IMG/VR virus record: IMGVR_UViG_3300003813_000020
Location: 1 to 34,943 of that record
Reading direction: 5' to 3' (one strand)
Length of the DNA: 34,943 nucleotides
Source of the DNA: a virus
The position numbers were made by a program, and so were the translations under genes. Numbering within the stretch: position 1 is the first letter of the stretch; each line of letters begins with the position of its first letter. Shown here piece after piece: positions 1 through 34,943 of the stretch. The notes beneath the pieces were generated by a model. That model ran no database searches, was not told the DNA's origin, and saw only the letters and a program-made list of their open reading frames with translations.

Positions 1-2
1 GA

Positions 3-425
3 TCTAAAGAAACTAGATTAAGAAACAAATATTGGAAAAATGTTGTAAATAAGCACGGTTACAATATTGTAATACTGGCAGATAATTTAACCAATGAAAA
101 AGCGCTTGCAGAAGAAATTTTGTTAATAGCCCATTTTAAAAAGTTCAATAATCTTACCAATATTACCTCCGGCGGAGAAGGGTTAGTTGGATATAAAATG
201 TCTAAAGCTGCCAAGGACAAAATTAGAGCAACAAAATGGGGGAGCAATAATCCACATTTTAAAGGCAATATTATTGCAAAAAATATAAAAACCGGGGAAC
301 AAAAATTGTTTGTCGGAAATAAAGAACTAGAGGCTTTTGGTTTTGATAACAGTCACGTTTACAGATGCGTTTCTGGAAAAAGAAAAACACACAAAGGCTA
401 TACTTTTGAAAGATCAATAGCGTAA
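3..425 (+). CDS. GIY-YIG homing endonuclease, C-terminal part (5' end outside window)
   Basis: The frame is open from the window edge to TAA at 423-425, so only the last 140 residues are present. What is seen: the second half of a SegA-like GIY-YIG nuclease, with E-I-L-L-I-A-H-F supplying the usual catalytic glutamate helix, then L-T-N-I-T-S-G-G-E-G, the typical exit of the domain, and a NUMOD-like tail (K-M-S-K-A-A-K-D-K-I-R, N-N-P-H-F-K-G-N) that in this family binds DNA. Such freestanding enzymes cut phage alleles lacking them and spread by repair. It is visibly more AT-rich than the fibre gene behind it, which starts inside its stop codon (TAATG). A TTG at 120 is a possible internal start, but the frame clearly continues upstream. 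The GIY and YIG motifs themselves lie outside the window, so the family call rests on the C-terminal half. Confidence 0.8.
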   Translation, partial: SKETRLRNKYWKNVVNKHGYNIVILADNLTNEKALAEEILLIAHFKKFNNLTNITSGGEGLVGYKMSKAAKDKIRATKWGSNNPHFKGNIIAKNIKTGEQKLFVGNKELEAFGFDNSHVYRCVSGKRKTHKGYTFERSIA

Positions 426-3094
426 TGGCGGACCAAAGTATCACACAACTACCCGTCGCTATCTCCCTAACAGGGGATGAGCAGACGGTCGTGGTTCAGA
501 GGGGCGTCACCAAGCAGGTACAGGTTAGCCTGATTGCCAACGCGGTATCCCCCGGCAAGTTGATCACCAACGTCGTACTAGACGCACAGAACTATTTGGT
601 GTTTTATTACAGTGATGGTACTACATCAAAGACTGGCCCAATACCAGGATATATCTCAGCAACAATCAATGGCTCAGGTCATTTAATACTGACACTCACC
701 ACTGGTGGCACTGTTGACTGTGGTAATGTAGTCGGACCTCAGGGCCCAGTTGGACCCACAGGCGCCACAGGCACTGCAGCGACTATTGCGGCGGGCACAG
801 CAACAACATTACCTTACGGCGCAACCCCAACGGTAACAAATTCAGGTAGTAGTTCTGCAGCAACGTTTAACTTTGGAATACCAGCGGGTGCCCCTGGTGC
901 AACCGGAACATTTAGTGGCGGCACGACGGGCTTTACACCAAACACACCAACCTCTGGCGCTGTGGTGCTCGGTGGTACGTTAAATGCTTCTAATGGTGGT
1001 ACTGGTGTGGTAACTCTGACGGGCTACGTAAAAGGCAATGGCACGTCGGCCATGACGGCCAGTTCAACGGTACCAACAACGGATTTAAGTGGCACCGTCA
1101 CAAACGCACAGTTAGCTAACTCAGCGATCACTATCAACGGTACGGCTACGAGCCTTGGAGGCTCGATTAGTGTAGGGACAGTGACCTCTGTGGCCGCCAC
1201 TGCGGGGACAGGAATTAGCGTATCGGGAAGTCCAATCACTTCTAGCGGTACGTTGACCATTACCAATACGGCCCCGGACCAGACAGTAGCATTTACCAAC
1301 GGCACAGGCATTAGTGTTACGGGTACTTACCCTAACTTTACAGTAACTAATACAGCGCCATCAAGTGGCGGAACGGTGACCAGCGTCACAGGCACGGCCC
1401 CCGTAGTTAGTAGTGGGGGCAATACACCAGCGATTAGTATGGCCGCGGCGACAACGTCGGTGAGCGGATATTTAACATCCACCGACTGGAATACGTTTAA
1501 CAACAAACAGCCAGCGGGTACCTATGTAACCAGTATTACCTCCAGCACTTTAACAATCGCTGGAACAGGCACTATACCAACAATTAACCTTTCGTCTGGT
1601 ATTGTTACAGCAGGAACCACGGGCTCCGCAACATTAATACCTGTCGTCACTGTGGATACGTATGGCAGAGTAACAGCGGTAACAACAGCCGCAAATCCTC
1701 AGGGCACTGTGACATCTGTCGCAGGTACAGGCACAGTAAATGGCATCACACTCACGGGCACAGTGACAAGCACTGGTAGCCTGACACTCGGTGGTACACT
1801 TAGTGGCATTGGAAACACCCAGTTAACTAACTCAAGTATCACAGTAAATGGTAACTTGGTTAGTTTAGGAGGAAGCACCACAGTAACAGCCAACACAACA
1901 AATGCGTTGACAATTGGTACGGGTTTATCTGGTACCAGCTTCAATGGTTCGGCGGCGGTTACTATTGCTATTGATAGCACCGTGGCTACCCTAACAGGCT
2001 CACAGGCATTAACCAACAAGACAATTAGCGGCGCGAGCAACACACTAAGCAACATTGGTAACAGCTCGTTAACAAACAGCACATTAACCGTTGGAACAAC
2101 AAGCATCGCGTTGGGTGCAACAAGCCTTACACTTGGTGGACTAACAAGCGTCGCCGTAACACAAGACCCAACAAGCGCACTACAACTAGCAACCAAGCAG
2201 TACGTTGATAATATAGCGCAGGGGTTAAGCACCAAGGCACCGGCACTAGTTGCCACAACGGCAAACATTACACTTTCTGGTGAGCAGACGATTGATGGGT
2301 TTACAACGTCACTTAGTCGTGTGCTGGTTAAGAACCAAACACTACCTGCAAACAACGGCATCTATTTATCTAATCCAGCTGCTTGGGCTCGCACCACAGA
2401 CGCCAATACCTGGAATCAGTTAGTCTCCGCCTATGTGTTTGTCGAAGAAGGAACAATTAATGGCGATACAGGCTGGGTCTGTACTAGCGACCCGGGCGGC
2501 ACATTAGGCGTTACAGCAGTTACTTGGGTCCAGTTCTCTGGCGCGGGCACATATACAGCTGGTACAGGACTAAGCCTAACAGGCACACAGTTTAGTATTA
2601 CCAACACGGGGACGGCGGGGACATACGGATCTGCTACATTAATTCCTGTTATTACTACAAATGCGCAGGGTCAGGTTACCAGCGTTACTACGGCATCGAA
2701 CCCACAGGGTACTGTAACGTCAATCACATCGTCTACCTTAACGGTGGCAGGTACATCTGCTATACCAACAGTTAACTTAACTAGCGGTATCGTTACCGCA
2801 GGCACAACGGGCTCAAGCACACTAATCCCAGTTGTAACGGTGGATACTTATGGCCGTGTAACTACGATTACAACAGCATCAAACCCACAGGGCACGGTGA
2901 CAAGCGTATCTGGTACTGGTACAGTTAGCGGCATTACTTTAACAGGCACCGTAACATCAAGTGGTAGCTTAACACTTGGCGGCACATTAGATTTATCTAG
3001 CCCACCAGCAATCGGTGGTACAACAGCAAATACCATAACAGGTACTACTATCACTGCAACAAAATACGTCGGTATATCCGGAGGAACATTTTAA
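425..3094 (+). CDS. Tail fibre / collagen-like repeat structural protein
   Basis: An 889-residue protein almost wholly of G, T, S, V and A. The N-terminus (S-I-T-Q-L-P-V-A ... V-V-Q-R-G-V-T) is of the kind that opens many phage fibre proteins and probably docks on the tail. Collagen-like G-x-y triplets follow at about residues 104-117 and 153-162. Next come many short beta repeats of the type G-T-V-T-S-V, and around residues 590-710 a fibre module with T-K-Q-Y-V-D-N and L-V-K-N-Q-T-L-P-A-N-N-G-I-Y. Inferred role: trimeric receptor-binding or fibre-shaft protein. The start ATG overlaps the upstream stop (TAATG) and has no good ribosome site, so coupling is likely. It ends in S-G-G-T-F, close to the end of the 11260-12528 product. 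It is followed without a gap by a second fibre gene. Exact position in the virion is unknown. Confidence 0.75.
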   Translation: MADQSITQLPVAISLTGDEQTVVVQRGVTKQVQVSLIANAVSPGKLITNVVLDAQNYLVFYYSDGTTSKTGPIPGYISATINGSGHLILTLTTGGTVDCGNVVGPQGPVGPTGATGTAATIAAGTATTLPYGATPTVTNSGSSSAATFNFGIPAGAPGATGTFSGGTTGFTPNTPTSGAVVLGGTLNASNGGTGVVTLTGYVKGNGTSAMTASSTVPTTDLSGTVTNAQLANSAITINGTATSLGGSISVGTVTSVAATAGTGISVSGSPITSSGTLTITNTAPDQTVAFTNGTGISVTGTYPNFTVTNTAPSSGGTVTSVTGTAPVVSSGGNTPAISMAAATTSVSGYLTSTDWNTFNNKQPAGTYVTSITSSTLTIAGTGTIPTINLSSGIVTAGTTGSATLIPVVTVDTYGRVTAVTTAANPQGTVTSVAGTGTVNGITLTGTVTSTGSLTLGGTLSGIGNTQLTNSSITVNGNLVSLGGSTTVTANTTNALTIGTGLSGTSFNGSAAVTIAIDSTVATLTGSQALTNKTISGASNTLSNIGNSSLTNSTLTVGTTSIALGATSLTLGGLTSVAVTQDPTSALQLATKQYVDNIAQGLSTKAPALVATTANITLSGEQTIDGFTTSLSRVLVKNQTLPANNGIYLSNPAAWARTTDANTWNQLVSAYVFVEEGTINGDTGWVCTSDPGGTLGVTAVTWVQFSGAGTYTAGTGLSLTGTQFSITNTGTAGTYGSATLIPVITTNAQGQVTSVTTASNPQGTVTSITSSTLTVAGTSAIPTVNLTSGIVTAGTTGSSTLIPVVTVDTYGRVTTITTASNPQGTVTSVSGTGTVSGITLTGTVTSSGSLTLGGTLDLSSPPAIGGTTANTITGTTITATKYVGISGGTF
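1601..1801 (+). repeat. Intragenic fibre repeat, copy 1
   Basis: About 67 codons (I-V-T-A-G-T-T-G-S through S-L-T-L-G-G-T-L) that recur almost unchanged at protein level at 2789-2989 in the same frame. Many third codon positions differ between copies, which points to an old duplication kept by protein-level selection rather than a recent copy or assembly artefact. Confidence 0.8.
2789..2989 (+). repeat. Intragenic fibre repeat, copy 2
   Basis: Second copy of the 1601-1801 block. It covers the same protein segment (I-V-T-A-G-T-T-G-S-S-T-L-I-P-V-V-T-V-D-T-Y-G) with many synonymous changes. A shorter related stretch lies just before it at about 2620-2780, so the shaft probably grew by repeated internal duplication. 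Confidence 0.8.
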
Positions 3095-6000
3095 ATGGCA
3101 CAAAGCGGCTACACACCAATTTCAATTTATTATAGCGCAACAGCTACTAATGTCCCGTTAGCAGCAAACCTTACCAGTGGTGAGCTTGGCATTAACATTG
3201 CTGACGGTAAGTTGTACTACAAAGACAACGCCGGCACAGTTCAAGTTCTAGCCTCTAAAGCTGGTAATATCAACGTGTCCTCAATTAGTTTTGGTACAAC
3301 AGGATTAACACCAAGTACAACAACTACGGGTGCGGTAACTGTTGCGGGCACCTTGGTGGTATCAAACGGTGGTACTGGGCAAACAACTTTAGCTACGGGG
3401 TCAATAGGGTATGGTCAAGGAACAAGTGCACATGCTGCCTTAGCAATTGGCACGGCGGGACAAGTACTAACGGTTAACAGCGGGGCCACAGCTCCACAGT
3501 GGGTAAATGCCTCGAGTATTATTGGAGGTGCTGGTGGCTCTAATACTCAAGTGCAGTACAACAGTTCTGGCGCTTTAGCTGGCTCTGCTAACCTTACATT
3601 TAATGGAACAACTTTAACCTCAACAGGCTTTGCTGGTCCAATTAGTGGTGTAGTTACTTCTACATCCATAACAGATTCAGGTCTGACTTCTGGTCGTGTT
3701 ACCTACGCTGGTACAGCAGGGCTATTGCAAGATTCTGCTAATCTTACGTTTAATGGCACTACATTAACTGCAAATACATTAAATTTAACTAATGCGCTTA
3801 CTACTTCTTATGGCGGTACTGGATTAACTTCATTTACTGCTGGTGATTTACCGTATTACAGTACAGGCACTGCATTATCTAAATTAGCAATTGGTACTAA
3901 TGGCTATATTTTGCAGTCCAATGGTTCTGCTCCGACATGGGTATTAGCCTCTTCTGTAATCGGTGGTGCTGGCGGTTCAAACACCCAAGTTCAATACAAT
4001 AGCTCTGGCTTATTGGCTGGTTCTGCTAACCTTACATTTAACGGCACAACACTTACTACAGCTAACGATGCCTCTATATCAGGTCTTACTGTTGGTAAGG
4101 GTGGTGGTAGTGTTAATAGTAATACTGCTGTTGGCGGTGGCGGTGCTTTAGCATTGAATACAACTGGTGCAAACAATGTAGCCGTTGGTTCTGGTGCTGG
4201 ATACGCAAGTACTACAGCCAACAATAATATTTCTATAGGTACAAACTCTGGCTCAACTGCTAATACTGGTTCAAATGTAAGCGTTGGTGTTGGTGCAAAC
4301 CAATCTAATACTGGTGGAAACAACACAGCTATTGGACATAATGCTTTAATATTTAATTCTACCGCATCTAATAACACCGCAGTAGGTTATCAAGCTGGTT
4401 ACGCTAATACAACAGGAACTATTGATGCTTTTGGTTCTTCTGCATTAGGCGCAAATACAACTGGCACAAGAAATGCGGCATTTGGTATTTTTGCATTACA
4501 AAGTAATACAACTGGTGTAAGTAATACCTCAATGGGTCGTGCTTCATTAGCAACAAATACAACAGGTAATTACAATACTGCATTTGGTGACGCTGCTTTA
4601 AACGCAAACACCACCGCATCTTCATGCTCCGCAGTGGGTTTTCAGTCTGGTTATAACAATACTACTGGGATTAATAATAACTTCTTTGGTTATCAAGCTG
4701 GTTTTAGTAATACAGTAGGAAATGCAAATTCATTTTTTGGTCATGTGGCAGGATATTTCTCTACCGGGTCTAATAATGTGGGAATGGGTAGTCAAGCATT
4801 AGGAAACTCAGGAGCAGGTAACAGTAATACTGCTATAGGTGTTACAGCATTACAATTTACTACTGGCTCAAACAACACCGCTGTTGGTTATGGTTCTTTA
4901 GTTTCAAACACCACCGCATCTAACAACACAGCAGTAGGTTATCAAGCCGCATACGCAAATACCACAGGCGCAAACATAAATGCTTTTGGTTACAAAGCCT
5001 TAACTGCAAATACTACTGGCGGTCAAAACGATGCGTTTAGTTATAGTGCATTAGCTTCTAACACCACAGGCTCACAAAATGCGGCATTTGGTTTTACTTC
5101 TTTATTGCAAAACACCACAGGAAGCAACAATTCAGCTTTTGGTTATCAATCGCTTTACTCAAACACCACCGCTTCTAACAGCACTGCAGTAGGTTATCAA
5201 GCTGGGTATTCTGCTTCTGCTGGATGTTCAAATAATACATTTATTGGTTATCAAGCTGGTTATTCATCAATTACAAGTGGTTCTAATCAATTTTTTGGTT
5301 ATTTAGCTGGTAGAGATGTTACTACTGGTTATTACCATACTATTATTGGTGCTTATAACGGCAATCAAGGCGGTCTAGACATCCGTACAGCAAATAACTA
5401 CATTGTGTTATCTGATGGTCAGGGTAATCCTAGAGGTATTTTTGATGGTAGTGGTAATTTTGGAATTGGTACTACTAGTCCAGGAGTTAAATTAGATGTT
5501 ACTGGCACAATAAGAGCAAGTCAATCTTTAGTTTTTGGCTCAAATGGAACTACAGGAGCAGGAAGTATTTATTCCGATTCAAATTGGGGATGTCTTATTA
5601 CTGCTAAACAAACATCTCCAGCTTTAGCAGATTTTATGTGGCAAAGTGCTTCTTCTGTAGAGCGGATGCGTATTGACTCTAATGGTCAATTATTGATTGG
5701 AACTACATCAACTGGTTCTTCAATTCCAAATGGTTTTTGTTTTGGTGTACCTGGTGGTGCTTCCGCAATAAATATTGGTCACCCAAATGCTACTCCTAGC
5801 GGATATAACTATGTAACATTTGCCTATAATTCAAGTCAAATTGGTTCTATTACTCAAGCTGGCACAACTGGTGTTCTTTATAATGTAACTTCAGATTATC
5901 GTTTAAAAAATGATGTAACACCAATTCAAAATGCTTTAAATATTGTAGAAGCACTTAATCCAGTTAGTTTTACTTGGGTAGATGGCAGACCTGATGATGG

Positions 6001-6190
6001 TTTTATTGCTCACGAACTACAAGCCGTATTACCTAATTGCGTAACTGGCGAAAAAGATGCTGTAAACGAAGATGGAACACCTCATTACCAACAAATGGAT
6101 AATAGCGGTGTGATTCCATTTTTGGTTAAAGCTATTCAAGAACTAAACGCTAAAGTAACTGCACTTGAAGCACAATTAGGAGCTAAATAA
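3095..6190 (+). CDS. Tail fibre/spike with YadA-like head repeats and C-terminal S74 self-cleaving chaperone
   Basis: A 1031-residue protein with a clear ribosome site (GGAGG, 3079-3083). The N-terminus carries L-T-S-G-E-L-G-I-N-I-A-D-G-K-L-Y-Y-K-D, a common virion-attachment start. A module with G-G-S-N-T-Q-V-Q-Y-N-S-S-G is duplicated (about 3523-3620 and 3962-4058). Residues about 345-735 are dense N-T-T-G-x-x-N-x-A-x-G repeats, as in the trimeric left-handed beta-roll of YadA-type heads. The last ~100 residues are an S74 intramolecular chaperone: S-D-Y-R-L-K at 933-938 has the Ser-x4-Lys dyad, followed by P-V-S-F-T-W, G-F-I-A-H-E-L-Q and a C-terminal helix. From the family, the chaperone trimerises, folds the fibre and is cut off before Ser933. 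The repeat and C-terminal parts are more AT-rich than the start, which suggests mosaic origin. Likely the main receptor-binding fibre. Confidence 0.87.
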   Translation: MAQSGYTPISIYYSATATNVPLAANLTSGELGINIADGKLYYKDNAGTVQVLASKAGNINVSSISFGTTGLTPSTTTTGAVTVAGTLVVSNGGTGQTTLATGSIGYGQGTSAHAALAIGTAGQVLTVNSGATAPQWVNASSIIGGAGGSNTQVQYNSSGALAGSANLTFNGTTLTSTGFAGPISGVVTSTSITDSGLTSGRVTYAGTAGLLQDSANLTFNGTTLTANTLNLTNALTTSYGGTGLTSFTAGDLPYYSTGTALSKLAIGTNGYILQSNGSAPTWVLASSVIGGAGGSNTQVQYNSSGLLAGSANLTFNGTTLTTANDASISGLTVGKGGGSVNSNTAVGGGGALALNTTGANNVAVGSGAGYASTTANNNISIGTNSGSTANTGSNVSVGVGANQSNTGGNNTAIGHNALIFNSTASNNTAVGYQAGYANTTGTIDAFGSSALGANTTGTRNAAFGIFALQSNTTGVSNTSMGRASLATNTTGNYNTAFGDAALNANTTASSCSAVGFQSGYNNTTGINNNFFGYQAGFSNTVGNANSFFGHVAGYFSTGSNNVGMGSQALGNSGAGNSNTAIGVTALQFTTGSNNTAVGYGSLVSNTTASNNTAVGYQAAYANTTGANINAFGYKALTANTTGGQNDAFSYSALASNTTGSQNAAFGFTSLLQNTTGSNNSAFGYQSLYSNTTASNSTAVGYQAGYSASAGCSNNTFIGYQAGYSSITSGSNQFFGYLAGRDVTTGYYHTIIGAYNGNQGGLDIRTANNYIVLSDGQGNPRGIFDGSGNFGIGTTSPGVKLDVTGTIRASQSLVFGSNGTTGAGSIYSDSNWGCLITAKQTSPALADFMWQSASSVERMRIDSNGQLLIGTTSTGSSIPNGFCFGVPGGASAINIGHPNATPSGYNYVTFAYNSSQIGSITQAGTTGVLYNVTSDYRLKNDVTPIQNALNIVEALNPVSFTWVDGRPDDGFIAHELQAVLPNCVTGEKDAVNEDGTPHYQQMDNSGVIPFLVKAIQELNAKVTALEAQLGAK

Positions 6191-6501
6191 TGTTTACATG
6201 GAATATAGTACAGATGGACAGACTTACTTCTGACGGCTTTGTAGTTACTGTTCATTACACAGTAAACGCAGTAGATGGTGAATTTACTGCTTCAACTTAC
6301 GGCACAGTAGGCTACACACAAGAAGATAAAGCGTATATCCCTTACGCTGACTTGACTGAAGCTGAAGTCGTTGGCTGGGTACAAGAGTCACTTGGTAAAG
6401 ATACAGTAGAGGCGAGTCTGACTGCACAGATTGAAGCACAAAAGAATTCTGTACAAGAAGCTGGATTACCTTGGGTTTCAGATACAACATTGCCAGCATA
6501 A
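6190..6501 (+). CDS. Conserved small phage protein (DUF7936-like)
   Basis: A 103-residue protein opening M-F-T-W-N-I-V-Q-M-D-R with later F-V-V-T-V-H-Y-T-V and A-S-T-Y-G-T-V. I recall this pattern from phage genes sitting just after fibre genes (DUF7936-like); the recall is by eye. The start overlaps the fibre stop (TAATG) and has a strong AGGAG at 6178-6182. It is soluble and acidic, with no membrane segment. Its place suggests a fibre-associated or assembly role, but no function is known. Confidence 0.65.
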   Translation: MFTWNIVQMDRLTSDGFVVTVHYTVNAVDGEFTASTYGTVGYTQEDKAYIPYADLTEAEVVGWVQESLGKDTVEASLTAQIEAQKNSVQEAGLPWVSDTTLPA

Positions 6502-6534
6502 GTTTTATAACCGCAGTACAACTAGGAGAATGAA

Positions 6535-6771
6535 ATGAGCGAAAACACGAAAAAAACTCAAATCACCATCAATGATGTAAGTTACAACTTTGAAGATTTA
6601 ACAGTAGAGCAACAAACGCTGTTTAATCATTGCGTAGACCTTGACCGCAAAATTGGCAGCGCAGCATTTAACCTTGACCAGCTCAATGTAGGCAAGAATG
6701 CCTTCATCAAGTTGCTAGAAGATTCACTAGCGGCCCCGGTTGAAAAAGCCGAAGTGGAAGTACTTCAATAA
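6535..6771 (+). CDS. Small conserved phage protein (DUF6447-like)
   Basis: A 78-residue protein with AGGAG just before the start. The pattern I-T-I-N-D-V-S-Y-N-F-E-D-L-T-V-E-Q-Q, followed by a helical segment (residues about 25-66) ending in L-L-E-D-S-L, resembles DUF6447 proteins, which have the same opening beta hairpin and long helix. There is no membrane segment. Function unknown. It lies between the fibre group and the lysis cassette and is followed by a stem-loop. Confidence 0.6.
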   Translation: MSENTKKTQITINDVSYNFEDLTVEQQTLFNHCVDLDRKIGSAAFNLDQLNVGKNAFIKLLEDSLAAPVEKAEVEVLQ

Positions 6772-6776
6772 AAACC

Positions 6777-6799
6777 TTGGCGGCCTAACCCGCCGCCAA
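6777..6799 (+). terminator. Stem-loop between fibre group and lysis cassette
   Basis: Perfect 8-bp stem TTGGCGGC / GCCGCCAA with a 7-base loop, six bases after a stop codon. It is preceded by AAAACC but has no T-run on the 3' side, so it may be a weak terminator, a processing site or an mRNA-stabilising end rather than a classic rho-independent terminator. Confidence 0.5.
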
Positions 6800-6810
6800 C
6801 TTACATAAGA

Positions 6811-7050
6811 ATGATAATGGACTTCCAGTCAATGATGAACTTTATCCTACCTACCGCCTGCACTGTGCTGGGCTGGTTTTGTAGGGAGCTTTGGACCGCG
6901 GTTCAAGAACTCAAGAATGACGTGGCCAAGCTGCGCGAAGAGCTTCCAACCCATTATGTCAGCAAAGATGACTTTAATGACAGATGGTATGAAGTTCTCA
7001 AATCGTTACACCGGATTGAGGACAAGCTAGACGGTAAGGCTGACAAATGA
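6811..7050 (+). CDS. Membrane-anchored coiled-coil protein of the lysis cassette
   Basis: A 79-residue protein. Residues about 8-26 (M-M-N-F-I-L-P-T-A-C-T-V-L-G-W-F) form one membrane segment, followed by a charged helix (V-Q-E-L-K-N-D-V-A-K-L-R-E-E-L) and a second helical stretch ending L-H-R-I-E-D-K-L-D-G-K-A-D-K. It stands first in a membrane-protein, holin, spanin, lysozyme series and overlaps the next gene by ATGA. It may be an antiholin or holin accessory protein; no catalytic motif is visible. ATG 6817 is an equally good start. Confidence 0.6.
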   Translation: MIMDFQSMMNFILPTACTVLGWFCRELWTAVQELKNDVAKLREELPTHYVSKDDFNDRWYEVLKSLHRIEDKLDGKADK

Positions 7051-7238
7051 GAAAGCAGATCCACAAGTCTAAGACTATGTGGTTCTCTTTCGCTTTGGTT
7101 GTCTTTGGCGCGCTGATGGATAACTTCTCCAGCCTACAAAACGTCATTGATGAGAAATACTATGGTATCATTCTTGTTGCCATCGGCATCATTGTAGCAG
7201 CGCTGCGCTTTGTAACTACAGAAGGCGTAGACCAATAA
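7047..7238 (+). CDS. Putative class II holin (two membrane segments)
   Basis: A 63-residue protein with two hydrophobic segments (about residues 10-27, W-F-S-F-A-L-V-V-F-G-A-L, and 39-57, Y-G-I-I-L-V-A-I-G-I-I-V-A-A-L) separated by a short polar turn, and a basic N-terminus M-R-K-Q-I-H-K-S-K. Size, topology and place directly before Rz/Rz1 and the endolysin fit a holin that sets lysis timing. It overlaps the gene before it by ATGA and shares one base with the next (TAATG). No family-specific motif is seen, so holin is an inference from layout. Confidence 0.6.
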   Translation: MRKQIHKSKTMWFSFALVVFGALMDNFSSLQNVIDEKYYGIILVAIGIIVAALRFVTTEGVDQ

Positions 7239-7648
7239 TGTTCCCACTATCGGCACTCACTTATGTTAAGTTGGCAGCAGGAGCTCTTATTTTACTTGGC
7301 AGCATTTGGTTTGGCTGGCATCTACGGGATGTGGACTTCCAGTCGTACAAAGCCAAACAGGCTATTGAGACACAAAAGCTCCAAGAAGCGCACCAAGCGT
7401 CCGCCGACAGAATAGAAAGTGAAAAGAATGCTCAAATCCGTGATATTAATACTAAGCTCGTTGATGCTATTAGCGAGCTGCGTAGCCGTCCCAGTCGCGC
7501 CCAAGCCACCGGCACTGGATCGTGTGGAACTGGGGCAACCCTTTATGCCGACGATGCAGAGTTTCTTGTCAGGGAAGCTGCCAGAGCAGACATTATCCGT
7601 ACCGGCCTTGCAGCCTGCTACGACCAGTACGACGCGCTAAATAAATAA
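7238..7648 (+). CDS. Rz: Rz-like inner-membrane spanin
   Basis: A 136-residue protein with a single N-terminal membrane anchor (about residues 9-27, V-K-L-A-A-G-A-L-I-L-L-G-S-I-W-F-G-W) and a long periplasmic helix rich in K, E, Q and A (about 30-85), the plan of i-spanins. These pair with an outer-membrane lipoprotein and fuse the two membranes in the last step of lysis. Strong support comes from the nested lipoprotein gene at 7419-7640 in the +1 frame. Two cysteines, at S-C-G-T-G and A-A-C-Y-D, lie in the C-terminal part. Its presence implies a Gram-negative host. Confidence 0.87.
   Translation: MFPLSALTYVKLAAGALILLGSIWFGWHLRDVDFQSYKAKQAIETQKLQEAHQASADRIESEKNAQIRDINTKLVDAISELRSRPSRAQATGTGSCGTGATLYADDAEFLVREAARADIIRTGLAACYDQYDALNK
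7419..7640 (+). CDS. Rz1: Rz1-like outer-membrane lipoprotein spanin, nested inside Rz
   Basis: Lies wholly within the Rz gene in the +1 frame. From GTG 7419 (73 aa) or ATG 7428 (70 aa) it reads a basic start (K-R-M-L-K-S), a hydrophobic signal (V-I-L-I-L-S-S-L-M-L-L) and the lipobox L-L-A-S-C, giving a lipidated cysteine at residue 21 (or 18). A proline-rich stretch follows (V-A-V-P-V-A-P-K-P-P-A), a hallmark of o-spanins. The mature protein is about 50 residues. Full embedding is the lambda Rz/Rz1 arrangement. AGAAAGTGAAAAG before the ATG can serve as ribosome site. The lipobox in the predicted frame and place makes a chance overlap unlikely. Confidence 0.88.
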   Translation: MKRMLKSVILILSSLMLLASCVAVPVAPKPPALDRVELGQPFMPTMQSFLSGKLPEQTLSVPALQPATTSTTR

Positions 7649-7658
7649 TAAACCCCAA

Positions 7659-7671
7659 TTTGCATTAATAT
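7659..7671 (+). promoter_or_regulatory. Intergenic motif TTTGCATTAATAT, plus-strand copy 1
   Basis: One of six copies, 20 bases before the lysozyme start in the 43-base gap after Rz. The T-run is shortest here (3) and no stem-loop precedes it, so this copy looks like a promoter only. It is followed by ATGCA, making the inverted repeat TGCAT-N6-ATGCA. Confidence 0.6.
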
Positions 7672-7691
7672 ATGCAGAGTAAGGAGCATGA

Positions 7692-8210
7692 ATGAAAAAG
7701 CTATTAGTAGTACTGATGTGGGTAGTTGGCATATTTGCAGCGATCCACTTCACAGACAGGTACACCCAGATTGAAGAGAACATCATGGCCATCGCTAAAT
7801 CCACACTAGACTTTATCACCAAGGAGGAAGGTGCCCGTAACAAGGCCTATAAGGACTCTAAGGGCCTATGGACCATCGGAGTTGGGCATCTCATCAAGTC
7901 CGACGAGCAGCACCTCATCACCGCGACCCTAACAGATGAACAGGTACAAGAGCTTCTGAGAAGCGATTTAAGGTGGTGTAGCGAGGCCGTAGAGAGATCG
8001 GTGAGGGTCAGCCTTACCCAGGGTCAATTCGACGCCCTGTACAGCCTATGCTTTAATATCGGTGAGACAAATTTTAAGAAATCCACAGTGGTCAAGAAGA
8101 TCAACGAAAATGACCTACAGGGTGCAGCTGACGCCATACTGATGTGGAACAAACCAGATGTGCTTATAAATCGTAGAAAGCGCGAAAGAGCGCTATTCTT
8201 AGGGGCGTAA
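7692..8210 (+). CDS. SAR-type endolysin, GH24 lysozyme
   Basis: A 172-residue T4/P22-type lysozyme that cuts the MurNAc-GlcNAc bond of peptidoglycan. The GH24 triad is visible: Glu46 (E-E-G-A-R), Asp55 (Y-K-D-S) and Thr61 (W-T-I-G-V-G-H), with the family spacing E-x8-D-x5-T. The N-terminus M-K-K-L-L-V-V-L-M-W-V-V-G-I-F-A-A-I is a weakly hydrophobic, Ala/Gly-containing segment without a clear signal-peptidase site, as in signal-anchor-release endolysins, which sit in the membrane until the holin collapses the potential. AAGGAG precedes the ATG. Met32 (ATG 7785) could give a shorter cytosolic form. An intergenic promoter-like motif stands directly upstream, separating it from the spanins. SAR function is inferred from the N-terminus. 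Confidence 0.9.
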   Translation: MKKLLVVLMWVVGIFAAIHFTDRYTQIEENIMAIAKSTLDFITKEEGARNKAYKDSKGLWTIGVGHLIKSDEQHLITATLTDEQVQELLRSDLRWCSEAVERSVRVSLTQGQFDALYSLCFNIGETNFKKSTVVKKINENDLQGAADAILMWNKPDVLINRRKRERALFLGA

Positions 8211-8224
8211 ATAGCCTGTTTTTT
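8201..8224 (+). terminator. Weak stem-loop plus T-run after lysozyme
   Basis: AGGGGC ... GCCT (short imperfect stem across the lysozyme stop codon) followed by six Ts that also begin the next promoter-like motif. The stem is weak by itself, but the same arrangement recurs at 14961, 27655 and 29812, which supports a real function. Confidence 0.4.
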
Positions 8225-8234
8225 GCATTAATAT
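8219..8234 (+). promoter_or_regulatory. Intergenic motif TTTTTTGCATTAATAT, plus-strand copy 2
   Basis: Second plus-strand copy, 37 bases before the start of the basic protein gene at 8272. The stretch from the lysozyme stop through the motif resembles that at 14961-14993 over more than 30 bases (AGGG-GCGTAAA-TAGC-TTTTTTGCATT), so stem-loop and motif behave as one cassette. Confidence 0.65.
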
Positions 8235-8271
8235 AAGTAGGACTACTCAACCAATCACTCAAGGAATTACC

Positions 8272-8892
8272 ATGGACGGCTTTAAAACATTACCAAGATA
8301 CAAAGCTGGTGGACTAGTCAAGACACCAGTAACCGGCGACAAAAAGGCTGCAGCACCATCTAAGGCCGTAGCAAAGCCAGCCTTTAAGGGCAGCGACGTA
8401 GCTAAAGAAAAAAGCAAGCCCGCAGGTCATAAAGACCCGTACATCAAGTCTAAAGAGTCAGGTAAAACCGCAGACTTTCCAAGCGCCGCTGTAAAGGGCC
8501 GTAAGGCAAAAGCTACTGGCACCGTGAGCAAATTCAAGTGTGGTGGTAAGATTGTTAAAAAAGCTGATGGTGGCATCATGGACGCTATTGGTGGTGTTGG
8601 TACACAGCTTAAGAACAACGTTATGGGAACACCAGAGCAGAATCGTATCGCTCAGGCCCAAATGGACAAAGTAAAGGCACGTAAAGCCGCTCAAGCTGCA
8701 GCTTTAATGCAAGGCCAAGGTGGTGCTAGTGCACTACAACAAGGTGCTCTAGCTGGTGGTTTAGGTGGTGCAGCACCAGCACCAGCACCAGCACCAGCAC
8801 CAGCACCAGCAATGCAAGCTCCGGGCGGTGTAAGCCCAGCTGGCCCTGTACCTACCCAGAAAAAGGGCGGCAAAGTAAAAGGCAAGTGCTAA
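8272..8892 (+). CDS. Basic, low-complexity GG-motif protein, putative virion component
   Basis: A 206-residue protein rich in K, A, G and P, with AAGGAA before the start. There is no known domain. Visible elements: G-G-L-V-K near the start, C-G-G-K-I-V-K-K-A-D-G-G in the middle, a helical A/Q/K-rich stretch, an (Ala-Pro)n linker coded by a hexanucleotide tandem repeat, and the C-terminus K-K-G-G-K-V-K-G-K-C. Nearly the same C-terminal tag (K-K-G-G-K-V-K-K-A-K-K) ends the 785-residue internal-virion-type protein at 23762-26119, which suggests a shared partner or packaging signal. High charge would suit DNA contact inside the capsid. Function unknown. Confidence 0.6.
   Translation: MDGFKTLPRYKAGGLVKTPVTGDKKAAAPSKAVAKPAFKGSDVAKEKSKPAGHKDPYIKSKESGKTADFPSAAVKGRKAKATGTVSKFKCGGKIVKKADGGIMDAIGGVGTQLKNNVMGTPEQNRIAQAQMDKVKARKAAQAAALMQGQGGASALQQGALAGGLGGAAPAPAPAPAPAPAMQAPGGVSPAGPVPTQKKGGKVKGKC
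8771..8811 (+). repeat. CAGCAC hexanucleotide tandem repeat
   Basis: Six full and one partial unit in frame, coding an Ala-Pro linker. Slippage would change linker length by two residues without a frameshift, so copy number may vary between related phages. Confidence 0.9.
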
Positions 8893-8893
8893 T

Positions 8894-9061
8894 ATGCCAA
8901 TTAATTCAAAAGCCCAACAGGGCGCTATGTACGCCGCGGCCGCTGGCAAATCAACCCTTGGCATCCCTAAGAAGGTTGCCAAGGAGTTTATTAAGGCAGG
9001 GCCTGCGTCAAGCAAATTACCAAACAAAGTAACCAAGCGAGCAGCCGGAAGAGGGCGTTAA
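8894..9061 (+). CDS. Small basic protein, DUF3008-like
   Basis: A 55-residue protein starting one base after the preceding stop (TAAT-ATG) and ending one base before the next start. It reads M-P-I-N-S-K-A-Q-Q-G-A-M-Y-A-A-A-A-G-K-S, then G-I-P-K-K-V-A-K-E-F and a basic tail. The S-K-A-Q-Q ... M ... A-A pattern followed by I-P-K-x-V-A-x-E-F resembles small DUF3008-type proteins. Tight packing between two real genes and strong codon sense support translation. Function unknown; its neighbours suggest a virion or assembly factor. Confidence 0.7.
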   Translation: MPINSKAQQGAMYAAAAGKSTLGIPKKVAKEFIKAGPASSKLPNKVTKRAAGRGR

Positions 9062-9062
9062 T

Positions 9063-10130
9063 ATGGCGTACAGTGGAACCACTGGAAATACAACAGTCAA
9101 CGTTGATCAACTGATCTCCTTTGCGTTTCGTGACGCCGGTAAGACCGCTGAGGAGATGACCCCGGAGCTTATTGGTGCCGCCAAGCAGGCATTGTTTTAC
9201 AATCTTCAAAACCTATCTAACCTCGGTGTTAATCTTTGGTTGTTGGAGAACATGCTCGTTGGCGCCGTAACGGCCCAGCAACAGTTAGTCCTACCTAAGA
9301 CAGTGATTGATGTACGAGAATCAAACTGGGTCTACATTATCAACCAGGCAGCCTCTGAGTACTTGCCTATTAGTAATCCAGATTCACCTGCAGTATTTGA
9401 TCAAAACCTGTCCTTGGTTTCTACCTCCACAGTTGGTGCTAACTATTTTGGTCTTCAGTACCAATCAGCACAGCCTGTCTACTACGTTGGGTTTAATGGC
9501 TACGCAGTAGGTACTGGCACAACAACATATAACTTTGCCTATGAGACCAGCGAAGATGGAATCACTTGGACAACAGTAAAGCAACTACCGACTACAACAC
9601 TCTCAGATAAAGAGTGGGCCTACTTTAACATCACCACAACACCAACGCACCTTTACTACAGGCTGCGTGAAACGGTTGCACCTACGTTCTCTATACGTCA
9701 AATCGTATTCTCTACGAGCCAGCAAGTCATTCCACTCGCCCGTTTAAATCGCGATGACTACTGGAATCTCCCAAATAAACAGTTCCCTAGCCAGCGCTCA
9801 TTGCAGTATTGGTTTGATAGGACCATTGAGCCCTCGATGTACATCTGGCCAGTGCCCAATAACTCGTTTCAAATGTTTCAGTTAATTGTTGAGGTTCAAA
9901 TGCAAGATGTAGGATCTTTGACAAATCAGATTTACGTACCTGACCGATGGATTAATTGTGTTCAAAAACAATTATCACATTCTATGTCTTTACAACTACC
10001 CGGTGTAGATTTGCAACGTGTTCAATATCTAGAAGCTCAAGCACAAAAAGCATTCCTACAAGCCAGCGAGGAAGACAGGGACAAATCACCTATCTATTTC
10101 CAACCCAACATCAGCTATTATACAAGATGA
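9063..10130 (+). CDS. Neck/head-completion-like virion protein with discoidin-like insert
   Basis: A 355-residue protein with ribosome site GGAAGAGGG. The first ~60 residues are helical (L-I-S-F-A-F-R-D-A-G-K ... A-L-F-Y-N-L-Q-N-L), like head-completion proteins of the P22 gp4 kind. Residues about 117-220 form a beta-rich insert with Y-E-T-S-E-D-G-I-T-W-T-T-V and Y-Y-R-L-R-E-T-V, resembling a discoidin/F5-8C jelly roll. The last ~90 residues return to a helical part ending E-D-R-D-K-S-P-I-Y-F-Q-P. Inferred role: ring protein joining portal and tail, with a surface domain that may bind sugars. The stop overlaps the start of a GIY-YIG gene (ATGA) inserted between it and the next adaptor gene. 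Confidence 0.6.
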   Translation: MAYSGTTGNTTVNVDQLISFAFRDAGKTAEEMTPELIGAAKQALFYNLQNLSNLGVNLWLLENMLVGAVTAQQQLVLPKTVIDVRESNWVYIINQAASEYLPISNPDSPAVFDQNLSLVSTSTVGANYFGLQYQSAQPVYYVGFNGYAVGTGTTTYNFAYETSEDGITWTTVKQLPTTTLSDKEWAYFNITTTPTHLYYRLRETVAPTFSIRQIVFSTSQQVIPLARLNRDDYWNLPNKQFPSQRSLQYWFDRTIEPSMYIWPVPNNSFQMFQLIVEVQMQDVGSLTNQIYVPDRWINCVQKQLSHSMSLQLPGVDLQRVQYLEAQAQKAFLQASEEDRDKSPIYFQPNISYYTR

Positions 10131-10651
10131 ATACATCAGTATATTGGATACACCACAAAGACCATACAGATATATTTAGTCAAGGCTATGTTGGTGTATC
10201 TAAAAATTGCGAAGAAAGATGGAAGTCACATGCTTCCGGTGAGACAAACACTCATTTAAAAAACGCAATTTTAAAATATGGCTGGAATATGTTAGTTAAA
10301 GAAATTGTATTAATTGCAGATTCGGACTACTGTTTTACTATTGAAAATATGTTACGCCATAAAGAAAAAACAGGTTGGAATATATGTGTTGGTGGTGGAA
10401 ATCCTCCAAGTAATTTAGGTAAAAAAAGACCAAATCATGCAGCTAAATTGCTAGGGAAAAAACGTCCAGAACACGCAAAACACATGCTTGGAAAAAACAA
10501 CCCGGGGGCAGTTACCATAAAATTTGAAAATAAAGTTTTTGATACAATAAAAGATTTATCACAATTTTTAAACAAAAACTATATGACAACATATAACAGA
10601 GTTATGCAGAATCCAAAACGTTGGGGTTACGAGGTAATTAAATGTCAGTAA
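10127..10651 (+). CDS. GIY-YIG homing endonuclease with NUMOD-type DNA-binding tail
   Basis: A 174-residue protein. V-Y-W-I-H ... Q-G-Y-V-G-V-S is the GIY-YIG core, followed by E-E-R-W-K-S-H (helix with the usual arginine), the glutamate helix F-T-I-E-N-M-L-R and G-W-N-I-C-V-G-G-G-N-P-P. The tail has two G-K-K-R-P-x-H-A-x-x-L repeats and G-K-N-N-P-G-A, NUMOD3-like, then I-K-D-L-S-Q-F-L, NUMOD1-like. The frame is open upstream to 9956, but that part is only a shadow of the neck gene; ATG 10127, overlapping its stop (ATGA), is the sensible start. It is clearly more AT-rich than both neighbours and overlaps the next gene's start by 10 bases. It looks like a clean insertion between two cotranscribed neck genes. 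Confidence 0.88.
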   Translation: MNTSVYWIHHKDHTDIFSQGYVGVSKNCEERWKSHASGETNTHLKNAILKYGWNMLVKEIVLIADSDYCFTIENMLRHKEKTGWNICVGGGNPPSNLGKKRPNHAAKLLGKKRPEHAKHMLGKNNPGAVTIKFENKVFDTIKDLSQFLNKNYMTTYNRVMQNPKRWGYEVIKCQ

Positions 10652-11256
10652 TAATGTCGTACGACAGCCTTGTGCTGAATATCCAGCAGTACATGGAACG
10701 AAATGACCCTGACTTCATTGCGCAGATACCCAATCTGATTGCGCTGGCAGAGTCATCAATTGCTGCAGAGCTTAAGACCTACCTACAATTGATTGTGGTA
10801 GAGACCAATCTTGCACAGAACCAAACTGTTCTGAACAAGCCAGCACGCTGGAGAAAAACTGTCTCTATGAAGGTCAACGGGCAGCCAGTCTTACTACGCA
10901 GCCAGGACTATGTGGCCCAGTACTTATCTGAGTCATCGGCAGGCAAGCCAGTATACTACGCGGACTATGACTACAGCAACTGGAACTTTGCCCCACAGCC
11001 AGATACAAGCTATCCTGTAGAAATTATTTACTATGCAGAGGTTCAACCATTAGATTCTTCTAATCAACAAAACCTATGGACAGCTATCGCACCACAGGCG
11101 ATGTTATACGGGGCCTTGTTGCAAGCACAGGGTTACTTAAAGGCTATTGACAAGCTGCCCGTGTGGAAACAATTCTACACAGACGCCGTTGGCGCACTGA
11201 AAAAAGAAGACAATTCACGTCGCATAGACCGCAACACAACCATTCAAGAGCCTTAA
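10642..11256 (+). CDS. SU10-type head-tail adaptor protein
   Basis: A 204-residue protein matching the SU10/phiEco32 adaptor pattern: I-P-N-L-I-A-L-A-E-S-S-I-A-A-E-L near the start, then R-W-R-K-T-V-S-M-K-V-N-G, G-K-P-V-Y-Y, a strand segment N-F-A-P-Q-P-D with V-E-I-I-Y-Y, and the helical end P-Q-A-M-L-Y-G-A-L-L-Q-A-Q-G-Y-L ... W-K-Q-F-Y. In the family, twelve copies bind below the portal and hold the tail. The start is ATG 10642 (GAGG 7 bases upstream, inside the endonuclease gene) or ATG 10654, which gives M-S-Y-D-S and may be the ancestral start before the endonuclease arrived. Confidence 0.8.
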   Translation: MSVIMSYDSLVLNIQQYMERNDPDFIAQIPNLIALAESSIAAELKTYLQLIVVETNLAQNQTVLNKPARWRKTVSMKVNGQPVLLRSQDYVAQYLSESSAGKPVYYADYDYSNWNFAPQPDTSYPVEIIYYAEVQPLDSSNQQNLWTAIAPQAMLYGALLQAQGYLKAIDKLPVWKQFYTDAVGALKKEDNSRRIDRNTTIQEP

Positions 11257-11259
11257 TAT

Positions 11260-12528
11260 ATGACCACTCCAGTATACGTCTCGCCGTTCACAGGGACAGC
11301 TGTAACACCAACTGATGTCTCATACCTCGCGCTGCCTTTTAGCACAAACCAGACACTAAACTGGCCATCAACTGTCAATGGTGCCGAGGTTGTTGCTGCT
11401 CGTATTATTGACTGTACAGCATCAACATCTGGCCTATCCATTGCGTTGCCACAAGGCAATCAGGGAACACTGGGCTCAGACATCCTATTCCGCAACTTAG
11501 GCGCTTTTTCTTTCTTAGTTACAGACTACACCAGTGGTGCGTCATTTACTGTTCCCGTCGGTATCTCTAAGTATGTGTACCTCGTAGATAACACAACAGC
11601 CGCCGGTGTCTGGAACAACGTTACCTTCGCGGCGGGCACCTCTGTCGCCGACGCGGCCTCATTGGCTGGTGCAGGGCTGACAACAGTCGGTGGGCAACTA
11701 GCCACCACTCAAAACCTAGTAGATGTTACATCTTCTCCAGTCATTAATGATCTTAGCCGCGCTGCTACGTTTGTATGGAATGGCGGCGCTGGAACATTTA
11801 ATTTACCAATATTTTCCAGTCTATCTGCCGGCTGGTTCATTGGATTTAGAAATAATGGCTCTGGCTCACTCACAATTAGCCCAGTATCCCCATCATTAAT
11901 CAATGGTCAGTCATCCATCATTGCAAACCCTGGCGACTCTGGGTTTATTATGTATGACTCCGCAAGCAATGGATTTATTACTGTCGGCTTCCTTACTGCA
12001 CCAAACGTAACCTTCACAGCGGCATCCTACGATGTGGATACCATTGTAGGTAATACACTGAGCCTGGTATCCTTTGCACCAGTTATTCAGACATACATTG
12101 CGCAGTCTGGCACACGGACACAGACACTAGCCGTTACACTACCAGCAATTACCCAGATTTATATTTTGGTTAATAATACTAACCAGCTCGGGTATAACAT
12201 TACGTTCCAGAATCAAGGCACAAGTCAGCCACCGTTCGTATTAACGGCGGGTAGTATTGTTACAATGTTAAGTGATGGTGTAAACTTATACCCACTGACA
12301 ACGGGCTCTACTGGTTTGTTTTATGCAACAAATGGAACCGCAGGACTACCTTCATTTTCGTTTAATAACGACACTCACACGGGCATGTATCTAGTAGGTA
12401 CCAGTATACTTGGACTATCAGCAAATTCAACACAGTTAGTTAGTATTGATAATACCAACCCATCACAGCCCCTAGTAACAGTAAACGCGAGGCTGACAGC
12501 ACAACTCATTAGCGGCGGTGCGTTCTAA
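11260..12528 (+). CDS. Beta-rich fibre-like virion protein
   Basis: A 422-residue protein, almost all strands and turns, without charged helices. It begins M-T-T-P-V-Y-V-S-P-F-T-G-T-A-V-T-P and appears to hold two or three similar sandwich-like segments (W-P-S-T-V-N-G ... and W-N-G-G-A-G-T-F-N-L-P). The end is typical of fibre and appendage proteins: L-P-S-F-S-F-N-N-D-T-H-T-G-M-Y, L-G-L-S-A-N-S-T-Q and the terminus S-G-G-A-F, close to the S-G-G-T-F end of the fibre at 425-3094. It lies between adaptor and nozzle and shares one base with the latter (TAATG). Likely a tail-attached appendage or fibre-docking protein; the precise role is unknown. Confidence 0.6.
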   Translation: MTTPVYVSPFTGTAVTPTDVSYLALPFSTNQTLNWPSTVNGAEVVAARIIDCTASTSGLSIALPQGNQGTLGSDILFRNLGAFSFLVTDYTSGASFTVPVGISKYVYLVDNTTAAGVWNNVTFAAGTSVADAASLAGAGLTTVGGQLATTQNLVDVTSSPVINDLSRAATFVWNGGAGTFNLPIFSSLSAGWFIGFRNNGSGSLTISPVSPSLINGQSSIIANPGDSGFIMYDSASNGFITVGFLTAPNVTFTAASYDVDTIVGNTLSLVSFAPVIQTYIAQSGTRTQTLAVTLPAITQIYILVNNTNQLGYNITFQNQGTSQPPFVLTAGSIVTMLSDGVNLYPLTTGSTGLFYATNGTAGLPSFSFNNDTHTGMYLVGTSILGLSANSTQLVSIDNTNPSQPLVTVNARLTAQLISGGAF

Positions 12529-14693
12529 TGGCCGCTGATAATCAGCAACAGGATACCACACAGTATACTCAGATTTATTCCTTAGCTGTTCCAGCGGGTA
12601 TTAAAAGAGATGGTACTGTGTTTCAAAACGACCAGTACACCGATGGTGTATGGTGCAGATTTCAACGTGGGGACCCTAAGAAAATTGGTGGCTACCGCAC
12701 GATATTTAATAGTCTAGTTGGCATCTACCGCGGTATGGTCGTGCAGCCATATAACGGCGTTAACTACATCTTCACTGGTAACTACCAAGAGCTCGATATA
12801 TTTACCACTGGCCTCTCATTGCCAGATGGCAGTGGCCCATTTACGGCCACAATTCTCCCAGGTACAAGCTACGTTAAGTTATTGTCTAATACCTCTACAT
12901 CATTTGTAGTCGCTGGAAATCAGACAACAGTATTTCCAACGGGTACTAAGATCATCTTTTCCCAGACAGGTACACCGACCGTATACACAGTAAGTACCTC
13001 TGTATTCTCCACACCAAACACTACAGTAAATATATCCACTGGTACCATCATAGGTACCCCGACAACGGTATACATAGATAATGTGCCTGTGTTTACTGGG
13101 GACTTAGATTATCAATCAGATCCTTCCGTTGGTAACTATCGGGTTACTTGGCAGTTTGACTCTCAGTTCAGCCCATCAGGCAACCAGCTATCCGTGTTTG
13201 CTCACCCAGGTTTAAATTTAACCAATATTGATAATGGTGTGCCAACTCAGGTATTAGTTGGTGGCATAACACCCACATCTGGAAACACCTGGACCTTCTC
13301 TGGTCTGTCTGACAGCGCAGGGTCCGCGCCAACATACAAGCCCATCAGCGTTGATGGTGGTGTATGCGTGCTTTATCCATTTATCTTTGTCTATGGCTCA
13401 GCGGGTTACATTGCCAATAACAACGTCAGTACAACCTATGGCGACCAGACATTCTATGACTGGAACGGCCCATTAGCCAACCAGGTCAATGTGTCGTCAT
13501 CCAAGATTGTTAAGGGTATGCCTATGCGGGGAGGTACTAACGCACCCGCGGGTTTATTCTGGGCAACAGACTCACTTATTCGTGTTACCTTTACAGCAGC
13601 AACAGCTCCAATTTATTGGAACTATGATATTGTTTCCAGCCAGATCTCAATCATGTCCTCTAACTCCGTTGTGGAGATGGACGGCGTCTTCTACTGGTTA
13701 GGTATTGACCGGTTTTATGCCTACAATGGTCAGGTAACGGTAGTACCAAATGATAAAAATATAAACTACCTATTTAATAACCTAAACTACGAGCAGCGTC
13801 AAAAGGTGTGGGCGACTAAGGTCCCACGCTACAATGAGATCTGGTTCTTTTATCCTAGAGGTACGGCGACGGAGTGCACAGACGCAATCATTTACAACGT
13901 AAAAGATAAGCTATGGTACGACGCTGGGCAAGCAACTGGTGCTCAACGCTCATGTGGGTATACCACTGAGTTGTTTCCTACACCCATCTGGGCCGACTGG
14001 AACTATAACACAATCTATGGTGCAGCCCAGACCGTTATTGCACACCCAGCTAGTCTAGCCGCACCAACTGCAAGTCAGTTTTATTTATATGGGGACCAGA
14101 CACCCCAGTTCAGCCCTGGAGATAATGTAACCTTTACGACAGGCAATAGCTTTAACGCAACCTATCAAATAGTTTCCAGTCAGAACATTTATAATACTAC
14201 CATTGGAACCCCGGGCGTTACATTAGTAACATGCAGCACACCGTTCTCAATTACTGTCCTTCCCGGGCAGCAAGTATTTTATGTTACTGGTGGGTTTAAT
14301 ATTTGGCAGCATGAGTTTGGTGTTAATGAGATTGCGCTAAATGGCGAGGTTGCGATATACTCCAGCATTACTACCAGCGATATTAGTTGGTTAACTGGTA
14401 ACCCAAGCCAAGACGCACTCCAAGGTGTTAATAGACGTATGCACCTACGACGAGTAGAGCCAAACTTCTTACAGACTGGAACGATGGCAATGACCATCCT
14501 TGGTCGTAAGTTTGCCTCTGGTCAGTCTGAGGAAAACTCTGGGCCATATTACTTTAACCAAGAGACAGGTAAGATTGACCTTCGCGTTGAGCATCGCCTA
14601 GTAAGGTTAAAGTTTGAGTCTAATGAGATTGATGGCAACTACGAGATGGGGCGTAACCTCATCACGGCTGAGTTTGGAGATGAACGTCCTTGA
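12528..14693 (+). CDS. Tail nozzle / hub-like protein (beta-propeller type)
   Basis: A 721-residue beta-rich protein. The start contains R-D-G-T-V-F-Q-N-D-Q-Y-T-D-G-V-W-C-R-F-Q-R and K-K-I-G-G-Y-R. Later come G-T-N-A-P-A-G-L-F-W-A-T-D-S-L-I-R-V-T, V-V-E-M-D-G-V-F-Y-W-L-G-I-D-R-F-Y-A-Y-N-G and D-K-L-W-Y-D, repeated blade-like segments as in P22 gp10 and T7 gp12 type nozzles. Near the end H-L-R-R-V-E-P-N-F and L-V-R-L-K-F-E-S-N match the closing part of such proteins. The position after the adaptor genes fits. In the family it forms the distal channel that holds packaged DNA. It is longer than P22 gp10, partly through an inserted beta domain at about residues 95-180. Confidence 0.7.
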   Translation: MAADNQQQDTTQYTQIYSLAVPAGIKRDGTVFQNDQYTDGVWCRFQRGDPKKIGGYRTIFNSLVGIYRGMVVQPYNGVNYIFTGNYQELDIFTTGLSLPDGSGPFTATILPGTSYVKLLSNTSTSFVVAGNQTTVFPTGTKIIFSQTGTPTVYTVSTSVFSTPNTTVNISTGTIIGTPTTVYIDNVPVFTGDLDYQSDPSVGNYRVTWQFDSQFSPSGNQLSVFAHPGLNLTNIDNGVPTQVLVGGITPTSGNTWTFSGLSDSAGSAPTYKPISVDGGVCVLYPFIFVYGSAGYIANNNVSTTYGDQTFYDWNGPLANQVNVSSSKIVKGMPMRGGTNAPAGLFWATDSLIRVTFTAATAPIYWNYDIVSSQISIMSSNSVVEMDGVFYWLGIDRFYAYNGQVTVVPNDKNINYLFNNLNYEQRQKVWATKVPRYNEIWFFYPRGTATECTDAIIYNVKDKLWYDAGQATGAQRSCGYTTELFPTPIWADWNYNTIYGAAQTVIAHPASLAAPTASQFYLYGDQTPQFSPGDNVTFTTGNSFNATYQIVSSQNIYNTTIGTPGVTLVTCSTPFSITVLPGQQVFYVTGGFNIWQHEFGVNEIALNGEVAIYSSITTSDISWLTGNPSQDALQGVNRRMHLRRVEPNFLQTGTMAMTILGRKFASGQSEENSGPYYFNQETGKIDLRVEHRLVRLKFESNEIDGNYEMGRNLITAEFGDERP

Positions 14694-14962
14694 CCACCCC
14701 ACTTCTTAAAAACACCATACAGCAGTACTTCCCGTGTGTGCCAGATTATATGAGCTGGGATGACTTTAATGGTAACCTAGCAATTCACTACGGCCAAGAA
14801 CCAATGATGTTTGCCCCCGAAGAAAATTGGCAGTCAGTAGCACAGAATATGTCACAGATGCACGTATTTGCGGCGTACCCAGTGCCTAGCCCAAAAGAGT
14901 TTGCCACGTGGCAGGACTGGGCCAGAGAGTTTACTTTAATCGTCAATGGCCCATCAATTTAG
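14690..14962 (+). CDS. Small unknown protein following the nozzle gene
   Basis: A 90-residue protein that begins at a TTG overlapping the previous stop (TTGA), so its translation probably depends on reinitiation. It is rich in W, F, Y and P (V-P-D-Y-M-S-W-D-D-F-N-G-N, E-E-N-W, W-Q-D-W-A-R-E-F) and acidic, with no membrane segment or known motif. It closes the neck/nozzle operon: a stem-loop and promoter-like motif follow at its stop. Function not recognised. Confidence 0.65.
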   Translation: MTTPLLKNTIQQYFPCVPDYMSWDDFNGNLAIHYGQEPMMFAPEENWQSVAQNMSQMHVFAAYPVPSPKEFATWQDWAREFTLIVNGPSI

Positions 14963-14983
14963 GGCGTAAAGTAGCTCTTTTTT
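14961..14983 (+). terminator. Stem-loop plus T-run closing the neck/nozzle operon
   Basis: AGGGC-GTAAAGTA-GCTCT (5-bp stem with one G-U pair) beginning at the stop codon of the 14690 gene and followed directly by six Ts. The Ts are also the first part of the promoter-like motif, so terminator and promoter are fused. Confidence 0.5.
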
Positions 14984-14993
14984 GCATTAATAT
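14978..14993 (+). promoter_or_regulatory. Intergenic motif TTTTTTGCATTAATAT, plus-strand copy 3
   Basis: Third plus-strand copy, 36 bases before the first gene of the internal-virion block. It is followed by three GATATA-like units (14995-15012). The motif is oriented with the genes and placed in the only real gap of this part of the arm. Confidence 0.65.
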
Positions 14994-15029
14994 AGATATA
15001 GATATAGATATCAACACAAAGGAAATATC

Positions 15030-15179
15030 ATGCACGGACAACAAACAATGAAATACCTGAACGACAAAGCGGTATCTGACGCTATGTTAGCTAAGCATCA
15101 AAAAGATCAAATTGATCCAGTGTTTGCAAAAGCTGCAGAGGAAGCAATTGCCGCCCGCGTAAAAAATATCACTGAGTAA
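15030..15179 (+). CDS. Small unknown helical protein at head of internal-virion block
   Basis: A 49-residue protein with AAGGAA before the ATG and the next gene starting directly after its stop (TAA-ATG). It is helical and charged (D-K-A-V-S-D-A-M-L-A-K-H-Q-K-D-Q, F-A-K-A-A-E-E-A-I-A-A-R-V-K). A good ribosome site, a promoter-like motif upstream and tight coupling support translation. No family recognised. Confidence 0.65.
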   Translation: MHGQQTMKYLNDKAVSDAMLAKHQKDQIDPVFAKAAEEAIAARVKNITE

Positions 15180-15602
15180 ATGTCTCATCCTTTAACAGAT
15201 GCTTCTGGCCGCATGTCGGAACAGGAAATCTTTAGGCACTCCCCAGAGATAAAGAAATCCGGTGAAGACTGGAAAAAGATGTACGCCCAGGTTCACAAGC
15301 TGTTAGATACAAACCAAGTACGTGGTATTCGCCACGGAAACTCTTTGTTTTTCTATTTGATTGAAGAGCCAAAAAAGGCACGCATATTTTTTGTTAACGC
15401 GGATGTACCAAAGAATTTCTTACGTAATCTACAAGAGTTTGCTAAGGCGATGCACGCCGCAGGATTTACTTCTGTGTATGGATTTACAGATGATTTACCA
15501 ACAGTAAGAGCTATTCAGCATTTAGGGTATAATGCGGTTATTGAAGATACCGGACTGCATCCAGTTCACCATCAGACCTACAAGGTGTCTATAAGTGTCT
15601 GA
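15180..15602 (+). CDS. GNAT-like protein of the internal-virion block
   Basis: A 140-residue protein with the strand/helix pattern of a GNAT acyltransferase fold: G-N-S-L-F-F-Y-L-I, K-A-R-I-F-F-V-N-A-D, a helix F-L-R-N-L-Q-E-F-A-K-A-M-H-A-A-G-F, V-Y-G-F-T-D-D, and A-I-Q-H-L-G-Y-N. A gene of this kind often sits between nozzle and internal-virion genes in short-tailed phages. The canonical acetyl-CoA loop (R/Q-x-x-G-x-G/A) is not evident, so it may be structural rather than enzymatic. It overlaps the next gene by 8 bases (GTGTCTGA). The fold call is by eye. Confidence 0.55.
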   Translation: MSHPLTDASGRMSEQEIFRHSPEIKKSGEDWKKMYAQVHKLLDTNQVRGIRHGNSLFFYLIEEPKKARIFFVNADVPKNFLRNLQEFAKAMHAAGFTSVYGFTDDLPTVRAIQHLGYNAVIEDTGLHPVHHQTYKVSISV

Positions 15603-18600
15603 TCCAGGGAAAGAATTATCAAACTTTGGTACTTCAATTACTCAATCTGCACAAGGAATTGTGTCTGATGTTGGGTCATTTTCTGCGTCGGTAGGCTCAT
15701 CATTTAAGCAGATTACCAATAAGCCTCTTCCACTTATTGAGGCCATAGCATTAACGTATATGTTGGGGCCTTCGGGTTTGGCACTTGCTGATACAGCCGG
15801 AGCGGCAATTATTGCGTCCGCAGCGGTAAGCGCGGCAAATGGTGGCAACATACAACAAATTGCGTTGTCTGCTGCATCAGCATACGCAGCAGCAAACGCC
15901 GGTAATATGGCAGGTAATTTAGCCGCCAGCACCGCAATGGATTATGGATTTAGTGGAACCACAGCCTCGGTACTAAAAACAATTGTTACGAGTGCCTCAG
16001 CACCCGCCGCAGCTGCAGCGCTTAGTGGGAAGTCACTAGACCAAATATTAATAAGCGGCGCCGCAGGTGCTGTGTCTGGCGCGGTCCAGTCTCAATTAGC
16101 AACACTTAAGAACTCCGATGGTAGCGCCATGTTTGATAAGGGAAGCCTTAGCTCAACATTAGTTGCTACCGCCTCCAACGCGGCGGCAAAGGCAATATTA
16201 GGTGGAAAAAGCATTGGTGATGCTATTGCCCAGTCTAGTGTATTATCAGCAACAAGCTGGGGCATCAACCAGGCCTCCGCGGCAATCAAGGACACCTTTA
16301 ACCAGTTAACCACAAAGTCAACTGCCTTAACAGATGCCGTCTCCCAAGCTAATACTTTACAGACAACAGCAACAAACTATTACAACCAGACACTTAGTCC
16401 ACTTGAGGCAACAGCCCAGCAAGAGTTTGATAGCCTAAACACTATCGCTGGACAGTTTACCACGGAGAAGGCACAGTACGATAGTCAGTTTGCTACCGGG
16501 TACACACCAGCGTTAAACGCCTATGATAGCGCAAAAGCAAACTGGACCTCAGGATTAAACTGGTTGGCAAGTCAGCCTGGATATAACTATTCATCCGCGT
16601 CATGGTATTTTAATAATTCAACATCCGGGTATACATACAACCGTTGGATAGCCCCCTGGATTGCTGCAGGAAATAACTTAACCACACAGTACAATTTATT
16701 ACTGCCAACGGTTGATGCTTTAAATAAAAGTGCTGCCCAGTATAATAGCGGGGTTGATGTATTTGGCAAAACAATGACGCAGTTGTCAGATGTAAAAACA
16801 ACTTACCAAGGCTATGTGGATCAAGTAACCACTGCGGCAGATACGGCAAAATCCCTATCTACCGATGTGAATAATTTAACAACCCAGCTTGGCCAACAAA
16901 CAGCAGAACTTAATGCAAATGAAGCAACGGCTGTTAACGAGTTAGTTAAAAACGCGGCAGACTTAGCAGTAAACCAAATTATTGACCAGACCAATGTTAA
17001 TAAACTGGTGTCCCCAGAGGCTATTGCACAATACAATGAAGATACCGCCAATGGTGTGAGCCGTGTTGATGCCTTTGCTAACGCACAAAATACAGATATT
17101 ACTGTGCGCGTTGGCGATATGCCAGAGTCAGTACAGCAGGCATTTAATTCACTTGTTCAGTCAGGTGATACACCATCTGCTGCGGTGGCAATTGCCGACC
17201 AAGTTAATAAAATGCCGACAGTGGCCCAAGACGCATTTAATAACGCACTACAAGATGGTATTAGTAGCACACAAGCACTATCAGATGCCCAGACAGTGGC
17301 GGCGTTAACACCAGCGCAGCAAGCACTATACAGTACCGCATACGGGCAAAATAACAGCGTCAGTACAGCAATTAGCAACGTACAGGAATACGCCACATTA
17401 GATTCTCAGCAGCAGCATATATTTAATGCTGCATTGAATCAAGGAACCGCCGTAAGTGGCTCTTTGGAAAATGCTCAAAATTTTGCAGCATTAGATAAAA
17501 CACAGCAAGACATTGTTACGTCATCCATGGTGCAGGGTGGTACCGTTGCTAATGCCTTTACTGATGTGCAGAACTACAATAAGATGTCGCCAAACGAGCA
17601 GTCAGTATTTGATGCGGCAACTAAAGAGGGACTAACTGTAAATCAGTCCTTTACTAATACTTCTGATTTTACAGGATTAAACTCCACTCAGCAAGAGGTA
17701 TTTAGTAAAGCATTGACGGCTGGTGTAAATACCACCGACGCATTATCTGCAGCACCTACTATCGCTGGAGAGTCAAGTATCTCCCAAGAAACTTACTTTA
17801 AGTCTTTAGCCCAAGGTGTTAGTAACACTGAAGCATTGAGTACATCAGCCTCAGTAAATGAAATGGCAGCTAAGGACCAGACCCTATTTAGTCAGGTTGT
17901 TAGCTCTGGTGTAGATATAAGAGATGCACTGACAACAACGCCTACGCTATCAAGTCAGTCTGATATTGCGCAGAAGGCGTACTTTAACTCGTTGTCCGAA
18001 GGGCAAAATAACTCATCGGCGTTAAACACATCATCATCAGTAAATGCGATGAGTGACAGCCAGCAGAGTATGTTTAGCAAGATATCAAATACTGGTGTAT
18101 CTACATCTGACGCATTGGTTGCGGCACCAACCATTAATAGCTCTTCTGATATAGCAAAATCTGCATACTTTGACTCGTTGAAATCTGGAACAGATAGTAA
18201 TGCTGCTGTAGCAGCTCTTCATACAGATGAGACAATTAATAAATTTAGTACTACAGCACAGGCTGCATTTAGTAAGGCATATCAAGAAAATCCAGATTTA
18301 AACGCAGCAGTGGCTTCTGCTTCATCTGTAAACTCAATGACTACCTCACAACAAGAAATGTTTAGTAAGGTACTTGATACAGGTCTTACAACTAGAGAAG
18401 CCCTGACAAGTGCTCCAGTTTTAACTTCTGCTTCTGATATTGCACAAAATTCATTTTTTAACTCTTTGACTGAGGGTAAAAATAGCGTGGCTGCATTAAA
18501 TACAGCCTCTGGAGTAAACAGTCTAAGTACATTAAATCAAGATTATTACCAATCGGGTACAAATCTTGGATTAGATACTGCTAGTGCTTTAGCGTACGCA

Positions 18601-21009
18601 CCAAAGATTTCAGCATTGAGTACTACAGCACAACAAACATTCTACAGTGATGCAAAAAATGGTGTTGGACTAGACGCAGCATTTACAAGTGCCTCACAGA
18701 TTAATAATCTTACCCAGTCACAACAGGCGTCATACGAGAACGCGATTAGTAAAGGGCTGGATACCACACAAGCACTAACCGTTGCAAACAATGCTAGTAT
18801 GTTAAATCTAAATGCTCAAAACGGATACATTGAGCAGGTTAGATCTAATGTTCCGACTACTACAGCAGATGTACTGTCAACTACTTTAGGTCAAATATTT
18901 GGTACAAGTACTGCTCCAACAAATATTAATACCCCAAGTACTTTGACAGACCCTGCGGCTATTGCGTACTATAACTCGCAGATGGTTAAACCTGGTGCGG
19001 ACCCAGTTTCTGTCGCTGCAACAGCTGCAAATGTACAGGCGTATAATGCCTTAGATCCTGTTAGTAAGCAAAATTACGAATCTTTAGCTGCAACAAAAGG
19101 GTTTACTCCTCAAACAGCCATGGCGGAAACGCAGTCTGTAATCAATGAGTTTAACTCACAACAAGAAGCCAATGCAATAGCCGCTGGAAAAACAAGCTAC
19201 GTTGATAACACTGGTAAGTTAAATATTCTTGTTACAGGAACTAATTATACCCCAACACAAGCTCCAGATATTAGTAAGGCAAGTCCTGGGCTACTAAATA
19301 CACTAAAGCAATTTGCTGGGGTGTATGGTTTTGGTGATGCAGACCCAAATGCAATGTTGGGTAACATTTGGGGAACCGGTTCAACTGGAAATGTTAGTGC
19401 CCCAGCTTTATGGGCCGGTGGTACTGCAGATCAGCAATTAGCTGCTTTAAAGGCACTCCAAGTTAACTACCCTGAATTATCTGCATCTGATAAAGCTATT
19501 GTTAACCAAATTGCAGCTAAAGTAGCAGCGGCTCCAGTGACAACTAAACCAGTTATTGGTCCTGCCGGAGGTGGTGGTAACGCTGGAGCTGGGGCAACAG
19601 GAGAGTCGGGATCACCTGGAGCACCTAGTACTGGTGGTTCTACAACCACTGGCGGAGCTACAACACCTTCAGCCACCCCATCCAGCCCATCAGATATTAT
19701 GACGGTGTATCAAAACTTATTAAATAGTTTTTATACAGGTAATGGTGGATCCGGAACAACAGCTCCGGTTTTATCTGGAACATCTACGGGGACCAGTTCG
19801 GTTACCTCGGCGGTTCCTGTTGGTCAAACAACAGATAGTAAAGGAAATATCACCACGTCATTTAGTGATGGGTCTTCCAAAACAGTTAGCAGTACAGGAT
19901 CTTTAATAAACTCGACAGCAGCTGGAACGGGCTCTAAGATTAGCAGCACAGCAACTGGAACCGGTAGCGGAACAACAGGAACAGGCGCAGGAGCGACAGG
20001 CACTGGAACTGGTACCACAGGAACAGGCACTGGAACTGGCACGGGATCTGGTAGTGGTTCAGGCACTGGAACAGGTACTGGGACCGGCACAGGATACAGT
20101 GCCTCGTCATATGGTTTTACTGCACCACAGTTACAATCCGGAACGGGCTCATTAACCAACCTAGTAGGAACACTGGGTGGTGGTAAACAAGCCACATTGG
20201 TTGGCCTTCCAACAACACAAGAGACAGTAGCACCAGAGACAAATATGGTATACACACCAAACACAGGAGCAGGATCAATGCCAGCAATTATGCCACAACA
20301 ATTCGCATCGGGGGGAAGTACCTCAGCCTCAGATTTAACTGGCGGGACATACAACCCCATTGGTCAAACCAGCACTGGGATAGATCATCTAACACCTGCC
20401 ATTGCTGCGGCACATAAGGCACAGCTTTTAGGGATGCCCACAATTACCGAGACTGCGTCACCGTTGTTTGCCACTCAGTACAGCCAGTCCCCTATACAGT
20501 CCCTTTCTGAGACGGTAAACCCTGCCAAAATGGCTGAGGGCGGTGGGTTGCCATCACCAACATATAACTACAACCAGACAGGGTTTCCGCACATGAACCC
20601 ATCCATTGTTAAGGCAAAGGGCCCCGTTGGTTTAATGGGTCTACCAGGCCACGCATACGGAGATTTAAGTGGTCGATTAGTGGGCATGCCCCCAGGTCAC
20701 TCCGAGGGTGGCGAGATTGAAGGCCACAACCCAGAATTTTATTCAGAGGGCGGACTACAGCACTTTGTTCAAGGTGGCGGTACCGGCACATCTGATTCAG
20801 TACCAGCGATGTTGGCAAATGGTGAGTTTGTGATCCCTGCCGATGTGGTATCCGGTTTAGGCAACGGTAGTAACGATAGTGGTGCTCAAATTTTAGACCA
20901 ATTCTTAAAAGCAATTCGCGCACATAAGCAAAGCAATAAACCCGAAGATTTACCACCAGACTCAAAAGGCCCATTGGGCTATCTCTTAGAAGCAAAAAGG
21001 AAAGCATAA
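15595..21009 (+). CDS. Giant internal-virion / tape-measure-like protein with 31-residue repeats
   Basis: An 1804-residue protein starting at GTG inside the preceding gene. Order of parts: a hydrophobic Ala/Gly-rich N-terminus with P-L-P-L-I-E-A-I-A-L-T-Y-M-L-G-P-S-G (about 45-200), a seemingly membrane-active region; a coiled-coil-like part (about 230-470); eighteen helical repeats (about 509-1069); a conserved globular part (about 1080-1310); a G/T/S linker with many G-T-G-T units (about 1440-1505); and a C-terminal part of GG motifs ending with G-T-S-D-S-V-P-A-M-L-A-N-G-E-F-V-I-P, a sequence common at the ends of phage tape-measure and internal-virion proteins. In short-tailed phages such proteins are ejected first and extend the tail through the envelope. 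No transglycosylase motif is seen. It shares one base with the next gene (TAATG). Confidence 0.65.
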   Translation: MSDPGKELSNFGTSITQSAQGIVSDVGSFSASVGSSFKQITNKPLPLIEAIALTYMLGPSGLALADTAGAAIIASAAVSAANGGNIQQIALSAASAYAAANAGNMAGNLAASTAMDYGFSGTTASVLKTIVTSASAPAAAAALSGKSLDQILISGAAGAVSGAVQSQLATLKNSDGSAMFDKGSLSSTLVATASNAAAKAILGGKSIGDAIAQSSVLSATSWGINQASAAIKDTFNQLTTKSTALTDAVSQANTLQTTATNYYNQTLSPLEATAQQEFDSLNTIAGQFTTEKAQYDSQFATGYTPALNAYDSAKANWTSGLNWLASQPGYNYSSASWYFNNSTSGYTYNRWIAPWIAAGNNLTTQYNLLLPTVDALNKSAAQYNSGVDVFGKTMTQLSDVKTTYQGYVDQVTTAADTAKSLSTDVNNLTTQLGQQTAELNANEATAVNELVKNAADLAVNQIIDQTNVNKLVSPEAIAQYNEDTANGVSRVDAFANAQNTDITVRVGDMPESVQQAFNSLVQSGDTPSAAVAIADQVNKMPTVAQDAFNNALQDGISSTQALSDAQTVAALTPAQQALYSTAYGQNNSVSTAISNVQEYATLDSQQQHIFNAALNQGTAVSGSLENAQNFAALDKTQQDIVTSSMVQGGTVANAFTDVQNYNKMSPNEQSVFDAATKEGLTVNQSFTNTSDFTGLNSTQQEVFSKALTAGVNTTDALSAAPTIAGESSISQETYFKSLAQGVSNTEALSTSASVNEMAAKDQTLFSQVVSSGVDIRDALTTTPTLSSQSDIAQKAYFNSLSEGQNNSSALNTSSSVNAMSDSQQSMFSKISNTGVSTSDALVAAPTINSSSDIAKSAYFDSLKSGTDSNAAVAALHTDETINKFSTTAQAAFSKAYQENPDLNAAVASASSVNSMTTSQQEMFSKVLDTGLTTREALTSAPVLTSASDIAQNSFFNSLTEGKNSVAALNTASGVNSLSTLNQDYYQSGTNLGLDTASALAYAPKISALSTTAQQTFYSDAKNGVGLDAAFTSASQINNLTQSQQASYENAISKGLDTTQALTVANNASMLNLNAQNGYIEQVRSNVPTTTADVLSTTLGQIFGTSTAPTNINTPSTLTDPAAIAYYNSQMVKPGADPVSVAATAANVQAYNALDPVSKQNYESLAATKGFTPQTAMAETQSVINEFNSQQEANAIAAGKTSYVDNTGKLNILVTGTNYTPTQAPDISKASPGLLNTLKQFAGVYGFGDADPNAMLGNIWGTGSTGNVSAPALWAGGTADQQLAALKALQVNYPELSASDKAIVNQIAAKVAAAPVTTKPVIGPAGGGGNAGAGATGESGSPGAPSTGGSTTTGGATTPSATPSSPSDIMTVYQNLLNSFYTGNGGSGTTAPVLSGTSTGTSSVTSAVPVGQTTDSKGNITTSFSDGSSKTVSSTGSLINSTAAGTGSKISSTATGTGSGTTGTGAGATGTGTGTTGTGTGTGTGSGSGSGTGTGTGTGTGYSASSYGFTAPQLQSGTGSLTNLVGTLGGGKQATLVGLPTTQETVAPETNMVYTPNTGAGSMPAIMPQQFASGGSTSASDLTGGTYNPIGQTSTGIDHLTPAIAAAHKAQLLGMPTITETASPLFATQYSQSPIQSLSETVNPAKMAEGGGLPSPTYNYNQTGFPHMNPSIVKAKGPVGLMGLPGHAYGDLSGRLVGMPPGHSEGGEIEGHNPEFYSEGGLQHFVQGGGTGTSDSVPAMLANGEFVIPADVVSGLGNGSNDSGAQILDQFLKAIRAHKQSNKPEDLPPDSKGPLGYLLEAKRKA
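17119..18801 (+). repeat. Eighteen tandem 31-residue protein repeats (93-bp unit)
   Basis: Units of 29-33 residues with the pattern [LM]-[ST]-x-x-Q-Q-x-x-[FY]-x-x-A-x-x-x-G-x-x-x-x-x-A-L-x-x-A, for example starting M-P-T-V-A-Q-D-A-F, L-D-S-Q-Q-Q-H-I-F, M-T-T-S-Q-Q-E-M-F and L-T-Q-S-Q-Q-A-S-Y. The units are diverged at DNA level, so this is an old repeat domain. Each unit probably folds as two short helices joined at the glycine, giving a solenoid or a long flexible rod. Confidence 0.88.
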
Positions 21010-21908
21010 TGGCAAGCACAGGACTCAGTGGATTAATCTCCAACACAGGTGTACAGACAACGGCAATGCCGTCTTGGTATGACACAGCACAACAGAACGT
21101 TGTTAGTCAAGCACAAGCAGCTAACGCTGGTGCACCGACGCCACAGCAGACCGTTGGGCAGAACGCTGTTAATGCACTATCTGGACCAACCAACGCCTTC
21201 ACACAGGCCGGTGGCACACTGCAGAGCATTGCCAGTGGTGCGGCTAATCCATGGAACACAGATGCCTCCGGTAATGTAACACCAAATACAAACACTGCAC
21301 TAGGTGGATTATTTCAGGCACAGAACCAACAACTGAACCAACTAATGCCAACCACAACGGCACCGGTTGAGGCCGGTAACATTGGCTCTGGCAACTTTGG
21401 TGGCTTACGTGGTCAGACAGCGGTTGATACCTCTAAGGCAAACGCCTTGGCAACACTGAATACAGCACAGAACCAAGCCGCGTTACAGAACCAAGCAACC
21501 GGTGTAAATGCTGGTGCTGCAGCTGGTAACGTTGGTCAACAAAATATTAACAATCTATTGACAACCGGTCAGTACCAGCAGGCATCACCTTACGTTAACG
21601 CAACAAACCTAGGTAATGTCTTGTCCTCAGTAACCCCAGGTCAGACAGTCTCTAACTCAACTAACTTATCTCCTGTTAACCAAATTGGTGGTTTGATTAG
21701 TGCCTTAGGTGGTGGTGCAAACACAGGAATACTTAACCAATTATTTGGTGCTGGATCTGCTGCTGTTCCAGGTGTTGGGACAACCCCAGGTACTGCTGCT
21801 GTACAACCAGGTTTACTAAATCAATTGTGGTCTTGGGCTAATTCGCCAAGTACTCCCGCTGTTGATCCAAATACAACATACGACGCTACAAACGGAACTA
21901 TCCCTTAA
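21009..21908 (+). CDS. Internal-virion-block protein, N/Q/A/T-rich
   Basis: A 299-residue protein with W-Y-D-T-A-Q-Q-N-V-V near the start, a helical Q/N/A-rich part (A-N-A-L-A-T-L-N-T-A-Q-N-Q-A-A-L) and two G/A-rich hydrophobic stretches near the end (I-G-G-L-I-S-A-L-G-G-G, L-N-Q-L-F-G-A-G). Its start overlaps the stop of the giant protein (TAATG). Composition and place point to a virion protein ejected with the DNA. No known domain is recognisable. Confidence 0.55.
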   Translation: MASTGLSGLISNTGVQTTAMPSWYDTAQQNVVSQAQAANAGAPTPQQTVGQNAVNALSGPTNAFTQAGGTLQSIASGAANPWNTDASGNVTPNTNTALGGLFQAQNQQLNQLMPTTTAPVEAGNIGSGNFGGLRGQTAVDTSKANALATLNTAQNQAALQNQATGVNAGAAAGNVGQQNINNLLTTGQYQQASPYVNATNLGNVLSSVTPGQTVSNSTNLSPVNQIGGLISALGGGANTGILNQLFGAGSAAVPGVGTTPGTAAVQPGLLNQLWSWANSPSTPAVDPNTTYDATNGTIP

Positions 21909-21917
21909 GGAATCATT

Positions 21918-23762
21918 ATGGCACTACCAGATAGCGATACATCAGTACAGTCCGGATTAGACGCAGTTGCACCGGAAGCTGCGGCGGTACCCTATGGCAA
22001 GGCCCCTGCAGCCCGCGGACCATATGCTCTACCAACAGCACAAGGTGCTATTGGTGTGGACCCAGAGCTCTTGGCCAACATGCAAAAACTTATTGATGAA
22101 AAGCAAGCCCAGAAGGGTAGCTTCATGGAGAACATGAAGGACGCGCAGGCCTGGTGGTCTGGTGGCGTCGCTGGGCCATCTGAAGGTTTACGTAATCGTG
22201 AAATAGATAAATCCCGTCAGGAGCAAGAGCTCTTTGGTATGCGTAGCCAGTTATCACAGGCTAAAATTGGAATGGCTCAAACCAAGGCACTTCAAGAAAG
22301 TTTATTTGGTAGCCCCACCAATGCAAGTACTACAAACACATTGCCCCCATCACACATTACCGCAGGCGCACCCACCTCTGGATCATCCATGGTCCAACAG
22401 GGAGGTATGCTTGGATTGGTAGAAGATCCAGCCCTTCGTCAAAGTATTGGCAATCAGGCATTAAGAGATCCCGTTGGGGCCCAAAAAGCTATTCAAGAAT
22501 ATTTAGCTAAGAACGCCAACAAGACGGATATGATCAAGGACGTACAATACATGGTACAGCACGGTCTAGTTGATCCTAAACTCATCCCAGCTGCAGTATT
22601 GACTAAGTTCGTTGGCCCTGGCGCCTTTGTTCCACATGATGTTCGCGGCACCGCTGGTACTGGACAGGCCACACCATTTGGTACAGCAACTGGTGTTGCT
22701 GGCGGTGCGCCTGTAGGAGCTCCTATGGCTCCTACAGCAGCTCCGGCGGCTGCTCAAATACCTATGCCTTTGGCAGCCCCTGCAGCCCCTGTAGCGGGAC
22801 CACAAGCAATACCCGCAATTAGGCCACCAGCACCGCCTCAAATAACAAGACCCCCCGCTCCTGTAGCTCCTGTAGCTCCTATTGCCCCTGTACCTCAAGC
22901 TCCTGCTCCTGTAGCTCCTGCTCCAGCTGCACCACAACGGGTTGTTTCTCCGTTTGCTCCCGGCACTAAGGAAGACCTTGAGTTTAAATCTAAGAGCGCA
23001 GAGGTACCTATTGCTGGTGCTACGTCTCAGGCCACTGAGTCTGGTAAACTGTACGCCGCGGGTGAAAACACACTACGTACACAGGGTATGTCCGCTGGTA
23101 CACGTCAGGTTACTCAAGACGCCACAATGCGGTTATTAGATGACCCTGAGGTTAAAAATATGGTTGGCAAGTACCAAACAGGCTCTAAGGCAGATGCTTT
23201 TGTTCGCCAGATGCAGGCCGGTATCGAGGCCGGTAACTTTGGTTCCATTGGTCTTAAGGAGCTACAAGAGAATTTAGCTAAGTCCGGTGCAAGCCCTGAA
23301 GCAATCCGTAAGTTTGCTCAATTAGAGAGCTTTATGAAACAGAACGAGCTTGAGTGGTCCACAAACTACCTTAAAGGTCAGGGCGCTGTTTCGGATAACG
23401 AGCGTGGTTTGGTGCAAAAAGCTGTTGGCTCTGTTAATGACCCAATTGGTAAACTAAAAACACTAACCGCTACATTACGTGAGCGTGCATTATTTGACGC
23501 CGAGGTTTATAATGCGTACAAGAAAAATAAAGGTATGAACTTTGGTGATTTCTTGGATAGCGATCAGTTTCAAGCATTAAATGATAAGCACAATAACCGC
23601 TTGGCAAATATATTAAGCATGAACCCAGCGGATTTAAAGTCCAATGAAGGCTTTAAGATTCAAGCTGGTGTAGCAACACCTTCTGCATCAGGCTCTAGTT
23701 GGGATGCAGCAAAAGAAAAAAGATACCAAGACTTTAAAGCATCACAAACAAAGGCTAAATAA
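21918..23762 (+). CDS. Internal-virion-block protein with Ala-Pro hinge
   Basis: A 614-residue protein; AAGGA lies before the start. Residues about 50-130 are helical and charged (L-L-A-N-M-Q-K-L-I-D-E-K-Q-A-Q-K, M-R-S-Q-L-S-Q-A-K). A hinge of Ala-Pro-Val units spans about 270-345. The C-terminal 260 residues are mostly helical (L-L-D-D-P-E-V-K-N-M-V-G-K-Y, F-V-R-Q-M-Q-A-G-I-E-A-G-N-F, L-K-T-L-T-A-T-L-R-E-R-A). The two-part build resembles proteins that must unfold to pass the tail. No enzyme motif was found. It shares one base with the next gene (TAATG). Confidence 0.55.
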   Translation: MALPDSDTSVQSGLDAVAPEAAAVPYGKAPAARGPYALPTAQGAIGVDPELLANMQKLIDEKQAQKGSFMENMKDAQAWWSGGVAGPSEGLRNREIDKSRQEQELFGMRSQLSQAKIGMAQTKALQESLFGSPTNASTTNTLPPSHITAGAPTSGSSMVQQGGMLGLVEDPALRQSIGNQALRDPVGAQKAIQEYLAKNANKTDMIKDVQYMVQHGLVDPKLIPAAVLTKFVGPGAFVPHDVRGTAGTGQATPFGTATGVAGGAPVGAPMAPTAAPAAAQIPMPLAAPAAPVAGPQAIPAIRPPAPPQITRPPAPVAPVAPIAPVPQAPAPVAPAPAAPQRVVSPFAPGTKEDLEFKSKSAEVPIAGATSQATESGKLYAAGENTLRTQGMSAGTRQVTQDATMRLLDDPEVKNMVGKYQTGSKADAFVRQMQAGIEAGNFGSIGLKELQENLAKSGASPEAIRKFAQLESFMKQNELEWSTNYLKGQGAVSDNERGLVQKAVGSVNDPIGKLKTLTATLRERALFDAEVYNAYKKNKGMNFGDFLDSDQFQALNDKHNNRLANILSMNPADLKSNEGFKIQAGVATPSASGSSWDAAKEKRYQDFKASQTKAK

Positions 23763-26119
23763 TGGCAGATGAATTGACACCTCAAGAGCAGGAAGAGTTT
23801 GAGTTCCGTCATCGTGCGGAGCAAGAGCAACCACAGGCCGCTGCTGCTCAACCAACAAATATTCCAGGTACTAGCGTAGACTACTCCGCACCGGGTTTTG
23901 TTGCTGGCACCGCTGGTGTTGTTGGTGGTGCTATGTTAGGCCCCGGATTAAAATCTGAGTTTGACAAGTACGGTATCCCTGGTCTAAAGCCACAGGCCAC
24001 CACAGCTCCTCAGGTTCCCCCAACATTTAAGAGCCCGACAGAGGTTGCAGCTCAGGCAATTAAAAACCGCCAAGGTAGTGTTACTGTTGAGGGATACCCA
24101 TCCAACCCTAACGCAAATTATGGCCGTAGCCAGTTTGTAAACCCTGAGGGTAAGGGTTTATTTTATGGTACCGGTGAGACGGGCGACTACTCTGGTGTAC
24201 GTAAGTCTGCAGAGGAGGCAATAGCCGCAGAGAAGCAATTCCCTGGCATGAAATCTATTCAGGGTGGTGCAACACCATTCTCTGTTCCTGAACATGTCGC
24301 TAAGGAACTAGAGTCATTAAAAATTCAAGAAGACGCGGCAAGAAACGCACACAACCAAGCAGAGGTAAGCCGTATTGCACATCTTCGTGCGTCTCGCCTG
24401 CAGGCAGTAGAGAACGCATACAAAGAATTAAACGCTAAGCCAGGATTTATGGAGTCCTTGCGTGGTGCTCCAGTACAAGCAGCACGTCGTGGTGTTGAGA
24501 ATGTTGGTGATTTTTTAAACAGAACAATTAGCCCGCATGGTATGGCAACGGCAGGTAGCCGCGCCCTTGGTGCGCTTGGTGGACTTGACGTTGGCCTACA
24601 AGGCACCAACGCCGTGGAGCACGCCATGAAGGGCCAGTACGGCCGTGCCGCAGTGAGTGGTCTTGGTGCTCTCGGTGGTGCCGCGGCGCTTACACGTCAC
24701 CCGTTGTTAATGCCTATTGGTATGGGCGTTGCTGCGGGGGCTCCGTACCTCAATGAGTACTTAGACACACTGGCAGAGAAGCACCCAGGTCTGCACCTAG
24801 CAGATGGTGGCAGTGTTCCTGAGATGGGAACTGCACAGGCCTATGAACCTAGCTATAGTGAAAAGATTCGTGACTACGCAGCTAAATATATGAGTCCACA
24901 ACAGGCAGATACATTGTTTGGTGGTCCAAGAGCAACCACGGCGGATAAGTTTAATCCGATTGGTATGGCGCTACAGACCCCAGGGGCAATTGCTGATTCA
25001 GCTAAGGGCTTTGTTGAGGCAGGACAAAAGGGTGACTACCTTGGTGGTATGGGTAACTATTTAATGGGAGCTATGAACGTGGCCCCAATGCTAAAGCCCG
25101 CTGGCCAAGTAGGTAGGGCCGCACTTAAAGAGCTTGGCCCTAAAGCCGCAGATATGGCGGAAAACTATTTAGCTAAATTAGGTGGTGTCCATTACGCTGT
25201 TCCAAATGAAACTAAATTCATGCGCGCCAGTGAGGCTTATGCTCCACAAGAAGGAAAAACCTTAAATTTAACTCAATCAGATAGACTAAAAGCTATTGAG
25301 GGTGAATTAGGTGGACATGAATTTTCTGGTCACCAAATAGATAAACCTGAATACAAAGAAGCAAATGCTGTATGGGGTGTTGCATCCCCACAAGAAGCTA
25401 CCAAAATTATTAACCGTAACAAAAAAGTTCCTGAAGGACAATCTATTTGGGCTCCGTTAATTGGTAGTGAGACACAACATCAAACAAACCCTCATGTATT
25501 TGATCCTATGCTTGAAGAGTTTTATCACCAAGTAAGAACTGGTAATTTGACTCCAGAAACTGCAGCTAAAATGAAAGCTGCATTAGGCAAACAAGAGTTT
25601 GGTTCTGGTGCTAGAAAAGGCCAGTTGATGTTTCCTAATACTCCCGATGTAACTAATGAAGAAGCTATTCGTAATCTAAGTGGTACTTTTGAAAATAGAG
25701 GACCTTTAGCAAACGTTTTATTTGGTGCTCAAGGTGCTGGTAAAACAAAAGGTCAAATTATAGATTACAAAGGCATGTTGCAAGATATGGCTGATCCAAA
25801 ATCTATCGGTGCTCCAACGCATTCTGTTGGTACTAGAATTTTTACTTTAGACAATAACGCTTCATATCGTCCGGATTTACATTCTGCTTTTCCTCATATT
25901 TTAAGTGGAACTGATATGGGAGTATCTCATGCCCCCGTCCCTAAAGAATTGATACTGGGAGATTACATGCAACAATATAGAGACTTTACTGGCAAAGAGC
26001 CTGGTACTTGGGCCTTTACACGTAAACCTTTATCTGTTCAAATGACTGATAAACTATTACGTAAGATGGAAGCGGCAGGCCATAAAAAAGGCGGTAAGGT
26101 TAAGAAGGCTAAGAAATAA
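23762..26119 (+). CDS. Internal-virion-block protein, chimeric, with GG-tag C-terminus
   Basis: A 785-residue protein. The first ~470 residues are A/G-rich with short hydrophobic stretches (F-V-A-G-T-A-G-V-V-G-G-A-M, A-A-V-S-G-L-G-A-L-G-G-A-A) and the motif L-A-D-G-G-S-V-P. From about residue 475 (nt ~25190) base composition turns AT-rich and the protein becomes a compact, charged, globular domain (W-G-V-A-S-P-Q-E-A-T-K-I-I-N-R-N, E-F-Y-H-Q-V-R-T-G-N-L-T-P-E-T-A, P-N-T-P-D-V-T-N-E-E-A), not recognised. It ends K-K-G-G-K-V-K-K-A-K-K, like the 8272-8892 product. Inferred: an ejected protein whose C-terminal domain was acquired separately, perhaps an effector. One base is shared with the next gene (TAATG). 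Confidence 0.55.
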   Translation: MADELTPQEQEEFEFRHRAEQEQPQAAAAQPTNIPGTSVDYSAPGFVAGTAGVVGGAMLGPGLKSEFDKYGIPGLKPQATTAPQVPPTFKSPTEVAAQAIKNRQGSVTVEGYPSNPNANYGRSQFVNPEGKGLFYGTGETGDYSGVRKSAEEAIAAEKQFPGMKSIQGGATPFSVPEHVAKELESLKIQEDAARNAHNQAEVSRIAHLRASRLQAVENAYKELNAKPGFMESLRGAPVQAARRGVENVGDFLNRTISPHGMATAGSRALGALGGLDVGLQGTNAVEHAMKGQYGRAAVSGLGALGGAAALTRHPLLMPIGMGVAAGAPYLNEYLDTLAEKHPGLHLADGGSVPEMGTAQAYEPSYSEKIRDYAAKYMSPQQADTLFGGPRATTADKFNPIGMALQTPGAIADSAKGFVEAGQKGDYLGGMGNYLMGAMNVAPMLKPAGQVGRAALKELGPKAADMAENYLAKLGGVHYAVPNETKFMRASEAYAPQEGKTLNLTQSDRLKAIEGELGGHEFSGHQIDKPEYKEANAVWGVASPQEATKIINRNKKVPEGQSIWAPLIGSETQHQTNPHVFDPMLEEFYHQVRTGNLTPETAAKMKAALGKQEFGSGARKGQLMFPNTPDVTNEEAIRNLSGTFENRGPLANVLFGAQGAGKTKGQIIDYKGMLQDMADPKSIGAPTHSVGTRIFTLDNNASYRPDLHSAFPHILSGTDMGVSHAPVPKELILGDYMQQYRDFTGKEPGTWAFTRKPLSVQMTDKLLRKMEAAGHKKGGKVKKAKK

Positions 26120-27174
26120 TGCCTAAGTTATCTCTACCTGAAATTCGTGCGCTGTTGGATGAGGCCAAGGCGGCCTATAAGGCCAAGTTTACGACAGGAT
26201 TTTATCATGGTAGTCCAGCAAATAACATAGAGGCATTTGATCCCACAAAGTCTGCTAAGGATCCAATGTACATTACTCCTAAAGCGACTTTTGTAACTAG
26301 GGACCCAGAGTTTGCGGAATCATTTTTGTCAATGAACAACAGTGGCAAAGTTAAATCTGGCTCTACTATGTATCCAGTAAATGTCAATCTAGGACAACAT
26401 TGGCACCCCGATACACAGGAAGGTCAACAGGTTATTTCAGACTTTATTGAAAAGTATCCGAAGCGCGTTAACCTTGAAAAGGGTTTAAAGCGTGGTGACT
26501 GGACAGCGATTGAAAACTCAGACTTTTTAACGCACTTAAAAGATACAGGACATGATACCTTCCACGTAGTAGAGGGTGGTATCCCTAACGTCGGTGTATT
26601 AAAGCCTGAAAACATCCGTGGCAAGTTTGCTGAGTACAATCCTGATGAGGCAATGAACCCAGACTTTATGAAGGCAGCTGGTGGCTCTGTTGAGGGTTAC
26701 GCTGGTGGTGGTGAGGTACTAAAGAAGGTATTAAAGTTTGCTGAGGATGTACCATTTATTCATTACAGCAACCACCCGTCACTTAATAGACTAGAGCCCA
26801 GCATGTATGGTCGCGGCATTAAGGGGCAAGAGGCGGCAAGGCTTAAAGATGCTCCAGATATTAAAGACCGTAGCTACTTCTACGTAAATAAGGGTGAGCA
26901 GACAATGCCACCAGAGCAGGGACTTGGTAGCCAAAAGTATCAAGGTACCGCATCAAATGTATACAACGCGGCCGAAGACCCAGAGGGATTTCATGCCATT
27001 GCTAAGAGCCGTGCACTTGATCCATACATGATGTCTTTTGGTCGTGAGATGGTAGATCCTGCCGTTAAGGCCACCGAGCTAGAGCGCCTTATTAAAGGTG
27101 CGGGCTATGAGGGCTACCACACCGGTGATGTGGGGCTGATGTTCAACCCCACACCGGTTAGTAAAGCACCGTAG
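26119..27174 (+). CDS. ADP-ribosyltransferase-like (ART-PolyVal type) virion effector, possibly two domains
   Basis: A 351-residue protein. The first part reads F-Y-H-G-S (28-32) followed by A-F-D, then F-V-T-R-D-P-E-F-A-E-S-F (58-69), Y-P-V-N-V-N-L-G (85-92), G-H-D-T-F-H-V (144-150) and V-L-K-P-E-N-I-R ... F-A-E-Y-N-P (160-175). This is the order seen in ART domains of phage polyvalent proteins (H-G near the start, a T/S-x-D-P-x-x-A-x-x-[FY] strand-helix, a closing x-P-x-x-I). A GG-rich linker (187-199) joins a second part with F-I-H-Y-S (213-217), R-S-Y-F-Y-V (251-256) and G-A-G-Y-E-G-Y (327-333), possibly a related fold. It is the last gene of the internal-virion block, so injection and early modification of host proteins is a reasonable inference. 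The catalytic glutamate was not identified with confidence. Confidence 0.6.
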   Translation: MPKLSLPEIRALLDEAKAAYKAKFTTGFYHGSPANNIEAFDPTKSAKDPMYITPKATFVTRDPEFAESFLSMNNSGKVKSGSTMYPVNVNLGQHWHPDTQEGQQVISDFIEKYPKRVNLEKGLKRGDWTAIENSDFLTHLKDTGHDTFHVVEGGIPNVGVLKPENIRGKFAEYNPDEAMNPDFMKAAGGSVEGYAGGGEVLKKVLKFAEDVPFIHYSNHPSLNRLEPSMYGRGIKGQEAARLKDAPDIKDRSYFYVNKGEQTMPPEQGLGSQKYQGTASNVYNAAEDPEGFHAIAKSRALDPYMMSFGREMVDPAVKATELERLIKGAGYEGYHTGDVGLMFNPTPVSKAP

Positions 27175-27547
27175 CTTTAACCCAATTAGCAAACTGATGC
27201 AACTGTTCTGGCGTTGCATCTCGTTTCATACAATTTGCCATATTGGAAAGCCATTGCACATTGCCGATGGTATATCCTTTTTCAGGATCTATTTTATCTA
27301 ACGATGGGCTTGTCTGAAGTATTTTTCCTTTTTGATGACCCCAAGATAATTCAGTATTAAACACTGGACATTTATCAGGAAAAATAGAAATTAAATACTC
27401 TAATGTCAGATCAAACGGAATGTTTAATTTTTTGGCGCGGTATTTAGTTTCAAAAAATCGACGTTTAATACAACCCCCTTTGGTGGACATTAACCTGTCT
27501 TGATGTTTTTTGGAACGAATTGCTTGTTTTTCTTTTTGCGAAAGCAT
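27158..27547 (-). CDS. HNH-type homing endonuclease
   Basis: A 129-residue protein with GGAG before the ATG. A basic N-terminus (S-K-K-H-Q-D-R, I-K-R-R-F-F-E-T-K-Y-R-A-K-K) is followed by the phage HNH pattern C-P-V-F-N, then S-L-D-K-I-D-P-E-K-G-Y-T-I-G-N-V-Q-W-L-S-N-M-A-N and a closing A-T-P-E-Q-L-H-Q-F-A-N-W. The first catalytic histidine expected near S-x-D-[RK]-I-D is not obvious, as in many phage members of this group. It sits at the end of the minus arm and overlaps the 3' end of the plus-strand ART-like gene by 17 bases, a convergent overlap. It has its own promoter-like motif and a structured leader. Confidence 0.8.
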   Translation of the reverse strand: MLSQKEKQAIRSKKHQDRLMSTKGGCIKRRFFETKYRAKKLNIPFDLTLEYLISIFPDKCPVFNTELSWGHQKGKILQTSPSLDKIDPEKGYTIGNVQWLSNMANCMKRDATPEQLHQFANWVKATVLY

Positions 27548-27586
27548 TTTGATACTCCTGAATAGTAGTTTGAAGTTGATAGGTGA

Positions 27587-27628
27587 GTCTTAGATTCAGG
27601 CTAAGACAAAGTTTTCGAACACTCTGTC
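27587..27628 (-). promoter_or_regulatory. Two overlapping stem-loops in the HNH leader
   Basis: On the minus strand GACAGAGT/ACTTTGTC (8 bp with one G-U, 27605-27612 with 27621-27628) precedes GTCTTAG/CTAAGAC (7 bp perfect, 27587-27593 with 27601-27607). The two stems share 27605-27607, so they cannot both form fully. They lie between the promoter-like motif and the ribosome site. Confidence 0.55.
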
Positions 27629-27639
27629 CCTATCTATAC

Positions 27640-27655
27640 ATATTAATGCAAAAAA
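27640..27655 (-). promoter_or_regulatory. Intergenic motif TTTTTTGCATTAATAT, minus-strand copy 1
   Basis: Minus-strand copy directly behind the polA stop codon and its stem-loop, about 90 bases before the terminal HNH gene. It continues with GTATAGATAGGG. Orientation matches the downstream gene. Confidence 0.65.
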
Positions 27656-27673
27656 CTAGGCAAATCCGCCCTA
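27655..27673 (-). terminator. Stem-loop with T-run at the polA stop codon
   Basis: Read on the minus strand, TAGGGC-GGATTT-GCCTA (5-6 bp with one bulge) begins in the polA stop codon TAG and is followed by G and six Ts that lead into the promoter-like motif. The stem is short but has the same layout as at 14961-14983. Confidence 0.5.
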
Positions 27674-29611
27674 TTTTTTGTACCTTTTTGAGACCCAGCC
27701 GTCTCCGGCTAATGGAAAATCAGGAGCCCATTTTGGTGGTTGTGTTACCATTTTTAACACATCAGCCAAAGTCTGTTCTGCATTTTTCTCATCAGTTAAT
27801 AAAAGGTATTCATCATGTATCAAGTTAGTCACCTCGTAACCGGCTTTATCAAGCCTAGTAAGTCCCTCGGCCAAAAAATCACGTGCGGTACCCTGCACCG
27901 CGGATTGAAACAACGAACTACCAATAATCTGATTCCTACCCCACTGCCTTGTATATGTGCTCTGAGTGTGGACAGTGACCCCGACCTTTTGCTGACCCCA
28001 CGGAGTGGTGACCAGCTCGAGCTGTGGCCTCTGCCAGCAGATGAGTCTACCTGATGGCAGCTGCATCCATAGCGCGTTCTTTGCCACCTTCAGAACCAGC
28101 TTATCCCCGGCACGAAACGGATTACCGGGATTCTCAACTGCTTGAATCGCGGCATTTTCGCACAATGCCCACAAAGCCTTCACTTTCACATACGAACTGC
28201 GGTAGCCATCTACTGCGTTCTTGGCTTGAGCCTCACTAAGTTTTACACCCATCCCCTCCGCGTACTTAACAAGTCCTTTCGCGCCTTGTCCAAACATTGC
28301 ACCTAAAACCGCTGACTTCGCGATTTGGCGCTGATCTTTAGTAACGTCGTCATAACTGACGTGATAAAGATTATCTGCTGCAAATGTTTTATACTCATCT
28401 AATCCTTTCCGGAACAATTCCACTTTATCTTTTTGCCCAGCCAGGTAGACGCCAACTCGGTTTTCAATTGAGCTAAAATCCACGTCAACGAAGGTTTTTC
28501 CCTCTGGTGCTCTAATAGCGGAGCGTACAAGGGAGGAAAGTTCTCGCATCGTACCATTTCCTCCCATAAATACGTTTGGTATTGCCTGTTCAATTTCCTC
28601 ATCTTCAAGTGTGGGGCGCGCAATATTCTGCAAATTAAGCCCACCACGGCTCGCCCAGCGGCCAGTACTAGCGCCATGATATACCAATGTATTCCTAATC
28701 CGTCCTTCACGTTGTATCTCCATCATTTTAGCGTACTTAGCCACGCTAGTTTGGCTTCCTTCTTGGCGCAGTTCTAAAGCTCTGCGAAGGGGTTTAAATA
28801 GGTGCTCCAGTTTAAGTGTTTTCTCTACTGTCTCGGCTGTTAAATCTGGTAACGGATCAATCATCATCTTGTTAACCCAACCCAGCAATTTGGCCCTCTC
28901 AGACGGCTTAAAACCGGTCAAGGCGACGCATTCGTTATCTAGTTGGTCCTGGGCCCTCACCACGGCCAAGACGGCGCTGTGGAGCTCGTTAGGATCAACC
29001 GGTACGCCTTTTAAATTAATTTTCTGAGTCAGTAGCCAAACTTCCTGCTCGGCCTCTGTAAGGGGCCTTAAATTGGCTACAATCGCCATCTCTGTGCGTA
29101 CGTCCTGTGCGCAGTAATCAAACAACTCACGCATTAACTCTGGATCTTCATTAAAGGTGCCTTTATGGGGCTTGCACAACTTCTGGATCAGGTATCTACC
29201 ACGGGTATCTTTTTGGTGCGCGCTGTCCATGAAGATGGCTGCATCACCCAATGATTGTGGCACGTTGTTGGCTGCTGCTATGGCCATGGAGTCAACGCAC
29301 TGCTCTAGCTTTAAGGGAGGCCAGCCGTATTTAGGCACACAGACACAGTTCCAGATGGCGTACTCGAACATGGCGTTCCATGCTTGGATCTTGCCACCAT
29401 CTTTGACGTGCTTTAAAAAACGAGAAAAAGCCATCACCGTGTTTGTGTCTGGTTTGGGTGCGTTGTAAACCGCTACATCGCTGGGGTTTGTGCCGTACGC
29501 AATACACAACACTTCCGTTGTGGGGTCGTTGGCGTAGATATCCAGACCGCGGTCGGTTAGATCAATGTGGCTACGTGTCTCAAAGTCAATACTAAAAATT
29601 TGCTCTTTCAT
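27671..29611 (-). CDS. polA: Family A DNA polymerase with 3'-5' exonuclease
   Basis: A 646-residue replicative polymerase. Start ATG 29611 is chosen for its GGAG and because the protein then begins directly with the exonuclease strand; 19 extra upstream codons have no support. Exonuclease: Asp9 and Glu11 (S-I-D-F-E-T-R), Asn79/Glu83 region (W-N-A-M-F-E), Y166-x3-D170 (Y-C-A-Q-D-V-R-T-E). Polymerase: T-G-R-W-A-S-R-G-G-L-N-L-Q-N-I at 316-330, motif A with Asp378 (D-V-D-F-S-S-I-E-N-R), motif B with R428/K432 through F440-G441, motif C His599-Asp600-Glu601. Motif A has S-S-I-E-N-R instead of S-Q-I-E-L-R, a variant common in phages. No 5'-3' exonuclease domain, as in T7. It lies behind a long structured leader with its own promoter-like motif. 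Confidence 0.95.
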   Translation of the reverse strand: MKEQIFSIDFETRSHIDLTDRGLDIYANDPTTEVLCIAYGTNPSDVAVYNAPKPDTNTVMAFSRFLKHVKDGGKIQAWNAMFEYAIWNCVCVPKYGWPPLKLEQCVDSMAIAAANNVPQSLGDAAIFMDSAHQKDTRGRYLIQKLCKPHKGTFNEDPELMRELFDYCAQDVRTEMAIVANLRPLTEAEQEVWLLTQKINLKGVPVDPNELHSAVLAVVRAQDQLDNECVALTGFKPSERAKLLGWVNKMMIDPLPDLTAETVEKTLKLEHLFKPLRRALELRQEGSQTSVAKYAKMMEIQREGRIRNTLVYHGASTGRWASRGGLNLQNIARPTLEDEEIEQAIPNVFMGGNGTMRELSSLVRSAIRAPEGKTFVDVDFSSIENRVGVYLAGQKDKVELFRKGLDEYKTFAADNLYHVSYDDVTKDQRQIAKSAVLGAMFGQGAKGLVKYAEGMGVKLSEAQAKNAVDGYRSSYVKVKALWALCENAAIQAVENPGNPFRAGDKLVLKVAKNALWMQLPSGRLICWQRPQLELVTTPWGQQKVGVTVHTQSTYTRQWGRNQIIGSSLFQSAVQGTARDFLAEGLTRLDKAGYEVTNLIHDEYLLLTDEKNAEQTLADVLKMVTQPPKWAPDFPLAGDGWVSKRYKK

Positions 29612-29741
29612 ACATGCTCCTGTGGCAAGCCAACGTATTGGCGGTTTAATAAAAACGTACAAAATCAACTATTAGTTTACTTTTTCGTACATTTTTAAAC
29701 TTTTTATTACAAATCAGTACTTTAACATACTTTTTTACACA

Positions 29742-29760
29742 TTAACATACTGTGTGTTAA
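29742..29760 (-). promoter_or_regulatory. Near-perfect palindrome in the polA leader (operator-like)
   Basis: TTAACATAC-T-GTGTGTTAA: 9-base arms with one mismatch and a 1-base centre. A further half-site TTAACATAC lies at 29722-29730. It lies between the promoter-like motif (29802) and the polA start. It could bind a dimeric regulator or, as RNA, form a stem-loop. Confidence 0.5.
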
Positions 29761-29792
29761 AGACGCATTTTAATGTTAAGGTGCATCTTTAA
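29757..29792 (-). promoter_or_regulatory. Long stem-loop at the start of the polA leader
   Basis: On the minus strand TTAAAGATGCA pairs with TGCGTCTTTAA (11 bp, one G-U; 29782-29792 with 29757-29767) around a 14-base loop. It shares 29757-29760 with the palindrome at 29742-29760, so the two structures compete. Confidence 0.6.
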
Positions 29793-29801
29793 ACTTCATA
29801 C

Positions 29802-29817
29802 ATATTAATGCAAAAAA
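29802..29817 (-). promoter_or_regulatory. Intergenic motif TTTTTTGCATTAATAT, minus-strand copy 2
   Basis: Copy between the HNH gene and polA, 190 bases before the polA start. The gap 29612-29862 is the largest in the window. Going towards polA it holds this motif, the stem-loop and palindrome, and an AT-rich stretch with several TTTTT runs in which I see nothing further. Confidence 0.7.
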
Positions 29818-29838
29818 GGGGCCTCCCAAAGGAGCCCC
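29812..29838 (-). terminator. Rho-independent terminator after nrdJ-HNH
   Basis: On the minus strand GGGGCTCC-TTTG-GGA(G)GCCCC, an 8-bp GC-rich stem with one bulged base, is followed immediately by TTTTTT. It is the strongest terminator of the set, and its T-run is again the start of the next promoter-like motif. Confidence 0.88.
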
Positions 29839-29862
29839 AAATCACCACCATGTGAAATAGTT

Positions 29863-30342
29863 TTATTTGTTTCCGTGGTTTGCTATTAATTTGCACCAAG
29901 CAATAAACACTTCGTTTGACATATCTTTTTTCATCATGTTTAATGCTTTATGTACGATTTGAATGTTATTTGGGTTGTACCCCATATTACTATCAATTCT
30001 ATCCACGGAAGCATCGACACCAAATTCTAAAGGTATCCCAGTAAAAGCGCATAGTTTATCTTGTGCTTCATACCGATCACTAATCTCCTCAATAGTTAGC
30101 TCAAAATTTATACTACGTTTTTCTGCGCCGTGCTTTAGTTTAGAGTGAACTTTACCTGGTATCTCACCATATCCACGCCAAGCAGGATTTTTGTCGAGCT
30201 TGGCGTTTCTGTTTGGAGAACGATTGTTTAACGCGGTTCGACAAGAAGCACATACAGCGTTGTTGGCATTTGCTTTTTGGACAGAATCAGCACGCTTGTA
30301 GTGTATTGTCTTACCACATTTAGGGCAATCTCTTATAAACAT
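29863..30342 (-). CDS. HNH endonuclease with N-terminal zinc ribbon
   Basis: A 159-residue protein from ATG 30342, two bases after the nrdJ stop; the frame is open a little further up, but that is inside nrdJ. Two C-x-x-C pairs (C6/C9, C31/C34) form a zinc ribbon. Then comes the phage HNH pattern C-A-F-T-G-I-P-L, A-S-V-D-R-I-D-S-N-M-G-Y-N-P-N-N-I-Q-I-V-H and M-M-K-K-D-M-S. Likely a freestanding homing endonuclease inserted just behind the end of nrdJ, whose conserved C-terminus is intact. There is no good ribosome site of its own, so it probably depends on nrdJ translation. It is more AT-rich than nrdJ. Confidence 0.85.
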   Translation of the reverse strand: MFIRDCPKCGKTIHYKRADSVQKANANNAVCASCRTALNNRSPNRNAKLDKNPAWRGYGEIPGKVHSKLKHGAEKRSINFELTIEEISDRYEAQDKLCAFTGIPLEFGVDASVDRIDSNMGYNPNNIQIVHKALNMMKKDMSNEVFIAWCKLIANHGNK

Positions 30343-30344
30343 AA

Positions 30345-32219
30345 TTATATTTCGCACGATCCAGCACTGCATGCTAGGGTTTGAACACCCTCTACGTTGT
30401 CTGTGTTCTCCTTTAAATCTAGCCAGTTAATTTTAGGGATTTTGGCTTTGAGCTCTTCATACTCTTCTTCGGTGCATTCTTCATAAGGACTTTGGCGGTA
30501 ACTTCCGCCGTCGTAGGGGAGGTAGCTAACTCCACTGATTTCGTCGAAGTGGTCCCATGTCCAGGCTCCGACACTTGGCCAGTCTTTTTCTGCAACTGAG
30601 ACGGTGACTGAGGGCTTGTGCTCACACCAGTATCGCTGGTAGGTAAGCCAGAGTTCGAGGTGACTAATGGGAGTAACGTCGTCCCGTACGAGTCCGTCGG
30701 GGGCTCTTTGAGGAAAACTGAAGACGGTAGTTTGGGTTGGCTTGTAAACGCAGTCTTCAGCTGGTACTCCTTGTCCAATAAGGAACTGGGTGAGAGGATC
30801 TTTTTTATCTCCACGCACTCTTCGGATATAGTATTTAGCATGGCGAGGGTGGATGCCGCTCGCCGAATTAGTGAGCTGGGATACTGTTCCACTTGGCTTG
30901 ACGCATGTGATAGCAGCGCTGACAGGGACTCCGAGAATAGCTGCCCATTCTTTATTTGTATCTCTAGCGCATTCTCTAAGTTCTGTAAGTAGTTCATTTA
31001 ATTCTGGTCCTTGGGTTGTGAGAAGGGGATTATCATAGATGCCGGTGAGGGAGACACCCAGTAACCGCTCCTCTTCAGTATTTCTCTGCCACACCTTGCG
31101 CAGATAGGGGAACTTTGTGAAGGTAGACTGGATGGTACCAAGGATAGCGGCGAGGCGCACCTTACGCAAGAGAGTTTCACGGTTGTCGTCATGGCGTACT
31201 ACACATTCACTAAGATTGCAAAATTGGTAGGGTCGTAAAATGATCTCACTGCACGGATTTGTACCGAACTCAAAATTTGGATCTCGATGCCCGTATTTTT
31301 CAACCGCCTTTTTAGCAGCCTCCCGATTGAATATGCCTCGCTCACCGGAATGGGAGTTGTAAAGTGATAGCCATTCCTCCATGAACTTTCCGACAGTAGG
31401 TGTCTCATTATACACCGCACTGTTGTTCGCAAGAGCCCTATGCGGAGCGGTGTCCCACCATGGTCCAGCTTTTGCATGTCTAATCCTTTCGTCGTCCAGG
31501 TCGGAAAGTGAAATCATAGCTGATCGGCGTACGCCACCCACTACAACCACCTCACCAATTTTACACATCAAGTCGTGGCACTCTAGGCTGTTTAGCTTAC
31601 GACCCTTGGCGTGTTTAAATGTTGCTACAGTAAACTCAAATAGATCAATTAGTGGTTGTGGCCCGGAAGCTCTTCCACCAAATGTTTTGAGTCGTGCTCC
31701 GGCAGGTCTAACATTGCTGACGTCCCACTGCGGGATTTCTCCAGCCCAGAGGCTTGCGAGGAGTAAACGTAATGATTTTGCCCAGCCTTCTTTGGAGTCG
31801 TGGACTGTGATGCGATGCTCGGACTCAAAAAGTTTTTCCGGCACTTCAGGCAGTAAGGATATATATTTGGCCTCGACTGAGAATCCCACACCTGTTCCAC
31901 AGAGCAGGATAAACATGGCCTCATCGAAAGACTTGGGGTCATCCACTGGAAGATACGAGCAATTATAGACGCAAGTATTGTCACGATCGGCACTCTTTCC
32001 TGCAGTCATCATGGCTCGCATGGACGGCATCAATTCAAGGTTAACAATAGACTTGTACAAGTCTGCTTTTAGTTCTTCATTGCCAGTGATGGCTGGTGTA
32101 CGGCTAAAAATATAATCTGTAAATCTGGTTACTGTCTCTGGCCAACTTTCACGACGACCCTTGTCATCTTGATAGCGGGCATAACGGCTGGCGGCAATGT
32201 ACTCTTGATACTGGTCCAT
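30345..32219 (-). CDS. nrdJ: Class II (adenosylcobalamin-dependent) ribonucleotide reductase
   Basis: A 624-residue monomeric-type reductase that makes deoxyribonucleotides for phage DNA with an adenosylcobalamin-generated thiyl radical. Visible: C83/C87 (N-T-C-V-Y-N-C-S-Y) holding the first redox cysteine; G-G-R-A-S-G-P-Q-P-L (181-190); N321-P-C323-S-E325 with Cys323 as thiyl site and Glu325; partner C334 eleven residues later, the spacing of C408/C419 in the Lactobacillus enzyme; K-P-S-G-T-V at 441-446; and the C-terminal shuttle pair C617-x4-C622 in A-C-S-A-G-S-C-E-I. No separate small subunit or activase gene is near, as expected for class II. It is shorter than the ~740-residue bacterial enzyme. 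A terminator lies just upstream, between it and the SSB group. Confidence 0.95.
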   Translation of the reverse strand: MDQYQEYIAASRYARYQDDKGRRESWPETVTRFTDYIFSRTPAITGNEELKADLYKSIVNLELMPSMRAMMTAGKSADRDNTCVYNCSYLPVDDPKSFDEAMFILLCGTGVGFSVEAKYISLLPEVPEKLFESEHRITVHDSKEGWAKSLRLLLASLWAGEIPQWDVSNVRPAGARLKTFGGRASGPQPLIDLFEFTVATFKHAKGRKLNSLECHDLMCKIGEVVVVGGVRRSAMISLSDLDDERIRHAKAGPWWDTAPHRALANNSAVYNETPTVGKFMEEWLSLYNSHSGERGIFNREAAKKAVEKYGHRDPNFEFGTNPCSEIILRPYQFCNLSECVVRHDDNRETLLRKVRLAAILGTIQSTFTKFPYLRKVWQRNTEEERLLGVSLTGIYDNPLLTTQGPELNELLTELRECARDTNKEWAAILGVPVSAAITCVKPSGTVSQLTNSASGIHPRHAKYYIRRVRGDKKDPLTQFLIGQGVPAEDCVYKPTQTTVFSFPQRAPDGLVRDDVTPISHLELWLTYQRYWCEHKPSVTVSVAEKDWPSVGAWTWDHFDEISGVSYLPYDGGSYRQSPYEECTEEEYEELKAKIPKINWLDLKENTDNVEGVQTLACSAGSCEI

Positions 32220-32248
32220 TTATTGGTCTCTATAGTTATATGGTGGAT

Positions 32249-32283
32249 AAAAAGGGGAGGCCACAGTTTCTATGGCTCTCCCC
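32249..32283 (-). terminator. Rho-independent terminator between SSB group and nrdJ
   Basis: On the minus strand GGGGAG(A)GCCA pairs with TGGCCTCCCC (10 bp, one bulged A) around a 9-base loop, followed by TTTTTAT. It ends the SSB/111-residue protein transcript. Unlike the other terminators it is not followed by a TTTGCATTAATAT motif. Confidence 0.83.
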
Positions 32284-32301
32284 CGATACTACAAAAGCAA
32301 T

Positions 32302-32637
32302 TTACTTCTTAGGTTTTGTTTCCGTGCTTTTTAGCACTCCCTTAGTCTTCTTGGAAACTGCTGGGATTACTGGATTGGTTACCACCGCAATCTGGGCCAT
32401 TGTCTCGTAGTATTCCAAGGTCTTTGTCAAGGCACTATGCAGCTCTTGTACAAACTTAAAGTTTGCCTTGTCATAGTCACCTAGATAAATATTAACCATA
32501 TCTTTTCCAGTGCTAATGGCTAGGCTGATATTGAAGTTATCTTTATCGGTGCCCTCACCTGATAGGTCAAGAAAGCTAGGAAGACCATAGTCCGTGCTTG
32601 GAAAGAACTTACTAAACTTCAGCTTGATGTTCTTCAT
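32302..32637 (-). CDS. Unknown protein cotranscribed with SSB
   Basis: A 111-residue protein overlapping the SSB gene end by ATGA. It begins M-K-N-I-K-L-K-F-S-K-F-F-P-S, has a strand-rich middle (F-N-I-S-L-A-I-S-T, V-N-I-Y-L-G-D-Y-D), a helix (F-V-Q-E-L-H-S-A-L-T-K-T-L-E-Y-Y) and a lysine-rich tail. Coupling to SSB suggests a role in DNA replication or recombination, possibly binding SSB or DNA. Family not recognised. Confidence 0.7.
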   Translation of the reverse strand: MKNIKLKFSKFFPSTDYGLPSFLDLSGEGTDKDNFNISLAISTGKDMVNIYLGDYDKANFKFVQELHSALTKTLEYYETMAQIAVVTNPVIPAVSKKTKGVLKSTETKPKK

Positions 32638-33152
32638 ACAGCAAAGTCCGACGCTGCTGATGTAGACCCACCAAACTTCTCACCATCCTCTAACTTCTGC
32701 ACATTGTTCAAGCCGGCAGCAATACCCTTAGAGCCGCTTGTATCGTACGGATACAAAGTGATGGATGCACGGCCATAGCAACCTGAGTAGAACTCGCTGG
32801 TGTCGATGATTGGGTTCAGGTCTTGGTCTACAATACCTGGGCGTTCGTTAGAGCTGGCGTTGATAAAGTAATGACCTGCATAAGCCGCGTCATCTTTCTC
32901 TGCATCACCATCACGTAGTCCGCCTTTAAGGAGCTTAGGTACTGAGCCACCCCACACGGCTGCGTTGATTGTCTTGGTCTCTTCAAACGCCTTCTTAAAG
33001 CGCGCCACTGTCTCTGTGTCTGACTTAGGGATAAGGATGGATACAGAGTACTTTAACACGCCGTTTGGTGTCTCAGCTGGCTGGAACACGTTAGCGTAAG
33101 AGAAGCGAACCTTGCCAGTTACAAACTTGGTCTTGATTGATTTTGTTGCCAT
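32634..33152 (-). CDS. ssb: Single-stranded DNA-binding protein, DUF2815 (Enc34-like)
   Basis: A 172-residue protein from ATG 33152 (M-A-T-K-S-I-K-T-K-F); a longer reading from 33191 exists, but its ATG lies in the loop of a leader stem-loop, and the family begins near here. Visible: G-K-V-R-F-S-Y-A-N-V-F, S-V-S-I-L-I-P-K-S-D, a basic middle K-L-L-K-G-G-L-R-D-G-D, Y-F-I-N-A-S-S, and F-Y-S-G-C-Y-G-R-A-S-I-T-L-Y-P-Y with G-I-A-A-G-L-N-N-V-Q-K-L, the hallmark of DUF2815. Family members have an OB fold like T7 gp2.5 and coat single strands at the fork. The end is short and acidic (S-D-F-A-V), as is typical of SSB tails that bind partners. Confidence 0.9.
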   Translation of the reverse strand: MATKSIKTKFVTGKVRFSYANVFQPAETPNGVLKYSVSILIPKSDTETVARFKKAFEETKTINAAVWGGSVPKLLKGGLRDGDAEKDDAAYAGHYFINASSNERPGIVDQDLNPIIDTSEFYSGCYGRASITLYPYDTSGSKGIAAGLNNVQKLEDGEKFGGSTSAASDFAV

Positions 33153-33177
33153 GATGATTATTACCTTTTTAACATAA

Positions 33178-33204
33178 AGACTGGACTTCATTTGGGGCCA
33201 GTCT
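33178..33204 (-). promoter_or_regulatory. Stem-loop in the ssb leader
   Basis: On the minus strand AGACTGG pairs with CCAGTCT (7 bp perfect) around a 13-base loop that contains an in-frame ATG (33191). It lies between the promoter-like motif and the AAAAAGG ribosome site of ssb, so it could affect start choice or autoregulation by SSB. Confidence 0.55.
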
Positions 33205-33218
33205 GTCTACCCATACAC

Positions 33219-33233
33219 ATATTAATGCAAAAA
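33219..33233 (-). promoter_or_regulatory. Intergenic motif TTTTTGCATTAATAT, minus-strand copy 3
   Basis: Copy 67 bases before the ssb start. The T-run is five long and no strong stem precedes it. It continues GTGTATGGGTAG. It divides the nuclease/membrane-protein group from the SSB group. Confidence 0.65.
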
Positions 33234-33265
33234 CAACCTACTTTTTATTTCACAATATGAGATAT

Positions 33266-33523
33266 CTAGCTATCATATAATAAACCTAGCTCCCCCAGTG
33301 CCTGCTTCATTGCTAGGGCCCTAATGAAGTCGGTCTGGTACTCAGGCTCGTACAGCAACTCAGGGTCATCTGCTACAATGTCTAAAATTTCTTCAATGGA
33401 TCCCCTGATCTGCATGACACCCTCTCGGTGTTTGCCTCCAGGGAGACCATCAAAGTCCTTCATAAACTGGTCGATTAGCAGGTCCGGAACATCAAACTCC
33501 GTGTCATAACAAATAACCTGCAT
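33266..33523 (-). CDS. Small acidic unknown protein
   Basis: An 85-residue protein with AAGGAA before the ATG. It begins M-Q-V-I-C-Y-D-T-E-F-D-V-P-D, has G-L-P-G-G-K-H-R-E-G and two helical stretches (I-E-E-I-L-D-I-V-A-D-D, F-I-R-A-L-A-M-K-Q-A-L-G-E-L-G-L). Very acidic and soluble. It is the last gene of the group that starts with the DUF2800 nuclease. No family recognised. Confidence 0.65.
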   Translation of the reverse strand: MQVICYDTEFDVPDLLIDQFMKDFDGLPGGKHREGVMQIRGSIEEILDIVADDPELLYEPEYQTDFIRALAMKQALGELGLLYDS

Positions 33524-33532
33524 ATTGATTCC

Positions 33533-33676
33533 TTATTTAGCTACCATTACGAGCCCAATATTTCCAATTGCATACCCTAGGAACATGATACCAGTGCCTA
33601 TACTACCCTTCCAGAACTGTTCACAGGCTATGTAGAAGTATACCGCGCCCATTGCTGCTATTAGCCATGTACTCAT
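33533..33676 (-). CDS. Small membrane protein
   Basis: A 47-residue protein that starts at ATG 33676 overlapping the preceding stop (ATGA). Two short hydrophobic stretches (W-L-I-A-A-M-G-A-V-Y-F-Y-I-A and I-M-F-L-G-Y-A-I-G-N-I-G-L-V-M-V) flank C-E-Q-F-W-K-G. The overlap and full use of the gap support a real gene. Function unknown. Confidence 0.65.
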   Translation of the reverse strand: MSTWLIAAMGAVYFYIACEQFWKGSIGTGIMFLGYAIGNIGLVMVAK

Positions 33677-34224
33677 CTAAAACCACTCAATCTTGGCGAA
33701 AATGAGAACGTGGCCTGGTACGGATCAGGATTTGGTTGGACGTTATCATCGACCAAAGCACGGATATTCCAACCCAAATTAATATAAATACAACGAGCAA
33801 AGCCAACAGGGGTAATAAGAGTAAATTGAAATAGCCCATTAGCGTGTACCAGACACCATCCTGCTTTTGCATTGTCATTGTCCTTAATAGTCTTGTCACC
33901 TTGAACACTACATTCATAGGGGGTTTCTAAATACTTAAGACCAAAGCTATACGCTGGATTACGCCATAGCCAATGGACTTGTGACCACCATTGGCCTGGG
34001 GGAAACATTGTTTGAAAAGTAGCGTCACCATTGAGTGAATTATCTGGCGTCATAAACCAGCCTAACCAACTAGGCAAACGTGGCTCCACTGCCTCATAGC
34101 TATGATTACCACACCAACCATATTGGGGGGTTGCAAACAATGGCAACACTGGCGCCAGTATAACGGCAAGCAATGTCACCAATAAATTGATTGGAACCAA
34201 TAAAGCGTAAAGTACATAAATCAT
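33673..34224 (-). CDS. Membrane-anchored conserved phage protein (DUF7338-like)
   Basis: A 183-residue protein with a hydrophobic N-terminus (about residues 3-31, Y-A-L-L-V-P-I-N-L-L-V-T-L-L-A-V-I-L-A-P-V) and a W/P-rich body: F-M-T-P-D-N-S-L-N-G-D, W-W-S-Q-V-H-W-L-W-R-N-P-A-Y-S-F-G and later G-W-N-I-R. The D-N-x-L-x-G-D and W-x-x-R-N-P-A-Y pair is a pattern I know from conserved phage proteins of unknown role (DUF7338-like). It is coupled by ATGA overlaps to both neighbours. Confidence 0.72.
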   Translation of the reverse strand: MIYVLYALLVPINLLVTLLAVILAPVLPLFATPQYGWCGNHSYEAVEPRLPSWLGWFMTPDNSLNGDATFQTMFPPGQWWSQVHWLWRNPAYSFGLKYLETPYECSVQGDKTIKDNDNAKAGWCLVHANGLFQFTLITPVGFARCIYINLGWNIRALVDDNVQPNPDPYQATFSFSPRLSGFR

Positions 34225-34943
34225 ACAAAATCCTCCTTAGCATCTTCCTTAGCCCGTACCAGTTTTGGCTCACCTTCTGGTCGTAGGATCAACTCACCTA
34301 ACCACGCGGCGACCTGCCCCTTAGGTCCCAGCTTCTCCAGTGTAGCTATTGATTTGAGCTTCTGGGGCTCCCAAATCGTTTGTGGGTCCATACCCCTCTC
34401 AACTAGCACAACGGCCGCTAGGGCGCTGTCAGAGATCTTACGGTGTGTCTTTGTGGTGGAGAGTGTGTACCCTGGTGGAACAATGTTCTGATTAATAGCA
34501 CGACTTAGAGCAAACTCTTCTACATCGTTACACCATGTCTTTAGCCCTTGAGCTTTGGCGAGGACTTCGCTGACTTCTTCTTCGGTGAGGAGGGGCGGGG
34601 CTTTGAACTCTTGACGGGCGAGCTCGGTGTTAAAATCCGACCGGGCGCGGCACTGCGCTTTTGCGCGGCAGAACTGACACCACTCACCGGGGAGGAACTC
34701 ACCGGCACCGCCCCACGCTTTCTTGGCTTTGCTTTTGACAAAGTACTCGGCCCAGTCGATAAGTTTACGGATGCTGGTACCATCGGTACTGATACTGTCA
34801 AGTCGGGGTTGATGTATCGTGTAACTGACTTCTTGGATTTCCGGGAACTCTTCTTTGAACTTGGAGTAGGCTCCAAGTGCGTAAAGTCGTAGCTGCGGGT
34901 TATCTTGCGCATGTACCGGAATGCCTTTTCCGAACTTGAGGTC
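34221..34943 (-). CDS. DUF2800-type PD-(D/E)XK nuclease, C-terminal part (5' end outside window)
   Basis: One uninterrupted minus-strand frame runs from the window edge to 34221 (240 residues seen). It opens D-L-K-F-G-K-G, the D/E-x-K core of RecB-like nucleases, then P-Q-L-R-L-Y-A-L-G-A-Y (the following helix), I-H-Q-P-R-L-D-S-I-S, L-I-D-W-A-E-Y and L-P-G-E-W-C-Q-F-C-R-A-K-A-Q-C-R-A-R. The three clustered cysteines (C89, C92, C98 of the visible part), together with one outside the window, could hold an iron-sulphur cluster, as in AddB-like enzymes. The tail includes G-P-K-G-Q-V-A-A-W-L. Likely a 5'-3' or recombination exonuclease working with the DUF2815 SSB. GTG 34409 is not the true start. 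The end is coupled to the next gene by ATGA. Confidence 0.88.
   Translation of the reverse strand, partial: DLKFGKGIPVHAQDNPQLRLYALGAYSKFKEEFPEIQEVSYTIHQPRLDSISTDGTSIRKLIDWAEYFVKSKAKKAWGGAGEFLPGEWCQFCRAKAQCRARSDFNTELARQEFKAPPLLTEEEVSEVLAKAQGLKTWCNDVEEFALSRAINQNIVPPGYTLSTTKTHRKISDSALAAVVLVERGMDPQTIWEPQKLKSIATLEKLGPKGQVAAWLGELILRPEGEPKLVRAKEDAKEDFV

Follow-up and report, generated by a model that had tools for sequence, protein, structure and literature searches.

Toxin-antitoxin-type operator sequences, a conserved hairpin and a promoter-like element as candidate controls of a phage polA gene

A role in phage defence is widely discussed for toxin-antitoxin systems. Phage-encoded sigma factors also exist, T4 gp55 and SPO1 gp28 among them, and the phage polymerase gp43 belongs to family B. 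HipBA autoregulatory operators consist of inverted repeats at a set spacing, and a change in HipA is thought to raise activity through disturbed HipA dimerization within the operator complexes (PMC7029023, in part). CrlA inhibits lytic phages, and the palindrome of the crlTA operon was found in Pseudomonas phage genomes, where its authors suggest direct binding, with the antitoxin blocking phage replication (PMC9127804, in part).

The locus studied here, the gap before the polA gene of a viral record (IMGVR_UViG_3300003813_000020; the window is the whole stretch analysed, 34,943 nt), shares something with each of several described systems. Like HipBA, some relatives carry in their polA leaders a pair of sites at a 49-bp step that in bacteria adjoins hipBA-like genes; unlike HipBA, the fetched phage stretches hold no hipBA, and the window has no HipB-type site with fewer than two mismatches. 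As with AbiEi-type operators, inverted repeats stand ahead of a gene for an antitoxin-like DNA-binding protein whose partner is nucleotidyltransferase-like (PMC7319586, in part); unlike those operators, the protein concerned (L130 type, below) has no Pfam match and the present sites lie before polA. As with CrlA, the sequence of an antitoxin operator would lie within phage genomes, but where the cited part of PMC9127804 names no fixed place for it, here several operator types fall in one gap before a polymerase gene. As with the T4/RB69 gp43 operator, a hairpin close to the ribosome site precedes the polymerase start and is conserved in relatives; it is 14 nt long against 18 and 16 nt in T4/RB69, and its loop is of the UNCG type rather than UAAC/UAAA (PMC3014915, in part). 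Unlike the gp43 system, the polymerase is of family A, its binding to the leader is hypothetical, and the conserved hairpin is a different one from that reported by the first-pass annotation of this DNA. The hairpin resembles the DUF2815 RNA (RF03084) in being a leader element of a replication gene, in the same phage and with the same promoter-like element, and differs from it in sequence and gene. Finally, a sigma-70-like protein and a promoter-like element without recognizable −35 recall phage sigma systems, with the difference that region 4 is above the Pfam cut-off in none of the three proteins compared. A literature search at the level of titles and abstract openings returned no report of such operators before a phage polymerase gene.

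Layout of the polA leader

The polA gene is on the minus strand, so its leader is to be read as the reverse complement. The features needed here are as follows.

27671-29611, minus strand: polA, family A DNA polymerase of 646 aa (Pfam DNA_pol_A)
29617-29621, minus strand: Shine-Dalgarno sequence AGGAG, its GGAG beginning 8 nt after the hairpin of the next line
29629-29642, minus strand: UNCG-type tetraloop hairpin GCCAA-UACG-UUGGC, conserved and covarying
29651-29750, minus strand: array of 10-bp period that carries part of the module; GT opens nine of its ten blocks
29722-29730, minus strand: second half-site GTATGTTAA, N11 after the dyad and part of the same module
29742-29760, both strands: candidate operator dyad TTAACA-N7-TGTTAA, the palindrome reported earlier and the sole mismatch-free copy in the window
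29757-29792, minus strand: 11-bp hairpin reported earlier, its sequence found in this phage only
29798-29817, minus strand: promoter-like element TTTTTTGCATTAATATGTAT, the leader putatively starting a few bases downstream
29818-29838, minus strand: G+C-rich hairpin followed by T6, by eye the terminator of the upstream HNH-like gene (29863-30372)

Read toward polA, the order is HNH-like gene, terminator-like hairpin (at which the consensus terminator scanner listed none), promoter-like element at 29817-29798, 155 bases of A+T-rich DNA, the short hairpin, Shine-Dalgarno sequence and start codon. The first-pass annotation had drawn attention to an 11-bp stem, a near-perfect palindrome sharing four bases with it, and a further half-site. 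All of these are present: the stem pairs 29792-29782 with 29767-29757 on the minus strand (one U-G pair included), the 19-base near-palindrome at 29742-29760 has eight of nine pairs, the overlap is the four bases 29757-29760, and the half-site occupies 29722-29730. Both the hairpin and the palindrome lie inside the 155-base A+T-rich stretch, and in such DNA neither is significant alone; dinucleotide-preserving shuffles of the 186-nt leader gave a stem of at least 11 bp in 54 of 400 cases and a dyad at least as good in 73 of 300. What does exceed chance is the GT array together with the recurrence of the module, both outside what the first-pass annotation described. GT repeats strictly every 10 bp in all eight blocks starting from 29750 to 29680, and none of 300 shuffles matched this, with any dinucleotide and any period of 8-12 allowed.

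The polA search yielded 80 viral loci and one bacterial bin, L001 being the same phage as the window. By eye, the leaders of most of these relatives are short, with no A+T-rich insert; a DNA search of phage records with the leader found no match. Small HNH-like genes flank polA on both sides (27158-27547 and 29863-30372, minus strand; the HNH assignment is our own reading, Pfam giving no match), and relatives differ in which small genes occupy these gaps.

The dyad module and other operator types

Thirteen distinct viral sequences, in four kinds of surroundings, contain the module [TTAACAYACNGTRTGTTAA]-N11-[GTATGTTAA] with no more than one mismatch. This count combines a dyad scan of viral contigs (118 stretches, mostly chance-like matches without the second half-site) with loci from other searches. 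The module lies before polA in the window/L001, L088, L099 and L120; ahead of a MarR-like gene, whose partner gene is nucleotidyltransferase-like, in L130, L154 and L204; near a primase-helicase gene in L168 and L202; and within long stretches of non-coding DNA of other phages in L110, L125, L141 and L153. Its orientation relative to the gene is inverted in the polA phages as compared with L130. As far as these sequences tell, the dyad persists while its flanks change. In L099 the palindrome has longer arms, CATTAACATA GAG TATGTTAATG, and the upstream DNA is unrelated, with a sigma-70-like promoter recognized by eye (TTGACA-N18-TATACA) that lies partly within a 13-bp inverted repeat; in L088 the dyad is TTAAAATACTGTGTGTTAA, with an 11-bp inverted repeat of other sequence ahead of it. 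The module was also considered as a host chromosomal operator and rejected: the exact window variant was found in none of 399 bacterial genomes and none of 32 genomes of one family, and up to three mismatches again gave none of the 399. A resemblance of GTATGTTAA to a XerD site was considered and dropped as well. Separately, we note long non-coding phage stretches with clustered operator-like repeats (L141:5600-6230, L125:4470-4870 and L110:4000-5220), which combine HipB-like pairs (by eye), the dyad module, and GACTCATTAATAAGTC-like and TGTCAACAAA-like repeats.

The MarR-like setting gives the module a constant position: the distance from module end to MarR-like start codon is 28 bp in all three viral contigs that carry a close relative of the gene. 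Homologs occur in eight of 300 bacterial genomes and in 33 plasmid records (MarR family annotation on two of 20 listed). The sequence CGATAACA-N7-TGTTATCG, whole or partial, precedes the start of the MarR-like homolog at each of the seven bacterial loci inspected, and CACGATAACA-N3..8-TGTTATCGTG was found in three of 300 bacterial genomes, always at the start of such a homolog. A core, TAACA-N7-TGTTA, is common to the window dyad and these bacterial operators. The MarR-like protein has a weak family match (NCBIfam MprA, E 0.003) and none in Pfam, and a fold search gave nothing informative. Its partner is only weakly AbiEii-like (PADLOC E 0.004), has no Pfam match, and did not align significantly with true AbiEii in hhalign; the partner alignment shows what we take to be a nucleotidyltransferase-like motif, and the best matches of its structural model (pLDDT 70) are nucleotidyltransferases at low TM-scores, MenT1 among them (E 0.02). 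For neither protein of the L130 pair did a sequence search against solved structures return anything useful. Membership of this pair in AbiE was considered and dropped, Pfam giving no support. One bacterial region, L272:2623-8150, has a MarR-like gene, a hipBA operon with a 49-bp operator pair and an AbiEi/AbiEii operon adjoining one another (hipBA and AbiE by Pfam).

The same gap holds operators of other types in relatives. Sites of the CACGATAACA-N7-TGTTATCGTG or CGATAACA type lie no more than 450 nt upstream of polA in L018, L038, L039 and L059; by eye, these L018-type sites overlap a sigma-70-like promoter beginning TTGCAC, and L059 has a small gene after the site. A wider viral scan for the CACGATAACA type gave 31 stretches (site position relocated in all but L326), of which four, the contigs of those same four loci, have it between ribonucleotide reductase and polA; the other 27 are not beside polA, and one of the 31 is beside a MarR-like homolog.

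HipB-type TMCCGATCGGKAA pairs at a 49-bp step are found in L006, L014, L016 (one change in its second site) and L073 (further upstream), and L003 has a single HipB-type site; the window's own sequence contains no such pair. In bacteria, this pair (49-bp step, up to two mismatches) occurs in 16 of 399 genomes, the reversed control in none, and HipB-like and HipA-like ORFs adjoin it at all 16 loci examined, one per genome (a further site, G197, C57:3758, was left out); the reference hipBA pair matches Pfam HTH_3, HipA_C and Couple_hipA. In viruses, we found exact pairs in 21 stretches. Ten of these are beside polA, nine with reductase and polA both in the stretch, and three of the ten are the contigs of L006, L014 and L073; the other 11 pairs are elsewhere, mostly intergenic and once inside a long ORF (L315). 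None of the 21 fetched stretches contains hipB or hipA. In two unrelated phages, HipB-type pairs stand before genes that we read from their ORFs as clamp-loader-like (L308:11795, L313:911).

Taking the three operator types together over 75 polA genes, we counted 12 sites in 33,034 nt of upstream sequence against two in 734,420 nt elsewhere (Fisher p 3e-15, an optimistic value since the types were picked after viewing these leaders and near-identical contigs were kept). Both of the sites elsewhere are in the reductase-polA gap of L073. The count was made on the locus strand with set mismatch limits, and covers L001-L080 minus five loci that start inside polA, with L083 out. A site of any of the three types is present at nine of the 75 loci, leaving 66 without, and a cruder count of placement by groups gives seven of eight groups (binomial p 2e-9). 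Two other repeat types were seen in polA leaders: the inverted repeat GGTACTTA-N4-TAAGTACC (GGTACTTA..AAGTACC) at L050:4932, L058:3926 and L088:4638, and TGTCAACAAACATGT-type repeats in L006, L008, L021 and L027.

We consider it fairly probable, judging by these comparisons, that 29722-29760 serves as the DNA operator of a dimeric repressor similar in kind to those by which toxin-antitoxin operons control their own expression. An operator for a dimeric protein was one of two possibilities raised in the first-pass annotation, and for the palindrome and half-site it is supported, dyad and spacing being kept in unrelated surroundings. The likeliest binder would be a winged-helix protein of the MarR-like sort that has a nucleotidyltransferase as its partner. 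Phages of this group would then carry changing operator types between the ribonucleotide reductase gene and polA, namely two winged-helix variants and the HipB type. With the site about 30-70 bases downstream of a putative phage-specific promoter, a bound repressor would be expected to impede transcription of polA, and the promoter covered in L099 and the L018 type would be of host type. As phage DNA replicates, copies of the site would titrate the repressor or hold antitoxin-toxin complexes, and, given HipA dimerization in operator complexes, a decoy pair with correct spacing would plausibly be useful to a phage. Protein binding at the site, the named binder of the window variant and the toxin-antitoxin nature of the gene pair are proposals drawn from these patterns, and the effect may be repression, titration or sensing. 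The wider proposal, that these uncultivated phages tie their replication to the toxin-antitoxin state of the host through exchangeable host operators before polA, by repressor gating or by decoy copies, we advance tentatively, as a possibility that may well turn out wrong. If phages do carry such operators at a set position ahead of the replicative polymerase gene while lacking the genes themselves, they may read or disarm toxin-antitoxin systems through DNA sites instead of proteins, and operator sequences in phage genomes could help predict host toxin-antitoxin repertoires.

A conserved hairpin and a promoter-like element

A covariation check had been proposed for the leader. The sequence of the reported hairpin is not conserved; a separate hairpin, at 29629-29642, is conserved and covaries. 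Such a UNCG-type hairpin stands before the Shine-Dalgarno sequence in 65 of 76 polA leaders (75 of L001-L080, five that start inside polA being left out, plus L083), with UACG, UUCG, UGCG or CACG as the loop. Among 50 distinct rows, the spacing from hairpin to GGAG is 8 nt in 47, 7 in two and 9 in one; 95.6% of cells are paired, and four of the five pairs have changed on both sides. The covariation score is 0.520, as against 0.171 when shuffled and at most 0.089 when slid, and both-side changes number 42 cells versus 11 shuffled, a large count, though sequences that share ancestry can surpass shuffles of this kind. Of the 59 matches that a covariance model gave in 71 sources, almost every one falls at the polA start. 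We conclude that the hairpin probably acts on the polA mRNA, through its translation or its stability, and may be a translational operator, an mRNA stabilizer or both.

These same figures (presence at 65 of 76 loci, pairing and covariation, and the placement of the model matches) favor a first alternative to the DNA operator, in which polA or another phage protein binds the UNCG-type hairpin and represses translation as T4 gp43 does, the palindrome being incidental. We regard this as somewhat unlikely to be the explanation. It accounts for an element other than the one reported, and a hairpin serving 5'-end stability would look alike. Eleven of the 76 loci have no such hairpin before polA; the model match in L019, L030 and L039 is at a greater distance upstream (ahead of a small gene in L030, on our reading), and the weakest match, L080, has E 0.55. 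Eight distant polA phages (31-36% identity) have no credible match, the only hit having E 3 and being on the other strand. Moreover, the operator reading is compatible with a functional hairpin.

The promoter-like element at 29798-29817 recurs elsewhere in the window:

27636-27655, minus strand: promoter-like element, the identical 20 bases, before the small HNH-like gene 27158-27547
33215-33230, minus strand: promoter-like element with one mismatch, directly before the DUF2815 RNA
33150-33213, minus strand: Rfam DUF2815 RNA (RF03084), leader of an Enc34-type ssDNA-binding protein gene

Six TTGCATTAATATGTAT-like elements with up to three mismatches are present in the window where 0.7 are expected, upstream of genes on both strands; sites with the TTTGCATTAATAT core are at 7660, 8223 and 14982 on the plus strand and at 27636, 29798 and 33215 on the minus strand. 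The same kind of element precedes genes of relatives: the pattern TTTGCATTADTATR, in which the variable base D is limited to A, G or T, was found in 14 of 17 records, the window's included, at 73 sites, with none for the reversed control. Base D is uniform within the record in 13 of the 14 (G002 is mixed), while 20,000 label shuffles never gave more than five uniform records. This uniformity suggests a promoter element that co-evolved with a phage-encoded factor, perhaps a sigma-70-like protein. Such a protein was first spotted through region-4 matches below cut-off in eight of 20 records, and is encoded in 21 of the 48 records searched, many of the others being short fragments. In the three proteins compared, region 3 is above the Pfam cut-off in all, region 2 in two, region 1.2 in one and region 4 in none. 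The window's record, which may itself be a fragment, lacks the protein. We infer that it reads the element TTTGCATTADTAT; the polA leader would begin at a phage-specific promoter, one that a phage sigma factor perhaps recognizes. For a T7-type RNA polymerase as the reader, PF00940 was found in none of 25 records, a result that leaves absence unproven because the control was also blank.

The DUF2815 RNA was the only Rfam family found at the gathering threshold, in the window and 10 of 13 relatives; the polA hairpin was unmatched at that threshold in the window and the 13 relatives. As the DUF2815 RNA comes directly after a copy of the promoter element, it is probably at the 5' end of its transcript. 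The UNCG-type hairpin and the phage-specific promoter would make two further candidate controls of polA.

Other readings of the palindrome and the array

A second alternative keeps a DNA-binding protein and removes the toxin-antitoxin connection: a regulator or replication initiator, encoded by phage or host, would merely share a DNA target with toxin-antitoxin repressors, and the GT array, lying where the replication genes begin, would act as an iteron-like origin or as a regulator array. In its favor are the strict 10-bp array, placed in A+T-rich DNA at the polA leader, and the distribution of such arrays. Similar ones exist in few leaders (L001, L008, L021, L027, L088, L099 and L120), and in the loci scanned the array was seen only before polA, barring simple repeats (L046) and a chance-like match (L026). 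A binder of the window variant was, in addition, not found in the hosts searched (399 and 32 genomes). Against it, the bacterial HipB-type and CACGATAACA-type sites are gene-specific, at 16 of 16 and three of three loci examined, and the module also precedes the MarR-like gene. We think this account unlikely.

A third alternative is that the operators are relics of toxin-antitoxin operons that these phages once had beside polA and whose genes were later lost, and it draws some appeal from the place of the operators in a gap that often gains HNH-type genes. We found no match to hipB, hipA, MarR-like or nucleotidyltransferase genes in the fetched polA-side phage loci, and neither the dyads nor the 49-bp step shows decay, which makes a relic origin improbable.

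The other possibility raised in the first-pass annotation was an RNA switch with two folds. Among 349 loci, none but the copies of this phage has the 36-base hairpin sequence; the next best elsewhere has 12 mismatches. Its predicted RNA energy is −11.1 kcal/mol (z −5.8), that of the palindrome −1.1 kcal/mol (z −0.3), so that the two are not balanced alternatives and a two-state switch is unsupported. L099 and L088 have stems of unrelated sequence (13 and 11 bp) at the corresponding position ahead of the module, and L120 has no stem above 6 bp there. A riboswitch-like leader in which hairpin and palindrome are alternative folds is thus very improbable in spite of their four-base overlap, the better folding of the whole leader than of shuffles (z −3.8) and those stems in L099 and L088, since the hairpin sequence is private to this phage, L120 lacks a comparable stem and the palindrome is weak when folded as RNA. 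What the first-pass annotation observed is confirmed in part, and its interpretation supported in part.

Returning to the operator as a DNA element, some kind of inverted repeat lies ahead of the dyad in three of the four contexts; such repeats could be additional operators. Another inverted repeat, of 15 bp (29683-29697 / 29650-29664, minus strand), lies within the array and is a second strong predicted hairpin of the leader.
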